64,000 nucleotides of DNA, taken from assembly GCF_002007105.1 (NCBI RefSeq), contig NZ_MVBC01000001.1:682001-746000 (forward strand), given 5' to 3'. Below the pieces are notes generated by a model that was not told where the DNA came from, did no database searches, and was given only the letters and a program-made list of their open reading frames with translations. Positions 1 through 64,000 of the stretch are shown in pieces (positions within the stretch are counted from its first letter, which is position 1; each line of letters starts with the position of its first letter). This stretch comes from Hymenobacter sp. CRA2. Its GTDB lineage: Bacteria > Bacteroidota > Bacteroidia > Cytophagales > Hymenobacteraceae. A program made the position numbers and the translations under genes.

Positions 1-1387
1 CAATGTCGACGGGCGGAATCATCTGCTCGTCGGTGAGGCGGGAGGACACCACGGCTTCGAAGCGGCGGCGGAACTCGGGCACGTTTTCCAGCGGCAGCGT
101 CAGGCCCGCAGCGTACATGTGCCCGCCGAACTGATCCAGCAGATCGGAGCACTCCAGAATGGCCTGGTGCACGTCGAAGCCCACCACCGAGCGGGCCGAG
201 CCGGTGGCCTTGCCGTTGGATTCGGTCAGAATGACAGTGGGCCGGTAGTACTTATCGAGGCAGCGCGAGGCCACGATGCCGATGACGCCCTTGTGCCAGT
301 CCTGCTTGAAGAGCACCGTGGAGCGGGAGTTACGCAGCAGCTCATCCGTCTCGATCATCTGCAGCGCCTCTTCCGTGATGCGCGTATCGAAGCCGCGGCG
401 CTCGGTGTTGGTCTGATCCACCACCGAGGCGGTGGCCAAAGCCTGCTCGGCGGTTTCGCTCAGCAGCATGGCCACCGAGCGTTTGGCGTCGCCGAGGCGG
501 CCGGCGGCGTTAATGCGCGGCGCGAAGCCGAACACCAGGCTGCTCACCGTCAGCGGCCCCTCGCGCAGGCCAGCCAGCTGCCGCAGCGCGTACAGGCCCG
601 GCCGCGTCTCAATGGCTGGGTCGTTCAGGCGCTTCAGGCCGTGGTACATCAGCAGGCGGTTTTCGCCGGTGATGGGCACGATATCCGCTGCGATGCTGAC
701 GGCCAGCAGGTCCATCAGCTCCAGCAGCGGCTCCTCATCAAAGCCCTGGCTCTGGCACAGTGCCTGCATCAGCTTGAAGCCCACGCCGCAGCCCGACAGC
801 TCCTTGTAGGGGTACGGGCAGTCGGGGCGCTTGGGGTCGAGCACAGCCACGGCCGGCGGCAGCTCGTCACCGGGCAAGTGGTGGTCACACACGATGAAGT
901 CCACGCCCTGCTCCACGGCGTAGGTGATTTTGTCCACGGACTTCACGCCGCAGTCCAGCGCCACGATGAGCTTGAAGCCGTTTTTGGCCGCCCAGTCGAT
1001 GCCCTGCGTGGAAATGCCGTAACCTTCCACGTAGCGGTCCGGGATGTAATAATCGATGCGGGCCGGGCCGAAGAGCGTGCGCAGGTAGGAGTACACCAGC
1101 GCCACGGAGGTGGTGCCGTCCACGTCGTAGTCGCCGTACACCAGCACTTTTTCCTCGTGAAAAAGGGCGTTGGTGAGGCGCTGCACGGCCTTGTCCATGT
1201 CGCGCATGAGCATGGGGTCGGGCAGCTCCGTCAGGTCGGGACGGAAGTAGGATTTGGCCGCGTCGAAGGTGCAGATACCGCGCTGGCACAGCAGGCTGAT
1301 AATGGCTTCGTTGACGCGCAGGGCTTCCGAGAGGTGCCGGACCTGGGCGGGGTCAGGCGCGGGCTTGCGAATCCAACGTTTCAGCAT
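1..1387 (-). CDS. recJ: Single-stranded-DNA-specific 5'-3' exonuclease RecJ, C-terminus missing at window edge
   Basis: RecJ degrades single-stranded DNA 5' to 3' in recombination and mismatch or excision repair. Translating the minus strand from the ATG at 1387 gives 462 uninterrupted codons up to the edge. The DHH-family motifs are clear: DYDVDG near residues 86-91, DCGVK near 145-149 and VCDHHLPG near 167-174, which carry the metal ligands of the active site. The N-terminus (MLKRWIRKP) fits the Bacteroidota form. Family members run to about 570 residues, so roughly 100 are outside the window. It is divergent from the small gene at 1502. Confidence 0.95.
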   Translation of the reverse strand, partial: MLKRWIRKPAPDPAQVRHLSEALRVNEAIISLLCQRGICTFDAAKSYFRPDLTELPDPMLMRDMDKAVQRLTNALFHEEKVLVYGDYDVDGTTSVALVYSYLRTLFGPARIDYYIPDRYVEGYGISTQGIDWAAKNGFKLIVALDCGVKSVDKITYAVEQGVDFIVCDHHLPGDELPPAVAVLDPKRPDCPYPYKELSGCGVGFKLMQALCQSQGFDEEPLLELMDLLAVSIAADIVPITGENRLLMYHGLKRLNDPAIETRPGLYALRQLAGLREGPLTVSSLVFGFAPRINAAGRLGDAKRSVAMLLSETAEQALATASVVDQTNTERRGFDTRITEEALQMIETDELLRNSRSTVLFKQDWHKGVIGIVASRCLDKYYRPTVILTESNGKATGSARSVVGFDVHQAILECSDLLDQFGGHMYAAGLTLPLENVPEFRRRFEAVVSSRLTDEQMIPPVDI

Positions 1388-1501
1388 GGTGGGGCGGGCA
1401 GTATCTTCAAAAGTAAGAAGAAAACCGCGTGATTCCACCCCTTGCCGGCCTGCCCGCAGGCCAAAGGCCGTAACTTTACCGGCGCACCACGCCCTTCGCC
1501 C

Positions 1502-1615
1502 ATGCAGCGCCTCCGCGACTTTTACCGCCGCTACCGGCAGTACATCCTCTCCGACGGGCTGATGTACCTGGTGTTTATCGTGGCGCTGGCGCTGATGTTC
1601 ATCTTCTTCAGCTAA
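1502..1615 (+). CDS. Small single-pass membrane protein, 37 aa
   Basis: This 37-codon frame starts with ATG at 1502 and ends with TAA at 1613-1615. The product has a basic, aromatic N-terminus (MQRLRDFYRRYRQYILSDG) followed by one hydrophobic helix of about 17 residues ending at the C-terminus. That is the layout of a small inner-membrane protein with its N-terminus in the cytoplasm. It is divergent from recJ and ends 9 bp before the convergent TPR gene. A TAACTTTA at 1471-1478 resembles the Bacteroidota -7 element but has no good -33 partner. Function unknown; it is short enough that automatic annotation may miss it. Confidence 0.55.
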   Translation: MQRLRDFYRRYRQYILSDGLMYLVFIVALALMFIFFS

Positions 1616-1624
1616 CGGCCCGGC

Positions 1625-3451
1625 TTAGATGGCTTCGCCGCGCAGCCGGCGCACCCGCTTGCGGGCCTCCGCCGCGTAAATGCTGCCCGAGTACTTGGTG
1701 AGCAGGCGGGTGTAGAGCTCCTGGGCCTTCACCTTGTCTTTGCGGTTCTGCTCCTCGATTTCGGCCGTCAGGAACAGCGCGTCATCGGAGAGGATATCGT
1801 ACTTCGGGTTTTCGGTGATGCGCGCCAGCGTCTGCACGGCGCCGGCGTAGTCGCCGGTGCGGCGCTGCAACTGGCCCTTCAGGAACCAAGTTTCGTCGGT
1901 GAGGGCGTGGCCAGGGTACTTGGTGAGCAGCTGGTCTAGCGCCTGCATGGCCTGCGGCAGCTTGTTCTGAAACACCAGTAGCTCGGCCGCGGCGTAGTCC
2001 TTCAGGGCCACGCCGGCCGTGTCCATGGCCGTGTTGTCGCCGATGAGCAGGCTGAGCTGCATGGCGTCGTTGGCAATTTCGCGGCTGGTGGCCAGCTTGA
2101 GAATATCCAGGTGCGACTGGGCCAGCTTGAAGTCGCCGGCGAAGTAGCTCAGGCGGGCGTTGCGCAGCTTGGCCTCGTAGCCCAGCGGCGTATCCTTGCT
2201 AGCCTTTTCCACCTGCGAATACAGCAAGGTAGCCTCCCAGGGCTCGGCGCGCAGCAAGTAAATGTCGCCCAGCGCAATCTTGGCCTCGTTGACGAGCTGG
2301 GGCTCGGCGCGAGGCAACTCGATGACTTCCTGCAGCAACTTCATGCCCTTGTCCTTCTCGTCGAGCTGAAAGGCATAGAGCAAAGCCATATTACGCAGCA
2401 CGTCGGCCGTCTGGGCCGTGCGGCCCATTTCCGTCAGCAGCTGCTGGTACTCGCCCAGCAGGGCACGCAGCTTAGTCTGGTCCACGGGGAAAGTATTGCG
2501 CACCTGCTCCTCACGGGCCGCAATCAGCCGTTGCCGGGCTTGCTGGTAGTACTGCCCGCCGCGGTACTCACGGGCAATGTACTCGTAGCCTTCGATGGCC
2601 GTTTCGTAGTCCTGATTGCGCTGCGCAATGGCGGCCAGGTCCATGACGCGGCTGCCCTCGGTGCGCTGGCGCCGGTCGAGGGCGCGGGCCTGCACCAAGG
2701 CCCCGGCAAAGTCCCGGCGCTGCAGGTACAGCCACAGCAGCAGTTCGCTCCAGGCGGCCTGCTCGGGCTGCTGCTGGGCGCGCGTCAGCAGTAGCTTCTC
2801 GAGCGTATCGAAGTCGGCATCGGTCTGCAGGCTGTTCTGCAGCATGTTGCGCACGAAGGGCAATTGCTGCGCGTCTTGGCCAGCCAGGCGCAGCGTTTCG
2901 CCCAGCAGAGCTTCCTTCTGCCCGGTGCGGGTATAGAGCTGGATCAGCTGGGGGCTGTACTCCGAGTCGTTCTTGGCCAGCGTACGGCCGCGCAGGTAGG
3001 CGCGCTCGGCCCAGCGCGGCAGTTCGCGCTGCTGAAATTCCTGAGCCGCGGGCTGCACCTGCTCCGCCGTCAGGGCCGTTACCACCTTCTCGTACTGCTT
3101 GCGCGCCGCCGTGGTGTCGCCAGCCGATGTATACACGCCACCTAGGGCCACGCCGAACGTGGGCTCGGTGGGGTTGCGCTTCACAGCCTTGCGGGCCAGC
3201 TTTTCGGCGTCCTTGTACTTCTTCAGCTGCACCAGCGTGCGCAGGTAGTCGGGCAGCACATTAGCGGCCAACTGCACGTCGGAGGGCAAATCGTCGTAAA
3301 TGGCCTCGGCTTTCAGCCACTCGCCCTTGCGGGCGTACTCGCGCGCTACGCTCACCGGGCCACCCTCCTGCCCCAGTGCCGGGCCCGCCGCTAGCAGCAG
3401 CCCCAGGAGGCTAATTCGGCTCTTCTTCCACAACTCAGGCAACAGGTTCAT
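1625..3451 (-). CDS. Exported tetratricopeptide-repeat protein, 608 aa
   Basis: I chose the ATG at 3451 because it places a signal peptide at the N-terminus (basic WKKSR, hydrophobic ISLLGLLLAAGPA, then ALGQ). A longer frame from 3523 would put 24 Pro/Arg-rich residues in front. The mature part is helical throughout with many degenerate TPR units (for example SVAREYARKGEWLKAEAIYDD near the start). The last 100 residues resemble YbgF/CpoB-type TPRs (ALTDETWFLKGQLQRRTGDYAGA). Likely periplasmic or outer-membrane scaffold; its partner is unknown. It stands alone, 124 bp upstream of the ppiD terminator region. Confidence 0.75.
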   Translation of the reverse strand: MNLLPELWKKSRISLLGLLLAAGPALGQEGGPVSVAREYARKGEWLKAEAIYDDLPSDVQLAANVLPDYLRTLVQLKKYKDAEKLARKAVKRNPTEPTFGVALGGVYTSAGDTTAARKQYEKVVTALTAEQVQPAAQEFQQRELPRWAERAYLRGRTLAKNDSEYSPQLIQLYTRTGQKEALLGETLRLAGQDAQQLPFVRNMLQNSLQTDADFDTLEKLLLTRAQQQPEQAAWSELLLWLYLQRRDFAGALVQARALDRRQRTEGSRVMDLAAIAQRNQDYETAIEGYEYIAREYRGGQYYQQARQRLIAAREEQVRNTFPVDQTKLRALLGEYQQLLTEMGRTAQTADVLRNMALLYAFQLDEKDKGMKLLQEVIELPRAEPQLVNEAKIALGDIYLLRAEPWEATLLYSQVEKASKDTPLGYEAKLRNARLSYFAGDFKLAQSHLDILKLATSREIANDAMQLSLLIGDNTAMDTAGVALKDYAAAELLVFQNKLPQAMQALDQLLTKYPGHALTDETWFLKGQLQRRTGDYAGAVQTLARITENPKYDILSDDALFLTAEIEEQNRKDKVKAQELYTRLLTKYSGSIYAAEARKRVRRLRGEAI

Positions 3452-3590
3452 GCGGCTATCGGGGTAAGCGTCGGGCAGACGTAGGCAAGTGTAGGGGCAG
3501 AACACCGCCGGGCGGCGTTTCATTCACGCCGGCAGCAACGGTGGTGCTCAGCCAAGGACTGTAACCCGCTGCCGGCGTTGCGCCAAAAGC

Positions 3591-3624
3591 AAAGGGCCGT
3601 ATCCGGTGAAAGATACGGCCCTTT
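3591..3624 (-). terminator. Intrinsic terminator of ppiD
   Basis: A perfect 13-bp stem (AAAGGGCCGTATC at 3591-3603 with its complement at 3612-3624) has an 8-nt loop. It lies 24 bp beyond the ppiD stop, and on the minus strand it is followed by GCTTTTGG. Confidence 0.8.
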
Positions 3625-3647
3625 GGCTCTTGCGGTAATGCGGCAGC

Positions 3648-5756
3648 TTAGAAGAACTTCACACGCTCGTCCTTCACGTCAGCCTGCTTGCGCACGGCCT
3701 CGTAAATGGCGCCCGACGAACGGGACCCGCGCATGTTCTGCAGCTGGGCGCGCACGTTCTTCAGGTCCTGCGAGGGAGCGGTCGGCTCGGTCTTGCTTAC
3801 CAGCTCCACCACTAGTACGCCCTGTTCGCCCTGAATCGGGGCGGAGCGCTGGCCGTTCTTCAGGCCGAAAGCCGTACCCACGGCCACCGGCTCGTTGCCG
3901 AGGCCCGGAATAGCACCCTGACTGAGCACCACGTCGTTGGCGGTGCGCACCTGGGCATTGGCGCCGTAGGCGGCGGCCATCTGCTCCAGCGTCGAACCTT
4001 TCAGCTTGGCCATGATCTGCTTGGCCTTTTCCTCGTTGCGCACCACGGCCGATACTTCCGGCTTTACAGCGGCTACGTCGGCCACGCCTTCCTTACGCGT
4101 GCCGGTCACCACGGCCACCACGTACTGGTCGTTGATGTTGAACACCTCCGACACGTCGCCCACGTTGGTTTCCTTGTTGAAAGCCCAGCGCACGGCTTCG
4201 CGGGCGTTGGGCACGTTGCCCAGGCTCGCGTCGGAAGTACCCACGCCCTTGGCTTCCTGCTTCTGCAGCGACTTGTCGGCGGCCACGGCCTTGCGGAACG
4301 ATTCCAGGTCGGTGGCTTTGCCTTTCAGCTCCTGAGCGCGCTGGTACGCAGCTTCGTTGGTGGCGTCCGAAGGCGTGATGTTCTTCGTCACGGCCGCTAC
4401 CTGGTAGGTCTGGCTGGTCTTCGGCGCCGTCACCTTGATGATGTGGTAGCCGAAGGAAGTCTTGGTCAGCGTGGGCAGCAGGCCGGCCGCCGAGGCACCG
4501 AACACGGCCTTCTCGAACTCGGGTACCATACGGCCGCTGGTGAACCAGCCCAGGTCGCCGCCCTGCGGGGCGGTGCCGTCGGTGCCGTACTGCTTGGCCA
4601 TGGCAGCGAAGTCAGCCCCGCCTTTGATTTTGTTCAGGATGTCCTGAGCCTTGGCTTTGGCGGCGGCATCGGCCTCCGGCGTGGCGCCTTCGGGCTTGAT
4701 CAGAATGTGACTGGCGCGAGCCGCCTGGGCCGTACCAGCTTTGGCACCCGTCACCTTGAAGAGCGAGAAGGTGCCGTTTTCGGCGTACGGGCCGTACACC
4801 TGCCCTACCTGCAACGGCGCCTGCTGGCGCAGCTTTTCGGGCAGGTCGGCGGGAGTCAGGTACTGGCCGTTGTAGGGCTGGTCCGAGTTCAGGCGCACGA
4901 ACAGCGAGTCGTTCGGAGCCGAGCGGAACTGCTGGGCCAGCTGATCCACGGTCTGGCGCACGGCGGCCGAGTCCTCCTTCGAAGGAGTTACGGGCACCAC
5001 CACGTACTCCAGGTCACGGCCGTCCTGCACCTTATAGCGGGCTTGGTTGCGCTGGATGTACTCCTGCAGCTGCGCGTCCGACACTTTCACGGCCGAATCG
5101 GAGATGCTGAAGTAGGGCACGAACAGGTAACGCAGGTTCGCCTTGGCCTGCTGCGCCACGTCAAAGCGCTGGGCCTCGGCGGTGGTCACGTACTCGGAGT
5201 TCTTGAGCAGGGCGTAGTACTTGTTGCCGAGGCGGTCCTGGGGCAGGTTCTGCTCGAAGTTGTACCAGGCAGCCTGCTGCTGGGGGGGCATCTTGTCGAG
5301 GTTGCGCAGGTATTCGATAACCTTGGCGCGGTCGAACTGGCCGGTCTGCGGGTCGGTGAAGGCCTGCTTGATGGTGGGGTGAATGTTCCGGCCCTGCACC
5401 ATGTCGGTCAGCTCCTCGTCGGTCACCTTCAGGCCCAGCTTGTCGAACTGCGGCTGGAAGGCGCGCTTGAACACGATTTGGTTCCAGGCCTGGTCGCGGA
5501 TGCCCTGCAGCTCCTGCTCGCTGGGCTGGCGGCCGTTCTGCGCTGCAAAGCCTTCCTTGGCCTGCTCCACCGCATCGTTGAATTCATCGACGCTGATATC
5601 GTCGCCGTTGACTTCGCCCACGGAGTTATCCTGGCGGTTGAACAGGCGGTTATTCCCCCCGATCAGGTCACCGCCCACGATGAAGAGCAACATCCCGACG
5701 GCTACCGTGCCAACGGCCCAGCCTGATTTTTCGCGGATGGTGTTGATTAAAGCCAT
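3648..5756 (-). CDS. ppiD: Membrane-anchored SurA/PpiD-type peptidyl-prolyl isomerase
   Basis: This 702-residue protein is a periplasmic folding chaperone that helps outer-membrane proteins mature. Residues 12-33 form a single membrane anchor (VGTVAVGMLLFIVGGDLIGG). A SurA_N-like chaperone region follows to about residue 270. One parvulin domain spans about 345-445, starting ARASHILIKPEG and including GGDLGWFTSGRMVPEFEKA. The rest is a second chaperone-like region. It is the last gene of a leftward envelope series (coaX, barrel protein, lptC, small membrane protein), although a hairpin at 5828-5850 separates it from the gene before. Confidence 0.9.
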   Translation of the reverse strand: MALINTIREKSGWAVGTVAVGMLLFIVGGDLIGGNNRLFNRQDNSVGEVNGDDISVDEFNDAVEQAKEGFAAQNGRQPSEQELQGIRDQAWNQIVFKRAFQPQFDKLGLKVTDEELTDMVQGRNIHPTIKQAFTDPQTGQFDRAKVIEYLRNLDKMPPQQQAAWYNFEQNLPQDRLGNKYYALLKNSEYVTTAEAQRFDVAQQAKANLRYLFVPYFSISDSAVKVSDAQLQEYIQRNQARYKVQDGRDLEYVVVPVTPSKEDSAAVRQTVDQLAQQFRSAPNDSLFVRLNSDQPYNGQYLTPADLPEKLRQQAPLQVGQVYGPYAENGTFSLFKVTGAKAGTAQAARASHILIKPEGATPEADAAAKAKAQDILNKIKGGADFAAMAKQYGTDGTAPQGGDLGWFTSGRMVPEFEKAVFGASAAGLLPTLTKTSFGYHIIKVTAPKTSQTYQVAAVTKNITPSDATNEAAYQRAQELKGKATDLESFRKAVAADKSLQKQEAKGVGTSDASLGNVPNAREAVRWAFNKETNVGDVSEVFNINDQYVVAVVTGTRKEGVADVAAVKPEVSAVVRNEEKAKQIMAKLKGSTLEQMAAAYGANAQVRTANDVVLSQGAIPGLGNEPVAVGTAFGLKNGQRSAPIQGEQGVLVVELVSKTEPTAPSQDLKNVRAQLQNMRGSRSSGAIYEAVRKQADVKDERVKFF

Positions 5757-5827
5757 TTAGTTGAAAGTAAGCAGCAAAGAAAACGCAGTAAGTCTCGCAA
5801 AATAACCCATTTTGGCCCAACTGACAA

Positions 5828-5850
5828 AAGCGCCGCGGCTAGCGGCGCTT
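5828..5850 (-). terminator. Hairpin terminator spanning a stop codon
   Basis: AAGCGCCGC at 5828-5836 pairs with GCGGCGCTT at 5842-5850 (9 bp, 5-nt loop). The TAG of the small membrane protein (5839-5841) lies in the loop, and TTTTG follows on the minus strand. It may limit transcription into ppiD. Confidence 0.6.
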
Positions 5851-6093
5851 CTTGGACTTGTTCTGGGGTTTGTTGGCGGGCGGAGTTTTGGCCGGCGCGG
5901 CGGGCGCGGCCTTCTCGGGTAGCTTCAGCAGGCGGTACAGCAGCAGGCAGATGCAGGCCAGCATAAACAGCTCGTAGTTGCGCAGAACGCTGTTCCACAC
6001 GATGCTCTGGTAAATTCCAATTACCATCAGCACCACGGCTACGGAGAAGAGTACCGTGCGGGCCAAATCACGGTCGAAAGCCGGAAACTTCAT
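5839..6093 (-). CDS. Small two-helix membrane protein, 84 aa
   Basis: The product has two hydrophobic segments (about residues 13-30, VLFSVAVVLMVIGIYQSI, and 40-55, ELFMLACICLLLYRLL) and a basic Pro/Ala/Lys tail (NKPQNKSKKRR), so both ends are probably cytoplasmic. Its ATG lies 6 bp after the lptC stop, so it is co-transcribed with lptC. I do not recognise a family. An overlapping minus frame at 5747-5998 is a shadow. Confidence 0.7.
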   Translation of the reverse strand: MKFPAFDRDLARTVLFSVAVVLMVIGIYQSIVWNSVLRNYELFMLACICLLLYRLLKLPEKAAPAAPAKTPPANKPQNKSKKRR

Positions 6094-6099
6094 CGGAAA

Positions 6100-6651
6100 T
6101 TATTGCGCGGGTTGCTCGACGGTAAAGACACCCTGGGGCTTCAGGATTTTGTAGCGCGAGAAGTCCTCGTTGGCTTCCAGCCCTTCGCCCGTCAGCACCT
6201 CCGTGGGCGTTTCCACGCGCACAAACTTGTCGGTGTAAATGCGGGCGTGCGGCCGGTCGTAGTACAGCTCTTCCGTGCGCATGCCCTGTTGTTTTTCCTC
6301 GTTGCGCACGCGCACGTCGCCGCGCACCAGGTAGCGGCTATCGGCGCGCGTGTACTTGCCGTAGTTGCCGCGCAGGGTGTTGACCACCGTCGTGCCGTCC
6401 TTGGAGTAGAACGTCATTTCAATGCCCTTGGGAAACAGCAGGTCGCCGTTTTCGAAGTCCTGCTCCAGCTTGGCTTTCAGGCGTACCTGCAGGCGGGCCG
6501 AGTCGCTGTACAGGGTCATCACGTTGGTCGTTTCCAGCGTGGGGCCCTTGTACTCGACTTTTTTCGTCGGTGCTTCCTCGGCTTTGTCCTTGCAACCGCT
6601 CAGCAGTGCGGCGCTCAGCAGTGCGGCCCCTGCCGCGGTACGCAAACCCAT
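6100..6651 (-). CDS. lptC: LPS export protein LptC, lipoprotein form
   Basis: LptC is the bitopic partner that passes lipopolysaccharide from the LptBFG ABC transporter to the periplasmic LptA bridge. Here the membrane helix is replaced by a lipoprotein signal (MGLRTAAGAALLSAALLSGC, lipobox LLSGC), a common arrangement in Bacteroidota. The body is a beta-jellyroll repeat (NVMTLYSDSARLQVRLKAK; VNTLRGNYGKYTRADSRYLVRGDVRV). I prefer the ATG at 6651; a TTG at 6678 would overlap the upstream barrel gene by 8 bp. Product 183 residues. Confidence 0.85.
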   Translation of the reverse strand: MGLRTAAGAALLSAALLSGCKDKAEEAPTKKVEYKGPTLETTNVMTLYSDSARLQVRLKAKLEQDFENGDLLFPKGIEMTFYSKDGTTVVNTLRGNYGKYTRADSRYLVRGDVRVRNEEKQQGMRTEELYYDRPHARIYTDKFVRVETPTEVLTGEGLEANEDFSRYKILKPQGVFTVEQPAQ

Positions 6652-6670
6652 CGAGCCTTTCACGGTGACG

Positions 6671-8011
6671 CTATTCAATGCGGCGCTTGAGGAACCAACG
6701 GTTGTTCAACGACACGCCTATGTTCAGCTTCAGATACGATTCCTTGATGTTGGTTTGATCCACACCACCGAACGTGACCTTGTCGGTGTTGCCGCGCTGC
6801 CCGTAGGTAAAGCCCAGGTTCAGCGTGGTGGCATCCAGCGGACTGGCTGTCGGGAACGGGAAGCTGAAGCCCCAGCTCACCGACCGGTCATAGAGCGTTT
6901 GCCCGCCGGGGCGGTAGGGCAGTGTGGCCAAGCCCACACCGGCGCGGTAGGCTACGCGCTTGAAGTAGCCATCCACCGCGCTCGGATCGGGCGCTATTTC
7001 GCCGCCCACGCCCACGCGCCACGTGTTGTACAGCGGCACGGCGGTGGTACCGGTGGTGCCGAAGTCGCGAAACTTCGACCACTGCTGCGCGGACACGTCG
7101 GCGTTCAGGCTCCAGTTCTTGTTGTTGTCGAGGCTGAAACCAGCCTGCCAGCTGCTCGGCAGCGTGGTAGTGCCCGATACCGTGGCCAGTTCTACCGGGC
7201 CCGTAGCCAGTACCGATACCCCGTTGGCGTCCTGCTCGTCCTGCTGCTGGCTGCGGGTACCGTCGAGCTTGGTTTCGAAGGAATATACCCCAGCCACATT
7301 GGCGTTCAGCTTCTTGCCCAGCGAGTGGCGGTAATGACCGGCTACCCGAAACAGGAAGTCGTTATACTGCACGTGGTCGGTGGTAGCAGCCTGCCGCAAC
7401 GATTCGGTGGCTTGCAGCTGCGCCGGCACCAGCAGCGCCGTGGTAGAGCGGTCGATGGCCCCGAACACGTACGACGAGGTCAGGCCCACGGTCATTCCTT
7501 TGAACAGCCGCACGCCCTGCGACAGGGCTACTTCCGTCAGGCCGCCCGAACCGCTAAACTGGTTGTACACCACGGCCGTAGGGTCGCCCGCTACCGAACC
7601 GGTCTGCGTGGACTTGTAGTCCACCGTCGTCAGCGGCCGCAACGAAGCGGCCACGGCCCAGCGGCGGGAAATGGGCACGGCAAACGACAGGTAGCCCAAC
7701 GAGCCACTGCCCGTGCGCTGCGAGGTCGAGCCATTGCTCAGCGTCTTGACCTGGCCTGTCCCCGCTACTTCGTAGGTCGTGCGGTTGATGTAGTAGATCA
7801 GGGCGGGGTTCAGGTCGTTGACCTGCACGGCGTTGGGCGCCGCGAGGCCCACGCCTCCCATCCCCTGCTGGCGGACGCCGCCGGTGTTGGGAGAAAAGTC
7901 ACCCAGGCCCAGGCGGGAGTAAGGCGAGTTGCCCAATCCCTGCGCCGAAGCAGCGGAAGAAGCTGCCAGAAAGCTCAGTAGAGCCAAGGCGGTCAGTTTG
8001 TTAGCCGACAT
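6671..8011 (-). CDS. Outer-membrane beta-barrel protein (OmpP1/FadL-like), 446 aa
   Basis: The ATG at 8011 gives a clean signal peptide (MSANKLTALALLSFLAASSAASAQ). The mature protein begins with GNSPYSRLGLGDF, a sequence typical of a Bacteroidota barrel family, and continues with alternating amphipathic strands to a C-terminus ending in the aromatic strand NNRWFLKRRIE. Its start overlaps the coaX stop by 11 bp and its stop lies 19 bp before the lptC ATG. Translation of the three is therefore probably coupled. The transported substrate is unknown. Confidence 0.75.
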   Translation of the reverse strand: MSANKLTALALLSFLAASSAASAQGLGNSPYSRLGLGDFSPNTGGVRQQGMGGVGLAAPNAVQVNDLNPALIYYINRTTYEVAGTGQVKTLSNGSTSQRTGSGSLGYLSFAVPISRRWAVAASLRPLTTVDYKSTQTGSVAGDPTAVVYNQFSGSGGLTEVALSQGVRLFKGMTVGLTSSYVFGAIDRSTTALLVPAQLQATESLRQAATTDHVQYNDFLFRVAGHYRHSLGKKLNANVAGVYSFETKLDGTRSQQQDEQDANGVSVLATGPVELATVSGTTTLPSSWQAGFSLDNNKNWSLNADVSAQQWSKFRDFGTTGTTAVPLYNTWRVGVGGEIAPDPSAVDGYFKRVAYRAGVGLATLPYRPGGQTLYDRSVSWGFSFPFPTASPLDATTLNLGFTYGQRGNTDKVTFGGVDQTNIKESYLKLNIGVSLNNRWFLKRRIE

Positions 8012-8744
8012 TAAGCACCAATATTCGGTGAAGGCCGAGCAGAACGAGCTCGGAAACTGCAAAGATGCGGCCTTTGAGCCGCGATTCAAAAAACGCCGCG
8101 TCGCCGCCCGTCAGCACCACGGCCAGGCCGGGATGCTGCGCGCGGTAACTGGCAATCATGCCGTTGACCTCGGCCACGGCGCCGTTGAGCGCCCCGCTGA
8201 GCATGGCCGTTCGGGTGTCGGTGCCGCACAAGGCTAGCTCGCTGGCCTGCGCTGCGGTGGGCAGCGGCAACTCCGGCAGGCGGCCCGTGAAAGCATGCAT
8301 GGCCTGCAGGCGCATACGCAGCCCCGGCGCAATGCTGCCGCCTTGGTAGGTGGTATCGGCCGTCACCAGGTCGCACTTGATGCAGGTGCCGGCATCCACC
8401 ACCAGCAGCGGCCGCCCGGGCAGCAGGTAAGCAGCCCCTACGGCGGCAGCCAGTCGGTCGGCACCCAGGGTCAGGGGCGTGGCATAGGTGTTGGCCAGGG
8501 GCACCGCCGTCTGGCCCGGCCGGAAAATTAGCACCTGCGCTAGGCCGGCGTCCATTAGCTCCTGCGCCCATTGTTCGGCCGGAGCCGCTACCGAAGCCAG
8601 CACGGCCCGCTCCGCCCCCACGCGCTTGGCTACGGCCAGCAGTTCGGCGGGCGTAGCTATGCTTCCGGCTTCGGTCAGTGCCGCACCCTGGAAGCAGCCG
8701 TACTTGGCCGCCGTGTTGCCGATGTCGAGAACCAGAGAGGTCAT
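8001..8744 (-). CDS. coaX: Type III pantothenate kinase
   Basis: CoaX phosphorylates pantothenate in the first step of coenzyme A synthesis. It is the ASKHA-fold, ATP-Km-high type that is not inhibited by CoA. The sequence shows the phosphate-binding DIGNT near residue 6, GADRLAA, the adenosine motif VDAGTCIKCD and GGSIAPGLRMR. I start at the ATG at 8744; a TTG three codons upstream lies in the tail of the rluB terminator. Product 247 residues. It heads the leftward series with the barrel protein and lptC, a neighbourhood I recall from other Bacteroidota. Confidence 0.93.
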   Translation of the reverse strand: MTSLVLDIGNTAAKYGCFQGAALTEAGSIATPAELLAVAKRVGAERAVLASVAAPAEQWAQELMDAGLAQVLIFRPGQTAVPLANTYATPLTLGADRLAAAVGAAYLLPGRPLLVVDAGTCIKCDLVTADTTYQGGSIAPGLRMRLQAMHAFTGRLPELPLPTAAQASELALCGTDTRTAMLSGALNGAVAEVNGMIASYRAQHPGLAVVLTGGDAAFFESRLKGRIFAVSELVLLGLHRILVLNVG

Positions 8745-8754
8745 GGGGTGCAAA

Positions 8755-8788
8755 AACGGCGGCCCGCTGAAGAGGCTGGGCCGCCGTT
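8755..8788 (-). terminator. Terminator of rluB, just upstream of coaX
   Basis: An 11-bp perfect GC-rich stem (AACGGCGGCCC at 8755-8765; complement 8778-8788) is followed on the minus strand by TTTTT. The T-run ends only 6 bases before the coaX ATG. Confidence 0.85.
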
Positions 8789-8825
8789 GGTATAGAGCCC
8801 GGGCCAGGCCGCGGGGGTTGCGTGC

Positions 8826-10649
8826 TTACATGAAATATTTCAGGCGGATAACCTCCTTTTCGGTTAGGTAGCGCCAGTTGCCGCGGGGCAGGTCTTTCTT
8901 CGTCAGGCCAGCGTACTGCACGCGGTCCAGCGTCTTCACCTCGTAGCCCAGGTGCTCGAAGATACGGCGCACGATGCGGTTGCGACCGATGTGAATTTCC
9001 ACACCCACGAAGCGCGGGTTGTCGGCCACTACAGCCACGTCGTCCACTTCAGCTTTGCCGTCTTCCAGCTCCAACCCGGCCGCAATCTGCCCGAGGTGCT
9101 CTTCGGTCAGCGGCTTGTCCAGCTCCACCTGGTACACCTTTTTGTTGCGGTGCGAGGGGTGGCTGAGTTTCTGCGCTACCTCGCCGTCGTTGGTGAAGAG
9201 CAGCAGGCCGGTGGTGTTGCGGTCGAGGCGCCCTACGGGGAAGATGCGCTCCTTCGAGGCGTTGGCCACGAGGTCCATCACGGTCTTGCGGCCTTCCGGG
9301 TCATCGGTGGTGGTGAGGAAGTCCTTGGGCTTGTTCAGCAGCACGTACACCTGCTTCTCACGCTTCAGGTTCGTCTTGCCGTAGTGCACCGTGTCGGAGG
9401 GCTGCACTTTGTAGCCCAGCTCCGTCACTACTTCGCCATTCACCCGGATTTCGCCGGACTCGATCAGCGCATCTGCCTCGCGGCGCGAGCAAACGCCCGC
9501 GTTGGCGATGTAGCGGTTCAGGCGGATCGTGCCGTCGTTTTCCGTTTCCTCCCGGCGACGCTTGTTGCCGCGGGTCTTGTCCTCTTCGTAGTAGCGCAGG
9601 TTGTTGTAGGCCGGGGCTTCGCTCTGCTCCTGGTTCTGGCCGAAGCGCGTATCGCGCGAACCTTTCTTCAGGCCGGGCTTGCTGGTGAAGGTGTCGCGCC
9701 CGGGCTTGCGGCCGAATGCCGGCCGCTCGTCGCGTCCGAAGCGCTCCGGACGACCACCGCGGTCATCGCGGCTGGGCCGTTCACTACGGTCGTTGCCACG
9801 TTCAAAGCGGTTGGCCCCGTAGCGCGGCCGCTCGCCTTCGGCCGGGCGGGCAAAGCGGTTCTCACCGCGCTGGTCGTCGCCTTCGAAGCGGCGCTTGGCG
9901 CGCGTCTCGTCGGAAAAGCTGGTGCGCTGGCCGCGGGGCGGGCGCTGCTCACCGCTGGCATCACGCCCAAAGCCACGCTCGGGGCGGGCTTCGCCCTCGT
10001 TGCCCTCGGAGGGCCGGAAGCTACGGCGCGGGCGCTCCTCCCGGTTATCGTCGAAGCGGCGGGCGGGCCGTTCGCCGCGCTCAAAACGGTTTTCGCCGAA
10101 CTGGCCTCCTTTCGGGCCGCCAAAATTCGGGCGGCTGCCACCGCCGAAGCCTCCACGCTCCCCTCCCCGGTCATTGCTAAAGCTGCGGCGCGGGCGCTCT
10201 TGGTCGTTGCCTTCGGGGCGGCGGCCGTAGCTGGGCCGTTCGCCGCGGTCCGAGCCAAAGCTGCGGCGCGGGGCGCCTTGCTCACCTTCGGGGCGCTCCG
10301 ATTTGCGGAACTCGGGCTTGTTCAGGCGGCCGCGCATGAAGTCGGCCGCGTCGTCGCGCTCCTCCGGCTTCTCAAACGAACGACGGGGACGCTCGGAACG
10401 ACGGTCGTCGCCGTCGTTAAACCGGTTGCCGTAGCTCGGGCGATTGTTGCTGTAGCCACCAGCGCCGGGGCCACCAGCCGGCCGGCCAAACGGCGGCCGC
10501 GACGGGAACTCCCCGCCTTCGCGGCGGTTGCCGCTCGGGCGGCGGTCATCGCCCCCACGAGGCGTGAAAGGTTTGCCGCCGCGTTGCGGGGCCGAGTCGG
10601 GGCGGCCAGGCCGGCGGTTGCCGGGGCCAGAAGAATGCTGCTTACCCAT
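8826..10649 (-). CDS. rluB: 23S rRNA pseudouridine synthase RluB family with long RGG/RE-rich N-terminal extension
   Basis: The C-terminal 234 residues form a standard RsuA/RluB enzyme that isomerises a uridine in rRNA. An S4 RNA-binding domain starts at about 374 (RLNRYIANAGVCSRREAD). The catalytic GRLDRNTTGLLLFTNDG follows, with the Asp near 476. The first ~370 residues are low-complexity, dominated by Arg, Gly, Glu, Asp and Phe (repeats such as ERPRRSFSNDRG), and are surely disordered. Such tails occur in related genomes and probably bind RNA. The start at 10649 begins MGKQHSSGPGNRRPGRP. Long open frames on the opposite strand here come from this composition. Confidence 0.9.
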   Translation of the reverse strand: MGKQHSSGPGNRRPGRPDSAPQRGGKPFTPRGGDDRRPSGNRREGGEFPSRPPFGRPAGGPGAGGYSNNRPSYGNRFNDGDDRRSERPRRSFEKPEERDDAADFMRGRLNKPEFRKSERPEGEQGAPRRSFGSDRGERPSYGRRPEGNDQERPRRSFSNDRGGERGGFGGGSRPNFGGPKGGQFGENRFERGERPARRFDDNREERPRRSFRPSEGNEGEARPERGFGRDASGEQRPPRGQRTSFSDETRAKRRFEGDDQRGENRFARPAEGERPRYGANRFERGNDRSERPSRDDRGGRPERFGRDERPAFGRKPGRDTFTSKPGLKKGSRDTRFGQNQEQSEAPAYNNLRYYEEDKTRGNKRRREETENDGTIRLNRYIANAGVCSRREADALIESGEIRVNGEVVTELGYKVQPSDTVHYGKTNLKREKQVYVLLNKPKDFLTTTDDPEGRKTVMDLVANASKERIFPVGRLDRNTTGLLLFTNDGEVAQKLSHPSHRNKKVYQVELDKPLTEEHLGQIAAGLELEDGKAEVDDVAVVADNPRFVGVEIHIGRNRIVRRIFEHLGYEVKTLDRVQYAGLTKKDLPRGNWRYLTEKEVIRLKYFM

Positions 10650-10764
10650 GGGTATTGTTCAGACGCACGGCATCGCTGCCGGGCAAGTGGAGTAATTCGG
10701 TATGCGGTCCGATGGCAAACGCTGTCGGAATGATTTTGGTGCGCACCAGGCGCCCTGAAAACAG

Positions 10765-10829
10765 CGCCCGGACTCGCGCGAGCGGCGCCCTACCTTAAGG
10801 CAGGTGCACCGACCGCGCGAGTCCGGGCG
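10765..10829 (-). terminator. Long-loop hairpin terminator of the dksA-like gene
   Basis: CGCCCGGACTCGCGCG at 10765-10780 is perfectly complementary to 10814-10829 (16 bp). The 33-nt loop contains a CCTTAAGG palindrome. On the minus strand the stem is followed by GCTGTTTTC. It lies 25 bp after the stop at 10854. Confidence 0.75.
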
Positions 10830-10853
10830 GTTGGCTGCGGCGACGCGGCGCGA

Positions 10854-11237
10854 TTAGTCGCGGCGGGCCATCTTAGCTTCGATGGAATGCTGCGTGTGCG
10901 GTACGGCGCGCAGGCGCTCCTTCGGAATCAGTTTGCCCGTGCCAATGCACACGCCGTAGGTCCCGTTCTTAATGCGGATGAGCGCATTTTCCAGTTGCTG
11001 GATGAACTTCATCTGGCGCGAGGCCAGTTGGTTCAGGCTTTCCTTCTCGGCGGTGTCAGCGCCGTCCTCCAGCACCTTCGAGGGCGAAGCCGTCGTGTCG
11101 GTACCCGAGTCGTTGCGGCGGCTGAGGGTTTCTTTGATAAAAGCTACTTCTTTCCGGGCAGCGGCCAGCTTTTCCTGAATGATGGCTTCAAATTCAGCCA
11201 GCTCTTCCCGGGAGTAGCGCAGGTTTTCTTCACTCAT
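10854..11237 (-). CDS. dksA: DksA/TraR-family RNA polymerase-binding protein without the zinc cysteines
   Basis: DksA-type proteins enter the secondary channel of RNA polymerase and, with ppGpp, adjust initiation at stable-RNA and biosynthetic promoters. The 127-residue product has a helical N-terminal coiled-coil (EFEAIIQEKLAAARKEVAFIKE) and a C-terminal DksA signature (RIKNGTYGVCIGTGKLIPKE, ending HSIEAKMARRD). Only one of the four zinc-finger cysteines remains, as I recall for many Bacteroidota homologues. A TAGCTTTG at 11420-11427 on the minus strand could be its -7 box, giving a leader of about 175 nt. Confidence 0.85.
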   Translation of the reverse strand: MSEENLRYSREELAEFEAIIQEKLAAARKEVAFIKETLSRRNDSGTDTTASPSKVLEDGADTAEKESLNQLASRQMKFIQQLENALIRIKNGTYGVCIGTGKLIPKERLRAVPHTQHSIEAKMARRD

Positions 11238-11419
11238 GGTGGGGGCAGGAAAAAGATGTAATCAGTTGAAGATAAGTGGCTTACCAAGTATGCTTAGCAC
11301 CTGAATAGCCGTTGGCAAGTACAGAGACAAAGTAGCCAGCTCCGATGAGTGCTGTAATCTACAGTGCTTCAACGCCTTATGGATATCCTAAGTACTCAGA
11401 CAGCCCGGTTTTCCGGCCG

Positions 11420-11427
11420 CAAAGCTA
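11420..11427 (-). promoter_or_regulatory. Possible -7 element (TAGCTTTG) for the dksA-like gene
   Basis: The minus strand reads TAGCTTTG, an exact match to the Bacteroidota primary-sigma -7 element TAnnTTTG. No TTG lies at the preferred 19-bp distance, so support is partial. Confidence 0.4.
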
Positions 11428-11468
11428 CGCTTTTGATGGCACTCTAACCACGTTTGTTCATGTAAGGT

Positions 11469-11945
11469 TCAGAAACCCAGCATATGGATGGCCGTTACCG
11501 CAGCTTCCACGCCTTTGTTGCCGTGCTTGCCGCCGGCCCGGTCCCAGGCCTGCGCTTCATCCTCGGTGGTCAGTACCCCGAAGATAACGGGCTTGTTGAA
11601 CTTCAGCCCAACATTCATCAGCCCCTGCGCTACGGCATGAGCAATAAATTCGTCGTGGCGGGTTTCGCCTTTGATGATTACGCCAAGGCAAATCACGGCG
11701 TCGATTTCCTCATGCTGGGCCAGCAGCTGCGCGCCAAGCCCAAGCTCAAAGCTACCGGGTACCGTATTGCGGTAGATGTTCTCCTCTTTGGCACCATGCT
11801 TCAGCAGCGTTTCGTAGGCGCCCTGGCACAGGGTATCGGTGATGGTGCGGTTCCACTCGGCTACCACCAGCCCGAAGCGTTTGTCGCTGATATCGGGAAA
11901 TTGATCGGAGGTATACGAGCTGAGGTTTTTCAGGGATGAGGCCAT
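11469..11945 (-). CDS. ribH: 6,7-dimethyl-8-ribityllumazine synthase
   Basis: RibH condenses 5-amino-6-ribitylamino-uracil with dihydroxybutanone phosphate, the penultimate step of riboflavin synthesis, as an oligomeric shell. The 158-residue product shows the family motifs GLVVAEWNRTITD (substrate loop), PGSFELGLGAQLLA, and GVIIKGETRHDEFIAHAVAQGL with the catalytic His. It ends with the usual helix. No other rib genes are nearby. The gene stands alone between the dksA-like gene and the membrane TPR gene. Confidence 0.95.
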   Translation of the reverse strand: MASSLKNLSSYTSDQFPDISDKRFGLVVAEWNRTITDTLCQGAYETLLKHGAKEENIYRNTVPGSFELGLGAQLLAQHEEIDAVICLGVIIKGETRHDEFIAHAVAQGLMNVGLKFNKPVIFGVLTTEDEAQAWDRAGGKHGNKGVEAAVTAIHMLGF

Positions 11946-12021
11946 GGGGAATTAGGCGGGGTAAAAGTTCAAGCCGCAAATATCAGCTTCTTCGCACAGA
12001 TGCAGCCGGGCCTATAAACAG

Positions 12022-12054
12022 CAGCGCCGCTCCCTTGTTAGGGAAGCAGCGCTG
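12022..12054 (-). terminator. Terminator of the membrane TPR gene
   Basis: CAGCGC-GCT-CCCT pairs with AGGG-AGC-GCGCTG across 12022-12054 (one mismatch, one bulge, 4-5-nt loop). It lies 27 bp beyond the stop at 12081; on the minus strand CTGTTTATAG follows. Confidence 0.55.
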
Positions 12055-12080
12055 ATTAAAAGCCTGGTGTGGCGCTTAGC

Positions 12081-12854
12081 TTACTTACCAGCCATGGCCT
12101 TGTTGCGGGCTTGGTAGATTTTGGCGTCGTTCAGCTCGGCAGCCGTCGGGTAGTCACTGATGATTTTGGCATACGCTTCGGCAGCACCCGTCAGGTCCTT
12201 CTGCATCTCGCGGGCCAAGGCCAGCTTCATGAGGTAGCCAGGCGTGAAGTACTCGTTGGCTTTGTAGTCGGCAGCCTTCTGGTAGTAGTCGGCTGCTTCC
12301 TTATACTTCTTCAGCTCCATGTTGGCGTCGCCGATCAGGGCATAGGCCCGAGCTTGCAGCAACAGGTCGTCGGAGGTAAAGTCTTCGAGGTAGTCGATGG
12401 CCTGATCGTACTTTCCCTCTTTCAGGGCGGCAGCACCAGCGTAGAAGTTAGCCAGGTTACCAGCCTTGGTACCGCTGTACTCGCTGGCAACGTTCTCCAT
12501 ACCGTCGTACTGACCGTCGCCTTTCAGGGCCTTCTTCAGGGAATCGGCTTCCCAGTAGTTCACGGCCTGGAACATGGCTGCCTGCGCCTTGTCGTCTTGC
12601 GACTTGCGCCAAGTGTAGTAGCCGAAGCCCCCGACCACTAGCAGCACGAGTGCAGCCAACAGTCCGAAGACGATGCTCTTGTTGCGACGGACGAACAGCT
12701 CAGAATCCTCCAGCCGCGTAGCCAGAGCGTTGGGGTCTTCCAACAGTGGGTGCACGGCGGGCGCATTCGGGTCCGGCTGACCCTCTACTGGCTGCTGGGG
12801 CGTCTGGTTCTGGCGCGCCTGCGGCGAGTTGCGCGTAAATGGAATCTTCGACAT
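12081..12854 (-). CDS. Membrane-anchored TPR protein (YfgM-like layout), 257 aa
   Basis: The ATG at 12854 gives MSKIPFTRNSPQARQNQ. A Gln/Pro-rich cytoplasmic segment of about 55 residues is followed by one membrane helix at about 59-79 (KSIVFGLLAALVLLVVGGFG) and then periplasmic TPRs (GKYDQAIDYLEDFTSDDLLLQARAYALIGDANMELKKYKEA). This is the architecture of YfgM, an ancillary factor of the SecYEG translocon. The match is by layout, so the assignment is tentative. A terminator lies directly upstream (12868-12893). Confidence 0.7.
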   Translation of the reverse strand: MSKIPFTRNSPQARQNQTPQQPVEGQPDPNAPAVHPLLEDPNALATRLEDSELFVRRNKSIVFGLLAALVLLVVGGFGYYTWRKSQDDKAQAAMFQAVNYWEADSLKKALKGDGQYDGMENVASEYSGTKAGNLANFYAGAAALKEGKYDQAIDYLEDFTSDDLLLQARAYALIGDANMELKKYKEAADYYQKAADYKANEYFTPGYLMKLALAREMQKDLTGAAEAYAKIISDYPTAAELNDAKIYQARNKAMAGK

Positions 12855-12867
12855 GAGAGAAGAAAAG

Positions 12868-12893
12868 GGACGGCCGTACAAGGCCGGCCGTCC
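12868..12893 (-). terminator. Terminator of pdhA
   Basis: GGACGGCCG (12868-12876) pairs with CGGCCGTCC (12885-12893), loop 8 nt. On the minus strand CTTTTCTTCTCTC follows directly, running up to the next gene's ATG at 12854. Confidence 0.65.
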
Positions 12894-12915
12894 GGCTTTA
12901 GCTTAAGCGTTGGGG

Positions 12916-14079
12916 TTACTCGCGGATGTAGGGGTAGTCCGCCTGCACGTACACGTCCTGGAACAGCTCCTCGGCGGGCGGGAACGGCGAGTTCTCCGCA
13001 AATTCCACCGACTCGGCTACCTGTGCCTTGATGCGCTCATCAATGGCCTCCAACTCCTGCTCCGTAGCGAACTGGCGCTCCAGAATCACGGCCCGCACGT
13101 TCTCGATGGTATCGCGCTGGCGGTAGCCTTCTACTTCTTCCTTGGTGCGGTACTTGGCCGGGTCCGACATGGAGTGGCCTTTGTAGCGGTAGGTCTTAAA
13201 CTCGAGGAAGGTCGGGCCTTCACCGGCGCGGGCACGCTCGGCGGCACGGGCCACGGCTTGGTGCACTTCCTCCACCTGCATGGCGTCTACCGGCTCGGAG
13301 GGCATATCGTAAGCCTCGCCGAGGGTATAGAGGTCCGTCACGTTCGACGTACGCTGCACAGAGGTACCCATGGCGTAGCCGTTGTTCTCCACTACGAAGA
13401 TGACAGGCAGCTTCCACAGCATAGCCATGTTGAAGGCTTCGTGCAGGGCACCTTGGCGCACGGCCCCGTCGCCCATGTAGCAGATGCAGAGGTTGCCAGT
13501 CTTGTTGTACTTCTCGGCAAAGGCAATGCCGGCACCCAGCGGTACCTGACCGCCCACGATGCCGTGGCCGCCCATGAAGCCCACGCTCTTGTCGAACATG
13601 TGCATGGAGCCGCCTTTGCCCTTGGAGCAGCCCGTTTCTTTGGCGAAGAGCTCGGCCATAAGGGCGTTGGGCGAAGTGCCGAGTGCCAGCGGGTGGGCGT
13701 GGTCGCGGTAAGCCGTGATGTACTTATCACCTTTGCGCAGCGCCGAGACGGCACCGGCTACGCACGCTTCCTGCCCGATGTAAAGGTGGCAGAAACCGCG
13801 GATCTTCTGCTGGCCGTAGAGCTGACCCGCCTTCTCTTCGAAGCGGCGCATCAGCATCATGCTCTCGTACCAGCGCATGTACGTATCCTTGTCGAATGCC
13901 TGGTTTTGCGCGGCCGGGCTTTTAGCAGCGGCCGCGCCTTGGGGCGTCGGCTGCAGCTCAGAGTCGGGCTGCGGCGGGGTGGGTACCAGCGGCTCCTGTG
14001 CCGACTGCTGGGCCTTGGACTTCGCCTTGCTGGTCGAATTGGATGCCTTCGAGGCAGCCTTTACCTTCGTATCCGCCAT
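12916..14079 (-). CDS. pdhA: Pyruvate dehydrogenase E1 component, alpha subunit
   Basis: PdhA with PdhB binds thiamine diphosphate and decarboxylates pyruvate for the acetyl-CoA-producing complex. The ThDP motif is clear (MGDGAVRQGALHEAFNMA to VENNGYAMGTSV), as are the YIGQEA region and the phosphorylation-loop-like RYKGHSMSDP. The ATG at 14079 gives 387 residues. The first ~60 are an Ala/Ser/Lys/Pro/Gln-rich extension (KAASKASNSTSKAKSKAQ) ahead of the fold, which starts near FDKDTYMRWYESMMLMRRFE. A longer frame to 14343 would run into recF on the other strand. pdhB is not adjacent. Confidence 0.93.
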   Translation of the reverse strand: MADTKVKAASKASNSTSKAKSKAQQSAQEPLVPTPPQPDSELQPTPQGAAAAKSPAAQNQAFDKDTYMRWYESMMLMRRFEEKAGQLYGQQKIRGFCHLYIGQEACVAGAVSALRKGDKYITAYRDHAHPLALGTSPNALMAELFAKETGCSKGKGGSMHMFDKSVGFMGGHGIVGGQVPLGAGIAFAEKYNKTGNLCICYMGDGAVRQGALHEAFNMAMLWKLPVIFVVENNGYAMGTSVQRTSNVTDLYTLGEAYDMPSEPVDAMQVEEVHQAVARAAERARAGEGPTFLEFKTYRYKGHSMSDPAKYRTKEEVEGYRQRDTIENVRAVILERQFATEQELEAIDERIKAQVAESVEFAENSPFPPAEELFQDVYVQADYPYIRE

Positions 14080-14154
14080 TAGTTGCTGTTCTAGTTCGGG
14101 TTTTGGAATGCGAAAGTACGTAAAAGCATTGCAACTCCGAAACCTACGCCTTGC

Positions 14155-15267
14155 ATGACGCTTGACTCGCTGCACCTGCTCTTTTTCAAGAATTACGATG
14201 AAGCCAACTTGGCTCTTTCGCCTCACATCAATTGCTTTATCGGAGAGAATGGCAGCGGCAAGACCAACTTGCTGGACGCTATCCATTACCTGTCGATGAC
14301 CAAGAGCGCCTTCGCGGCTACCGATGCCCAGTGCATCAAGCAAGGCGCCGATTTTTTTGTGGCCAAGGGCCTCTTTTCACTGCCCGACTCCCCCACCCCC
14401 GACACCATTCAGTGCAGCCTGCGGGTAGGCCAGAAGAAGCTCATCACGCACAACAAGCAACCTTACGAGCGTATCTCCGACCACATCGGGCGTTACCCAG
14501 TGGTGCTGATTTCCCCCTACGACACCGACCTCATCCGGCAGGGCAGCGAGGAACGCCGGCGCTACTTCGACAGCCTCATTTCCCAGCTCGACCATTCTTA
14601 CCTAGAGCTACTCATCCAGTACAGCTTCTCGCTCAAGCAACGTAATGCGCTGCTCAAGCAGTTCGCCGAACGGCATACTTTTGACCGCGACTACCTGCAG
14701 ATTCTGAACGAGCAATTGGTAGCGGCAGGTTCCCAGCTCGTGCAGCTACGGCAGCGTTTCCTGGAAGAGTTCATCCCCATCTTTCAGCGCCACTACCTGG
14801 AGCTAGCTGACAGTCGGGAATCGGTGACCCTGGAATACAAGACTCAACTGATTGAGCAGGACTTTGCGGAACTACTGCGCTTGCAGGAGCGAAAGGATAT
14901 CGCGCTGCAACGGACTACTGTTGGGCCGCATAAGGATGACTTCGTCTTCCTCATGAACGATGGGCTGGCAGTTAAGGCTTTCGGCTCGCAGGGGCAGCAA
15001 AAATCGTACGCAATTGCGCTTAAGCTGGCGCAATTTGAGATTCTATCGAACAGTAAAAAGCACAAGCCTCTGCTGCTACTAGATGACATCTTTGACCGCC
15101 TAGACGAGCGTCGTATCAAGCGGCTTCTGCAGCTGGTGGCCAACCACACCTTCGGCCAGGTTTTTCTGACCGATACCCACCTGGAACGTACTGACCAAGC
15201 GTTGGCGGGGCTATCGGAACAGGTGGCCCGGTTTCGGGTAGAAAACGGCACCGTTCGCCCACTTTAA
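14155..15267 (+). CDS. recF: DNA replication and repair protein RecF
   Basis: RecF binds gapped DNA and, with RecO and RecR, loads RecA; it is an SMC-like ABC ATPase. In 370 residues it shows Walker A GENGSGKTN (about 31-38), the signature GSQGQQKSYAIALKLAQ and Walker B PLLLLDDIFDRLDERR. ATG at 14155. It is divergent from pdhA (75 bp between starts) and 83 bp upstream of the DUF721 gene. recF is classically origin-proximal, in line with the parS and DnaA-box findings in this window. Confidence 0.95.
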   Translation: MTLDSLHLLFFKNYDEANLALSPHINCFIGENGSGKTNLLDAIHYLSMTKSAFAATDAQCIKQGADFFVAKGLFSLPDSPTPDTIQCSLRVGQKKLITHNKQPYERISDHIGRYPVVLISPYDTDLIRQGSEERRRYFDSLISQLDHSYLELLIQYSFSLKQRNALLKQFAERHTFDRDYLQILNEQLVAAGSQLVQLRQRFLEEFIPIFQRHYLELADSRESVTLEYKTQLIEQDFAELLRLQERKDIALQRTTVGPHKDDFVFLMNDGLAVKAFGSQGQQKSYAIALKLAQFEILSNSKKHKPLLLLDDIFDRLDERRIKRLLQLVANHTFGQVFLTDTHLERTDQALAGLSEQVARFRVENGTVRPL

Positions 15268-15281
15268 CCGTATAGCTACAG

Positions 15282-15289
15282 TACCTTTG
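15282..15289 (+). promoter_or_regulatory. Possible -7 element (TACCTTTG) before the DUF721 gene
   Basis: TACCTTTG matches TAnnTTTG exactly. It lies 15 bp after the recF stop and 62 bp before the TTG start of the next gene. No convincing -33 TTG was found. Confidence 0.4.
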
Positions 15290-15350
15290 CAGCCCAACTC
15301 AGGCTTTTCCGCCTGGGGCTGGTTTCGCGTATATAGTAGCCATCAACACC

Positions 15351-15668
15351 TTGAAATCCCGCCACAACCCGGAGTTTTCCCGCCAAGCGGATGTTGTCCC
15401 CCTGAAGGATGGCATTCAGGCGTTGCTAAAAGCTTACCGGCTGCAGGGTAAGATGAACGAGGTGTATGTGGTATCGTCTTGGGAACGGATAATGGGCCGG
15501 GCGGTAGCACTCAAAACCCAAGAGGTGTACTTCCGGAACGGGAAGCTCTTTGTCCGCCTCACCTCAGCACCATTAAAGCATGAACTCTTCATGGCCAAAA
15601 CGCGGGTAGCAGAAATCATCAATGCAGAAGTTGGCGAGGAGCTAATCAAGGAGATTGTCTTCTTGTAG
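15351..15668 (+). CDS. DUF721 protein, DciA-like (putative replicative helicase loader)
   Basis: DUF721 includes DciA, the widespread loader of the DnaB helicase in bacteria without DnaC or DnaI. The 105 residues are almost all domain: PLKDGIQALLKAYRLQGKMNE, the core VSSWERIMGRAVALKT and LFVRLTSAPLKHELFMAK. The frame is open back to a stop at 15273-15275 and contains no ATG, so TTG at 15351 is the best start. It follows recF by 83 bp on the same strand. That pairing supports a replication role. Confidence 0.85.
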   Translation: MKSRHNPEFSRQADVVPLKDGIQALLKAYRLQGKMNEVYVVSSWERIMGRAVALKTQEVYFRNGKLFVRLTSAPLKHELFMAKTRVAEIINAEVGEELIKEIVFL

Positions 15669-15690
15669 GGGCAGCATCTTCTTCCTGCTT

Positions 15691-15752
15691 AAAAGCAGTA
15701 CTCCCATTGACAGCTTGGTCTTAGGCCAGCTGTCAATGGGAGTACTGCTTTT
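15691..15752 (+). terminator. Very strong hairpin terminator (25-bp perfect stem)
   Basis: The arms at 15691-15715 and 15728-15752 are perfectly complementary over 25 bp, with a 12-nt loop. The right arm ends in a T-run (CTTTTTGG). It lies 22 bp after the DUF721 stop and ends the recF side of transcription before the parS region. Confidence 0.85.
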
Positions 15753-16043
15753 TGGGGTAGTAGCTGGAATCATACGGGTATTGTTCCTCTCCCCTACCCT
15801 TCCTTGACTCAACAAAGAAGGCAGTAACACAGCTACCGTTCTCTCGCTGTTTCTTACACCCGACCTGGGAAGTAGCGCTCCATAATGAAGGTACTTACAC
15901 AAGGCCCCTCCGCACTGTCTTGTTGTCTGAGTGGCTTTAGAAAGGATCGAGTTGAGCCCGTCTTCCCTCACCTCAGAAAAGTTAGCTCGCCTGATTATTG
16001 TTCAGCTGAACGGATACAGCCGCTGCCTTCCCGTGCTACAAAA
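15753..16043 (+). other. Intergenic stretch without a convincing gene
   Basis: Between the terminator and the parS site I see no supported coding frame. A minus-strand frame covering 15642-15971 runs through the terminator and has no family features. The AT content rises towards 16000. Confidence 0.5.
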
Positions 16044-16059
16044 TGTTCCACGTGAAACA
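16044..16059. promoter_or_regulatory. parS: parS centromere-like site (ParB binding)
   Basis: The 16 bases TGTTCCACGTGAAACA match the conserved bacterial parS consensus (TGTTNCACGTGAAACA) at every position. ParB/Spo0J nucleates here to segregate the origin region. The site is intergenic, 7 bp beyond the stop of the HTH gene. It lies about 25 kb from the DnaA-box clusters at 39.8-41.7 kb. I found no second copy in the window and no parA or parB gene. Confidence 0.85.
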
Positions 16060-16066
16060 TTACTGT

Positions 16067-16441
16067 TCACTTAGGACCGTAGACTTTTAACAGGAGCTCA
16101 TTATAAGCCTCTAGCAGGGCAATATACTTTGCTTGGAGGGCCAGTAAGGCCTTTGTAGGGTCCTGATCTACAGACTGTAACGCATGTTGTCTAACAGGCA
16201 CAGTACCTGTTACAGGCACAGGTGTAAAGTGTAATTGAGACTGTACAGGTGTATCAAAATCATTTGTAAAGTCATGTTGTATCACCTCACCAACACGCTT
16301 AACAAAGCTGTAATCCAAAGTTGTCTCTTTGAATTTACGATAAATGGTAGGACGTGTAATACCCAGCTCCTGCACGAGACGACTAATAGAAATACCACTG
16401 TTTTTAATGGCTTCCTGCAGGATTTCGCCTTGGTGGGTCAT
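16067..16441 (-). CDS. Small helix-turn-helix protein next to parS, 124 aa
   Basis: The N-terminal ~50 residues form a helix-turn-helix (ILQEAIKNSGISISRLVQEL, then GITRPTIYRKFKE). A Pro/Val/Thr-rich linker follows (FTPVPVTGTVPV). The protein ends in a predicted helix with heptad character (LQAKYIALLEAYNELLLKVYG), probably for dimerisation. Base composition is clearly more AT-rich than the neighbours. Upstream and within the gene, GTAAC/GTTAC occurs about eight times in 530 bp and may be its own operator. I do not recognise a specific family. It ends 7 bp from the parS site, which may or may not be functional. Confidence 0.7.
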   Translation of the reverse strand: MTHQGEILQEAIKNSGISISRLVQELGITRPTIYRKFKETTLDYSFVKRVGEVIQHDFTNDFDTPVQSQLHFTPVPVTGTVPVRQHALQSVDQDPTKALLALQAKYIALLEAYNELLLKVYGPK

Positions 16442-16764
16442 GTAAAAGAGTCGTAAAAGAGCTAGGGTGTAAAGATGTCAAAATTGTTAGATGTATCAAA
16501 AGCAGCGTACAAATTTAACTGTGTTACAAGTGACAGATGTTTTGTAACAGCAGCACATATGCAACAGTGTAACACATCAATCGATACAGTAACAATAGTG
16601 TTCATTTTACACAACCTGTAACATACACCTGTTTGTGTAGCAATTATGATGCTTCTGCACCCTGATTTCGCTGCGGTGACCCTTGAAGCAGGCTTTTGCT
16701 GTAACAAAACAGCTCGACCTGTTAGGGCCGGCTGGGTAAAAGCGTGGAAACTGAGAAGGAAGCT
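16442..16764. promoter_or_regulatory. AT-rich upstream region with repeated GTAAC/GTTAC words
   Basis: No supported gene lies here. GTTAC at 16523 and GTAAC at 16544, 16569, 16589, 16618 and 16701 recur, with more copies in the adjoining gene (16177, 16209). GC is 40% in 16501-16560. The stretch looks like a promoter with operator repeats for the HTH gene. Confidence 0.45.
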
Positions 16765-17619
16765 TCAGTGGTGGAATACCTCGGCGGCTCGGTTCGGATA
16801 ATCAGTTGTGATACCCTGTACACCCGATTGCGCAACACGCAGCAGAGCCTCTTTATCGTTGACGGTCCAGGTCACTATGGGTAACCGGTGCTGCCGGCAG
16901 TAGCTCCTCAACTCCTCGGAAAGCAAGGCGAAATCCGGGCCGACAACATCGGGCAAGAACCCTAGCTGAGCGATGTGCTCAGGCAGCGCACGCGCGTCCT
17001 CGATGAGCAAGCAAACGCAGTGCGGTGTGAGTTGGCGAGCGGCCTGCACGACACGATGGTCGAAGGACATTAACAGCACTGTTGACGGAGCCAAGCCTGC
17101 GCCCGCCGCATCGGCAATAACCTGAGCAACGCTGGTCACGAAAGCTGCCGGGCTGGGATGGAAAATACCGTCGCCGCCGAGGGCGCTTTTCAACTCGATG
17201 GAATACGCGGGCAAGGGCCGCTGCAAGTGGGAGCAACGGGCTGCTACGGCCGCAAAAACTTCGCTGAGCAAGGGTTTAAAAGCCGGTTCTGTGGCCTGCT
17301 CAGGAAAGCGCGGGTGCCGGCGGGTGCCACAATCGTAACGCCGGATGGTGGCGTAATCGGTCTGGTATAGGTTGAAGGCTTGCCCAGCCGCGGCGGTAAG
17401 CACTTGTCCATTCGGGGCAGTGCAGATGTCAGCGTTGAGCCAGGGCTCGTGGGAGACGACGACCTCTCCGGTAGCAGCTATTACCACGTCCAGTTCGAGG
17501 CCATCCACGCCCCATTCCAGCGCGTGCAGAAACGCCGGAATGGTATTCTCGGGCCGCAGACCGCGGCAACCGCGGTGGCCGTAAATAAGGGGACGTGAAG
17601 GTGGATTGATGCTGCTCAT
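16765..17619 (-). CDS. Glycerophosphodiester phosphodiesterase
   Basis: GDPD enzymes hydrolyse glycerophosphodiesters to glycerol-3-phosphate and an alcohol. The TIM-barrel hallmarks are present: GHRGCRGLRPENT at the N-terminus with the catalytic His, GLELDV with metal ligands, the second His in VVVSHEP, and the C-terminal GITTDYPNRA. ATG at 17619 gives 284 residues; no signal peptide is seen, so it is probably cytoplasmic. It is divergent from the DUF2939-like gene. Confidence 0.92.
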   Translation of the reverse strand: MSSINPPSRPLIYGHRGCRGLRPENTIPAFLHALEWGVDGLELDVVIAATGEVVVSHEPWLNADICTAPNGQVLTAAAGQAFNLYQTDYATIRRYDCGTRRHPRFPEQATEPAFKPLLSEVFAAVAARCSHLQRPLPAYSIELKSALGGDGIFHPSPAAFVTSVAQVIADAAGAGLAPSTVLLMSFDHRVVQAARQLTPHCVCLLIEDARALPEHIAQLGFLPDVVGPDFALLSEELRSYCRQHRLPIVTWTVNDKEALLRVAQSGVQGITTDYPNRAAEVFHH

Positions 17620-17747
17620 ACAGCCTTGTACGATGATTAGCCTTGGCAGAGAAGACAACCACGCGCAGGGCCTGCTCAGCGCACCATACTGAGCCTTATT
17701 TGACCACTACACCGACAAAAGCAGCTACCCTTAATCAGAAAATAAGA

Positions 17748-17777
17748 CTGTGGTAGAGCAAACCGACTATATTTTTG
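17748..17777 (+). promoter_or_regulatory. Bacteroidota-type promoter of the DUF2939-like gene
   Basis: CTG at 17748-17750, 19 bp, then TATTTTTG at 17770-17777: the -7 element is exact and the -33 element matches 2 of 3 bases. The ATG follows at 17814. Confidence 0.5.
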
Positions 17778-17813
17778 TTCACTTCACTTTAATACTCTTC
17801 CCTAAGCGTCGGC

Positions 17814-18443
17814 ATGAAACGTCTTCTATTGATTTTGGTCTTAGTGGTGCTCGTGGTGGGCGGCTACTTGTATTACCGCGACCTGACTACCGGGCCCAAG
17901 TTTGCCTTGGGGCAGGCCGCCAAGGCTGTGCACGACCACGACGTGAGCAGCTTCGAAAAGTATGTGGACGTAGAAAGCGTGACTGGTAGCCTAGTGGATC
18001 AGGTCGCTGATCAGGGCAAAGCGCTTGGTATGATGCTGCCGGGCGGTGGACTAGTGGCTAAGGGTATGCTGGGCCTGGCTAAGCCGCAGCTTGCTAAGGC
18101 TGCTCGTAAGGAGGTCCAGCGCTTCGTGGAAACAGGCTCCCTGGAAGCCGCAGCCGAAAGCCAGCCGCAACGCCTGGTAAAGGTCTCATTGGCGGGTTTG
18201 GCCAGCAAGGTCATCAGCCCGGAGAGTTCCTTCAAGGGCGTGAAATACGTGAACGAGCAGGGTGAGCAGGCGCTGGTGGGGTTGGAGTTTACGCAGCCGA
18301 AGTTCGACACGACGATGGTGCTGGAAGTGAAGATGCGCGACCGGGGCGAGTACTGGCAGGTAACGGAAATCACCAACCTAGGGCAGACGCTGGCACACGT
18401 GGCACGCATGGAAAAGCAACGGCTACTGGGCGGTAAACAGTAA
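17814..18443 (+). CDS. Membrane-anchored DUF2939-like protein, 209 aa
   Basis: An N-terminal helix (LLLILVLVVLVVGGYLYY) anchors the protein or serves as an uncleaved signal. The next part (GPKFALGQAAKAVHDHDVSS, then FEKYVDVESVTGSLVDQV) has the pattern of DUF2939, where small domains begin with an alternation of 'A..DHD...F..YVD'. The remainder is alpha/beta with a charged C-terminus. Function unknown. It is convergent with the gene at 18526 and they share the terminator at 18463-18507. Confidence 0.65.
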   Translation: MKRLLLILVLVVLVVGGYLYYRDLTTGPKFALGQAAKAVHDHDVSSFEKYVDVESVTGSLVDQVADQGKALGMMLPGGGLVAKGMLGLAKPQLAKAARKEVQRFVETGSLEAAAESQPQRLVKVSLAGLASKVISPESSFKGVKYVNEQGEQALVGLEFTQPKFDTTMVLEVKMRDRGEYWQVTEITNLGQTLAHVARMEKQRLLGGKQ

Positions 18444-18462
18444 GCTGAACTAAGACTTCTTT

Positions 18463-18507
18463 AAACGAAGAGGCCCCGACGCGATGTGCGTCGGGGCCTC
18501 TTCGTTT
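18463..18507. terminator. Bidirectional terminator between convergent genes
   Basis: A 19-bp perfect stem (18463-18481 with 18489-18507) has a 7-nt loop and an A-run on one side and a T-run on the other. It lies 19 bp after each flanking stop codon. Confidence 0.9.
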
Positions 18508-18525
18508 GGTAGTATCAGCTCGGGC

Positions 18526-18807
18526 TTAGGATTTGCCGCGACCCGAAATCAGGTAGTAGAGAATCAGACCCAGGACTGGCAGCAGATAAATGATGGCTAT
18601 CCACAGCAGCTTCTTGCCCAAGGACCACGGCTGACGCAGCGCGTCGATCATGGCCACCACGTCAAGAATCAGAACGAGCGCGCCCCACATGGTGTAGCTA
18701 CCGGCGTCGTTGCGGCGGCTGCAGCTGGAGAGAGTCAGGGTCGAAAAGAAGGCCATCAGCGTAGCTAACGGCCCGAAGGAAGAACGAAGGTTTGCAATGC
18801 GGTTCAT
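18526..18807 (-). CDS. Small PLDc_N-type membrane protein, 93 aa
   Basis: After a possible lipoprotein-like N-terminus (FFSTLTLSSC), the protein has two membrane helices joined by a short loop: WGALVLILDVVAMIDALRQP and KLLWIAIIYLLPVLGLILYYL. This matches the PLDc_N domain, in which a stand-alone two-helix unit usually precedes cardiolipin-synthase domains. ATG at 18807. Role unknown; no phospholipase domain is attached. Confidence 0.65.
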   Translation of the reverse strand: MNRIANLRSSFGPLATLMAFFSTLTLSSCSRRNDAGSYTMWGALVLILDVVAMIDALRQPWSLGKKLLWIAIIYLLPVLGLILYYLISGRGKS

Positions 18808-18914
18808 GGAGGTGCTTGGTTTGGAGGTAAGGAGAAGGGTTTTGGTGCTTCTCTTACGCAAGCATGCCGCAATGGATATAACCAGGACTATTGGTTATCA
18901 ATCAAATAATTGAT

Positions 18915-19550
18915 TTACAGGTATTTATCACTTATTTGTTGCCAAAATTCGAGAATGGCAGTGGGGTGAAGCAGGCTGGTGAGCAGTACGCCGTAGAGGG
19001 CACCGTAAAAGTGGGCGTCGTGGTTGATGTTGTCGCCGGAGCGGCGGCCCTGGAAGTAGGAGTACGCCAAGTAGAGAAAGCCGAACAGGAAGGGCTGAAT
19101 CGGGAAAGGGATAGGGAAGATGTAGATGCCGCCCCGTTCGCTGACGGGGAAGAGCAGCACCGAAGCAAACACCACCGAGGCGACGCCGCCGGAGGCGCCG
19201 AGGCTGCGGTATTGCGCATCCTTGTTGTGGCGCAGGTAGGTGGGCACGTCGGAAAGGATGATGCCGCCCAGGTATAGCAGCAGGAACGTAAGCAGCCCAT
19301 AGAGCACACCTGACTCATTGATGAACCGTCCCAGCACCAGTTGCCCGAAGGAGTAGAAGGCAAACATGTTGAAGAAAAGGTGCATGAAATCGGCGTGCAG
19401 GAAGCCGGAGGTGAGGAAGCGGTACCACTCGTGGTGCTGGCGCACGCGGTAGGGGCTGAAGATCCAGCGGTCCAGCAGGCTGTGATTGTTCCAGGCGTAG
19501 ATGGAAATGCCGCAGGTAAGCGCAATCAGGATCAGAACGGGGTTCAGCAT
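18915..19550 (-). CDS. Rhomboid-family intramembrane serine protease
   Basis: Rhomboids cleave membrane proteins within the bilayer using a Ser-His dyad. This 211-residue protein has about six helices, the entry HEWYRFLTSGFLHADFMHLFFNM, the catalytic Ser in GASGG and the catalytic His in HDAHFYGALYG. The start ATG at 19550 puts helix 1 at the N-terminus. It sits 44 bp after the prenyl synthase start on the same strand side (downstream of it), so may be co-transcribed. Natural substrate unknown. Confidence 0.88.
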   Translation of the reverse strand: MLNPVLILIALTCGISIYAWNNHSLLDRWIFSPYRVRQHHEWYRFLTSGFLHADFMHLFFNMFAFYSFGQLVLGRFINESGVLYGLLTFLLLYLGGIILSDVPTYLRHNKDAQYRSLGASGGVASVVFASVLLFPVSERGGIYIFPIPFPIQPFLFGFLYLAYSYFQGRRSGDNINHDAHFYGALYGVLLTSLLHPTAILEFWQQISDKYL

Positions 19551-19594
19551 TGGCAGGGAAGAAAATCAGAGGGAATGGCAAACACGCAGGAACA

Positions 19595-20572
19595 TCAGTT
19601 CTCGCGCTCCATCAGCTGCAGGGCTAACCCGCGCAGCAGGGCTTTGCGTTCAGCGGGGGCCTGCACGGCATCAAGGTGAGCCAGGGCATCCTGGAAGTAG
19701 TCGTTGATGAGAGCCTCGGTACTGGCCCGGATGGCAAGCTGGTCGTAAACGGCCGTTACGGCCGTTACCTTGGCTTCGGCGATTTCTTCTGAGTTCTGCC
19801 CCAGCCAGTGGCGCAGCGTGGCTTCCTGGGCCTGGTTTGCGCGCTCCAGCGCAGTAAGGAGCAGATAGGTCTTCTTATCACTGACGATGTCGCCGCCAAC
19901 GCGCTTGCCGAAGGTGGCCGCGTCGCCATAGACGTCGAGCAAATCGTCGCGCAGCTGGAAGGCCAGGCCGATGTCGACGCCGAAGCGGCGCAGGTGGTCG
20001 GCATCCTCCGCGGAAGCGCCGCCGAGGCGGGCACCCAGCTCCAGCGCGAAGCCGAGGAGCACGGCGGTTTTCAGGCGGATCATGTCGAGGTACTCGGGGA
20101 TGCTGACCTGGGGGCGCGTCTCGAAGTTCATGTCGAGCTGCTGGCCTTCGCAGACTTCGGCGGCCGTCTGGCTGAAGCGCTGGAGGGACTCGCGCAGCAG
20201 GGCTGGCTCGATGTCGAAGAGCAGTTCGTAGGCGCGCACCAGCATCACGTCGCCGGAGAGGATGGCCACGTTGGGGTTCCACTTCATGTGCACGGTGGGC
20301 TGGCCGCGGCGCAGCGGGGCCTGGTCCATGATGTCGTCGTGGAGCAGGGTGAAGTTGTGGAATACTTCGATGGCCAGGGCAGGCTTCAGGGCCAGCTGCT
20401 CCCAGTGGTCCGAGTAGAGGTAAGCACCGAGCAGGGTGAGCAACGGGCGAATGCGCTTACCGCCCATGCTCATGCTGTAGCGAATGGGCTCGTAGAGTTC
20501 GAGAGGCTCGGTGCCGTATTGCTGGGCGGCCAGGGCCTGGGTGAGGGGCGTGAAGAAAGGGGTAATATCCAC
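19595..20572 (-). CDS. Polyprenyl (geranylgeranyl/farnesyl-type) diphosphate synthase
   Basis: The enzyme extends allylic diphosphates with isopentenyl diphosphate for quinones, carotenoids or carrier lipids. Both Asp-rich motifs are visible: first LLHDDIMD followed by RRGQPTVH, second QLRDDLLDVYGD, plus GGKRIRPLL near the N-terminus. The frame is open upstream with no ATG. I place the start at GTG 20572 (MDITPFFTPLTQAL), giving 325 residues; TTG at 20599 is possible. Chain length cannot be read from the sequence with certainty. Confidence 0.88.
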   Translation of the reverse strand: MDITPFFTPLTQALAAQQYGTEPLELYEPIRYSMSMGGKRIRPLLTLLGAYLYSDHWEQLALKPALAIEVFHNFTLLHDDIMDQAPLRRGQPTVHMKWNPNVAILSGDVMLVRAYELLFDIEPALLRESLQRFSQTAAEVCEGQQLDMNFETRPQVSIPEYLDMIRLKTAVLLGFALELGARLGGASAEDADHLRRFGVDIGLAFQLRDDLLDVYGDAATFGKRVGGDIVSDKKTYLLLTALERANQAQEATLRHWLGQNSEEIAEAKVTAVTAVYDQLAIRASTEALINDYFQDALAHLDAVQAPAERKALLRGLALQLMEREN

Positions 20573-20740
20573 AGATGAGAGGCGGCGTATGGTGGCTTGC
20601 AAGGTACGGAGGGAGGGCGGCACGCGGCGGAACGGGCGGAGGTATACAGCCTGGCGGCGCGTTGCCAGGCAAGTCAAAGACTTGCTCCTGTTGGGCGTCG
20701 GTCAGTCTGCGCTTCGCTTAAGACTGACAACAGGGGGCGG

Positions 20741-20968
20741 CCGGGCTTTGGACGACTGGGGTTATGCTTTGGAGGGTCGTGACTGGGGCTTGGGAGGGCG
20801 GGCTGGGCTCAGGACGGGTATAACTGGGCTTTGAAGGATTGGGGCCGGGCTTTGGGAGGTTGAGGCGGGGCTTTGGACGCGTGTGACCCAACTTTGGATG
20901 ACCGGGGCCGAGCTTTGGATGATTACGGCTAGGCTTTGGATGACTGGAGCCGGGCTTTGGGATTCTTG
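20741..20968. repeat. Degenerate tandem repeats (~22-25 bp, GGGCTTTGGAtGactGGggCC)
   Basis: About eleven imperfect copies of a unit built around GGCTTTGGATGACTGGGGCC follow each other between the prenyl synthase and the TonB-like gene. On the minus strand they read as a low-complexity Ser/Pro/Ile peptide (IQSSAPVIQS), which I take as accidental. A hairpin GTCAGTCT/AGACTGAC at 20701-20728 lies just before. Confidence 0.75.
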
Positions 20969-21082
20969 AGCAAAAAACGTGAGGGCCGGCCGCAAAATCT
21001 GCCGCGCCGGTGTGGTGACGGCGGGATGGTTAAACGATATCGGCGCCGCCTGACGTTGTTTGCAAACCTTGACGCTACGGCT

Positions 21083-21601
21083 ATGAACGATGCCCTTCCT
21101 CCATTGCGCTGGCTGCCGGTGGCGCTGCTGCTCACGCTGCCGCTTTCGGCCACGGCGCAGCGTGCCTACAACAACTGGGTGAACCCCAACAGCGGCCGGC
21201 CCGCGCCGGAAGCCCGGAAGCCCAAGCCAGCTGCCAAGCCCCAACCAGCACCCGCGCCCGCGTACCGACAGCCAGATTCCGTTGGGGGCAAAGCGGTGTT
21301 TTTACGCGTCGAGCAGATGCCGGTGTACCCGGGCGGGCACGAGGCTATGCAGCAGTACATCCGCAAGCACTTGCAGCGGCCCAAAGGCTCACCCCGGCTA
21401 TCGGGGCCGGTGCAGGTGACGTTTACCGTGCTGCAGAACGGCACGGTGGCCAATGCCCACGTCAGGCCCGGCACCGGGCTGGATGCGCGTTACGACGCGG
21501 CGGCGGTGCAGGTCATCAGCGAGCTGAAAGGCTTCAGCGGAGGCCGGCGCAACGGCGAGCCGGCCGACCTGGAAGTAACCCTGCCGGTGGAGTTCCGGTA
21601 G
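21083..21601 (+). CDS. Exported TonB C-terminal-domain protein, 172 aa
   Basis: The ATG at 21083 gives a signal peptide (LPVALLLTLPLSATAQ), a Pro/Ala/Lys-rich spacer (RPAPEARKPKPAAKPQPAPA) and a TonB-like C-terminal domain. That domain contains PVYPGGHEAMQQYIRKHLQRP, VQVTFTVLQNGTVANAHVRPG and a closing beta strand. It lacks a membrane anchor other than the cleavable signal, so it is not a canonical energy transducer. Proteins of this type are numerous in Bacteroidota. It is bracketed by two tracts of degenerate repeats. Confidence 0.8.
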   Translation: MNDALPPLRWLPVALLLTLPLSATAQRAYNNWVNPNSGRPAPEARKPKPAAKPQPAPAPAYRQPDSVGGKAVFLRVEQMPVYPGGHEAMQQYIRKHLQRPKGSPRLSGPVQVTFTVLQNGTVANAHVRPGTGLDARYDAAAVQVISELKGFSGGRRNGEPADLEVTLPVEFR

Positions 21602-21634
21602 CGGCGCCGGCGGCCGATGTTCGTGTTATTGGGG

Positions 21635-21790
21635 CCGGGCTTGTGACGACCGGAGCTGGCATGCGAACGGTTGCGTCCCGGCTTGCGACCATCGGGACTG
21701 GTGTGCGAACGATTGAGTCCGGGCTTGCGACGACTGGAACCAGCCTGCGGAGGATCGGGGCCGGATGCGGCGAGGCTTTGGCGGGTTGAA
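21635..21790. repeat. 42-bp tandem repeats
   Basis: Three successive 42-bp units start at 21635, 21677 and 21719, each beginning CCGGGCTTG or CCCGGCTTG and containing GCGAACG or a variant. A partial, drifting fourth follows. The unit length is a multiple of three, but no start or domain supports coding. Confidence 0.75.
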
Positions 21791-21838
21791 GCATGGGTTT
21801 GGGATTCTGCGCCAAAGCCAACGCAGCCCATAACGAAA

Positions 21839-21871
21839 ATCCGCCCCGCCGGCAGAGCCAACGGGGCGGAT
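21839..21871 (-). terminator. Terminator of rnr
   Basis: ATCCGCCCCG (21839-21848) pairs with CGGGGCGGAT (21862-21871). On the minus strand TTTCGTTATG follows. The rnr stop is 18 bp upstream. Confidence 0.8.
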
Positions 21872-21889
21872 AACGGAGCCACTAAGGCC

Positions 21890-24535
21890 TTACTCGTGGA
21901 AGCGGCTGCGGCCTTTCTTGCCACCGCCACCTTTGCCCGATTTGGGCGGGCGGTTGCGGGCGGGCTTATCACCGTCGCGGCCACCCGAGCCGGAGCGGCC
22001 CCGGTCTCGGCCCGCGCCCCGCTCGTCGCGGGCGGCGTAGCCATCGGACTTCGAGCGGCCGGCGCGGCGCTGGTTGGTGCCGGTGGTGGCCGTCACCAGG
22101 TCCAGGTCGATGGTGCGGTCGAGCAGGTTGGCGGCTTTAATGATGACCTGCACGTTGTCGCCGAACTTGATGATGCGGCCGGTGCGCTGGCCCACCATGC
22201 GCATGCGCTCCTTGTCATACTCGAAGTAGTCCTCGTCGATGTCGGAGAGGCGCACCATGCCTTCGCTCTTGGTTTCGCCCATCTCCACGTACATGCCGCG
22301 CTCGTTGAAGCCCGACACCACGCCGGTGAACTGCTCGCCCACGTGCTCGGCCATGAACTCGACCTGCTTGTACTTGATGCTGGCCCGCTCGGCCTGGGCG
22401 GCCCGCTTCTCGCGCTCCGAGGAGTGCTTGCAGTCGGCTTCCAGCTCCACCGCGTCGGCGCTCTTGGCCCCGTGCAGGTAGTCTTCGAGCAGGCGGTGGG
22501 CCATCATGTCGGGGTAGCGACGGATGGGCGAGGTGAAGTGCGAGTAGTGGTCGAAGGCCAGGCCGAAGTGACCCAGCGCCTCGGTGGTGTAGATGGCCTT
22601 GGACATGGCCCGCACCGCCAGCGCCTGAATCACCGACTGCTCGGGCTTGCCCTCCACGGCGGCCGTCAGATTGTTCAGCTCCTTGCTCACGTTGGCGTTT
22701 TCGCCGAAGTTGAGCGCGTGGCCGAACTGCCGGGCAAACTGCGCGAAGTTCTCCAGACGCTCCGGGTCCGGGGCGTCGTGAGTGCGGTAGACCATGGTGA
22801 GGCGCGGCTTGCGGGGCTTCAGGCGGAACACGAACTCGGCCACCTTGCGGTTGGCCAGCAGCATGAATTCCTCGATGAGCTTGTGCGCATCCTTGCGCTC
22901 CTTGATGAACACGCCGAGCGGCTTGCCGTCCGCGTCGAGCTTGAACTTCACCTCCGGCGCCTCGAAGCTGATGGCCCCTTTGCGGAACCGCTCGGCCTGC
23001 AGCTTCTTGGCAATCGAGTTCAGCAGATTGATTTCCGTGGCGTAGTCGCCCTCACCCGACTCGATGCGCTCCTGGGCCTCCTCGTAGGTGAAGCGGCGGT
23101 CGGAGTGAATGACCGTGCGGCCGTACCACGAGTCGTAGAGCTTGCCTTTTTCGTCCAGTTCAAACACAGCCGAGAAGGTCAACTTGTCCTCGTTGGGGCG
23201 TAGCGAGCAGAGCCCGTTCGAGAGGCGCTCCGGCAGCATCGGGATGGTGCGGTCGACCAAGTACACCGAGGTAGCGCGGTGCTTGGCTTCTTTCTCCAGG
23301 CGGGTGCCGGGCTGCACGTAGTGGGTCACGTCGGCAATGTGCACGCCGATTTCCCAGTGCCCGTTTTCGAGCTGCTGAATCGAGAGGGCGTCGTCGAAGT
23401 CCTTCGCGTCGACAGGGTCGATGGTGAAGGTGGTGATGGGACGGAAGTCGCGGCGCTTGCTGATTTCGGCCTGCGTGATGCTGGCCGGAATGGCGTTGGC
23501 CTCGGCTTCCACTTCCTCCGGGAATTCGAAGGGCAGGCCGTACTCGGCCATGATAGCGTTAATTTCCGCCTCGTGGCCGCCGGCCTGACCGAAGCTGCGC
23601 ACCACCTCGCCCACGGGCTGGCGGCCGGCCTCGGTGGGCCACTCGGTTACCTTAACGAGCACCTTGTCGCCGTTCTCCGCGCCGTTCAAGGCGTGGCCGG
23701 GCACGAACACGTCGAAGTAGAGTTTCTTGTAGTCGGGGTGCACGAAGCCGAAGCCACCCTGCACCTGCAGGCGCCCTACGACTTCCTCTTTCACGCGCTC
23801 CACGATTTCGACCACGTCGCCGGTGGGCTTCCCGTCGCGGTTCTGGCCGAGGCGCACGCGCACCGTGTCGCCGTCCATAGCGAAGGCCAGGCGGTCGGTG
23901 TAGATGCGCAGATCCTCGGGCAGCTCGTCGCTCACGATGAAGGCGAACTTGGGCGTGGCCAGGTCCACGGTGCCGGTGATGGTCGGTCCGGCCTGGTAGC
24001 TCGACTCGCGCCGCTCCCGGTACGAGCCGGGCCGCGCGCTGCGGTCGTGGGTACCGGGCATGTCGAAGCCGGCCGAGCGGCGGCGGTGCACGATGGGGCC
24101 GCCGGTTTCCAGCTCCTCGCCAGGCGTCTCCATGGGGCGCTGACGGCGGGGCTGGTAGCCGCCTTCGGCCGTTTCGGCTTCGCCCCCGCGGGGGCGGCGC
24201 GGGCCGCGGTCTTTGGCGGGCACGTCGTGGTCGGGCCGCTCCTGCTGGGCGCGGCCAGGAATTTCTACCAGGCGGTAGTCGTCGTTTTGGAGCAGGGCAA
24301 TGTGCCCGCTTTTCTTGAGGGCCTTAAGGGTGTCGAACAGTTCGTCGCGCTGTTCTTTCTCCACCACGCCGAGGCGGCGAGCGAGCTGACGGTAGTTGAA
24401 CACCTTGCCGGGGTTTTCGGCGAAGATGCGGAAGACCTGGGTTTTGTTGATGACGGCCGGCTGAGCGGCTTGGTCGCGGCGGCGGGCCGGGTCGCGCTTA
24501 GGGCGCGGGGCATCCGAGTCGTTGTTTCTTCTCAT
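21890..24535 (-). CDS. rnr: Ribonuclease R
   Basis: RNase R is a processive 3'-5' exoribonuclease that degrades structured RNA. The 881 residues contain an N-terminal winged helix (KTQVFRIFAENPGKVFNYRQLARRLGV), a charged, disordered Arg/Glu/Pro linker at about 95-175, and a cold-shock domain (GTVDLATPKFAFIV). The RNB catalytic domain follows (TIDPVDAKDFDDALS, HIADVTHYV, TSVYLVDRTIPMLPERLSNGLCSL), then an S1 domain (FTGVVSGFNERGMYVEM) and a basic Gly/Arg/Lys-rich tail ending GGGGKKGRSRFHE. The aspartates of the DAKDFDD motif bind the metals. Single gene with its own terminator. Confidence 0.96.
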   Translation of the reverse strand: MRRNNDSDAPRPKRDPARRRDQAAQPAVINKTQVFRIFAENPGKVFNYRQLARRLGVVEKEQRDELFDTLKALKKSGHIALLQNDDYRLVEIPGRAQQERPDHDVPAKDRGPRRPRGGEAETAEGGYQPRRQRPMETPGEELETGGPIVHRRRSAGFDMPGTHDRSARPGSYRERRESSYQAGPTITGTVDLATPKFAFIVSDELPEDLRIYTDRLAFAMDGDTVRVRLGQNRDGKPTGDVVEIVERVKEEVVGRLQVQGGFGFVHPDYKKLYFDVFVPGHALNGAENGDKVLVKVTEWPTEAGRQPVGEVVRSFGQAGGHEAEINAIMAEYGLPFEFPEEVEAEANAIPASITQAEISKRRDFRPITTFTIDPVDAKDFDDALSIQQLENGHWEIGVHIADVTHYVQPGTRLEKEAKHRATSVYLVDRTIPMLPERLSNGLCSLRPNEDKLTFSAVFELDEKGKLYDSWYGRTVIHSDRRFTYEEAQERIESGEGDYATEINLLNSIAKKLQAERFRKGAISFEAPEVKFKLDADGKPLGVFIKERKDAHKLIEEFMLLANRKVAEFVFRLKPRKPRLTMVYRTHDAPDPERLENFAQFARQFGHALNFGENANVSKELNNLTAAVEGKPEQSVIQALAVRAMSKAIYTTEALGHFGLAFDHYSHFTSPIRRYPDMMAHRLLEDYLHGAKSADAVELEADCKHSSEREKRAAQAERASIKYKQVEFMAEHVGEQFTGVVSGFNERGMYVEMGETKSEGMVRLSDIDEDYFEYDKERMRMVGQRTGRIIKFGDNVQVIIKAANLLDRTIDLDLVTATTGTNQRRAGRSKSDGYAARDERGAGRDRGRSGSGGRDGDKPARNRPPKSGKGGGGKKGRSRFHE

Positions 24536-24932
24536 GGTGAAAAGGGTCGCCGCCGGGCTGCTTTGGGTATCTCTGACGGGCGGCGAATTAGCTGAAAAAA
24601 GGCAGGCAAGGTGTCGCGCCAGAAAGGGCGGGCCTGCGGGATGAATATGCGCGTCGGGCAGATTTTGTTGCGTTCGGCGCGAGGTAGTCAGCCTAGTGTT
24701 CGTGAGCTGACCGGGTTAAGTTGTGCGAAAGAAAAGAACTTCTGAATATATCAGCAGTTGCAAGGGCGCCGCGAGGGGTGATACGCGAAGGACAGCGGGT
24801 AAATAATCAGGCCGTTTTGGGGCGCTATACGCTACACTTAAGGTAGTAGGCGTGGCGGAAGTGAGGTAAAGAAATCGAATGGCTTAAACGGGTTGTAATG
24901 GTGTAGCTTCGACCAAAAGTATCCGACTACTT
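24536..24932. other. Intergenic region between divergent genes
   Basis: This 397-bp stretch separates rnr (minus) from the DUF2199 gene (plus). I see no coding frame, no strong hairpin and no clear TAnnTTTG promoter; TAGCTTCG near 24904 is a weak candidate for the plus strand. Confidence 0.4.
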
Positions 24933-25430
24933 ATGCATGGCTTCACTTGTTCTACTTGCGGAGAGTACCACGAAGAGCTTCCGATGTGCTTCGGAGCCGA
25001 CTTTCCAGATTATTATTTTAGTGTTCCCCCACAAGAGCGGGAAAAGCGAATTGAGTATTCAAAGGATTGGTGCGTGGTAGATGAAGACCATTTCTTTATC
25101 CGAGGCCGCATTGAAATTCCGGTACATGGTTCCGACGAGCTTTTCTGCTGGAATGTCTGGACGTCGTTAAGTGAAGGCAACTTCATCCGTTCCCAGGAAT
25201 TTTGGCACGACCCCGAGCGCGTGCATGAGCCGCCCTATTTCGGCTGGTTGCAGACGGTAATTCCCGGCTACCCCGAAACGCTCAACATCCGCACCTTCGT
25301 TCACACCCAGCCTGTCGGTACCATTCCGCGGGTGGAGGTCATCGAAGAAGGTCACCGCTTAACGCTGGACCAACAACAAGGCATTTCGATGGAACGCGTT
25401 ATCGAACTCGTTACCCCCTTGCTGCATTAG
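24933..25430 (+). CDS. DUF2199 protein with N-terminal CxxC, 165 aa
   Basis: The protein begins MHGFTCSTCGEYHEELPMCFG, a small zinc-ribbon-like entry, and continues with the DUF2199 core (DEDHFFIRGRIEIPV; FCWNVWTSLSEGNF). Members are short, cytoplasmic and of unknown function. GC is slightly lower than in the neighbours. It is convergent with the ABC transporter gene, with repeat copies between. Confidence 0.85.
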   Translation: MHGFTCSTCGEYHEELPMCFGADFPDYYFSVPPQEREKRIEYSKDWCVVDEDHFFIRGRIEIPVHGSDELFCWNVWTSLSEGNFIRSQEFWHDPERVHEPPYFGWLQTVIPGYPETLNIRTFVHTQPVGTIPRVEVIEEGHRLTLDQQQGISMERVIELVTPLLH

Positions 25431-25443
25431 CAACGAAGCGGTA

Positions 25444-25530
25444 GAGATGCTTCGACTGCGCTCAGCATGACGTGCTGGTGTGGTCGTTCAACGACGCCCG
25501 CGAGATGTCTCGGCTTCGCTCGACATGACG
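25444..25530. repeat. Two direct copies of a dispersed ~30-bp repeat
   Basis: The copies at 25444-25472 and 25500-25530 share GAGATG-(C/T)T-TCG-x-CT(T/G)CGCTC-x-(A/G)CATGACG. The same word, in inverted pairs, forms the elements at 29504-29623 and 47901-48005. Confidence 0.75.
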
Positions 25531-25560
25531 GGCTAGAGTTGACTGAGTCCCACTTCTCTC

Positions 25561-27543
25561 CTACGCCAGCTGCCGCCTCGCCACGGCAGCTTTGATATCC
25601 TCCGGGGTGTCCTTCGGAATGGCGGCCAGCAGGCGCTTGGTGTACTCGTGCTGGGGGTTGGCGTAGATGTCGGCGGCGTTGCCTTGCTCTACGATTTGCC
25701 CGGCGTTCATCACCAACAGGCGGTCCGACATGAAGCGGGCCACGGAGAGGTCGTGGGTGATGAAGAGGTAGGTGATGCCGAAGTCACGCTTGAGGTCGTT
25801 GAGCAGGTTGAGCACCTGCGCCTGCACCGAGACGTCCAGCGCCGAGACGGATTCGTCGCAGATGATGCACTTCGGCTGCAAGGCCAGCGCCCGGGCAATG
25901 CAGATGCGTTGCCGCTGCCCGCCGCTGAACTCGTGTGGGTAGCGCAGGTAGTGCTCCTCCTTCAGCCCGACGGTGCGCAACAGCTCTAATACGCGGTCTT
26001 TTTGCTGCGCTTTAGTGCCACCGACGTTGTGCACCCGCATAGGCTCCAAAATGGCCTCGCCCACGGTGAGCATGGGGTTGAGCGCCGCGTAGGGGTCCTG
26101 GAAAACCATCTGAAAGTCGCGGCGACGACGGCGCAGCTCCCCGGTTGAGAGCTTGGCCCAATCATCCCCTTCGAACAGAATCTGGCCGCTGGTTGGTTCC
26201 ACTAGGCGCAAGAGCGTGCGACCGAGCGTGGTCTTGCCACAACCCGACTCGCCTACCAGGCCCACCGTCTCGCCGCGGCGGATGTCGAAGCTCACGCCAT
26301 CGACGGCGCGCACTACTTCGGTGGCCCGACCAAAGAAACCCTTGCGCACGGGGTAGTGCACGCGCAGATCCTGCACGCGCAACAGCACCTCATTGGTTAG
26401 GGTTGCATTTGCAGCTTTGGCCGCCGTGCGGCTGAACGACGGCGCCGACGTATCGGCCGGGACGAAGTCAACGGGTGCCGACGAAGCAGCTGGCGTTACC
26501 TGTCCGGTTTCCAGCAAAGGCGCATTTTCAAAGCCTGCCAGGGTATTGTCGAGCCGTGGAACAGCCGAATGTTCCACGGGAAACAATTTGTCAATGTCCG
26601 GGCTACTCTGAGGGGACTCGACCGTTTGCGCAGCCAGTTCGTTAGCAGGGCTTTGCAAGTTGGCCGTTTTAGTAACGGAAAAGACACCCGAGGCATCTTC
26701 CTGCATGAAATCAGCTACCGTCGGAAGTTTTTTTCGGCCCAATGAAAGTTTTGGGCGGCAGGCCAGCAGGCCTTTGGTGTAGGGGTGCTGCGGATTGGTG
26801 AAGATGTCGAGCACCGTGCCCTGCTCCACCACCTTGCCGCGGTACATCACCAGAATGCGGTCGGCAATTTCGGCCACTACGCCCAGGTCGTGGGTGATGA
26901 ACAGCACGGCGGTGTTGCGCTGCCGGCGTAGGTCGTCGATGAGCTGCAGGATGCGGGCCTGCACCGTCACGTCGAGGGCGGTGGTGGGCTCGTCGGCAAT
27001 GAGGATGGCGGGCTGGCAGGCCATGGCCATGGCAATCATCACGCGCTGCTTCTGCCCGCCGCTGATTTCATGCGGGTAGCTCTTGAAGATTTTCTCCGGG
27101 CGCGGCAGCTGGGCTTCGGTGAACAGCTCGATGGTGCGCGCCTCCGCTTCCTGCTTGCTCAGCGTGGTGTGCAGCCGCAGAGCTTCCACGACTTGCGCCC
27201 CGCAGGTGTGTACGGGGTTCAAGGAGGTCATGGGCTCCTGGAAGATGAACGATATTTCGTTGCCGCGCACCCGCTGCAGCTCGGCTTCGGAGAGGCGCAG
27301 CAAATCCACCTCGCCGCCCAGGGCCTCGGACTGAAAGCGCGCTTCTCCCCCACTCAGCCGGCCGGGCGGCATTGGAATCAGCCCTAGCATAGCCAGCGAC
27401 GTCACGGACTTGCCCGAACCCGACTCGCCCACGATGGCCACCGTCTCGCCGGCGCGCAGCTGAAACGACACGCCCTCCACGGCCCGCGTCAGGCCGTACT
27501 GCGAGGCAAAGTCGATAGTCAGGTCGCGGACGTCGAGAAGCAC
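25561..27543 (-). CDS. Fused two-domain ABC ATPase for oligopeptide-type uptake (DppD-DppF/YejF-like)
   Basis: Two complete nucleotide-binding domains lie in one 660-residue chain. The first has Walker A GESGSGKS, signature ISGGQKQR and Walker B AILIADEP. The second has [16 protein letters not shown] and CIICDES. Each ends with the oligopeptide-binding C-terminal extension ([30 protein letters not shown]). A ~120-residue low-complexity linker joins them. The start is uncertain: GTG at 27543 ([12 protein letters not shown]) fits the family. GTG at 27570 lies in a short repeat tract. The permease and binding-protein genes are not adjacent. Confidence 0.9.
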
Positions 27544-27582
27544 GGATTTTTCGGATTTGACGGATTGCACGGATTTCGTGGA
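27541..27582. repeat. Short tandem repeat of (C/A)GGATT words
   Basis: Five copies of a roughly 9-bp word (cACGGATTT, tCGGATTTg, aCGGATTgc and similar) abut the start of the ABC gene. They read as AATCCGT repeats on the coding strand. Confidence 0.6.
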
Positions 27583-27642
27583 CGATTGTGGGGTGAGGCT
27601 CGGGTTACAGTCTTCGGGGCGCGTAGTAGGGCTGAAAAGCGC

Positions 27643-28029
27643 TTAGGCGGTAGTTTCCAGCCGCTGCAGCTGCTCCTGTAGATACGCAAAGGTACGCGGG
27701 GCGCGGGTAGGCAGCTCGGCCAGGCCGGTGCCCAAGCCGTCTTCGGGCAGCACCACGTGGCCGCCGGCCCGCAGGTGCGCGAAAACCGGGGCTAAGTCCT
27801 CGGCAATTAGGCGGCAGTTCTGCTCGTAAGTATCGTCGGTCCAGAAGTCGTCGGGCGAAGTACGGGCGGGCTTGCGCTTGGTCCTCACTCCTACCGCGTT
27901 TGGCTCGCCGCGCATGGCCTTGGCCTGCCCGCCGTACCCGCGCCGCCGCTCGTTGTCACCGAAGACGTAGAGCGTATCGGGGTTGGCTTGCAGGTCTTCG
28001 CGAGTGATGAATTTCTGTTTGCGGAGCAT
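27643..28029 (-). CDS. Conserved hypothetical protein with GDN...YGGQA...RGEPNA motifs, 128 aa
   Basis: The motifs LYVFGDNERRRGYGGQAKAM and RGEPNAVGVRTKRKPA, a middle DDFWTDDTYEQN and a C-terminal VVLPEDGLGTGLAELP give a compact alpha/beta protein. I recall this pattern from phage and bacterial proteins of unknown function; the Gly-rich loops suggest nucleotide or nucleoside binding, but this is inference. ATG at 28029. Between an ABC ATPase and an AT-rich hypothetical gene. Confidence 0.75.
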   Translation of the reverse strand: MLRKQKFITREDLQANPDTLYVFGDNERRRGYGGQAKAMRGEPNAVGVRTKRKPARTSPDDFWTDDTYEQNCRLIAEDLAPVFAHLRAGGHVVLPEDGLGTGLAELPTRAPRTFAYLQEQLQRLETTA

Positions 28030-28094
28030 GGGAATAACTGGGTTAGCAGCAAGTTCGTCAGGAAATATGGCAGAAATCAGCTGTTAAGCTCTCA

Positions 28095-28502
28095 CTACAG
28101 CTCCAGCACCCACTGCAACTCCTGTTCTTCATGTGGCTTCCAGGTGCTCAGCTTCTGCCCCCACCGATTGAGTTGAGCCGGATGAGTCCAGATAAAAAAC
28201 TCGCTCTGGTAGTGAAATGGCTTCTCATCAGCCTTTTTCACTCGAACATGGATGGCAAATACATTCTGCCTTTTATGGTAGCTAAGCTGCAAGAGCAAGT
28301 AATGCGCATAACCTGCGCCCAGACCGGCCGCGAGGTCTTCTTCGCCAAGTTGAAAGGTAACTGTGCTTTCAACTGATTGTGGAAACTCATTTAGTTTCTG
28401 ACCAAATTCCAGAAAGGCATCATCGTAAGCCCAAAATTCTAGATAAGAAGCATTTTCCCCATTAGAAAACTCCATCCTGATATAGCATAAGTCCGTCATC
28501 AT
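28095..28502 (-). CDS. Hypothetical protein in an AT-rich pocket, 135 aa
   Basis: A complete frame with ATG at 28502 (a second at 28499) encodes an acidic alpha/beta protein without signal peptide or membrane helix (YIRMEFSNGENASYLEFWAY, AAGLGAGYAHYLLLQLSYH). GC is 38% in 28381-28440, well below the neighbours, which suggests recent acquisition. The size and acidity recall immunity proteins, but no toxin gene is seen. Function unknown. Confidence 0.6.
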   Translation of the reverse strand: MMTDLCYIRMEFSNGENASYLEFWAYDDAFLEFGQKLNEFPQSVESTVTFQLGEEDLAAGLGAGYAHYLLLQLSYHKRQNVFAIHVRVKKADEKPFHYQSEFFIWTHPAQLNRWGQKLSTWKPHEEQELQWVLEL

Positions 28503-28586
28503 CACCCAGGTTGAGCACCTTCAAGTCGATACCACTTTCTGATTTCATAGTATTCAAGAGCTGATTTTTCAAAAGGGGGCAAAGTA

Positions 28587-28616
28587 AACAGCCCGCACCA
28601 AACGGCGCGGGCTGTT
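28587..28616 (-). terminator. Terminator of lspA
   Basis: AACAGCCCGC (28587-28596) pairs with GCGGGCTGTT (28607-28616), loop 10 nt, with TTTACTTTG following on the minus strand. Confidence 0.75.
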
Positions 28617-28639
28617 GAAATTCAGCTTCTAAGCAGTTT

Positions 28640-29278
28640 CTACATCACCTCCGCCGCTTCCGCGTCCGGCCGGTGCTCGTTCGACTGGGCGTTCTGCTCC
28701 TCGTGGTGCTTAAAGAACTTACCCTGGTTCAGCAGGATGAAGACCACGCCCATAAAAATGGCCGAGTCGGCGATGTTGAATATGGGCCAGAGCGAGAGGT
28801 GCATGTTGCCCACCAGCGGCCAGGAGGCGGGCAAAAAGCCCTCGTACAGGTCGAGGTAAAGCATGTCGATAACCTGCCCGTGCAGCCAGGGCGTGGGCGC
28901 GCCGAAGGGGGCGTTGTTGTAGATGATGCCGTAGAAAATAGAGTCAACTAGGTTGCCGATGGCCCCGCCGAGGATGGCGGCAATGCACCAGATCAGGCCG
29001 CGCGGAGCGGCGGATGTCCACAGCTTGTAGATATAGTAGGCTATGCCTGTCACGGCCAGCAGGCGAAACAGGGTGAGGATGACTTTGCCGTAGGGCGGCG
29101 GCAGTTCCACGCCGAAAGCCATGCCGGGATTCAGCGTGTAGTGCAGCTTAAACCAGTCGCCAATCAGCGGGATTTCGCCCGGCATGCCCGGCTGCATGTA
29201 GGTGTGCACGGCCCACTTCGAGAGTTGGTCGATGGCAATTACGAGCAAGGCAAACAGGTAGTACTTCCAGTATTTCAT
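28640..29278 (-). CDS. lspA: Lipoprotein signal peptidase (signal peptidase II)
   Basis: LspA cleaves prolipoproteins after lipid attachment in the inner membrane. The ATG at 29278 gives 212 residues with four membrane helices, the first being YYLFALLVIAIDQLSKWAV. Catalytic aspartates lie in GNLVDSIFYG and FNIADSAIFMG; the conserved HYTLNPGMAFG is present. Compared with E. coli (164 residues) it has a longer loop before the last helix (LHGQVIDMLYLDLYEGFLP), common in Bacteroidota, and a charged tail. Many lipoproteins in this window would be its substrates. Confidence 0.93.
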   Translation of the reverse strand: MKYWKYYLFALLVIAIDQLSKWAVHTYMQPGMPGEIPLIGDWFKLHYTLNPGMAFGVELPPPYGKVILTLFRLLAVTGIAYYIYKLWTSAAPRGLIWCIAAILGGAIGNLVDSIFYGIIYNNAPFGAPTPWLHGQVIDMLYLDLYEGFLPASWPLVGNMHLSLWPIFNIADSAIFMGVVFILLNQGKFFKHHEEQNAQSNEHRPDAEAAEVM

Positions 29279-29503
29279 GAATTCGCGGATTTGGCGACCG
29301 GGATGAAATTGCACAGTGCAAAGCACAACGCTCACCCCAATCTTATGCTGCCCCGGCACAAAACTCGGCGGGGATTTATGCTGATGATTTCGGCCTGGGC
29401 GGGCCGGAAACGTGGACTTTGGACTGTTTCAGACTAAACGGCCGGCATTATGTGCGTCGGTGTGCCGGGCGACGAATTTAACGGGAGTTGCCCGTCAAAA
29501 ATC

Positions 29504-29623
29504 AGAACGTCATGTCGAGCGAAGTCGAGACGTCTCGCTGGATAGTAATTCACCTGTGAAAGAATGAATTACCAGTGGAAGTCAGCACGCGAGATTCCTC
29601 TGCTTCGCTCGGAATGACGTTCT
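29504..29623. repeat. Dispersed inverted-repeat element (~120 bp)
   Basis: Left arm 29504-29541 begins AGAACGTCATGTCGAGCGAA; right arm 29589-29623 ends ATGACGTTCT and is an imperfect inverted copy. The ~47-bp centre is AT-rich. It resembles 47901-48005 and the half copies at 25444-25530. It has no coding capacity, so it is a non-autonomous or REP-like element between lspA and ileS. Confidence 0.75.
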
Positions 29624-29636
29624 AGGGGTTCGTTTA

Positions 29637-32600
29637 TTAGTTCTTGACAACTTCCAGCTGCGCGGGCACCTTGTACTCGTCGAATTCAAGCACCGAACCG
29701 TCGGCGAAACCGCTGACCAGATCCAGCGAAACGGCCTGCACTTCGGTGCGGATGTAGTCGCCGAAATTCTCCACGGCCTGCACCAGCTCGGGCTGATCGG
29801 CGCCGAGCGTGACGCGGATTTTGTCCTGCACTTCCAAGCCCGAATCCTTGCGCAGGTTCTGCAGGCGGTTCACCAATTCGCGGGCCACGCCTTCGTGGCG
29901 CAGCTCATCGGTCAGGGTCACATCGAGGGCCACGGTCAGCGGCCCGTCGGTGGCCACCAGCCAGCCGGGCAAATCCTCGGTGCGGATTTCCACGTCCTCG
30001 GGCGTGAGCGTTACCGGCTGACCGTCAACCTCTACCGCGAGCTGACCAGCCTTTTCGAGCTGGCTGATTTCCTCCGGCGTCATCTGCTGGATGCGGGCGG
30101 CCACGGCCTTGAGGCGCGGGCCGAACTGCTGGCCCAAACGCTTGAAGTTGGGCTTCACCGACTTCACCAGCACCCCCGAGGTATCGTCGAGGAACTCCAC
30201 GTGCTTCACGTTTACCTCGGCGCAGATCAAATCTTCGACCTTGCCGACCTGCTCGCGGGTCGTTTCCGTCAGCACCGGCACGAGGATGCGCTGCAACGGC
30301 TGGCGCACCTTCAGCACCGACTTCTTGCGCAGGGAGTGCGTCAAAGAGCTAATGCGCTGGGCCAACTCCATGCGCTCTTCCAGAGCCTTATCAATGAGGT
30401 TTTCTTCGGCCTGCACCAGCTCCGTCAGGTGCACCGATTCGTAGCGCAGGGGCGTGGATTTCTCCGTGGCCTCGGCGCGCATGCCGTCGGTCATGTTCTT
30501 GTACAGCCACTCGCCGAAGAAGGGCGCGATGGGCGACATCAGCTGCGCCACCACCACCAAGCACTGCTGTAGGGTCTCGAAGGCGGCTTTCTTATCGGCC
30601 GTCAGCTCGCCCTTGCGGAAGCGGCCGCGCGAGAGGCGCACGTACCAGTTGGAAAGCTGGTCGGTGACGAAATCCTGGATGGCGCGGGCGGCTTTCGTCG
30701 GGTCGTAGTTATCGAAATGGCCACGCACTTCGAGGATGAGCGACTGTAGCTTCGACAGAATCCACCGGTCCAGCTCGGTCAGCTCAGTCAGGGGTACGCG
30801 GTCGAATTCGCGGGCCTGGAACTCGTCGAGGTTGGCGTAAAGGGCGTAGAACGAGTAGGTATTGAACAACGTGCCGAAGAAGCGGCGCTGCACCTCCGTG
30901 ATGCCCGCAAGGTCAAACTTGAGGTTGTCCCAGGGCTGGGCGTTGGCAATCATATACCAGCGCGTGGCATCGGGGCCGTACTGGTCAATCGTCTTGAACG
31001 GGTCGATGGCGTTGCCGAGGCGCTTCGACATCTTGTTGCCGTTCTTATCGAGCACCAAGCCGTTGGCAATGACGTTCTTGAACGCCACCGAGTCCTCCAG
31101 CATCACGCCCAGCGCGTGCAGGGTGAAGAACCAGCCGCGGGTCTGGTCGACGCCCTCGGCGATGAAATCCGCCGGGAAATTGCGCTGGAATTTCTCGTGG
31201 TTTTCGAAGGGGTAGTGCCACTGCGCGTAGGGCATGGCGCCCGAGTCGAACCACACGTCGATGAGGTCCGTTTCGCGGTACATGGGCTGGCCGGAGGGCG
31301 AGACGAGGAAAATATCGTCCACGTAGGGCCGGTGCAAATCGGTCATTTCCCCGCTGGCAATGGGGTTATGCGTCATCACCTCGGCGGCCACGGCCTTGTC
31401 GATTTCGGCGCTCAGCTCGGCGATGGAGCCGATGCACAGCTCCTCCGAGCCGTCCTGGGTGCGCCAGATGGGCAGCGGGGTGCCCCAGTAGCGCGAGCGG
31501 CTCAGGTTCCAGTCGACCAGGTTTTCCAGCCAGTTGCCGAAGCGGCCGGTGCCGGTGCTTTCGGGCTTCCAGTTGATGGTTTTGTTTAGCTCGATGAGGC
31601 GGTCCTTCACGGCCGTGGTCTTGATAAACCACGAGTCGAGCGGGTAGTAGAGCACGGGCTTATCCGTGCGCCAGCAGTGCGGGTAGGTGTGCTCGTACTT
31701 TTCCACCTTGAAGGCCCGGCCGCGCTCCTTCAGGCGCACGCTGATGTCCACGTCGAGGGTGCGGTAGTCGGCCGCCGATTCATCGTGGCCGTCGTAGTTT
31801 TTCACCCAGCGCCCGCCGAATTCGCCCATCTGCGCTACGTAGCGCCCGGTGCGGTCTACGATGGGCCCGAGCTTGCCCTGGTCGTCGCTGACCAGCAGGG
31901 CGGGCACGTCGTTTTGCTGAGCTACCCGGAAGTCGTCGGCGCCGAAGGTCGGCGAGATGTGCACGATGCCGGTGCCGTCCTCGGTAGTCACGAAGTCACC
32001 CACGATGACGCGGAAGGCCCGCTCCTCCCCTTCGAAAGCCGGGAAACCGGCTTCTTGGTTGAACAGACGCTCGTACTTGACGCCAGCCAAGTCAGCACCA
32101 GTAAATTCTTCGTTGATAACCCAACGCGTCAGCAGCCCTTTGCCATTGACAATCGGCTCATCCGCATTCCAGTTCATTGTCGAATTGTCCAGGTTGTTTT
32201 CCGCGCTGGTGGCGAAATACTTCCCGAACAAATCCTTCGCAAGCACTACAAGCTGCTCCTCCTTGGTGTACTGATTGATGGTTCTTACCAGCAGGTAGCG
32301 GATGTTCTTGCCAACAGCCAAACCAGTGTTAGCGGGTAAGGTCCAGGGCGTAGTTGTCCAGGCAAGGATGAATACATCCTGCTCACCGTAAGGTCCGTCG
32401 AGTAAAGCCTCCGACTTCTCATCCCAAATCACCTTGAACTCGGCCACGATGGTCGTGTCTTTCACGTCCTTGTAGGTGCCGGGCTGGTTCAGCTCGTGCG
32501 AGGACAAGCCGGTGCCGGCGGCCGGGGAATACGGCTGGATGGTGTAGCCCTTGTAGAGCAGGCCCTTGTCGTAGAGCTTCTTGAGCAGCGCCCAGCAGCT

Positions 32601-33074
32601 TTCGATGTACTCAGGCTCGAAGGTGATGTACGGGTCGCTCAGGTCGACCCAGTAGCCCATCTTCTCCGTCAGCTCGTCCCACTGGTGCTTGAAGCGCATC
32701 ACCGTTTCGCGGCAGCGCTGGTTGTACTCCTCGACGCTGATTTTCTTGCCGATGTCCTCCTTGGTGATGCCCAGCTCCTTTTCCACCTGCAGCTCGATGG
32801 GCAAGCCGTGGGTGTCCCAGCCGCCTTTGCGGTTTACCTGCTTGCCGTTGAGCGTCTGGTAGCGGCAGAAGATGTCCTTTACCGTCCGGGCCATGACGTG
32901 GTGAATGCCGGGGGCGCCGTTGGCCGAGGGCGGGCCTTCGTAGAACACGAAGGTGTCGCGGCCCTCGCGGGTCGACACGCTCTTCTCGAAGATGTGGTTC
33001 TGCTGCCACCAGCTCAGGATGTCGGAGCCGACTTTGGCGTAGTCGAAGGGCTGTTTGTATTCGGGGTATTTCAT
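29637..33074 (-). CDS. ileS: Isoleucyl-tRNA synthetase
   Basis: This class I synthetase of 1145 residues charges tRNA-Ile and edits valine. The HIGH-like motif is in PPSANGAPGIHH (about 48-59), KMSKRLGNAIDP carries the KMSKS loop, and the editing domain includes the GTGIVHISPTFGADD region. An anticodon-binding domain and a DUF5915-like C-terminal extension follow (LAVEVDGQPVTLTPEDVEIR). The length and features fit the eukaryote-like IleS found in Bacteroidota. Single gene. Confidence 0.96.
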   Translation of the reverse strand: MKYPEYKQPFDYAKVGSDILSWWQQNHIFEKSVSTREGRDTFVFYEGPPSANGAPGIHHVMARTVKDIFCRYQTLNGKQVNRKGGWDTHGLPIELQVEKELGITKEDIGKKISVEEYNQRCRETVMRFKHQWDELTEKMGYWVDLSDPYITFEPEYIESCWALLKKLYDKGLLYKGYTIQPYSPAAGTGLSSHELNQPGTYKDVKDTTIVAEFKVIWDEKSEALLDGPYGEQDVFILAWTTTPWTLPANTGLAVGKNIRYLLVRTINQYTKEEQLVVLAKDLFGKYFATSAENNLDNSTMNWNADEPIVNGKGLLTRWVINEEFTGADLAGVKYERLFNQEAGFPAFEGEERAFRVIVGDFVTTEDGTGIVHISPTFGADDFRVAQQNDVPALLVSDDQGKLGPIVDRTGRYVAQMGEFGGRWVKNYDGHDESAADYRTLDVDISVRLKERGRAFKVEKYEHTYPHCWRTDKPVLYYPLDSWFIKTTAVKDRLIELNKTINWKPESTGTGRFGNWLENLVDWNLSRSRYWGTPLPIWRTQDGSEELCIGSIAELSAEIDKAVAAEVMTHNPIASGEMTDLHRPYVDDIFLVSPSGQPMYRETDLIDVWFDSGAMPYAQWHYPFENHEKFQRNFPADFIAEGVDQTRGWFFTLHALGVMLEDSVAFKNVIANGLVLDKNGNKMSKRLGNAIDPFKTIDQYGPDATRWYMIANAQPWDNLKFDLAGITEVQRRFFGTLFNTYSFYALYANLDEFQAREFDRVPLTELTELDRWILSKLQSLILEVRGHFDNYDPTKAARAIQDFVTDQLSNWYVRLSRGRFRKGELTADKKAAFETLQQCLVVVAQLMSPIAPFFGEWLYKNMTDGMRAEATEKSTPLRYESVHLTELVQAEENLIDKALEERMELAQRISSLTHSLRKKSVLKVRQPLQRILVPVLTETTREQVGKVEDLICAEVNVKHVEFLDDTSGVLVKSVKPNFKRLGQQFGPRLKAVAARIQQMTPEEISQLEKAGQLAVEVDGQPVTLTPEDVEIRTEDLPGWLVATDGPLTVALDVTLTDELRHEGVARELVNRLQNLRKDSGLEVQDKIRVTLGADQPELVQAVENFGDYIRTEVQAVSLDLVSGFADGSVLEFDEYKVPAQLEVVKN

Positions 33075-33221
33075 CGGTCAGAAGGCCTCAGCGGCGGGCC
33101 AGCTCCCCGCTTGGGAGCCGCTCCGGGCGCTGGTTTTTCAGCTCTGGTTTGGGCTAAGGAAGTCGGTTATCGAAAGCAAACAAAGATGGCGGCGAAAAGG
33201 CTCACAAGCAGCCCTTAACGT

Positions 33222-35756
33222 CTAGCTAAGCTCCCCGCTTTGGGGCAACGAGGCGGGCGGCAGCGAGGCGCCGGGCTTCACCTTGATGCGGTTCAGGTTG
33301 AGCTCCAGGTCGTCGTCCTCCTCGTGGTACTGCTCGTCGTAGTGCTGAATCAGGGCGCTGTCGATGGTTTCGTCCTTGCCGTGCTCGAAGGTGACGAGCA
33401 GGGCCGGCAGCAAGATCAGGTTGGAGAAGTTGGTAATCAGCAGCGAAGCCGACATGAGCAAACCCAGCGCCTTGGTGCCGCCAAATTCGGAGAAGGCGAA
33501 GATGCTGAAGCCCACGAAGAGCACGATGCTGGTGTAGATCATGCTGGTGCCGGCCTCGCTCAGCGTGGTGCTGATGGCGGCCCGCACGCGGCGCCCGTTG
33601 GCGGCCATTTCCTGTCGGAACTTGGCTAGCAGGTGAATGGAGTTGTCGCCGTCGATGCCCAGCGCGATGCAGAAAATCAGGGCCGTGGCGGGCTTCAGCG
33701 CAATGCCGAAAAAGCCCATGATGCCGGCCGTAAGCAGCAGCGTCACGAAGTTGGGCACTAGGGTAAAGAACACCGAGCGGATGGAGCGGAACAACAGGAG
33801 CACAATCAAACCCACCAGTCCGAAGGCGTGAATCAGGCTGTTGCGCAGCGTGCCGATAACGTACTCGTTGCCCTTGGTGAAGAGGATGGTGGTGCCGGTC
33901 ATCTTCACCTCCATGCCCGTGCCCGTGAAGATTTCGTTGATCTGCGGCTGGATTTTGGTCAGCAGCAGGGTATCGAGGTTGCGGGAGCCGATATCGGCGA
34001 TTTTGAGGCTGATACGGGCTTTCTGACCCAACGAATCGGTGAAAGAACGCAGCAGCTTGTCGTCCATTCCGGTGGATAATTTGGGACTGGCGGCCGCGGT
34101 TTTGGTGCCAGCGGTGCTGGCTACGGCGCTATCGGTCGGGGCCGCAATGGCCCCGCGCGAACGGGCCAGGTAGCTCAGGATGAAGTTGCGCTCGGAGTTG
34201 TCAGGCAGGCGGTAATAGCTCGGGTCGCCGTTGTAGAAGGTCTGCGTAGCGGCCTTCAGGAAGGTCACGATGCTGATGGGCGAGGTCAGTTCGGGCTGGG
34301 TGCGCAGGTAGTTTTCAAGCCGGTCGATGCGCTCCAGATTGCTCAGCTTCAGGATGCCGCGCTTCTTGCCCGTGTCCACCACGATTTCCAGCGGCATCAC
34401 CCCGTTGAAGTGCTCCTCGAAGAACTTCAAGTCGGAGTTGACCGACGAGTTTTTCGGCAAATCATCCACCATGTACGACACGGCCTGCAGGCGCGAAGCG
34501 CCCAGCGCACCCAGCGCGCAGAGCACGAAAGCAATGCCGTAGACCGTGCCGCGGCGCTCCAGAACGAGGTAGTCGAAGAACTCCAGCAGCTTGGTCAGCG
34601 GCTTGGCATCGAGGTGCTCCAGCTGCTTGGGCGTGGGCGGCGGCAGGTAGGTAAAGACTATCGGGATGAGGATAATCGAGATGAAGAAGGCCGCGAAAAT
34701 GCTCAGCGTGGCCACCCAGCCGAACTGGTACAGGATGGCAATGTTGGTGAAGCAGAACACGAAAAAGCCGGTGGCCGTGGCCGTGTTGTTCATCAGGGTC
34801 ACCAGCCCGATTTTGCGCACTACGCGCACCATGGCCAGCACCTGGTTGCCCGAAATGCGGTAGTCGTAGTGGTAGCGGGAGAGCAGGTAAGTGCAGTTCG
34901 GGATGCCGATTACGATGAGAATGCTCGGAATCAGGCCCGTGAGCAGGGTGATTTTGTAGCCCAGCAGCACGATGGTGCCCACACACCAGATAACGGCTAC
35001 ACCCACAATCAGCAGCGGAAATACCACCGCCGACCACGTGCGGAAGAACACCAGCAGCGTGGCGCTGGTCACCAGGGCGGCCAGCATCAGGAAGAACTTC
35101 ATTTCGCCCGCTACCTTGGTGGTCATGGTGGAGCGCACGTAAGGCAGGCCGGCGTAGTGCAGGCGGATGTTGGTTTTCTTGGTGAAGCGCTCGGCGTGGC
35201 CCAGCACGTTCTTCATCACCGCCTGCCGCTTCGAGGAGTTCAGGTACTTCGGGTCCATCGTCAGGGCCAGCAGCGTGGCCCCGGTGGTGGGACTGATGAG
35301 CTGGCCCTTGTAGAACTCCTGCCGGTTCACGATTTGCATCAGCGAATCCAGCTCCCGCTGCGTTTGCGGGAAGGTGCGGAAGATGGGCGCCGTGGCGAAG
35401 CGCTGGTTGGTGGTGTCCTTGGTGAGCTGAATGAGCTTGGTCACCGACAGCACCCCGCTCACGCCCTCCACCTTGCTCAGCGTGTCGGTGAGCAGGCGCA
35501 GCTCGTTGAAGTTGCCGAGCCGGTACACCGAGCTGTCCTGCAGCCCGAGCACGAGCACATTGCCGTCCTCGCCGAAGGTATTTTTGAACTGCTGGAAGTA
35601 CACCATGTCCGGGTCGTCGGGCGATACGACCTGGGCAAAGTCGTAGGTCATTTCCACGTCCTTGGCCTTCCAGGCCATAAACGCGGTGATGATGGCCAGC
35701 AGCCCGACGAGCAGGCGGCGGTTCTTGATAATCAGCAGGGCAAGCTTACTCCACAT
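33222..35756 (-). CDS. RND-superfamily (MMPL-type) membrane exporter, 844 aa
   Basis: Two repeats, each of one helix, a large periplasmic loop and five helices, give the 12-helix RND layout. Helix 1 is LLVGLLAIITAFMAW. A sterol-sensing-like stretch includes SILIVIGIPNCTYLLSRYHYDY, and the matching stretch in repeat two is ATALIFCIALGIDGDNSIHLLAKFRQE. The sequence fits the predicted-exporter family COG1033. Substrate unknown. No membrane-fusion protein or outer-membrane channel is adjacent. The C-terminal tail (QHYDEQYHEEDDDLELNLNRI) is acidic. Confidence 0.88.
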   Translation of the reverse strand: MWSKLALLIIKNRRLLVGLLAIITAFMAWKAKDVEMTYDFAQVVSPDDPDMVYFQQFKNTFGEDGNVLVLGLQDSSVYRLGNFNELRLLTDTLSKVEGVSGVLSVTKLIQLTKDTTNQRFATAPIFRTFPQTQRELDSLMQIVNRQEFYKGQLISPTTGATLLALTMDPKYLNSSKRQAVMKNVLGHAERFTKKTNIRLHYAGLPYVRSTMTTKVAGEMKFFLMLAALVTSATLLVFFRTWSAVVFPLLIVGVAVIWCVGTIVLLGYKITLLTGLIPSILIVIGIPNCTYLLSRYHYDYRISGNQVLAMVRVVRKIGLVTLMNNTATATGFFVFCFTNIAILYQFGWVATLSIFAAFFISIILIPIVFTYLPPPTPKQLEHLDAKPLTKLLEFFDYLVLERRGTVYGIAFVLCALGALGASRLQAVSYMVDDLPKNSSVNSDLKFFEEHFNGVMPLEIVVDTGKKRGILKLSNLERIDRLENYLRTQPELTSPISIVTFLKAATQTFYNGDPSYYRLPDNSERNFILSYLARSRGAIAAPTDSAVASTAGTKTAAASPKLSTGMDDKLLRSFTDSLGQKARISLKIADIGSRNLDTLLLTKIQPQINEIFTGTGMEVKMTGTTILFTKGNEYVIGTLRNSLIHAFGLVGLIVLLLFRSIRSVFFTLVPNFVTLLLTAGIMGFFGIALKPATALIFCIALGIDGDNSIHLLAKFRQEMAANGRRVRAAISTTLSEAGTSMIYTSIVLFVGFSIFAFSEFGGTKALGLLMSASLLITNFSNLILLPALLVTFEHGKDETIDSALIQHYDEQYHEEDDDLELNLNRIKVKPGASLPPASLPQSGELS

Positions 35757-35875
35757 CGGCTACAGCAGGAAAATTGGGGCAAAGGTACACAATGGGTAGC
35801 GGGGTATTTTTCGGGGGCAAATAGCACCCCGGCAGGAAAATTCAGACTTTGAACAAGTATCTGAAAACCAGTATG

Positions 35876-35905
35876 TTGAAAAGCGCGTAGAAGCCCGTAC
35901 TTTTC
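35876..35905 (+). promoter_or_regulatory. Bacteroidota-type promoter
   Basis: TTG at 35876-35878, exactly 19 bp, then TACTTTTC at 35898-35905 (7 of 8 to TAnnTTTG). The ATG of the next gene is at 35955. The -7 context CCCGTACTTTT is shared with the pit promoter. Confidence 0.6.
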
Positions 35906-35954
35906 CTGCCGGACCCGTGCAACCTTTTGCCTCTGCGCCGGCTCCTAGACCACA

Positions 35955-36359
35955 ATGACGCTTTACCACTCGCCCGCAGCCTCGCTGACGTACAACGCGG
36001 CCGACGACACCCTGCACCTGAGCTTTAACGCCACGCACCTCGATCTGTCCTTTGGGCAGGCCTACCAGTGCGCCCTACAGGAAATGCTGGACAAAAACGT
36101 GGCCAAGCTCCTACTCGACCTGAAGCGCAACGCCCCGCCGGCCGACGACCACGAGCAGTGGCTGGTAGAGCCGTTGCAGGCGCACCTACCGACGCGCATC
36201 AGCCGCCCGGTGTTCATTGCCGCCGTGCTCAGCGAAGGCCAATACCAATACCAGATCAGCAACTGCCCCACCAGCGGTACCACCTTCATTCCCGAGCAAG
36301 TGGAGTTCAACTACTTCACCTCCCGCCGCGAAGCCGCCGCTTGGCTCAACGGGCAATAA
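35955..36359 (+). CDS. Hypothetical STAS-like-fold protein, 134 aa
   Basis: The pattern of strands and helices (ADDTLHLSFNATHLDL, VAKLLLDLKRNAPP, PVFIAAVLSEGQYQYQI) suggests a small alpha/beta protein like SpoIIAA/STAS domains, though no signature residues confirm it. No signal peptide. It has its own promoter and ends at a strong bidirectional terminator. Function unknown. Confidence 0.65.
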   Translation: MTLYHSPAASLTYNAADDTLHLSFNATHLDLSFGQAYQCALQEMLDKNVAKLLLDLKRNAPPADDHEQWLVEPLQAHLPTRISRPVFIAAVLSEGQYQYQISNCPTSGTTFIPEQVEFNYFTSRREAAAWLNGQ

Positions 36360-36374
36360 CCCCACCATAGATTG

Positions 36375-36416
36375 CAGCAAAAAGGCCCCGGACGTTGGTC
36401 CGGGGCCTTTTTGCTG
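36375..36416. terminator. Bidirectional terminator, 19-bp stem
   Basis: 36375-36393 and 36398-36416 are perfectly complementary with a 4-nt loop (GTTG). A-run and T-run flank the GC core, serving the plus gene ending at 36359 and glyS ending at 36435. Confidence 0.92.
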
Positions 36417-36434
36417 TTTAGCAGTTCGCTGCTT

Positions 36435-37955
36435 TTACAGCTGGTCGAAGATGCGCGAAAGGCTCACGGCCTCACCGATGTAGCCGCGCAGCTCGCTGAT
36501 GGGCATGCGCGTCTGCTCGCGCGAGTCGCGGTGGCGCACCGTCACGGTCTCGTCTTCCAGCGTCTGGTGGTCGACGGCAATGCAGAAGGGCGTACCGATG
36601 AGGTCCTGGCGGGTGTAGCGCGTGCCGATGCTGTCCTTCTCCTCCACCACGAGGCGGAAGTCGTGGCGCAGCGAGTTGTAGATTTCGTTGGCCTTCTGGG
36701 GCAGCCCGTCCTTTTTCACCAGCGGGAAGATGGCCGCCTTGATGGGCGCCACGGCCGGGTGCAGGCGCAGCAGCTTGCGGGTTTTGGTCTTCTGCTCCTC
36801 GCCTTCGCCCTCGGTAATGGTTTCTTCCTGGTAGGCCTGGCAGAGCGTGGCCAGGAACAGGCGGTCGGCGCCCACAGAGGTTTCCACCACGTAGGGCACG
36901 TAGTTGCCGTAGGGCTTGCCGGTTTCGGGGTTCACGTCGTTGTCGAAGTACTGCTGCTTTTTGCGGCTGTACTGCTGGTGCTGGGTCAGGTCGAAGTCGG
37001 AGCGGGAGTGGATGCCCTCGATTTCCTTGAAGCCGAAGGGGAATTCGTACTCGATGTCGACGGCAGCCTTGGCGTAGTGGGCCAGCTTTTCGTGGTCGTG
37101 GAAGCGCAGCTTGTCGGCGGGCAGGCCCATCACCTCGTGCCAGCGGCGGCGGGCGGCTTTCCAGTGCTCATACCACTCGCCCTCGGTGCCAGGGCGCACG
37201 AAGAACTGCATTTCCATCTGCTCAAACTCCCGCATGCGGAAGATGAACTGCCGGGCCACAATCTCGTTGCGGAAGGCCTTGCCGATCTGGGCAATGCCGA
37301 ACGGCACCTTCTGGCGGGCCGACTTCTGCACGTTCAGGAAGTTCACGAAAATGCCCTGAGCGGTTTCGGGGCGCAGGTAGATTTCGCTGGAGCCCTCGGC
37401 CACGGCCCCCATCTGCGTGGAGAACATCAGGTTGAACTGGCGCACATCGGTCCAGTTCGCCGTTTTGCTGATCGGGCAGAGGATCTGCTCGTCGATGATG
37501 AGCTGCTTCACGCCCGGCAGGTCGTTCACCGTCAGTAGGCGGCCCAGCTCGGCCAGCAGGGTTTCGGCGCGGGCCAGTTCGCCGTTCTTCTCGTACTCGG
37601 CGGCTTTGTCTTCGATCAGCACGTCGGCGCGGTAGCGCTTCTTGCTGTCGAGGTTGTCGATGAGCGGGTCCGAAAAGCCGTCGACGTGGCCGGAGGCTTT
37701 CCAGGTGGTCGGATGCATGAAGATGGCCGCGTCGATGCCCACCACGTTCTGGTTGAGCTGGGTCATGGCCTTCCACCAGAGCTGCTTCAGGTTATTCTTC
37801 AGCTCCACGCCGTTGGGGCCGTAGTCGTACACGGCGGCCAGGCCGTCGTAGATTTCGGAGGAGGGGAATACAAAGCCGTATTCCTTGGCGTGGGCCACGA
37901 TATCGGCCAGGGTGCCTTCGGTGGTATTGGCGGCTTGCTGCGCGGGCTTGCTCAT
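36435..37955 (-). CDS. glyS: Glycyl-tRNA synthetase, single-chain class II type
   Basis: This dimeric enzyme charges tRNA-Gly. The 506 residues start with a typical EYGFVFPSSEIYDGLAAVYDYGPNG, followed by HPTTWKASGHVDGFSDPL, class II motif 2 (AFRNEIVARQFIFRMREFEQMEM) and motif 3 (GADRLFLATL). The C-terminal anticodon-binding domain ends YIGEAVSLSRIFDQL. It is the alpha2 form found in most Bacteroidota, not the alpha2beta2 form of E. coli. Single gene. Confidence 0.96.
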   Translation of the reverse strand: MSKPAQQAANTTEGTLADIVAHAKEYGFVFPSSEIYDGLAAVYDYGPNGVELKNNLKQLWWKAMTQLNQNVVGIDAAIFMHPTTWKASGHVDGFSDPLIDNLDSKKRYRADVLIEDKAAEYEKNGELARAETLLAELGRLLTVNDLPGVKQLIIDEQILCPISKTANWTDVRQFNLMFSTQMGAVAEGSSEIYLRPETAQGIFVNFLNVQKSARQKVPFGIAQIGKAFRNEIVARQFIFRMREFEQMEMQFFVRPGTEGEWYEHWKAARRRWHEVMGLPADKLRFHDHEKLAHYAKAAVDIEYEFPFGFKEIEGIHSRSDFDLTQHQQYSRKKQQYFDNDVNPETGKPYGNYVPYVVETSVGADRLFLATLCQAYQEETITEGEGEEQKTKTRKLLRLHPAVAPIKAAIFPLVKKDGLPQKANEIYNSLRHDFRLVVEEKDSIGTRYTRQDLIGTPFCIAVDHQTLEDETVTVRHRDSREQTRMPISELRGYIGEAVSLSRIFDQL

Positions 37956-37965
37956 GGGTAGAGTA

Positions 37966-38054
37966 GAAGTGAGAAGCGAGAAGTAAGAAGTGAGAAGGGA
38001 CTTCAGCCAGGTTTGGCAAGGGTCTCACCTCTCTGTACTGACTTCTCACTTCTT
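37966..38054. repeat. AGAAGTGAGAAG repeats with a 13-bp inverted partner
   Basis: GAGAAG/AGAAGTGAG words repeat in tandem over 37966-37997. AAGAAGTGAGAAG (37985-37997) has a perfect inverted copy at 38042-38054, 44 bp away, so a hairpin can form. I see no gene in 37956-38229. Confidence 0.65.
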
Positions 38055-38229
38055 GGATCAGGGGCAAAAGTAGGGCGAAGATGCGAAGGGCCGCACGGCG
38101 CGGCCCCGGCCCGTGCGTGCGAAGTACGGGGCTGGTAAGCTACTATTGTTAAACTTTTTGCAGAAGCCTTGGTACAAGGCCTGACCCGCAGGCGCCCGGG
38201 GCAGCGCATTGAGTAACAATTTCATAATC

Positions 38230-38259
38230 TTGCGCCCCTTTTTGCTGCCCGTACTTTTG
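38230..38259 (+). promoter_or_regulatory. Bacteroidota-type promoter of the phosphate transporter
   Basis: TTG at 38230-38232, exactly 19 bp, and TACTTTTG at 38252-38259, a full match to TAnnTTTG. The ATG is at 38297, giving a leader of roughly 30 nt. Confidence 0.7.
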
Positions 38260-38296
38260 GCGGCCCATTTCCCTTCGCTCACCAACCCTTTCCCAT

Positions 38297-39697
38297 ATGC
38301 TTGGCTTAGAGCCTCAAGTGCTCCTGCTGCTGCTGGTGTGCCTGATTGCCGCTTGCGCGTTCGAATTCGTCAACGGCTTTCACGACACGGCCAACGCCGT
38401 AGCAACCGTCATTTACACCAATACCCTGCGGCCCTGGGTGGCCGTCATCTGGTCGGCGTTCTGGAACTTCATCGGCGTGTTCGGCGGCGGCATCGGCGTG
38501 GCCATGGGTATTGTGTACCTGCTGCCCGTCGAGAGTCTGGTCGATCAGAACATCTACCACGGCATAGCCATGGTGGGCGCCCTGATTCTGGCGGCCATCA
38601 TCTGGAACGTGGGCACGTGGTACTACGGCATCCCGGCCTCGTCCTCGCACGCGCTCATCGGCTCCATCCTCGGCGTGGGCATTGCCTTTTCCCTGCTGCC
38701 CGATACCAACGGCGCCGCCGTCAACTGGAGCAAGGCCTCCGAAACCGGCATTGCCCTGCTCGTCGGCCCGCTGTTCGGCTTCACCCTGACCATCATCCTG
38801 ATGTTCATCCTGAAGCGGTTCGTCAAGTCCAAGGCCATTTTTAAGGAGCCGCACAAGCGCAAGCCGCCACCCCTCTGGATCCGCCTCATCCTGATTGCCA
38901 CCTGCACGCTGGTGAGCTTTTTCCACGGCTCCAACGACGGCCAGAAGGGCGTGGGCCTGATCATGCTCATCCTGATTGGCATCCTGCCCTTCAAGTTCGC
39001 CCTTGACGCGTCGAAGAACCCGCTGGACATGCGCGCCTCGCTGGCCCAGGTGGAGCAGGTGATGAGCCGCGTCAACGCCGCCGAACTGGCGCCCGACGAG
39101 CAGGAAGCGCTGCAGGAAGTCAACCAGCAAACGGCCACGCTGGACCGCATCTTCGCCGGCAAAACCGACGTGAAGCAGCTGCCCGAAGCCGACCGGTTCC
39201 AGATTCGCAAGGCCATCCTGCTCACCTACACCCGCGCCAAGAAGCTCATGGGCAGCGAGCGGGTGAGCCTGAGCCCGCAGGACCGCAAAGTCTACGAAGG
39301 CGCCATCGAGAACATGCGCGGCTTCACCGACTACGCCCCCAAGTGGGTTATCCTGATTGTGTCGCTCTCGCTGGGCCTGGGCACCATGATCGGCTGGAAG
39401 CGCATCGTGGTAACTATCGGTGAGCGGATCGGCAAGGAACACCTGACTTACGCGCAGGGCGCTTCGTCGGAGCTGATTGCGGCTGCCATGATCGGGGCCA
39501 GCACGCAGCTCCACCTGCCCTCTTCCACCACGCACGTGCTGTCGTCGGCCATTGCCGGCTCCATGGTGGCCAACCGCGGCATTAAAAACCTGAACCCGCA
39601 GATGGTGCGCAACATCGCCCTGGCCTGGGTGCTTACGCTGCCGGTGACCATGGTGCTGTCGGGCGTGATATTTCTGTTGTTCCGCGCCCTGCTGTAA
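38297..39697 (+). CDS. Pit-family inorganic phosphate transporter
   Basis: The 466-residue membrane protein has the Pit signatures FEFVNGFHDTANAVATVIYT near the N-terminus and, in the second repeat, ASTQLHLPSSTTHVLSSAIAGS; SFFHGSNDGQKGVG is also typical. Pit proteins take up metal-phosphate by proton symport. A ~110-residue cytoplasmic domain (ASLAQVEQVMSRVNAAELAP onward) interrupts the two halves. No DUF47/PhoU regulator gene is adjacent. Own promoter and own terminator. Confidence 0.93.
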   Translation: MLGLEPQVLLLLLVCLIAACAFEFVNGFHDTANAVATVIYTNTLRPWVAVIWSAFWNFIGVFGGGIGVAMGIVYLLPVESLVDQNIYHGIAMVGALILAAIIWNVGTWYYGIPASSSHALIGSILGVGIAFSLLPDTNGAAVNWSKASETGIALLVGPLFGFTLTIILMFILKRFVKSKAIFKEPHKRKPPPLWIRLILIATCTLVSFFHGSNDGQKGVGLIMLILIGILPFKFALDASKNPLDMRASLAQVEQVMSRVNAAELAPDEQEALQEVNQQTATLDRIFAGKTDVKQLPEADRFQIRKAILLTYTRAKKLMGSERVSLSPQDRKVYEGAIENMRGFTDYAPKWVILIVSLSLGLGTMIGWKRIVVTIGERIGKEHLTYAQGASSELIAAAMIGASTQLHLPSSTTHVLSSAIAGSMVANRGIKNLNPQMVRNIALAWVLTLPVTMVLSGVIFLLFRALL

Positions 39698-39721
39698 GCT
39701 CGGCCGCCGACCCGCTTAAAC

Positions 39722-39758
39722 ACAAAAAAGCCGCTCCTGACCGGGGCGGCTTTTTTGT
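39722..39758 (+). terminator. Terminator of the phosphate transporter
   Basis: ACAAAAAAGCCGC-TCC pairs with GGG-GCGGCTTTTTTGT (39722-39737 with 39743-39758, one G-T pair), 5-nt loop, T6 tail. Confidence 0.9.
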
Positions 39759-39847
39759 TTGGCAGTTTATGCGTACCGAAGCAGGGTTGTACGGTAAATT
39801 GACTTATTCGGTTGCCTTTGCACCGCTGAATCTTTACATTCAGCTAC

Positions 39848-39890
39848 TTATCCACTTATCAACAACAAAATACGGCTGATTTGTGGATAA
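39848..39890. other. DnaA-box cluster A (possible second part of oriC)
   Basis: Three boxes lie in 43 bp: TTATCCACT (39848-39856), TTATCAACA (39856-39864) and, on the minus strand, a perfect TTATCCACA (39882-39890). The stretch is intergenic, between the pit terminator and the stop of the gene at 39899. Confidence 0.6.
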
Positions 39891-39898
39891 CCTAAGCC

Positions 39899-40378
39899 TT
39901 AAGCAGGCCACTGCACCTCCAGATCATCGTTGATGTACACCCCGAAATTGACGAACTGCAGCTCGCCTTCATCGAAGTATAAGTCAATCATCTCCTTCTC
40001 GTAGGAGAGGCGCACTTCGCCGGTATCCACCTTTTCCACCTCGCCCTGCTCGTGCCCGTGGCGGCGCATCAGGGCCTGGATTTCTTCCGGCGACTTGCCG
40101 TGAATCGGCTCGCCGTAGAGGCGCATGCCGGGATGGTCGGTTTCGATGCAGGAGAGGCGGTAATCGTCTTCGCGGTCGAAATACAGCGAGTAGCCTTCTT
40201 CCAGGTAGTTCCAGGCCTGGTGCTCGAACTCGTCGTCGTCCTCCGACTCTTCAATTTCTTCTGGTTCGCCCATCAGGGCGCGTACTTCGTCCATGCTGGC
40301 ACCGAACTTCAGCGGGCCCATGCCTTGGCCCAACACGATTTCGTTTTCCTCGGTGCTGCGGGGTTGGGGCGTGTTCAT
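39899..40378 (-). CDS. Acidic hypothetical protein, 159 aa
   Basis: The product contains GQGMGPLKFGASMDEVRALMGEP, a motif shared by many small bacterial proteins of unknown function, a strongly acidic patch (EEIEESEDDDEFEHQ) and a C-terminal beta-rich half. No signal peptide. It lies between two DnaA-box clusters. Its function is unknown. Confidence 0.7.
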   Translation of the reverse strand: MNTPQPRSTEENEIVLGQGMGPLKFGASMDEVRALMGEPEEIEESEDDDEFEHQAWNYLEEGYSLYFDREDDYRLSCIETDHPGMRLYGEPIHGKSPEEIQALMRRHGHEQGEVEKVDTGEVRLSYEKEMIDLYFDEGELQFVNFGVYINDDLEVQWPA

Positions 40379-40498
40379 ATCAGTAGGGTTTGGGAGGTTG
40401 GTAGCGGGGTAAAGGTAGGTGAGAGGAATGGCTAAATGGTTGGATGATTAAATGGCTGGTCGTGTCGGTGTCACGAGAACAATCAACCTTTCATCCGT

Positions 40499-40990
40499 TC
40501 ATTTTCCATAGCGCTGCTCGAAGTCGGCTTTCTGCTGCAGGTAATCGGGGTGCTGTTTGGCCTCGTCCCATTTGGCTTTGAAGATGGCCGCAGCTTCGGC
40601 CTTTTCCGGGTCTTCGGGGTCGCGTGGCAGCTCGGCCCGGCCGTGGGCGCCGCTCTGGCCTTTTTTATCGTCGGGCACCGGGCCCGCGTACTTTTTGCCG
40701 CCGCGGTGATTGGCGTAGCGCCGGGCCCGGGTGAAGCCCATCTGCAGAAACTTGCGGGCCATGTCGGCTCCCACAAAATCCTTGGCGGCCAAATAGGCCA
40801 GAAACAGCCCGTAAATCGTCTCGGAGGACTCGCGGGCTATGGCGGGCGTCTTAAAGCGCCAGAAGGGCAGGATTTCGCTCTTATAGGGCTGCACGAGCAA
40901 AACGCCCTGCTCACCCTTGCCCACCCGGTAGCATTCGGGGTGCTGGCGGAAGTCGACTTGGCGGAAATCCTGGTTGTAATCAAAGGGCAT
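40499..40990 (-). CDS. DUF4385 protein, 163 aa
   Basis: ATG at 40990 begins MPFDYNQDFRQVDFRQHPE, followed by CYRVGKGEQGVLLVQPYKS and a helical part (AKDFVGADMARKFLQMGFTR), which is the DUF4385 pattern. A longer upstream frame to 41062 adds 24 unrelated residues. The C-terminus is charged. Function unknown; the family is widespread in bacteria. Confidence 0.85.
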   Translation of the reverse strand: MPFDYNQDFRQVDFRQHPECYRVGKGEQGVLLVQPYKSEILPFWRFKTPAIARESSETIYGLFLAYLAAKDFVGADMARKFLQMGFTRARRYANHRGGKKYAGPVPDDKKGQSGAHGRAELPRDPEDPEKAEAAAIFKAKWDEAKQHPDYLQQKADFEQRYGK

Positions 40991-41215
40991 ACGGGCGCGG
41001 CAGCTACGAAGGGCTGTATACGCAAGCCGCCCCGGAAGGTGTCCTAGCCGGTGCAGCCGCACTGCTTCGCTCAGGCCAGCTTGCCTTAGCCGGACGCATA
41101 CGAACGGTGGGTGTTCTGCCTAAGCGCGGCCCCCGCCTTTTTCCGGAGCCTGCTTTCCCGTCCAAGCCAAGGTTCGGCTCGCTTCATTCTGAAAGCCCGC
41201 TTTTCCGTCAGCCCG

Positions 41216-41700
41216 ACTTATCCACGTGCCTAATAACTTTTCACTAAATAAAATTTTAAGAATCTTTTTTGTCTTCAGTTGTTAGGGCTGTTCATAAGTG
41301 GATAAAAAAACGGCTTATGCACAGGGCTTGATAACATGTGTACAAGAACGGATTTATACACCGGCTATCCACATAGGGTGTGCAAATCATTACGCTGATA
41401 AACAAGCAATTAACAGCTTTTTAGACAATCCACATACTTGTGCACAAGGGTGTGAATTCACATTCCTCGGCGTCGTGGATAGCGTCGATTCCGTGGGGAA
41501 GTTGTCCACGGCTGTCCACACCGCTTCGGCACTGGTAAGCGCGGTAAAGGGCCAAAAAAACTTATCCGCTATTTCTCCACGGCTGTCCACGGTTATCCGG
41601 GCGTTATCCACGCATTATCCCCAGGTTAGCCCGGCACCCCCGTCTGAGCGCCAAAGTATTCCACATTGGCCTGTGGATACGTGGATAACTGATAATCAAG
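41216..41700. other. oriC: Candidate chromosomal origin oriC: dense DnaA boxes and AT-rich segment
   Basis: I count about 15-18 DnaA-box-like nonamers on both strands. Among the better ones: TTATCCACG (41218), TTATCCACT on minus (41297), TTATGCACA (41315), CTATCCACA (41365), TTGTGCACA within the palindrome CTTGTGCACAAG (41437-41448), TTGTCCACG (41502), CTGTCCACA (41512), TTATCCACG (41604), TTATCCCCA (41615), GTATCCACA on minus (41672) and TTATCCACG on minus (41680). An AT-rich segment (35 of 40 bases, 41231-41270) fits a DNA-unwinding element. A 156-codon frame across 41298-41768 is composed of these boxes and is not a gene. Confidence 0.75.
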
Positions 41701-41867
41701 CCCAAACAACCCCCCTGATAATCAGGTGGAAGTTACTTACAGCCGAAAAATCAGCCCCAAATCAGTAACCAGAGTGCCGTGCGCCTTTTGTATACCTGCC
41801 CGCTGCCCGGGGGCCTAAGGCAGCTACCACCAAAGTGGCCAAAACCGAAGTAGCAGGAGCACGAAAA

Positions 41868-41892
41868 AGCCCCGCCGCAATGCGACGGGGCT
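41868..41892 (-). terminator. Terminator of the Ig-like lipoprotein gene
   Basis: AGCCCCG-C-CGC pairs with GCG-A-CGGGGCT (41868-41892; one mismatch, 3-nt loop). On the minus strand TTTTTCG follows. Confidence 0.85.
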
Positions 41893-41919
41893 GAACAGGT
41901 GAGGGCGTTGAACGGCCTA

Positions 41920-43545
41920 TCAGAAGCTCAGGACGAGGTCTTCGATTTCGAAGTTGGCGCGTACCGGCTGCGGCTGCGGCGAAAGCCACACGGGCTCGGC
42001 CGGCACGCGCAGCTGCGGGTCGCCGCCGCGCCACCGCCCGTCGTTGTCGGCGTCGATGAGCACGCGGAAGCGGTAGGTGCCGGGCGGCAGGTTGTCGAAG
42101 CGGAAGGTGCGCGGACTGGGCAGCGTCGTCACGATCTGGCCGCTCTGATCCAGCAGCTGCAGCTCGTAGGCTTTGGCTGTGGTCTGCACCCGGCCGGCGA
42201 GGCTGCCCGTGCCAGCCGCGTCGGTGTCCGACACGCGCAGGCGCAGCGGCCGTAAGCGCAACGACTGCCCGCTGATGGCCACCAGCGCCGTGGAATCAGG
42301 CAAGAAGGTGACAGTCTTCTTGGCCTTGGTGTTCACGTTGACGGTAAGCGTCAGGCGGTCCGGGCTGAGGGCGCCATCGGCGGGGGCGCGCAATGGCCGA
42401 CGGGCCGTGGAATCTTCCTGCAAGGTGCCGAAGGGCTTGCCCGGAGCCAAGCGCACAGGCTCGGTAAACTGGAACTTGAGCTGGCCCTGCCGGTATACCT
42501 CGCGCGGACTGCCCGCCACCTGGTAGGCCGGACCGCGCCGCGCCGGGGCGTTGGGCCCGTCGAAGCGCACATTGATGGTATCCACGCCCGCATTGCCGGC
42601 GCTATCGGCCACCGACAGCAAGTAGCGGCCCGGCGCCACTACTGGCGCCCGAAAAATGGTGACGGAGCGGCCCCGGTCCTGCAGGATGGTCGTTTCGCTC
42701 AGCGCCGGTGTGGGCGCCTGGCCGAGAGCGGCCAGGGTGAACTGCCGCAGCCCTTCGCTGTACTCGACCTTGAACTGCGTGGTGGTGCCCTGCTGCGAGC
42801 GGATAAGCGGCCGTCTGGTATCGGGGCGCACGGTGAGCAGGCGCAACGAGTCGCGCCGCGGCTGCACCAGCACGGGCGCCGGCAGGTAGGCTATGCGCTC
42901 CGGCTCGTCGTAGCGGCTGTTCTGGTTTTTGTCGATGAGCGCGTAGATGCGGTAGCTGCCCTCGCGGATGTTGCGCAACTCGAAACTGCCGCTCTTTTCC
43001 GTGCGCGTCTGGTAATACGGCCGGCTGCGGCGGATGTCGGCCGTATCGCCGGCCGGGTACAGGGCAATGGTGGCGTCGGCCTCGGGCGTGCCGGTGAGCA
43101 GCTGCGTCACCGAGCCGCTGACGCGGCCCGAGTCCAGCGCCGCGCCGGTGCTGAAGGCCAGGATGACGTTGCGGGCCGGGTTGTTTTCGGTGATGTCCGT
43201 TACCGCGTCGCGAAAGTTGAACACATAGGTCGTATTCGCGGCCAGCGGCTTGTCGAAGCGCAGTTCGAAGGCGTTGCGCTCCTCCCGGATTTTGTACTTG
43301 TTTTCGTCGGGGATGCTGGGCGTGATGAGCAGGTTTTTGCTCAGGTCCTTCAGCTGCACCGACTCGGAAAACTCGAAGCGGATGTTCTGCTCCGCGACGT
43401 TGGTGGCGCCGTTTTTGGGGTTGGTCCCGACGAGCTTGGGCGCTTCGGTGTCGCGCGCACCGCCTTCGGGCTGGCTGATGGCCGCGCAGCCGACCAGCAC
43501 CAAGCCAACGGGAAGCAGAAGCAGGAAATTAGCGCGAACGGACAT
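41920..43545 (-). CDS. Ig-like-domain lipoprotein, 541 aa
   Basis: The ATG at 43545 gives a lipoprotein signal (LLLLPVGLVLVGC). An N-terminal Big_5-type Ig-like domain follows (EAPKLVGTNPKNGATNVAEQ, FSESVQLKDLSKNLLITPS, LAANTTYVFNFRDAVTD). The rest is a chain of beta-sandwich segments, including a SpaA-like part (GSFELRNIREGSYRIYALID). Similar surface lipoproteins are common in Bacteroidota. The start overlaps the upstream small gene by 17 bp, so the pair is co-translated. Confidence 0.85.
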   Translation of the reverse strand: MSVRANFLLLLPVGLVLVGCAAISQPEGGARDTEAPKLVGTNPKNGATNVAEQNIRFEFSESVQLKDLSKNLLITPSIPDENKYKIREERNAFELRFDKPLAANTTYVFNFRDAVTDITENNPARNVILAFSTGAALDSGRVSGSVTQLLTGTPEADATIALYPAGDTADIRRSRPYYQTRTEKSGSFELRNIREGSYRIYALIDKNQNSRYDEPERIAYLPAPVLVQPRRDSLRLLTVRPDTRRPLIRSQQGTTTQFKVEYSEGLRQFTLAALGQAPTPALSETTILQDRGRSVTIFRAPVVAPGRYLLSVADSAGNAGVDTINVRFDGPNAPARRGPAYQVAGSPREVYRQGQLKFQFTEPVRLAPGKPFGTLQEDSTARRPLRAPADGALSPDRLTLTVNVNTKAKKTVTFLPDSTALVAISGQSLRLRPLRLRVSDTDAAGTGSLAGRVQTTAKAYELQLLDQSGQIVTTLPSPRTFRFDNLPPGTYRFRVLIDADNDGRWRGGDPQLRVPAEPVWLSPQPQPVRANFEIEDLVLSF

Positions 43546-43846
43546 TGTAGAGCAGCAACGTGGAAAGCGTAAGCAGGGCGCAGGCGCCCAGAATGGTCCA
43601 GCGGGCCCGTGGCGACACCGGCGCCGGCGCGGGGTCGGCATCGGGTACCGGTTCGGCCGGCACCGCGGCCGCCCGCACGGTATCGGGCGGCGCGGCGGGC
43701 GAAGGTACAACGGCCGAATCGGGCCGCAGTACCGGCGTTTGGGCAGCTGCAGGGCTGGGCAGCTCGGCCATTAACGCCGCACCCAAGGCGGTTAGTACCA
43801 GCCAGCGGCGGCAGCAAAGGCGCAAGGTGGGCGGCAAGGCTGGCAT
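43529..43846 (-). CDS. Small exported Pro/Ala-rich membrane protein, 105 aa
   Basis: The sequence shows a signal peptide (WLVLTALGAALMAELPSPAAAQ), a Pro/Ala/Val spacer of about 45 residues, and one C-terminal membrane helix (WTILGACALLTLSTLLLY) ending NVRSR. Overlap of its stop with the start of the lipoprotein gene supports it being real. Function unknown. Confidence 0.6.
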   Translation of the reverse strand: MPALPPTLRLCCRRWLVLTALGAALMAELPSPAAAQTPVLRPDSAVVPSPAAPPDTVRAAAVPAEPVPDADPAPAPVSPRARWTILGACALLTLSTLLLYNVRSR

Positions 43847-43901
43847 CGGTACGCGCGTGATTGAAAGCGGGTTGGCCCCTCCCCTACCCCACCGGGCGCT
43901 T

Positions 43902-44816
43902 TTAGGAAGCAGCCGGCGCGGGTTTGTCCTTGCTGGCTACGTAGATCAGGCTGGAGTACTGCCCGCCATTCTGTGCCGCCTGCCGATTCGACTTATAACC
44001 GGCCCGCAAAGCTGCCAACAGGCCGCCGTTGCGCTCGGCGCGGTACTTTTCGCTGAGCATGCTCACGTAAAACGCGTCCAGCTTCATGGGCAAGGTCTGG
44101 CGCAGCTGCAAGTGATGCTTGCGGAAGAGCTTGGTAATCGTCTTGGCCGTAAAGTGATACAGATGCCGCGGCACGTCGAAGGCGGCCCACTGCTCGCGGT
44201 AGTACTGCGCGTCGGGGCTTTCGGCGTTGGGCACGGCCACCACCAGCACGCCGTCGGGCTTCAGAATGCGGGTCAGCTGCTTGAGGGTGCCGTTGAGGTC
44301 GTGCACGTGTTCGAGCACGTGCCAGAGTGTAATAGCGTCGAAAGAGGCCGTTTCGAACAGGCTCAGGTCGCCGGCGTTGATGGGCTGTCCGGTGTTGTGC
44401 TCGGCCAGCTTGCGGGCGGTTTCGTTGGGCTCCAGGCCCGATACCTGCCAGCCGGATTTCTGGCAAGCCGCCAAGAAATAGCCGGTGCCGCAGCCGTAGT
44501 CGAGCAGGCGGCCGCGGCGCGGGGCCTGCTTATTGACCAACGACACTTTCTGGCGCACGGTGAAAGTGCGCGCCACTTGGTACACCTGGTTGATCAGGCC
44601 CTGGTTCGAGTCGGAGTGCGACACGTAGTCCTCGCTCTCGTAGTAGCGGCCGATGCTGGCGGCATCGGGGCGCGGGTTGGTTAGCAGAAAGCTGCAATTG
44701 GTGCACTGCACGATGGCAAAGCTTTCGTGGCTGACGGAATGATCCTCGACCACCATTTTCGGACGGAAGTCACTTTTCCCGCAGACCGGGCACTGTTCAA
44801 CGCGTTCGTACGACAC
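43902..44816 (-). CDS. Zinc-ribbon class I SAM-dependent methyltransferase, 304 aa
   Basis: The protein starts with CPVCGKSDF and CTNCSFLLTNPRP, a four-Cys zinc ribbon, and continues with a Rossmann methyltransferase fold (RLLDYGCGTGYFLAACQKSG for SAM; FDAITLWHVLEHVHDL). The type is common among sugar or lipid methyltransferases, but the substrate cannot be told. No ATG fits; GTG at 44816 gives MSYERVEQCPVCG. It is the last supported gene before a 760-bp gene-poor stretch. Confidence 0.85.
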   Translation of the reverse strand: MSYERVEQCPVCGKSDFRPKMVVEDHSVSHESFAIVQCTNCSFLLTNPRPDAASIGRYYESEDYVSHSDSNQGLINQVYQVARTFTVRQKVSLVNKQAPRRGRLLDYGCGTGYFLAACQKSGWQVSGLEPNETARKLAEHNTGQPINAGDLSLFETASFDAITLWHVLEHVHDLNGTLKQLTRILKPDGVLVVAVPNAESPDAQYYREQWAAFDVPRHLYHFTAKTITKLFRKHHLQLRQTLPMKLDAFYVSMLSEKYRAERNGGLLAALRAGYKSNRQAAQNGGQYSSLIYVASKDKPAPAAS

Positions 44817-45578
44817 CAAAAAGCAATTCAGACGGCAAACAAAACAGCTAGCGGCGGGCAAGCTGCAACTACTTCTACAAAAATATGGCTAACAGCCGAC
44901 AAGTAGCGAACGACTATTAGTGAGAAAGAATGTGGATAACTACTCGCTTGGTATAAAACGGGCGCGGATTTTATGCTCGCGCAGAATCCTGGAAAGTGTA
45001 ACTGAAAGGTATAAAACGAATGCAATGGCTTTCCACGCCCCATTATTTTGCGCAAACGTTTGCGCAAATTTAACGCGTTGTTTTGCGCAGAAGCTGTTTA
45101 GAAAATTTTCGGCAGGTGTCAGGTTGTCATGCAAGGCGTATCGATGCATCGTCACTGGACGAGTCAGCAAAGCGGGAACAGATGCTCCATCAAGTTCCGT
45201 ACGATGAGCGAAAGACTTTCTAAACGACTTCGTGAGTAAACGCGCTTGATCCATCAGCCGCTAGGCTAGCCACTGGTCCCGCCATTCTCGAAGGGCTACC
45301 GTTTCGGCGTATTCATCCGAACCGCTCTGCTGCCGACGATTCCGCGACTTGCATGCCTTAAAGTACCGAAACAGAAAAAGCCACGCGGCGCAGCGTGGAC
45401 GTCAACAACCGAAGGTCAGCGGGGCTAACAGATGCCGCTACGCTGCAGCTTCCAATCGAGCTGGTAGCTCGTATTCCATCAATATGGCGCCGCTGCGCGG
45501 CTGCGGCCGACTCGCAGTTGCCGCAGCATCGGCAAGTTCCAAATTGACTACGGCGAAGCCACCGATTACTTTGCTGAT
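44817..45578. other. Gene-poor stretch with operator-like palindrome
   Basis: No frame here has family features, though short frames exist on both strands. The AT-rich part 44870-45110 holds a perfect DnaA box on the minus strand (44931-44939) and the palindrome at 45047-45068. The GC-rich part 45240-45578 looks like decayed sequence of unknown origin. Confidence 0.5.
45047..45068. promoter_or_regulatory. 22-bp perfect palindrome resembling a LacI/PurR-family operator
   Basis: TTTGCGCAAACGTTTGCGCAAA is fully self-complementary with a central CG. Its core GCGCAAACGTTTGCGC differs from the PurR consensus ACGCAAACGTTTGCGT only in the outer bases. A further half-like TTTTGCGCAG lies at 45081-45090. 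No nearby LacI-family gene is seen. Confidence 0.6.
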
Positions 45579-45950
45579 TCACATGCCCGGCCGCTCGTCA
45601 ATGTAGGGTACTCCAATGACCGCCACGCCTATCAAAACGCTGCCCCCAAGCAGCAGCAGCGCCCAGGCGGTGAACAGCAGCCACAGCACTGCCCGGCTGA
45701 AGCGCCGGTGCCAGACGGCGCGAATGGTACCAACTAGCCCCCAAAAGGCCAGTGGCGCTTGCAAGGCGCAGGCGGCCATGATGATGTTATCAGCCCACGT
45801 AATATCGAGGTGGGGATGCCCCCACTGAAACGCTACGATGTAGGCCAGCGCCAGCACGAAGACGAGGCTTAAACAAACAACCAGCCCGACAAACCAACCT
45901 AAATAGTTGGTTCGTCGGGCTGGTTGTAACGGGGCGGCGGATACTTCCAT
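45579..45950 (-). CDS. Three-helix membrane protein, 123 aa
   Basis: Three hydrophobic segments (YLGWFVGLVVCLSLVFVLAL, MAACALQAPLAFWGLVGTI and VLWLLFTAWALLLLGGSVLI) mark an integral membrane protein. ATG at 45950, 20 bp after the mnmG stop. Codons 9-25 coincide with the mnmG terminator hairpin, which is odd and could affect expression. No family recognised. Confidence 0.6.
   Translation of the reverse strand: MEVSAAPLQPARRTNYLGWFVGLVVCLSLVFVLALAYIVAFQWGHPHLDITWADNIIMAACALQAPLAFWGLVGTIRAVWHRRFSRAVLWLLFTAWALLLLGGSVLIGVAVIGVPYIDERPGM
45879..45925 (-). terminator. mnmG terminator lying inside the next gene's first codons
   Basis: AACCAGCCCGAC-A-AACCAAC pairs with GTTGGTT-C-GTCGGGCTGGTT (12 + 7 bp, one mismatch, 8-nt loop). 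On the minus strand GTTTGTTTAAG follows. It is located 46-92 bp beyond the mnmG stop and within codons 9-25 of the membrane-protein gene. Confidence 0.7.
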
Positions 45951-45970
45951 GATAGCCCCTGCCCTATTTA

Positions 45971-47836
45971 TTACTTACCTAAGTACACCATCAGCACCGA
46001 AATATCGGCCGGCGAGATGCCGCTGATGCGTGAGGCCTGCCCGATGGTTTCGGGCTGAATACGCAGCAGCTTTTCGCGGGCTTCGTGCGAGAGGGCGGGC
46101 ATGGCTTTGTAATCGAGCTTGCCCACGATGCGCAGATCTTCCATCTCGCCCATGCGCTGGGCCTGCTGGTTTTCCTTCTCGATGTAGGTTTCGTACTTGA
46201 CGTGGATGCTAGCCTGCTCCAGCGCCTCCGCCCCGTAGGTCTGCAGGTACTGGTTCAGCTCGGGCAGGGCGCGCTGCAGGTCGGGCAGGTCGATCTGGGG
46301 GCGGCGCAGCAGGTTCACGGCGCGGGTTTTCTCGCTGATCGGGGCCGAACCCAGCTCTTCGAGCATACCGTTGATTTCGCCCGGCTCCACGGGCTTCTTA
46401 GTCAGGTATTCCAGCACATCGGCCGTTTGCTGGCGCTTTTGTTCCACGCGAGCCATGCGCTCATCCGAGGCCAAGCCCAGCTTGTGGGCCAGCGGAGTGA
46501 GGCGCAGGTCGGCGTTGTCTTGGCGCAGCAGAATGCGGTGCTCGGCGCGCGAGGTGAACATGCGGTAAGGCTCGTCGGTGCCTTTGTTCACCAGGTCATC
46601 GATGAGCACGCCGATGTAGGCCTCCGAGCGGCGCAGGATGAACGGCTCCAGGTCGCGCACCCGCTGGTGGGCGTTGATGCCGGCCATCAGGCCCTGGCAG
46701 GCGGCTTCCTCGTAGCCCGTGGTGCCGTTGATCTGGCCCGCAAAGTAGAGGTTGCGCACGGGCTTGGTCTCCAGCGTCAGGTGCAGCTGAGTGGGCGGGA
46801 AGAAGTCGTACTCAATGGCGTAGCCGGGGCGGAACATCTTCGCGTTTTCGAAGCCGGCTATCTGGCGTAGGGCGTTGTACTGCACGTCCTCGGGCAGCGA
46901 GGAGCTAAAGCCGTTCACGTACACTTCCACCGTGCTCCAGCCTTCCGGCTCCACAAAAATCTGGTGGCGGTCCTTGTCGGCGAAGCGGTTGATTTTGTCT
47001 TCCACCGAGGGGCAGTAGCGCGGCCCCAGGCCCTTGATGCGGCCCTGGAACATGGGCGACTTCTCAAAGCCGGTGCGCAGAATCTCGTGCACCTTGTCGT
47101 TGGTGTACGTGATGTAGCAGGGGCGCTGCTTGGCCAGCGTGGGCGTATCGAGGTAGGAGAACTTGCTCGGGTTTTCGTCGCCGGGCTGCTCCTCCATTTT
47201 CGAGTAGTCGAGGGTACGGCCGTCCACGCGGGGCGGGGTGCCCGTCTTCATGCGGCCCGTCTCGAAGCCCAGTTCGCGCAGTTGCTCGGTGATGCCGGTG
47301 CTCTTGCTCTCGGCCGCGCGGCCGCCGCCGAAGTTTTTCTCGCCGATGTGAATGAGCCCGTTCAGGAAGGTGCCGTTGGTGAGCACCACCGTTTTGCTCC
47401 GGAACTCGATGCCCAGCTGGGTGCGCACGCCTACGCACACGTCGCCTTCCACCAGCAGGCCAGTTACGGCCTCCTGCCAGAAATCCACGTTGCTGATGCC
47501 TTCCAGCGTCAGGCGCCACTCCTCGGCGAAGCGCATCCGGTCGCTCTGGGCGCGGGGGCTCCACATGGCGGGGCCCTTCGAGCGGTTGAGCATCCGGAAC
47601 TGAATCATGGTTTTGTCGGTGATGATGCCCGACTGCCCGCCCAGCGCGTCCACCTCGCGCACAATCTGCCCCTTGGCCACCCCGCCCATGGCCGGGTTGC
47701 ACGACATCTGCGCGATGGTGTTCATGTTCATGGTGATGAGCAGCACCTTGGAGCCAAGGTTGGCTGCCGCGGCGGCCGCTTCGCAACCGGCGTGGCCGGC
47801 GCCTACCACAATTACATCGTATTCCTGGGTCAGCAT
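45971..47836 (-). CDS. mnmG: tRNA uridine-5-carboxymethylaminomethyl modification enzyme MnmG (GidA)
   Basis: MnmG with MnmE modifies U34 of several tRNAs using FAD and NADH. The 621-residue protein begins VIVVGAGHAGCEAAAAAANLGS (dinucleotide fold), with the Cys-containing SCNPAMGGVAKGQIVREVDALGG, TGTPPRVDG, and the C-terminal helical MnmE-binding region ending ISGISPADISVLMVYLGK. All typical positions are present. gidA is often near oriC, and the candidate origin here is about 4.3 kb from its stop. Confidence 0.97.
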   Translation of the reverse strand: MLTQEYDVIVVGAGHAGCEAAAAAANLGSKVLLITMNMNTIAQMSCNPAMGGVAKGQIVREVDALGGQSGIITDKTMIQFRMLNRSKGPAMWSPRAQSDRMRFAEEWRLTLEGISNVDFWQEAVTGLLVEGDVCVGVRTQLGIEFRSKTVVLTNGTFLNGLIHIGEKNFGGGRAAESKSTGITEQLRELGFETGRMKTGTPPRVDGRTLDYSKMEEQPGDENPSKFSYLDTPTLAKQRPCYITYTNDKVHEILRTGFEKSPMFQGRIKGLGPRYCPSVEDKINRFADKDRHQIFVEPEGWSTVEVYVNGFSSSLPEDVQYNALRQIAGFENAKMFRPGYAIEYDFFPPTQLHLTLETKPVRNLYFAGQINGTTGYEEAACQGLMAGINAHQRVRDLEPFILRRSEAYIGVLIDDLVNKGTDEPYRMFTSRAEHRILLRQDNADLRLTPLAHKLGLASDERMARVEQKRQQTADVLEYLTKKPVEPGEINGMLEELGSAPISEKTRAVNLLRRPQIDLPDLQRALPELNQYLQTYGAEALEQASIHVKYETYIEKENQQAQRMGEMEDLRIVGKLDYKAMPALSHEAREKLLRIQPETIGQASRISGISPADISVLMVYLGK

Positions 47837-47900
47837 AGCTGGAGGGTTGTTTCGGAGGGTATGAACAGCGTTAGCCCGCGTTTTGTGCCGTGAGTTGTCT

Positions 47901-48005
47901 CAGAACATCATGTCGAGCGAAGTCGAGGAATCTCGCGTGCTGATGGCAGATAGTACATGCCCATCTAGCGAGATGCTTCGGCTGCGCCTCTGCATGACGT
48001 TCTGG
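47901..48005. repeat. Dispersed inverted-repeat element (~105 bp)
   Basis: Left arm CAGAACATCATGTCGAGCGA... (47901-47936) and right arm ...TGCATGACGTTCTG (47968-48004) are imperfect inverted copies. The element has the same arms as 29504-29623. It lies between mnmG and the terminator at 48025. Confidence 0.75.
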
Positions 48006-48024
48006 ACGTCGGCTGAAAAGCAAA

Positions 48025-48053
48025 AACCGTTTCCACGCTCGGCGGAAACGGTT
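48025..48053 (-). terminator. Terminator of the ATE-like gene
   Basis: AACCGTTTCC (48025-48034) pairs with GGAAACGGTT (48044-48053), loop 9 nt. On the minus strand TTTGCTTTTC follows. Confidence 0.75.
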
Positions 48054-48142
48054 GGTCGAATTTCAAGGTGAAATGCGAGGCTAACCCGCTCAGAACGTGC
48101 GCAAAGATACGCACTCCGCGGCTTTTTGCGCTGTAGGTAGGG

Positions 48143-48871
48143 TTATTCGTCCTCGTCTTCGTCGTACTCCTTCAGCAGCCAATCCTTCAGTAGATCAGTC
48201 GATTGAGCCGCTACCGCGTCCCAGGAAAAGGGTAGCCAGCGGCCGGCTACGCAGTCGAATACTTCGGTGGCGGCGGGGCACACGAACAGCTTGTAGTCGA
48301 ACTTGGGGTAGCGGTGCACCACGTAGCCGGGGTAGTAGTACGTCATGCCCAGCTGCCGGGCGTGCTGCAGCTTCAGTAGCATCAGGTACTTGCCCAGGCT
48401 GTATTTGCGGTAGTCCGGGTCGTAGAAGTTCATGATGCCGGCCAGGCTGCGCACGCCCGGGTCAAAGATGCCCACGGCAATCAACCGTTGCCCGTCGCGC
48501 ACCTCCAGGACCTCGGAGGGAAATACGTTGTGCCGGGCGCCGGCCAGGGTGAAGGCTTCCACCGTGTCGGGCGCGTCAAAGTCGATGGACTGCCGGTAGC
48601 GGGCGTACAGCGCCTCATACTCCTCGGTGAGCTGGAAGGGATGCAGCGTGGTCGTGAACTGCTCTCCGAGGCGCAGCAGGCGGCGCTGCTTGCTGTCGAA
48701 GGTGACATCGGCCAGTACGTAACGCAGCCAGTGCACCGTGTACAGCTCGCCGGCTATGGGCAGAAACCGGCAGGTAAACAGGTCCTGGTGCATGCGGTAA
48801 TAGCCCTGCCCCAGGTAAAAGTCCAGCATGTCGCCGGGAATGAGCAGCGGCGAAGCGGGCGTAGCAGACAT
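48143..48871 (-). CDS. ATE/GNAT-like aminoacyl-transferase-family protein, 242 aa
   Basis: The C-terminal half resembles arginyl-tRNA-protein transferases: LAGIMNFYDPDYRKYSLGKY, LLKLQHARQLGMTYYYPGY and HRYPKFDYKLFVCPA match the ATE_C pattern (YDPD..SLG..., YYLGYY, YK). The N-terminal Cys cluster of true ATE is missing. It may transfer an amino acid to proteins or be a related GNAT. The end is acidic (KEYDEDEDE). Between ybeY's terminator and mnmG. Confidence 0.65.
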   Translation of the reverse strand: MSATPASPLLIPGDMLDFYLGQGYYRMHQDLFTCRFLPIAGELYTVHWLRYVLADVTFDSKQRRLLRLGEQFTTTLHPFQLTEEYEALYARYRQSIDFDAPDTVEAFTLAGARHNVFPSEVLEVRDGQRLIAVGIFDPGVRSLAGIMNFYDPDYRKYSLGKYLMLLKLQHARQLGMTYYYPGYVVHRYPKFDYKLFVCPAATEVFDCVAGRWLPFSWDAVAAQSTDLLKDWLLKEYDEDEDE

Positions 48872-48894
48872 ACGAATGGCAACGGCGTGGATAA

Positions 48895-48926
48895 AGCAAA
48901 CGCCCGCGGGTAGGCGGGCGTTTGCT
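48895..48926 (-). terminator. Terminator of ybeY
   Basis: AGCAAACGCCCGC (48895-48907) pairs with GCGGGCGTTTGCT (48914-48926), loop 6 nt; on the minus strand TTATCC follows the T-containing arm. Confidence 0.8.
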
Positions 48927-48949
48927 AATCCAATATCGATAAAAAGCGG

Positions 48950-49441
48950 CTAAAACGTGCGCAGCGACAGGCAGTCGTCTTCCTTCTTGCGCATGGCCGT
49001 TTGGCTCAGCAGGTCTTTGTCTTTGTAGCCCAGCAGGTGCAGCACGCCGTGGATCATCACGCGGTGCAGCTCGTCGCGGAAGCTGACGTGGTGCGTCTCG
49101 GCGTTTTCGCGGATGCGGTCCACGGAGATGAACACGTCGCCCTCGATGATGTCCGCGTCGTCGGCGTTGTCGAAGGTGATGACGTCGGTGTACGTGTCGT
49201 GGTCGAGGTACTCCACGTTTACCTTGTGCAGGTACTCGTCGGAGCAGAAGATGTAGGTCAGCTGCACGATTTTGTGTTCGTGCACGGCCGCCACGCGCTC
49301 AATCCATTCCGTTAGGTCGGCCGCGTCGCTCAGCTCAAAATCCACGTCTTCCACGACGAACTCGATGCCCGGCGCGTCGTGCATGGGGTCGTAGTCAGAC
49401 CCGTCGTCGTGGACGGGCGGCAGCTGGTCGTGTTCGGACAT
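48950..49441 (-). CDS. ybeY: Endoribonuclease YbeY (rRNA maturation factor), two-His form
   Basis: YbeY is a metal-dependent RNase needed for 16S rRNA 3'-end maturation. The core shows YIFCSDEYLHKVNVEYLDHD, TDVITFDN, GDVFISVDRIREN and MIHGVLHLLGYKDK. The usual HxxxHxxGxxH motif here reads H-G-V-L-H-L-L-G-Y-K-D, so the third His ligand is replaced by Asp, which I recall as usual in Bacteroidota. The first ~30 residues are an acidic extension (DGSDYDPMHDAPGIEFVVED). It follows the ATPase gene by 43 bp. Confidence 0.9.
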   Translation of the reverse strand: MSEHDQLPPVHDDGSDYDPMHDAPGIEFVVEDVDFELSDAADLTEWIERVAAVHEHKIVQLTYIFCSDEYLHKVNVEYLDHDTYTDVITFDNADDADIIEGDVFISVDRIRENAETHHVSFRDELHRVMIHGVLHLLGYKDKDLLSQTAMRKKEDDCLSLRTF

Positions 49442-49484
49442 GGAACTAGGTAAGCGTGGGGTAAGAACGGAAACGGGCAGCGTG

Positions 49485-49922
49485 TTAGGCCACAGCGTGG
49501 CCCTGCGACTCCCCGTTAGAAGGCGGCAGGAAGAACGTCAGCTCCACCTTGCGGCCGTCTTTGGTGAATTCCACCTCGTCGGCCAGGTGGCGGATCAGGA
49601 AGATGCCGCGGCCACCGGGGTTTTCCAGGTTTTCGGGTGCCGTCGGGTCGAGCAGGTTGTTGAAGTCGAAGCCGGGACCCTGGTCCTCGATTTCAAACTT
49701 CACGCGGTCCTGGTCGACGGAGAGGCACAAGAGCACATTCTTGTCCTTGTCGAACTTGTTGCCGTGGCGGATGGCGTTGTTGACCGCCTCCGTGACGGCT
49801 ACCATGATGTTGCCGTAGATGTCGTCCTCGATGTGGAAGGTATCCTTGGAGTTGTCGATAAAGCTTTCGACCACGCGGATGTTCTCAACGAGGGAAGGAA
49901 TCTGGATTTTAACCTGCTTCAT
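49485..49922 (-). CDS. RsbW/SpoIIAB-like ATP-binding protein (GHKL fold), 145 aa
   Basis: The GHKL motifs are present: N-box EAVNNAIRHGNK, G1 DQGPGFD and G2 GGRGIFLIRHLAD. Proteins of this size are anti-sigma factors or serine kinases of partner-switching systems, or serine phosphatase regulators. No sigma factor, STAS antagonist or PP2C gene is adjacent, so the partner is unknown. Between the DUF4175 gene (42 bp away) and ybeY, all minus strand. Confidence 0.85.
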   Translation of the reverse strand: MKQVKIQIPSLVENIRVVESFIDNSKDTFHIEDDIYGNIMVAVTEAVNNAIRHGNKFDKDKNVLLCLSVDQDRVKFEIEDQGPGFDFNNLLDPTAPENLENPGGRGIFLIRHLADEVEFTKDGRKVELTFFLPPSNGESQGHAVA

Positions 49923-49964
49923 GGAGTGGGGGAAGGGGGCAACGGGCGGTAAAAATAGGCAGCG

Positions 49965-52900
49965 CTATTTCATTTTCTGAAAATACTCGCTCACCTCCCG
50001 CTGATAATACGGAGTGAGGGCCGGCGGTACCGTACGTAGCAACTCCGTTTGGCGGTTACGTTGCTCCCGATATTTCTCAAACGCAGGCGGAAAACCGGGC
50101 GGCACCGTCTTGGCCGTCTCGGCTTCGCGCTTGTTGTCGAGGTCCCGCTCCCGGGCCGATTTCTCGGCTTCCAGCAGGCGGCTCAGGATCTGACGCTGGC
50201 GCATAACGGTTTGCTCCGTCAAGCGCTTATTTACGAGGTCCTGTTCGGTTTGTTCCATCATCTTTTTCAGGTCTCCGAGGCCGCCCATGCCCTGGTCTCC
50301 TTTCTCCTTGCCGTCCTTGCCTTGCTTGGCCGCCTGCTGCTGCATTTTCTCCAGCTGCTGCAGGGCTTCGCGCAGGGCTTGCTGTTGGGCGGCCATCTTG
50401 GCCAGGTCTTCGGAGAGCTGCCGGCCTTGCTTGCCGCTTTGCTGCAGCTGCTGAATCTGCTGGTTGAGCTGCTGCTGCAATTTGCCCATCTGGCCCATGC
50501 CTGGGCTCTGCTGCTGGCCCTTTTTCTTCTTGCTGCCCGGTTTGCCGCCGCCCGACTTCTGTTGCTGGGCTTGGCGCTGCTGCTCCTGCATCTGCTGCAG
50601 GGCGTCGTTGAGCATCAGGGCCAGGTTGTTCATGCTCGTCATGGCCAGCTGCTGCGAGCCGGTGGCGCGGGGTACGTTGCGCTGCAGGAGTTGCTGCATA
50701 GCCTGGTCCATCTGCCCGTTCATCTCCCCTACTTCGCGCGTCACGAACGACTGCAGCTGGAAGACGCGCTTGGCCAGGGCGTAGAGCGAGTCCTGAATGA
50801 CCACGGCGTCGTCGCGGAGCTTGCGCTGGTTCTGGCTTAGCTGCTGGTAGCGCGGGTCCGACTGGTCTACCTGCCGGAACTGCTTCATCAGATTTTCCTG
50901 GTCGAAGGAGAGCTTGAGCAGGTTTTCGAGGATGTCGCGCAGGTGGTCGATGTTTTCCTGCTGCTGATCGGACTCCTCCTCTTCCATCTGCTGGCGCATC
51001 TTCTGCGCCATTTCCTTCATGTTCTGGGCGGCCTGCTTCTGGTTCTGGCTGGCTTTCTGGTTCTGATTTTTCGAGAGCTGCTCCTGGCTGTCCTGCATTT
51101 GCTGCTCGGTTTCCTGCTGCTCCTGCTGCATGGGGTCCAGGTTATTCTGGTTGTCCAGCTGCTGATCCATCTTCTGCAGCTCCTGCAGCTCCTTTTTCAC
51201 GTCCTGAAACTCCTTCTGGGCGTCCTGCTGCTGCTGCTTGAGCTGCTCGTTTTCCTGCTTGCGCTGGTCGTTGGGCTTGTCGGCGGCCTTTTCGGTTTGC
51301 TCGGCCAGCTTCTGTTGCTCCTCGGCCAGCTTTTCCAGCTGCTCGGTGGTGCTTTCCATCTTCTGTTCCAACTGCAGCTGCTTAAACAGGTCCATGGCGC
51401 GCTCGAGCTCCTTCTCCATGGTTTCCTCCTTGTTCTCGAGCTTGTCGAGCAGCTTCTGGATTTCCGAGTCGGGGGCTTTCTGCTGTTGCAGCAGCTTCTG
51501 CAGCTCCTCGTAGAGCTTCTTGGTCTCGGGGTCCATCATGGAGTCCATGAGCTTCTGCAGCTCCTGGGCCTTTTCGGCCAGCTGCTGGCTGCGTGGGTCC
51601 ATCTGTTCCTGCTTCTGCTGCAGCTGCTCAAACATCTGCTTCATCTGCGTGAGCTGCTGGTCCATTTGCTGCTTTTGCTCCAGCATCTGCTGCATTTCCT
51701 TGCGGTCGGAGTAGCTCAGCTCCCGCTTGGTTTTGAGCTTGGCTTCGGCCTTGGCCAGCTCCCGCTGCAGCTTCTTGTTCTGCTCCTGGGCGCTGGTCAT
51801 TTTGTTCTGCATCGACTGCGAATCGGCATTCAGCTGCTCGCGCATTTCGGCGCGGTTGGGCAGTCGGTAGGTAACGGGCCGCGTGCGGGCCGATTTCGGA
51901 CCGTGCAGACCGTCGTTGTCCCACACTTCCACGGCGTATTCCAGCTGGTCGCCGGCTTTGAGGCGCAGCGGGGCCAAATCCCACTGGTGCGTGTAAGTCT
52001 GGGCCGGGCCGGTGCTGGCCAGGGCAATGGGGGCCGTACGCCAGCTGCCGGGCTGGCGGGCGGTGCCCACGCGGTAGTGCAGGGCCAGGCGCGTCAGGCC
52101 GTAGTCGTCGCGCAGGGTGCCGGCCAGCGCCAGGTAGCGGCGGGTGGCCGTGTCGGCAAAGGCTTCGAGGGTGATGCTGGGTGCCTGGTCGGGTACCACG
52201 GTAAGCTGGTACTCGATGGGGTCCCGGTTGGGGCTGATGCTATTGCGCAGATCCACGCGGTAGGGCTGGCTGCGCAGCACCTGGCGCGTGACGGTGAACT
52301 GGTCGTCATCGGCAGCCTGGGCCGCTACGGTTTCGCTGGGGTCGCGAAACAGCAGCTTCACCGTTTCGGTGGCGGCGGTATTGAACTGCCAGGTCAGGCG
52401 GGTGCCTTCGGGCACGGTGAGGTTGCCGTCGTTGCTGAGGTTTTCGGCGGCGCGGCGCAGGTAGGCGGGGTACTCGGCGCGCACGGTGAAGTTGCGCAGG
52501 TTGGGGCGCTCCAGCACGCGCAGCTGGTAGTCGTCGGAGGTGAAGCCGGCGGCGGCCAGCTGAAACTCGGTGCTGCGCTGGGGCTGCCGGAACGTGAAGG
52601 CAAAGCGGCCCGGGGCCACCTTGGTCAGGCGCCGCTCCCGGCCGTCGTAGAGCACCGACACTTCATTGGGCAGCGCATTGCCTTCCACCTCGACTTCCAG
52701 CTTGAAATCTTCGTTCTTGAAGGTCTGCAGCGCTTTGTTGGTCAGCACGAAGCGGAAAGGCATCGGCCGGGCGTAGGCGCGGCTGTAGTGGAAAATGCGC
52801 TCCGTGCCCTGCACGAACAGGCTGGGCCACACCAGCAGCAGGCCCGCCGCTACCACGGCCGGAATGGCGGCGTACTTCCACAGCGGCCGGGTTTCGTCCT

Positions 52901-53381
52901 TGATGCGGATGCGGTCGGCAAACTCCAGGCCCGAGAGCTGCCCGGCGCGCTGCTCCAGGCTGGCCGCAATCAAGGCGTTGTCGCGGGCCTGGCCCTGTAG
53001 CTGCAGCGCGTTCAGCAGCTTGTCCTGCACCTCGGGGTACAGCTGCCCCACGTGCTGGGCGGCTTGCTCGTCGGAGAGCAGGCGGCGCAGGTTGGTGAGG
53101 GCGGCCAGCGGCTGCCAGATCCAGCGCACGAAGGCCCAGACCGTCAGCCCCAGGAAGCCGAACAGCAGCCCGCCCCGCACCCAGGTGGGCAGGTACAGGA
53201 AGTATTCGAGCAGGTTGAAGACGACAAACAGCGTCAGCAGCAAACCGCCCGCCACCAGCCCACCGCGCACCAGCAGGCTGAGGTAAAACTTACGCTTAAA
53301 AGCTTCCAGGTGCTGCCGCACGGCCTGCCAGGAGGTCGTAGTAGCCGCGGAAGCGGAGGGTACAGATTGGGTAACCGGCAT
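49965..53381 (-). CDS. DUF4175 membrane protein with Gln-rich coiled coil, 1138 aa
   Basis: Two membrane helices near the N-terminus (LLVRGGLVAGGLLLTLFVVFN and GLLFGFLGLTVWAFV) are followed by a third near 175-190 and a periplasmic beta-rich part to ~510 (FTVRAEYPAYLRRAAENLSN; EYQLTVVPDQAPSITLEAFA). The remaining ~600 residues are extremely Gln-, Glu-, Lys- and Met-rich (repeated EQLKQQQQDAQKEFQDVK, MQDSQEQLSKNQNQKA), forming long coiled coils. ATG at 53381. The domain order matches DUF4175, a Bacteroidota family of unknown role. Opposite-strand Leu-rich frames are shadows of CAG-like codons. Confidence 0.85.
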   Translation of the reverse strand: MPVTQSVPSASAATTTSWQAVRQHLEAFKRKFYLSLLVRGGLVAGGLLLTLFVVFNLLEYFLYLPTWVRGGLLFGFLGLTVWAFVRWIWQPLAALTNLRRLLSDEQAAQHVGQLYPEVQDKLLNALQLQGQARDNALIAASLEQRAGQLSGLEFADRIRIKDETRPLWKYAAIPAVVAAGLLLVWPSLFVQGTERIFHYSRAYARPMPFRFVLTNKALQTFKNEDFKLEVEVEGNALPNEVSVLYDGRERRLTKVAPGRFAFTFRQPQRSTEFQLAAAGFTSDDYQLRVLERPNLRNFTVRAEYPAYLRRAAENLSNDGNLTVPEGTRLTWQFNTAATETVKLLFRDPSETVAAQAADDDQFTVTRQVLRSQPYRVDLRNSISPNRDPIEYQLTVVPDQAPSITLEAFADTATRRYLALAGTLRDDYGLTRLALHYRVGTARQPGSWRTAPIALASTGPAQTYTHQWDLAPLRLKAGDQLEYAVEVWDNDGLHGPKSARTRPVTYRLPNRAEMREQLNADSQSMQNKMTSAQEQNKKLQRELAKAEAKLKTKRELSYSDRKEMQQMLEQKQQMDQQLTQMKQMFEQLQQKQEQMDPRSQQLAEKAQELQKLMDSMMDPETKKLYEELQKLLQQQKAPDSEIQKLLDKLENKEETMEKELERAMDLFKQLQLEQKMESTTEQLEKLAEEQQKLAEQTEKAADKPNDQRKQENEQLKQQQQDAQKEFQDVKKELQELQKMDQQLDNQNNLDPMQQEQQETEQQMQDSQEQLSKNQNQKASQNQKQAAQNMKEMAQKMRQQMEEEESDQQQENIDHLRDILENLLKLSFDQENLMKQFRQVDQSDPRYQQLSQNQRKLRDDAVVIQDSLYALAKRVFQLQSFVTREVGEMNGQMDQAMQQLLQRNVPRATGSQQLAMTSMNNLALMLNDALQQMQEQQRQAQQQKSGGGKPGSKKKKGQQQSPGMGQMGKLQQQLNQQIQQLQQSGKQGRQLSEDLAKMAAQQQALREALQQLEKMQQQAAKQGKDGKEKGDQGMGGLGDLKKMMEQTEQDLVNKRLTEQTVMRQRQILSRLLEAEKSARERDLDNKREAETAKTVPPGFPPAFEKYREQRNRQTELLRTVPPALTPYYQREVSEYFQKMK

Positions 53382-53491
53382 ATCGGACCTCACACAGACG
53401 AAACGGAGAAAGATACGGCGAAACCCGCAGCCGCGGCTGCGCGCCGCAAGGCCGCTGTGCTCCTAACCTCAACCGCCCCGCAATAAGTGCC

Positions 53492-53524
53492 GAAGCGGCG
53501 CCGAGACTAGCTCCGCGCCGCTTC
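53492..53524 (-). terminator. Hairpin after xth, weak terminator
   Basis: GAAGCGGCGC (53492-53501) pairs with GCGCCGCTTC (53515-53524), loop 13 nt. The following bases on the minus strand (GGCACTTATTG) are only weakly T-rich. Confidence 0.45.
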
Positions 53525-53531
53525 TGGTAGC

Positions 53532-54296
53532 TTAGGCCAGTTCCACAAAAGCTGGGCAGTGGTCGGAATGCACCGCGTCGGGCAAAAGACCGGCGGCGGC
53601 CAGGCGGGGTTGCAGGGCGTTGTCGGCCAGCAGATAATCCAGCCGCCAGCCCACGTTGCGCTGGCGCGAGCCGGCACGGTAGCTCCACCAGGAATAGTGG
53701 TGCGGGGCGTCGCCGTGGTGGTGACGGAAGGAATCGGTGAAGCCGTGGCCCAGGAGCTCGGCAAACCACGCCCGCTCGGCCGGGGTGTAGCCGGGCGAGT
53801 TCTGGTTGGCCTTGGGGTTGTGCAGGTCGATGGGCGTGGGGCAGCAGTTGAAGTCGCCGCAGATAATGAGCGGCGGCACCGAGTGGCGCAAAGCCAGCAC
53901 GTACTTGGTAAACCACTGCAGCCATTCGAGCTTGAACGCCTGCCGCTCGTCGCCGCTGGTGCCCGAAGGCATGTACACGTTCAGCACCGACACGTCCTCA
54001 AAATCCAGGCGCAGCACCCGGCCCTCGTAGTCGTAGGCCTCGTGGCCGCAGCCTTTGGTAATGGCCTTCGGCACGCGCTTGGTGAAGATGGCCACGCCGC
54101 TGTAACCGGGCTTCTGCGCCGGATACAGGTAGGCGTGGTAGCCCAGAGCCTCGAAGCCGGCCACGTCCAGCGCCTCGCGCCCCGCCTTGATTTCCTGTAG
54201 GCAGAGCACGTCCGGCTGAGCTTCCTGCACCCAGTCCAGCAGCCCCTTGCTCATGGCCGAGCGCAGCCCGTTAACGTTGTAGGAAATGATTTTCAA
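53532..54296 (-). CDS. xth: Exodeoxyribonuclease III (AP endonuclease)
   Basis: Xth cuts DNA at abasic sites and degrades 3' ends. The 254 residues show the whole active site: KIISYNVNGLRS, CLQEIK (metal Glu), NVYMPSGT, CGDFNCCPTPIDLHNP, WWSYR, NVGWRLDYLLAD and SDHCPAFVEL (catalytic His). The family begins at M-KIISYN, so I use TTG at 54296. The ATG at 54389 would run through the inverted-repeat element. Confidence 0.93.
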   Translation of the reverse strand: MKIISYNVNGLRSAMSKGLLDWVQEAQPDVLCLQEIKAGREALDVAGFEALGYHAYLYPAQKPGYSGVAIFTKRVPKAITKGCGHEAYDYEGRVLRLDFEDVSVLNVYMPSGTSGDERQAFKLEWLQWFTKYVLALRHSVPPLIICGDFNCCPTPIDLHNPKANQNSPGYTPAERAWFAELLGHGFTDSFRHHHGDAPHHYSWWSYRAGSRQRNVGWRLDYLLADNALQPRLAAAGLLPDAVHSDHCPAFVELA

Positions 54297-54315
54297 AGCT
54301 GTATTCGAAAAAGGC

Positions 54316-54423
54316 CTGTCATCCCGAGGCGTAGCCGAAGGACCTTGTAACGTGAGAACAAGTCGTTTCAACGATTGTCGTTCCAGCATGGAAAAGTCCT
54401 TCGGCTACGCCTCGGGATGACAG
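54316..54423. repeat. Perfect inverted-repeat element (28-bp arms)
   Basis: Arms 54316-54343 and 54396-54423 are perfectly complementary over 28 bp, beginning CTGTCATCCCGAGGCGTAGC on the left. The 52-bp centre is not obviously structured. It shares general form, but not sequence, with the elements at 29.5 and 47.9 kb, so it is a second family. It lies just before xth. Confidence 0.8.
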
Positions 54424-54432
54424 ACTAAACGA

Positions 54433-54798
54433 CTATTCGTTCAAATTCTCCTGCTGCGCGAAGTATTCCAAGATGTGCCACTTCAGCATGCGCTCCTGCT
54501 CCTTGAGCGTGGCGAAGGGCACGGGCTGCACCAGCCGGTAGTGCGGCCAGCCGTCCTCGTCCACGCGCTCCAGCTCGTAGTAACCCGAGATGCTGAAGAG
54601 CCGGCAGGTGGCAATGTGCATCAGGTCCTGCTTCTGCTCCTTGCTGAACGGCCCCAGGCCCTGCCCCAGCTCCTGCACGCCGATGAGCAGCAGCAGCGCG
54701 TTCAGGTCGGGTTTCTTGCCGAAGCGCGCCTTAAGTTCGGTCATCAGCAGCCACCAGCGGTGCTCAAACTGCGCTTCGGTTTCCTGCGGATCAAGCAT
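54433..54798 (-). CDS. Hypothetical protein coupled to the AhpD-like gene, 121 aa
   Basis: The frame from ATG at 54798 encodes a mostly helical protein with two Trp-rich parts (FEHRWWLLMTELKARFGK; DGWPHYRLVQPVPFATLKEQ) and no signal peptide. Its ATG overlaps the TAA of the upstream gene by one base, so translation is coupled. I do not recognise a family. The coupling suggests a role linked to the AhpD-like protein. Confidence 0.75.
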   Translation of the reverse strand: MLDPQETEAQFEHRWWLLMTELKARFGKKPDLNALLLLIGVQELGQGLGPFSKEQKQDLMHIATCRLFSISGYYELERVDEDGWPHYRLVQPVPFATLKEQERMLKWHILEYFAQQENLNE

Positions 54799-55181
54799 TA
54801 CTCGGCGGCGTGTTCGGCGTGGGGCGGGGCCGGCGTGGCGGCTTCTTCCTTCAAGGCTTCCCAGTACTCCACGGCGCGGCGGAAGTGCGGAATCACGATG
54901 CTGCCGCCGATGAGGTTGGCAATGGCAAACACCTCGTACACCTCCGCGTCGGTCAGGCCTTCCTCGTAGCATTTGCCCAGGTGATACTTGATGCAGTCGT
55001 CGCAGCGCAGCACCATGGAGCAGGCCAGGCCCACGATTTCCTTGGTTTTCACGTCCAGGGCGCCGGCCTGGTAGGTATTGGTGTCGAGGTTGAAGAAACG
55101 CTTGATGACTTTGTTGTCCGCCGCCATGATCTTCTCGTTCATGCGCGAGCGGTAGTCGTTGAATTCGGTGACGAGGCTCAT
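54798..55181 (-). CDS. AhpD/carboxymuconolactone-decarboxylase-family protein, 127 aa
   Basis: The helical core carries LRCDDCIKYHLGKCYEEGL, the CxxC-x-x-x-H active motif of AhpD-like alkylhydroperoxidases. ATG at 55181 gives MSLVTEFNDYRSRMNEKIM; an upstream frame to 55268 has no support. Members reduce peroxides or remain uncharacterised oxidoreductases. The C-terminal tail (AATPAPPHAEHAAE) is low complexity. Leads a two-gene unit. Confidence 0.88.
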   Translation of the reverse strand: MSLVTEFNDYRSRMNEKIMAADNKVIKRFFNLDTNTYQAGALDVKTKEIVGLACSMVLRCDDCIKYHLGKCYEEGLTDAEVYEVFAIANLIGGSIVIPHFRRAVEYWEALKEEAATPAPPHAEHAAE

Positions 55182-55351
55182 GTTGAGTTGTAGGTAGTAA
55201 GCAGTCGGTAGCCCGACGTGGTCTTGCAAAAGGAAATTCGCGGCGCAAAGGTTTATATTAACCGTCAATTACCCACGCTCCGACGCCTCGTTCCGCGGCA
55301 TCTTCTTACCCCACCTATTGCGTTTGGTTTTGCCTGAATCCTAAACGCACT

Positions 55352-56053
55352 ATGCTTTCCTCTGCTTTAGCCGATTTTGTCTCGCTGATCTTTCCCCGCA
55401 CCTGCCTGGCCTGCCAGCAGTCCTTGGCCCGCGGCGAAACGCACCTGTGTACTGCCTGCCGCACCCAGTTACCCTACACCGATTACCACCGCCTCTCCCC
55501 CACCGGTAACCCGCTGGCGCGCCGCTTCTGGGGGCGTGTGCCCGTGCAGTATGTGCTGAGCTACCTCCGTTTCCTGCGCCGTGGCCGCGTGCAGCACTTA
55601 CTGCACCAGCTCAAGTACCAGGGCCAGCAGGAAGTGGGCACAGCGCTGGGCCAGATGTACGGGCAGGAGCTAGCGGACAGCGGCCTGGGCTCCGATATCG
55701 ACCTCATCGTGCCCGTGCCGCTGCACCGGCGCAAGCTAGCCAAGCGCGGCTACAATCAATCCGACACCTTCGCCGAAGGTCTGGCTCTGAGCCTACAAGT
55801 GCCGTGGTCGACCACTGCGCTACGCCGCGTCAGCTTTACCGCCTCCCAGACGCGCAAGAGCCGCGCGGAACGGTGGCAGAATGTGGCCGAGGTATTCGAA
55901 GTAGCCCAACCCGAAGCTGTGCTCGGCAAGCACGTACTGGTGGTGGACGACGTGCTCACGACCGGGGCTACCCTGGAAGCCTGCGCCATCAAGTTGCTCG
56001 AAGCCGGCGCCGCAGCCGTCAGCGTAGCTACCATCGCCTGCGCCGAACACTAA
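55352..56053 (+). CDS. comF: ComF-family phosphoribosyltransferase-like protein
   Basis: ComF proteins take part in DNA uptake and single-strand handling in competent bacteria. The N-terminus has a four-Cys zinc motif (CLACQQSLARGETHLCTAC). A PRTase fold follows with IDLIVPVPLHRRKLAKRGYN and the PRPP loop HVLVVDDVLTTGATLEAC. 233 residues, ATG at 55352. Convergent with gldJ; own terminator. Other competence genes are not in the window. Confidence 0.88.
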   Translation: MLSSALADFVSLIFPRTCLACQQSLARGETHLCTACRTQLPYTDYHRLSPTGNPLARRFWGRVPVQYVLSYLRFLRRGRVQHLLHQLKYQGQQEVGTALGQMYGQELADSGLGSDIDLIVPVPLHRRKLAKRGYNQSDTFAEGLALSLQVPWSTTALRRVSFTASQTRKSRAERWQNVAEVFEVAQPEAVLGKHVLVVDDVLTTGATLEACAIKLLEAGAAAVSVATIACAEH

Positions 56054-56078
56054 GCTGCCCGACAGAAGCATAAACGCA

Positions 56079-56111
56079 AAACGGCCCGGACTACGAGAGT
56101 CCGGGCCGTTT
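56079..56111. terminator. Bidirectional terminator between comF and gldJ
   Basis: AAACGGCCCGGACT (56079-56092) pairs with AGTCCGGGCCGTTT (56098-56111), 5-nt loop, with A-rich and T-rich flanks. It lies 25 bp after each flanking stop. Confidence 0.88.
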
Positions 56112-56135
56112 CGGTAATTGGGTAACCCGTAAGGC

Positions 56136-57404
56136 TTACTTGTTCGAGCCGGGGTTGATCATCGCGCAGCGGAAGCCGATGCTGGCCGTAGCCGAGTCTT
56201 CAGACATGAAGCGACGCGTGCCAGGCGAGAGCCAGTAAGCTACGTCCTTCCACGAACCGCCTTTGTAAACGCGTACGTGGTCGTCGATCAGCGACTGGTA
56301 GCCTTTCTTGTCGTACTTGGTTTCTTCGTCAAGCACGCCGTTGCGGCGGAAGGGGTTCAGGTCTTCCATGTCTTCAAACGACAGCGGGCGGTATACGTCC
56401 TGCACCCACTCGTTCACGTTGCCAGCCATGTTGTAGAGGCCGTAGTCGTTCGGGGGGTAAGCGTATACGTACTCGGTGATCATAGCGCCGTCGTTCAGCG
56501 AACCGGCAATACCGGCGTAGTCACCGCGGCCGCGCTTGAAGTTGGCCAGGAACTGACCCATCTTCTTGCCGTAGTTGTTCCGCACCTGGCGGCCATCCCA
56601 CGGGTATACGCGCTTGTTTTCCTGGTTCTCGTTGCCCACTTCCTGGGTGCCGATCATAGCCTGAGCAGCGTATTCCCATTCAGCTTCGGTGGGCAGGCGG
56701 TAGTTCGGCAGGGTGTTGCCGTTCTCGATGGAAATGCGGGTCTTGCCCTCCTCCGTACCAGCAGCCGTGCCTTCAGCACCGTCGGCAGCATCACCGCCCT
56801 TGTTCTTCTTGCCGAAGAGGCCGCCCTTCTTCTTGGGAGCGTCGCCTTCACCAGCTTCGCCGGCGAGGTTTTCGTTCACCTTGGCGGTACGCCAGGTGCA
56901 GAAGTCATTGGCTTGCAGCCAGCTCACACCCACTACGGGGAAGAAGCGGAAGCCGGGGTAACGCAGGTAGTAGTCGACGTAGGGGTCGTTGAACGACAGG
57001 TCGCGGGCCCACACCGTGGTGTCGGGCAGGGCCGACTGGTAGAACTCCTCCGACGAGTCTTTGCGCACGTAGTGCAGGTACTCAAGCCAGTGGATGTTAG
57101 CTACTTCCGCTTCGTCCATGTAGAACGAGGCCACTGTCACGGTACGCTCGAGGTTGTCGTGGGTCATGGCCACATCTTCCTCGCCCGAACCCAGCACGGT
57201 ACGGCCGCCTTCGATGAACACCAGGCCGGGTCCTTCCGGAATGCCTTGGTAGTCAGCCACCTTCATGCCCTCCTCGGTGTTGTACTCGATGCCCGTAGTG
57301 GACGAGTACTTACCGGGCTTCTGAGCCGACGGCGGACCGCTTTTGCAAGCCGACAGGGCGCAGGCGCCGACACCGGCCAATAGCAGGTACTTAGAAAGAT
57401 TCAT
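56136..57404 (-). CDS. gldJ: Gliding-motility/type IX secretion lipoprotein GldJ
   Basis: GldJ is an outer-membrane-associated lipoprotein with a formylglycine-generating-enzyme-like domain, needed in T9SS and gliding complexes. Lipobox LSAC near residue 20. The GldJ pattern follows: YQGIPEGPGLVFIEGGRTVL, VTVASFYMDEAEVANIHWLE, LPTEAEWEYAAQA, NMAGNVNEWVQDVYRP and VYKGGSWKDVAYWLSPGTRR. At 422 residues it is shorter than I recall for Flavobacterium GldJ. A low-complexity insert (about 190-225, GDAPKKKGGLFGKKNKGG) interrupts the fold. It follows porP/sprF on the same strand by 71 bp. Confidence 0.85.
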   Translation of the reverse strand: MNLSKYLLLAGVGACALSACKSGPPSAQKPGKYSSTTGIEYNTEEGMKVADYQGIPEGPGLVFIEGGRTVLGSGEEDVAMTHDNLERTVTVASFYMDEAEVANIHWLEYLHYVRKDSSEEFYQSALPDTTVWARDLSFNDPYVDYYLRYPGFRFFPVVGVSWLQANDFCTWRTAKVNENLAGEAGEGDAPKKKGGLFGKKNKGGDAADGAEGTAAGTEEGKTRISIENGNTLPNYRLPTEAEWEYAAQAMIGTQEVGNENQENKRVYPWDGRQVRNNYGKKMGQFLANFKRGRGDYAGIAGSLNDGAMITEYVYAYPPNDYGLYNMAGNVNEWVQDVYRPLSFEDMEDLNPFRRNGVLDEETKYDKKGYQSLIDDHVRVYKGGSWKDVAYWLSPGTRRFMSEDSATASIGFRCAMINPGSNK

Positions 57405-57475
57405 ACTTGTTTACGTGGAACTCCTTGAGCGAAAAAGGCTTGGGAAAGGCAATCTGAACGCAATGTTACGAAGTT

Positions 57476-58546
57476 TCAAAAGGTGGGACAAGGGGGAGCC
57501 GCGTAATTTTTGCGCCTGAGACGACGGTTCGCGGCTTCGAGCAAGTCAATCTTTTCTAAACACAATGTGAGCTCGTGCGCGCCGCCGACTTCGCGGCTGA
57601 AGCGGCTGAGACTCACGTCGTAACTGTAGCCGAGGCGGAAACCGTTCCAGGCCACGCCCACAAGGGCAACGAGGGTCTGTTGGGTTTTGCCCGGGCCGGG
57701 CGTAGCACCCCGCCAGATGAGGCCGGCGGTCAGGGGAGTCCAGGTACCGTACAGACCAATTTCGGCCCGCTCCGAGCCGCCCTGGTAGGTGTAAGCGGCC
57801 GTGGGCGAGAGGCTTACCTCGCGGTACTGCCTCTTAACGGTGGTCTTCAGGAAATAGTATTTGTAGCCGCCGTGCAAAGACAGGCGAAACGGCAGGGTAG
57901 CATTGTTGGCCCGCCCGACCTGCGGCTGATTCAGGTGCGCGGCGGACGCCCCGAGCCACACGTTGCCGGTGTAGAGGAGCCCGCCCACGCCGAGGGTAAA
58001 GTATTTCACCGGGTCGTAGACCTGCGGAATGGGCTCGGCGGAGGGGCCGCCGACCTGGCCGTTGCCGTCGACCTGGTCGCCGAAGAGCAGATTGCCGTAG
58101 CTGATGCGCTGCGAACCGTAGGCCGCGTGGGCACCGGCGCTAACGTAGACCTCGGGCGCAATCTTGGTGCGGTAAGCGTAAGTGAAGCCCCCTTCGAAAC
58201 GGGTGAGGTCGAGGGCGCCGCCGCGGTCGGCGTTGATGAGCAGGCCCACGGCGCTACGCTGGTTCTGGAAGCGGTAATCGGCCGCGAGCTGGCTGGACTG
58301 CAGCGTGCCAATGAGCGTGGGGTACTGATTGCGGTAAGCCAGCGTGACGCTCGCGTCGTTGAACAGGCCGGTGAAGGCGGGGTTGAGCTGCAGCCGGGTG
58401 GCGTAGGGCTGGGAATAGAACACGTCCTGCGCCTGGGCCGTAGGCATCAGGGCCAAGCTCGTCAGCAGGAGCGTAACACCGGCGCACACAGCCGCGGGCC
58501 GGGGCCGCCGGCGAGGCAGGAAAAGCGGCAGAAAAGTGGCGCGCAT
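57476..58546 (-). CDS. PorP/SprF-family type IX secretion membrane protein
   Basis: This outer-membrane barrel-like protein has a signal peptide (AGVTLLLTSLALMPTAQAQ) followed by DVFYSQPYATRLQLNPAFTG, the usual start of PorP/SprF proteins. Strand-rich sequence continues to LGYSYDVSLSRFSREVGGAHE and ends LCLEK plus a short tail. PorP works with the PorK/GldK and PorN complex in the T9SS. Directly upstream of gldJ, likely one transcript. Confidence 0.88.
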   Translation of the reverse strand: MRATFLPLFLPRRRPRPAAVCAGVTLLLTSLALMPTAQAQDVFYSQPYATRLQLNPAFTGLFNDASVTLAYRNQYPTLIGTLQSSQLAADYRFQNQRSAVGLLINADRGGALDLTRFEGGFTYAYRTKIAPEVYVSAGAHAAYGSQRISYGNLLFGDQVDGNGQVGGPSAEPIPQVYDPVKYFTLGVGGLLYTGNVWLGASAAHLNQPQVGRANNATLPFRLSLHGGYKYYFLKTTVKRQYREVSLSPTAAYTYQGGSERAEIGLYGTWTPLTAGLIWRGATPGPGKTQQTLVALVGVAWNGFRLGYSYDVSLSRFSREVGGAHELTLCLEKIDLLEAANRRLRRKNYAAPPCPTF

Positions 58547-58700
58547 AAGTGGGTGCTCTAACGGCCGGTGACGCGCGTTTGGTGCGCGGTTGCTGGGTGG
58601 CGGAACTAAAATTGCAAATTCGCTCCTGTCTAAGTTGCCACCTCGACTAGGCCATGCGACTCTTTAGGGAGCTGTAAGCTAGTTGTCAACTCATTAACGC

Positions 58701-61700
58701 ATGCGAAAATTTTTTCTGGGGCTACTCATTTTCCTCGTGGTAGTAGTAGCTGCCGTGGCGCTGACGCCGGTGCTCTTCAAAGACAAGCTCAAGGCTGCGC
58801 TCGACAAGCAGCTGGCGCAAAAGCTCGCGGCGCGGGTGGAGTACCAGCCCGAAAACGTGAGCGTAAGCCTGATCCGCACCTTCCCCGACCTCGACCTGAG
58901 CATCGAGCAGCTGCGGGTGATTGGGCAGGATTCCTTTGCCCGCGACACGCTGGCTTATCTGCCGCGCCTCGACATCGGGCTGGATCTGATGAGCGTCATC
59001 AGCGGCGACGAAATCAAGATCAACTCCGTGAACCTGGAGCGGCCCGACATCAAAGCCAAAGTGCTCAAGAGCGGCCGTGCCAACTGGGACATTGTCATTC
59101 CGGACTCGGCGCTGGCGACCAAGGGCGTGGACACGACGGCCTCGCCCAAGATTGCCATTAAGGGTTGGAAAATCGACGACGGGCACATCCGCTACGAGGA
59201 CCTGACTATTCCCTTTGCCATGGAGCTGCGTGGGGTAAACCACTCGGGCTCCGGCGACTTCGCCGAGGATGTGTTCGACATGGACTCGAAGACCACGGCC
59301 GAGGCGCTGACGATGGTTTACGACGGGACCAAGTACATCGAGAAGAAAAAGCTGACGGCCGACGTGACCATGGGTATGGACCTTGGCAAGATGCTCTTCA
59401 CCTTCAAGGACAATCAGGTACGGCTGAACGACTTTCCGTTCAGCTTCCAGGGTCAGATCGGGCTACCCAACGCTACGGATATCACCTACGACCTGACGTT
59501 TAAGGCACTGGAAACCGACTTCAAGAACATTCTGAGCCTAGTACCGGGCGTGTTTACGAAGGATTTCAAGGACATTGAAACGTCGGGCAAAGTGGCCTTC
59601 GACGGCTACTTCAAGGGCGTACAGAACGCGGTGAAAATGCCGGGCTACGGGGTAAACCTGGTGGTTAGCAACGGCATGTTTAAGTACCCGAGCCTGCCGC
59701 AGGCGGCCCGCAATATCAACGTGGACATGCAGGTGGACAACCCCTCGGGCTTCACCAACAACGTGAAGGTGAACGTGAAGAAGTTTCACCTCGACCTGGG
59801 CAAGAACCCCGTGGACGGCAACGTCATCGTGGACGGGCTGGAGCCGATGAAAGTGGACGGCCGCGTGAAGGCCAACATCGACCTGGCCGAGGCTACCAAG
59901 GTGTACCCTGTGCCGGATATGCTGCTGCGCGGCCTGCTGGCGGTGGATGCTACGGCCAAGGGCACCTACTCCAAAACCCAGATGCCGGTGACGCGGGCCG
60001 TGATGCGCCTGACCAACGGCTACGTGAAAGCCAAAGCCTTCCCGGCCCCGATTGAGAACCTGACGCTGAACGGTACGGTGGTGAATACTACGGGCCAGGT
60101 CAACGACACGCGCATCGATATTCCCCAGTTCCGGATGCTGCTCGACGGCGAGCCGCTGGAAGGCCGGCTGGCGGCCCAGAACATCGACAAGCCGGTGTTC
60201 GACGCCAACGTGAAGGGCATCATCGACCTGACCAAGATGACCAAGATCTTCCCGCTGGAAGGCATGACGGTGACCGGGCGCCTGAACGGCAACATCGCCG
60301 CCAAGGGCAGCATGGCCGACATCGAGGCGGAGCGCTACCAGAACATCGTGGCCTCGGGCACGGTGCAGGCGCAGAACGTGACCTACAAGAGCACCGACCT
60401 GCCGCAGGGCATGAAAGTGACGGCCGCGACGGCCACGTTCAACAACGCCAATATCGTACTGCAGAACATGACGGGCTTCGTGGGCTCGTCGGACGTGGCG
60501 GCCTCGGGTACCATCTCGAACTACATGGGATACCTGTTTACGCCCGGCCAGCCCCTGCGCGGCAACCTGACGGTCAACTCGCGCCGCTTCAACGTGAACG
60601 AGTGGATGGTGGAGCCCGACGGGAAGGCTTCGGCCGGCGCCAAAACGGCCGCTAAAGCGCCCACCGCCCCGGCTGCGGCCGACGGCGTGCTGCAGATTCC
60701 GAAGTTCTTCGACCTGAAGCTGAATGCCAATGCCGACCAGGTGGTGTACGACAACCTTAAGCTGGACAACCTGAAGGGTACCGTGGCGGTGAAAGACGAG
60801 GCGGTGAACCTGAACGGACTGACCTTCAATACCCTGGGCGGGCAGTTTGCTACCAACGGCAGCTACAGCAGCAAGGACCTGCAACACCCCAAATTCAACT
60901 TCGGGCTGAACATCAAGAACCTGAACTTCCAGAACGCGTTTGCGGCCTTCCCCTCGGTGAAGAAGCTGCTGCCGCTGGCCCAGCAGGTGGAGGGCATCTT
61001 CGGCACCAACTTCTCGGTGAGCGGCGAAATGGGCCAGGACATGATGCCGGTGTACAGCACGCTCACGGGCAAAGGCCTGTTTGAGGTGGTGCGCGCGGCC
61101 GTGGGCGCCTCGCCGGTGCTGACCAAAATCAGCAACCTCACCCAGCTGCAGGAACTGAAGAACTTCGCCGTGAACAACAAGGACGTGGCGGCCGAAATGC
61201 TCAACGGCAACCTCATCGTGAAGCCTTTCGACTTTGCCGTGGGCCAGATCAAGGCCACGGTGGGCGGCTCCTCGAACGTGGGCGGGGGCGTGGACTACGT
61301 AATGGCGCTGGACGTGCCCACCGGCAAAGTGGGCAACGCCCTGAATGCCAAGCTGACGCAGCTCACGGGCGTGCAGGACATCAAGGGCACCGAACGCGTG
61401 ACCATGGGCCTGAAAATCGGCGGATCCATCACCAACCCCGAGGTGAAGCTGACGACGGCCGGCACCAAGGCCCAGGCCAAGGAACTAGCGAAAAACCTGG
61501 TAACCAGCGTGGTGCAAAGCAAGGTGGACGACGCCAAGCTGAAGCTGGCCGCCAAAGCCCAGGTAGCCCAAGATAGCGCCCGTAAGGAGCTGGAAAAGAA
61601 GCAGCTGGAGTTGCAAGCCAAGGCTCAGCAGGAAATCGAGAAGAAGCGCCTCGAAGCCGAAGCCAAGCTCAAGCAGAAAGCCCAGCAGGGCCTGAACAAC

Positions 61701-61796
61701 CTGTTCGGCAAGCCCAAGAAGCCTGCTCAGCCGGCCCAGCCAGCGCCGACGCAGGAGCCGGCCAAGGCCGACACGGCCAAAGCCGGCGGCAAATAG
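58701..61796 (+). CDS. Large AsmA-family protein, 1031 aa
   Basis: One N-terminal helix (FFLGLLIFLVVVVAAVALTPVLF) anchors a long periplasmic chain. The AsmA start is typical (KLKAALDKQLAQKLAARVEY, FPDLDLSIEQLRV), then repeating beta-rich RBG-like units (NVNLQADVAAS-like patterns such as NLRGTVNVKDEAVNLNGL are seen as VKDEAVNLNGLTFNTLGGQF), and an AsmA C-terminal domain (FSVSGEMGQDMMPVYSTLTG). The tail from about 960 is Ala/Lys/Gln-rich. AsmA-like proteins are thought to bridge inner and outer membranes for lipid transport. Divergent from porP/sprF. Confidence 0.88.
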   Translation: MRKFFLGLLIFLVVVVAAVALTPVLFKDKLKAALDKQLAQKLAARVEYQPENVSVSLIRTFPDLDLSIEQLRVIGQDSFARDTLAYLPRLDIGLDLMSVISGDEIKINSVNLERPDIKAKVLKSGRANWDIVIPDSALATKGVDTTASPKIAIKGWKIDDGHIRYEDLTIPFAMELRGVNHSGSGDFAEDVFDMDSKTTAEALTMVYDGTKYIEKKKLTADVTMGMDLGKMLFTFKDNQVRLNDFPFSFQGQIGLPNATDITYDLTFKALETDFKNILSLVPGVFTKDFKDIETSGKVAFDGYFKGVQNAVKMPGYGVNLVVSNGMFKYPSLPQAARNINVDMQVDNPSGFTNNVKVNVKKFHLDLGKNPVDGNVIVDGLEPMKVDGRVKANIDLAEATKVYPVPDMLLRGLLAVDATAKGTYSKTQMPVTRAVMRLTNGYVKAKAFPAPIENLTLNGTVVNTTGQVNDTRIDIPQFRMLLDGEPLEGRLAAQNIDKPVFDANVKGIIDLTKMTKIFPLEGMTVTGRLNGNIAAKGSMADIEAERYQNIVASGTVQAQNVTYKSTDLPQGMKVTAATATFNNANIVLQNMTGFVGSSDVAASGTISNYMGYLFTPGQPLRGNLTVNSRRFNVNEWMVEPDGKASAGAKTAAKAPTAPAAADGVLQIPKFFDLKLNANADQVVYDNLKLDNLKGTVAVKDEAVNLNGLTFNTLGGQFATNGSYSSKDLQHPKFNFGLNIKNLNFQNAFAAFPSVKKLLPLAQQVEGIFGTNFSVSGEMGQDMMPVYSTLTGKGLFEVVRAAVGASPVLTKISNLTQLQELKNFAVNNKDVAAEMLNGNLIVKPFDFAVGQIKATVGGSSNVGGGVDYVMALDVPTGKVGNALNAKLTQLTGVQDIKGTERVTMGLKIGGSITNPEVKLTTAGTKAQAKELAKNLVTSVVQSKVDDAKLKLAAKAQVAQDSARKELEKKQLELQAKAQQEIEKKRLEAEAKLKQKAQQGLNNLFGKPKKPAQPAQPAPTQEPAKADTAKAGGK

Positions 61797-61817
61797 CCTT
61801 ACCGGAGCCGGCAATTG

Positions 61818-61860
61818 AAGCCGCCTCGCTGAATCCTGTACAGGTTTGGTGAGGCGGTTT
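61818..61860 (+). terminator. Terminator of the AsmA gene
   Basis: AAGCCGCCTC (61818-61827) pairs with GAGGCGGTTT (61851-61860, one G-T pair). The 23-nt loop contains CCTGTACAGG, and CTTG follows the T-run. Confidence 0.65.
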
Positions 61861-62172
61861 CTTGCTGAAGGCGTGGCCACGTGGACATCGGCACCACTGG
61901 CTTCGCCTTCCCGTTGGATGCGCCAAACCTTTTGATGCCCGGTAGTTGGTCCCTACTTAGCCAATGCTGACAACGGACTTGGGATGTGGAAGGCCCCCAG
62001 CACCCAACGGGGCTTTTTCGTGCGCCCAGCGTATCCTTCAGCGAATGGCCTGCGTTACGAGCCTGTACTGAGCTGGCCGGAGTAAATGGTATATTTATTG
62101 CCGGCGCTTTTGTCAGCATCGTGCAAAGCCTATATGGGCTTGCATTATTCATGTAACGACTTCTCCCCGCCG
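61861..62172. other. Intergenic stretch without a supported gene
   Basis: This 312-bp stretch precedes the DUF4382 gene. A short GGCCCC...GGGGCTTTTT hairpin lies near 61993-62021, and TATATTTA near 62089 is a weak -7-like box. A minus-strand frame here lacks features of a real gene. Confidence 0.4.
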
Positions 62173-63021
62173 ATGAAACCGACCTTTTCTTTCCTGACCT
62201 CAGCCCTGGCAATGGGCACCCTGCTGAGCCTGGCCAGCTGCGGCAAGGACAACGATAACGACAACGGGGCCGCTAAGCTGCAAATCCGCCTCACCGACGC
62301 GCCCGGCGACTTCCGGGCCGTCAACCTCGATGTGCGCAGCATCGAGCTGCACCTGAACGCCGAAAACGACCCCAACGGCTGGCAGACGCTGCCCTTCACG
62401 CCCCAAACCATCAACGTGCTGGAGTACGTGAACGGCCGCTCGGCCCTGCTGGTGGATACGGACTTCAACCCCGGCACGCCCCAGGAAATCCGCTTGGTGC
62501 TCGGCCCCAACAACACGGTGCTGGCCCGTGATGGGCGCACCTACGCGCTGAAAACGCCCAGCGGCCAGACCTCGGGCGTGAAGCTCAAGCTGCAGAACGT
62601 GAACCTGCAGGCCGGCCAGACCTACCAGCTGCTGCTCGATTTCGACGTGGCCAAGTCCATTGTGGAGCGCGGCAATGGCAATGGCAACAACCCCAACGAG
62701 CGGTACCTGCTGAAGCCCGTCATACGGGTGGTGGCGCAGGAGCTGAACGGCGTCATCCGCGGCACCGTCACGCCTACAGCGGCCGCGCCGCAGGTGCTGG
62801 CCATCCGCTCCAGCATCACCGTGCCTGATACCTTCAGCACCATGGCCGATGCCAGCGGCGCCTACCAGCTGCTGAGCCTGCCCGCGGGTACCTACACCGT
62901 GAAGTACTTCCCCACTACTTCGGCCCCCGCCAACCAGACGCCCTACCGCGAAGTCACGCGCGCGGGCGTAACGGTGACCAACAACGCTACCACCGACCTG
63001 GGCTCCACGGCGCTGCAGTAA
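62173..63021 (+). CDS. DUF4382 lipoprotein with C-terminal carboxypeptidase-regulatory-like domain, 282 aa
   Basis: ATG at 62173 gives a lipoprotein signal (ALAMGTLLSLASC). The DUF4382 pattern follows: KLQIRLTDAPGDFRAVNLDV, NVLEYVNGRSALLVDTDFNP and IRLVLGPNNTVLARDG. The C-terminal ~80 residues form a CarboxypepD_reg-like sandwich (RGTVTPTAAAPQVLAIRSS, SGAYQLLSLPAGTYTVKY). Such surface lipoproteins are common in Bacteroidota; binding partner unknown. Earlier in-frame Met (62086) would displace the signal. Confidence 0.88.
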   Translation: MKPTFSFLTSALAMGTLLSLASCGKDNDNDNGAAKLQIRLTDAPGDFRAVNLDVRSIELHLNAENDPNGWQTLPFTPQTINVLEYVNGRSALLVDTDFNPGTPQEIRLVLGPNNTVLARDGRTYALKTPSGQTSGVKLKLQNVNLQAGQTYQLLLDFDVAKSIVERGNGNGNNPNERYLLKPVIRVVAQELNGVIRGTVTPTAAAPQVLAIRSSITVPDTFSTMADASGAYQLLSLPAGTYTVKYFPTTSAPANQTPYREVTRAGVTVTNNATTDLGSTALQ

Positions 63022-63052
63022 GCCTTAGTGGTACACTTTGATTAAGCCAAAC

Positions 63053-63079
63053 GGCCCGGCTGGTAGTACCAGCCGGGCC
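63053..63079. terminator. Bidirectional terminator between DUF4382 and pirin genes
   Basis: GGCCCGGCTGG (63053-63063) pairs with CCAGCCGGGCC (63069-63079), 5-nt loop, followed by TTTTTTGTG on the plus strand. Confidence 0.88.
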
Positions 63080-63104
63080 TTTTTTGTGTGTTAAGCCGGA
63101 CCGC

Positions 63105-63815
63105 CTAATGATTGATGGGCACTTCGATGATCAGAAACTGGCTTTCCGTCCGGCTCTCGATGCTGAACTCAGCCGTGTCCCACAGCCCGAGGGCGTCGCG
63201 CTGCGGCACCGTGTCGTCGCCGATGCGGATTTCGCCCTCGATGACGAAAACGAACACGCACTTGTTGGTCGGGTTCAGCGCGTACGTCACCGTGCGGCCA
63301 GCCTCGAAGTAACCGAGGCTGAGCTTGGCGTTCTGGTTGATCCAGCAGTGCACCTGCCCCTCCTCGTTCGAGACGACGGTGGTAAGCTGGTTGCGCCGCT
63401 TCTCGCGCGGAAACTGCCGGCGCTGGTAGCGCGGGTTGACGTTCTGCAGCTTCGGCTCAATCCAGATCTGCAGGAAGTTCACCGTGTCGTCGCCTACGTT
63501 GTGCTCCTCGTGGCGCAGGCCCGAGCCGGCACTCATGATCTGCACCCAGTCCTGCTGCACCACTTCCTTGTAGCCCAGCGAGTCGATGTGGTTCATCTGG
63601 CCGGCGAGCATCACCGAGATGATTTCCATGTTTTGGTGCGGGTGAATGCCGAAGCCGCCCCCTTGCTGCACAAAATCGTCGTTGAAGACGCGCAGCAGCC
63701 CAAACCCGGCCCGCACGGGGTTCGGATACGAGCTGAAGCTGAACGTGAAGTTGCTTTGCAGCCAGCCGATGTCTTTGAGGCCGCGCTCAGTGGCGGGGAA
63801 GCGTTGGGTGTGCAT
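63105..63815 (-). CDS. Pirin-family bicupin protein (YhhW-like)
   Basis: The 236-residue protein starts MHTQRFPATERGLKDIGWLQ and carries the pirin metal site: FGIHPHQNMEIISVMLAGQ, then HIDSLGYKEVVQQDWVQIMSAGSGLRHEE. The second cupin half is VFVFVIEGEIRIGDD. Members bind one metal ion and may act as quercetin dioxygenases. ATG at 63815; an upstream extension to 63887 is unlikely. Convergent with the DUF4382 gene. Confidence 0.92.
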   Translation of the reverse strand: MHTQRFPATERGLKDIGWLQSNFTFSFSSYPNPVRAGFGLLRVFNDDFVQQGGGFGIHPHQNMEIISVMLAGQMNHIDSLGYKEVVQQDWVQIMSAGSGLRHEEHNVGDDTVNFLQIWIEPKLQNVNPRYQRRQFPREKRRNQLTTVVSNEEGQVHCWINQNAKLSLGYFEAGRTVTYALNPTNKCVFVFVIEGEIRIGDDTVPQRDALGLWDTAEFSIESRTESQFLIIEVPINH

Positions 63816-63896
63816 GGAAGTAAGGGCATGTAGAGACGCCTGCTTGCGCCTCAATCGTTGGGCTGAATCCGCCGCGCGCCGGCGCAAGGCGCGTTT

Positions 63897-64000
63897 CTAG
63901 GCGGACAACTGGTTTTCGAACACGAACTCGTCGAGCGGCTTGCGCGAACGGCCGGCCAGCTCGCGCGAGCGGAACGGTTCCTCCAGCTGCTCGGCCGTGC
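63897..64000 (-). CDS. C-terminal fragment of an unidentified protein at the window edge
   Basis: The minus strand is open from the edge to a TAG at 63897-63899, giving 33 residues (PFRSRELAGRSRKPLDEFVF is the middle). It is not enough to name a family. Same strand as the pirin gene, 81 bp upstream, so possibly co-transcribed. Confidence 0.5.
   Translation of the reverse strand, partial: TAEQLEEPFRSRELAGRSRKPLDEFVFENQLSA

Follow-up and report, generated by a model that had tools for sequence, protein, structure and literature searches.

In the excerpts of PMC4285127 considered here, bipartite replication origins are described as two groups of DnaA boxes with a gene between them as spacer, in most cases dnaA. 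In the consulted parts of PMC5742627 and PMC8682772, the core of the E. coli DARS sites is made of three boxes that include an opposing pair, the opposed orientation being the hallmark of these sites. The datA locus of the same organism is presented with five boxes and an IHF site in the pages used of PMC4585315. Among Bacteroidota, the closest descriptions concern two Flavobacteriaceae, Mariniflexile litorale (PMC11278836) and Algorimicrobium bowmanii (PMC12843772), where Ori-Finder assigned oriC beside mnmG. According to the available passages of both texts this position agrees with GC skew (the oriC and ter labels are swapped in the figure legend of PMC11278836). The locus presented here resembles these two predictions, with its predicted origin near mnmG and away from dnaA. 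However, Flavobacteriaceae belong to another order of Bacteroidota, both assignments are Ori-Finder predictions, and the same passages contain no box anatomy.

The window (the whole stretch of 64,000 nucleotides that was analysed) lies on contig C11 (915 kb) of a 5.88-Mb draft genome in 45 contigs. Its features are listed in Table 1. The conserved block that it carries is very probably the chromosomal origin oriC, a prediction for which all evidence is computational. The original prediction had placed a candidate oriC at 41216-41700. This proposal is supported by the conservation of the boxes, the shared mnmG locus, the skew switch of relatives and the distance to parS. The conserved block is slightly wider than these limits, and a second conserved box group, called the satellite below, lies outside them.

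Table 1. Coordinates of the features discussed in the text (window numbering).
Feature	Position	Strand	Basis
RecF/RecN/SMC-domain ATPase gene	14155-15267		domain search
dciA, putative helicase-loading partner	15351-15668	+	PF05258, E 8e-15
parS-like site TGTTCCACGTGAAACA, only exact one in the genome	16044-16059		pattern search
Satellite: TTATCCAC and TTATCAACA (tandem, 8-bp step), 17 bp, inverted TTATCCACA (TGTGGATAA)	39848-39890	+	pattern search, 43 bp
159-aa gene, spacer between satellite and predicted origin, no Pfam or NCBIfam match	39899-40378	-	domain search
DUF4385 gene, spacer	40499-41062	-	domain annotation
Predicted oriC core (DnaA-box array and AT-rich segment)	41202-41738		BLAST conservation, box counts, alignment
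DnaA box TTATCCACG, left edge of AT-rich segment	41218-41226	+	8/8 genomes as TT[AT]TCCAC
Putative DNA-unwinding element: (C/T)TAATAACTTTT, variable A/T stretch, GTTAGGG; 64 nt	41230-41293		30 sequences
Tandem DnaA-box pair TTATCCACT, TTATGAACA, 8-bp step, right edge of AT-rich segment	41289-41305	-	both positions kept in 8/8 genomes
Other DnaA boxes, both strands, mostly weak	41315-41688		box counts and alignment
Palindrome CTTGTGCACAAG, two overlapping inverted boxes (41438-41447)	41437-41448		sequence
Conserved non-box motif CAAAAAAACTT	41553-41563	+	alignment of window and 22 family sequences
mnmG, neighbourhood marker	45971-47836	-	gene annotation, locus comparison

The array is housed in the gap between the DUF4385 gene and a gene with an Ig-like domain (41920-43710, minus strand). 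Between 41201 and 41720, no nonamer is identical to the consensus TTATCCACA, 8 have at most one mismatch and 20 at most two, the latter spanning 41218-41688. First-order Markov simulations modelled on this segment (n=500) gave a mean of 0.16 (maximum 2) for one mismatch and of 1.8 (maximum 7) for two. Compared with TTWTNCACA, the same segment contains one exact site and 16 with at most one mismatch, so that the 15-18 boxes of the original prediction were a fair count. As controls, 80 stretches of 20 kb each were taken, 60 of them in two congeners and 20 on the contig of the window itself. With at most one mismatch, the densest 500 bp contained 0-2 sites in 79 of these pieces and 3 in the other, and with at most two mismatches the top count was 9, reached in a single piece. 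Among the TTATCCAC places listed (100 of the 111 in the genome), four are inside the block and no other group is equally dense. The cluster is therefore above chance, and it lies in a non-coding stretch, as in a DnaA-dependent oriC. A GTG ORF (41298-41768, 156 aa) is open in the window only and is interrupted by 3-5 in-frame stops in all seven congeners; it was rejected as a gene, in keeping with the earlier view that the stretch holds no real one. A structured RNA was likewise discarded, the only two hits (41854-41928) both scoring under the gathering threshold. The palindrome signalled in the middle of the array is indeed present, but just 4 of the 8 aligned genomes of the genus, the window included, retain the 10 bp in its interior, TTGTGCACAA.

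The AT-rich segment, also part of the original prediction as a DUE-like stretch, contains the single highest 40-mer of the whole window (35 A/T out of 40 at 41231-41270). The distance from TAATAAC to ATAAGTGGA is 64 nt in 28 of the 30 sequences compared and 65 nt in the remaining two, and the A/T sequence inside varies. Over 48 nt, the AT content of the predicted unwinding segment ranges from 0.79 to 0.88 in these 30 sequences. A putative AT-rich opening element would thus adjoin the boxes, as in an oriC. When the window is aligned with 22 sequences of the family, the conspicuous elements are the box on the left, TAATAACTTTT, the AT segment, GTTAGGG, ATAAGTGGA and CAAAAAAACTT. The DnaA-trio motif is frequent beside unwinding elements, not universal. 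At the box nearest to the predicted element, no run of at least three trios was observed in 8 of the 9 sequences inspected and the ninth has a run of 4; runs of this size (three or more) arise in 258 of 1000 shuffles. Apart from the boxes, CAAAAAAACTT and TGTTAGGG (41280-41287) are conserved in the family without being DnaA boxes. It is possible that they are sites of another origin-binding protein.

Conservation of the boxes had been set beforehand as a check. The block gives one BLAST match per genome in the eight genomes of the window's genus and a DNA match in 75 of the 150 family genomes, distributed over all six genera; clusters on the mnmG side occur in many, not all, Cytophagales loci. 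In a strand-corrected alignment of the eight genomes, 16 of the window's box positions are each retained with two mismatches or fewer in at least seven genomes, 14 of them in all eight, and position 41474 is kept in five. The array is therefore found at the same place between relatives, as expected of an oriC. Exact TTATCCACA is missing from the block in seven of the eight genomes. The weaker boxes are a trait of the window's genus and not of the family, since 1 to 7 exact boxes are present at the locus in L011-L024 (13 Hymenobacter loci and one from an uncultured Hymenobacter). An altered DnaA specificity was considered as the origin of this difference. The signature GRDHSTVIHSVQTV, which we take to contact DNA in DnaA, is identical in the genome of the window and in three of four relatives, and reads GRDHTTVMHSVQTV in the fourth. 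It shows no matching difference, and the idea of a changed specificity is therefore unsupported.

The neighbourhood is shared as well. A box cluster lies behind mnmG in all 15 Solirubrum and Hymenobacter loci (L010-L024), with 4 to 16 sites (at most one mismatch) in the best 500 bp, and starts about 3-4 kb behind the gene in 14 of them and 6 kb behind it in L011. The order mnmG, methyltransferase, Ig-like gene, origin, DUF4385 is common to the 15 loci. The 159-aa and PiT genes come next in 14 (the exception, L020, stops short), and 12 loci also continue with a class II tRNA-synthetase gene. In Dyadobacter, Algoriphagus, Echinicola and others, the cluster is about 2.6 kb behind mnmG. The ten Rufibacter, Adhaeribacter and Pontibacter loci (L025-L034) exhibit weaker boxes only (9-17 at two mismatches or fewer, 2-4 at one or fewer). 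The one DnaA of genus g3 that was read (L253) has the usual signature despite the few good boxes in these origins. Of the 80 mnmG loci, some twelve, for the most part from Saprospiraceae and Chitinophagales bins, show no box cluster behind the gene. In the window itself, the neighbours named by the original prediction (a RecF-type ATPase, DciA, mnmG and parS) were all recovered.

GC skew is weak in this family and was sampled in five relatives from 20-kb pieces (40 in one relative, 20 in each of the four others), the main contig being treated as circular. The candidate is 5.4, 2.0, 2.0, 0.8 and 9.1% of chromosome length away from the best raw-skew switch, with a pooled P of 9e-5 against random rotation. 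The signals from fourfold sites (pooled P 0.025, one genome off by 25%) and gene-strand bias (pooled P 0.10) are below that of raw skew. The location of the block at the switch in strand composition, foreseen as a check, is thus observed in the five sampled relatives, but on the window's own contig, part of a draft, the sampled minimum (20 pieces and the window) is about 0.15 Mb from the candidate. The distance to parS counts as independent support for an oriC. Nine of the ten genomes searched have a single exact parS, 22-26 kb from the block, and the tenth has two, one of them 7 kb from it. A parS-like site with one mismatch, TGTTCCACGGGAAACA, is also present in the window within an ABC-transporter ORF (26570-26585).

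The dnaA gene is found in one copy in the window's genome, on a different contig from the block. In all nine relatives the two share a contig, 0.76-1.38 Mb apart in six and, if the contig is taken as circular, about 0.9-1.0 Mb apart in G004, G007 and G134. The flanks of dnaA (3.5-kb loci) contain 0-3 sites with at most one mismatch and no dense group in the five genomes inspected, and an origin at dnaA was rejected on this basis. The main contigs of G004 and G007 (C1 in both) open shortly ahead of dnaA, whose Pfam match begins at base 559, about 0.9 Mb from the predicted origin if circular. The origin of the window's genus and of Hymenobacter would thus be placed away from dnaA, and the contigs of these two congeners look rotated to a presumed dnaA start.

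The observations assembled here are an array, its conservation, an AT segment of fixed length, a shared neighbourhood, a skew switch in relatives and a constant distance to parS. Part of the evidence speaks against an oriC: the block is unmatched by BLAST in the other 75 family genomes, the skew is weak with a displaced minimum on the contig itself, some mnmG loci are clusterless, and the DnaA-trio and the exact consensus box are lacking in most of the sequences. The array might alternatively titrate or regulate DnaA in the manner of datA, the real origin being elsewhere, for instance at dnaA. Many of its boxes are weak, dnaA is absent from the locus, and dnaA-adjacent origins are common in other phyla. 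However, the dnaA flanks are devoid of a dense box group, skew and parS both point to the block, and a fixed-length AT segment bracketed by boxes would be left unexplained, making this role very improbable. We give practically no credit to the origin of a plasmid or chromid integrated into the chromosome. Box arrays do occur in plasmid origins too, but the block has zero matches among 72,556 plasmid records, and this idea is contradicted by the same chromosomal neighbourhood throughout the family and by the 915-kb contig. If the block is the chromosomal oriC, ATP-bound DnaA would fill the array of mostly weak boxes, with the single box at 41218 and the tandem pair on either side of the 64-nt segment. 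This segment would then open, and DciA would aid the loading of the DnaB helicase before two forks depart.

The satellite was spotted among the listed TTATCCAC places. It is flanked by the PiT and 159-aa genes, both of which end towards it, a position that makes promoter action unlikely, and it was rejected as a promoter element. It adjoins a terminator-like hairpin. Sequences similar to the inverted repeat of this type at 39722-39758 occur in many copies throughout the genus. The satellite search covered first the 150 family genomes also used for the BLAST of the block and for the g3 pattern. With at most two mismatches, the 43-bp pattern is present exactly once per genome in all 74 genomes of two genera (8 of 8 in the window's genus, 66 of 66 in genus g5), in 16 of the 50 genomes of genus g3 and in none of the 26 others; a reversed control pattern gave no match. 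Among 18 loci holding the PiT and 159-aa genes, 14 (13 Hymenobacter, 1 Solirubrum) include the satellite, each time with facing boxes 26 bp apart, and it is absent from the other four (Rufibacter, Adhaeribacter). Distances to the block were measured where the latter was also BLAST-matched on the same contig (57 of the 74 genomes); of the other 17, G071 was entered and 16 were left out, and the list (n=58) also includes G088 from g3. The satellite keeps the strand of the block and the same side of it in all 57 measured genomes; the two are 1.1-1.8 kb apart in 56 of these (about 1.3 kb in the window) and 7.2 kb apart in the other.

In genus g3, the 43-bp frame carries an extra box. A dedicated pattern identified it in 18 of the 150 genomes, all from g3. 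In the five genomes where both could be placed (G063 among them), frame and block are on different contigs or 500 kb apart. The frame is a candidate remote DnaA-control site. In G088 the frame is intergenic, between aldehyde dehydrogenase and ECF sigma-factor genes, with two more boxes nearby (L266 2022-2218; G088:C1 near 2012521).

The satellite is most likely part of one DnaA circuit with the block. It would serve there either as another origin module or to recharge or hold DnaA, two readings that we consider about level. As the second subregion of a bipartite oriC, it would be looped by DnaA to the main array over a spacer of two genes other than dnaA, an interpretation that falls only a little short of an even chance. 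As in the bipartite origins of B. subtilis and Helicobacter pylori described in the excerpts of PMC4285127, two box groups, one with a predicted unwinding element, are split by a gene spacer over less than about 2 kb. The constant strand, side and distance favour an origin module, and the tandem pair with its 8-bp step repeats the pair beside the AT segment. General synteny could also keep this distance, which weakens the argument, and both the genome with 7.2 kb and the separation of frame and block in the third genus count against it. Unlike the origins of these excerpts, the spacer is made of the DUF4385 and 159-aa genes and not of dnaA (usual but not required in this position), which is far from the block in all nine relatives, and the second group is limited to three boxes.

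A DnaA-control site next to the origin, recharging ADP-DnaA like DARS or acting like datA, is also a serious possibility, to be held with some reserve. In E. coli, locus L265, right behind the deletion arm printed in PMC4585315 (consulted in part), shows two tandem boxes on the minus strand and, facing them, one on the plus strand; we assigned these three in this analysis to boxes I-III of DARS2. The satellite, with a tandem pair facing one inverted box, has the three boxes and opposing pair of this core (PMC8682772, PMC5742627, as far as the consulted parts go) in mirror image. Its location between two gene ends, where a promoter role is unlikely, and the displacement of the frame in g3, which favours a function independent of location, agree with such a site. 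However, the facing boxes are 26 bp apart from start to start versus 14 in DARS2, the tandem step is 8 versus 12 bp, and with three boxes only a chance match of topology is easy. The satellite also differs from DARS2 in being beside the predicted origin. It resembles datA as a non-coding DnaA-box group outside the origin core, but it has three boxes where the consulted part of the datA description has five.

The predicted origin is of a known kind, and the satellite makes it a variant. We tentatively propose, as an idea that is rather less probable than its opposite, that Hymenobacter and its sister genus possess a two-part DnaA control locus. It would comprise a 64-nt opening segment bracketed by boxes and a single-copy 43-bp site of three boxes with DARS topology about 1.3 kb away, with genes other than dnaA in between, the frame having moved elsewhere in a third genus. 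A search of the open-licence literature for Hymenobacter together with DnaA boxes found nothing, nor did a search by title, in the same literature, for DnaA steering through a DARS- or datA-like site in Bacteroidota. If the proposal is true, this two-part locus would amount to a Bacteroidota version of origin splitting or DnaA recharging. With a single copy of its three boxes in every one of the 74 genomes of two genera, the site lends itself well to the question of DnaA control by DARS- or datA-like elements in Bacteroidota, and it may help to control the timing of replication start.
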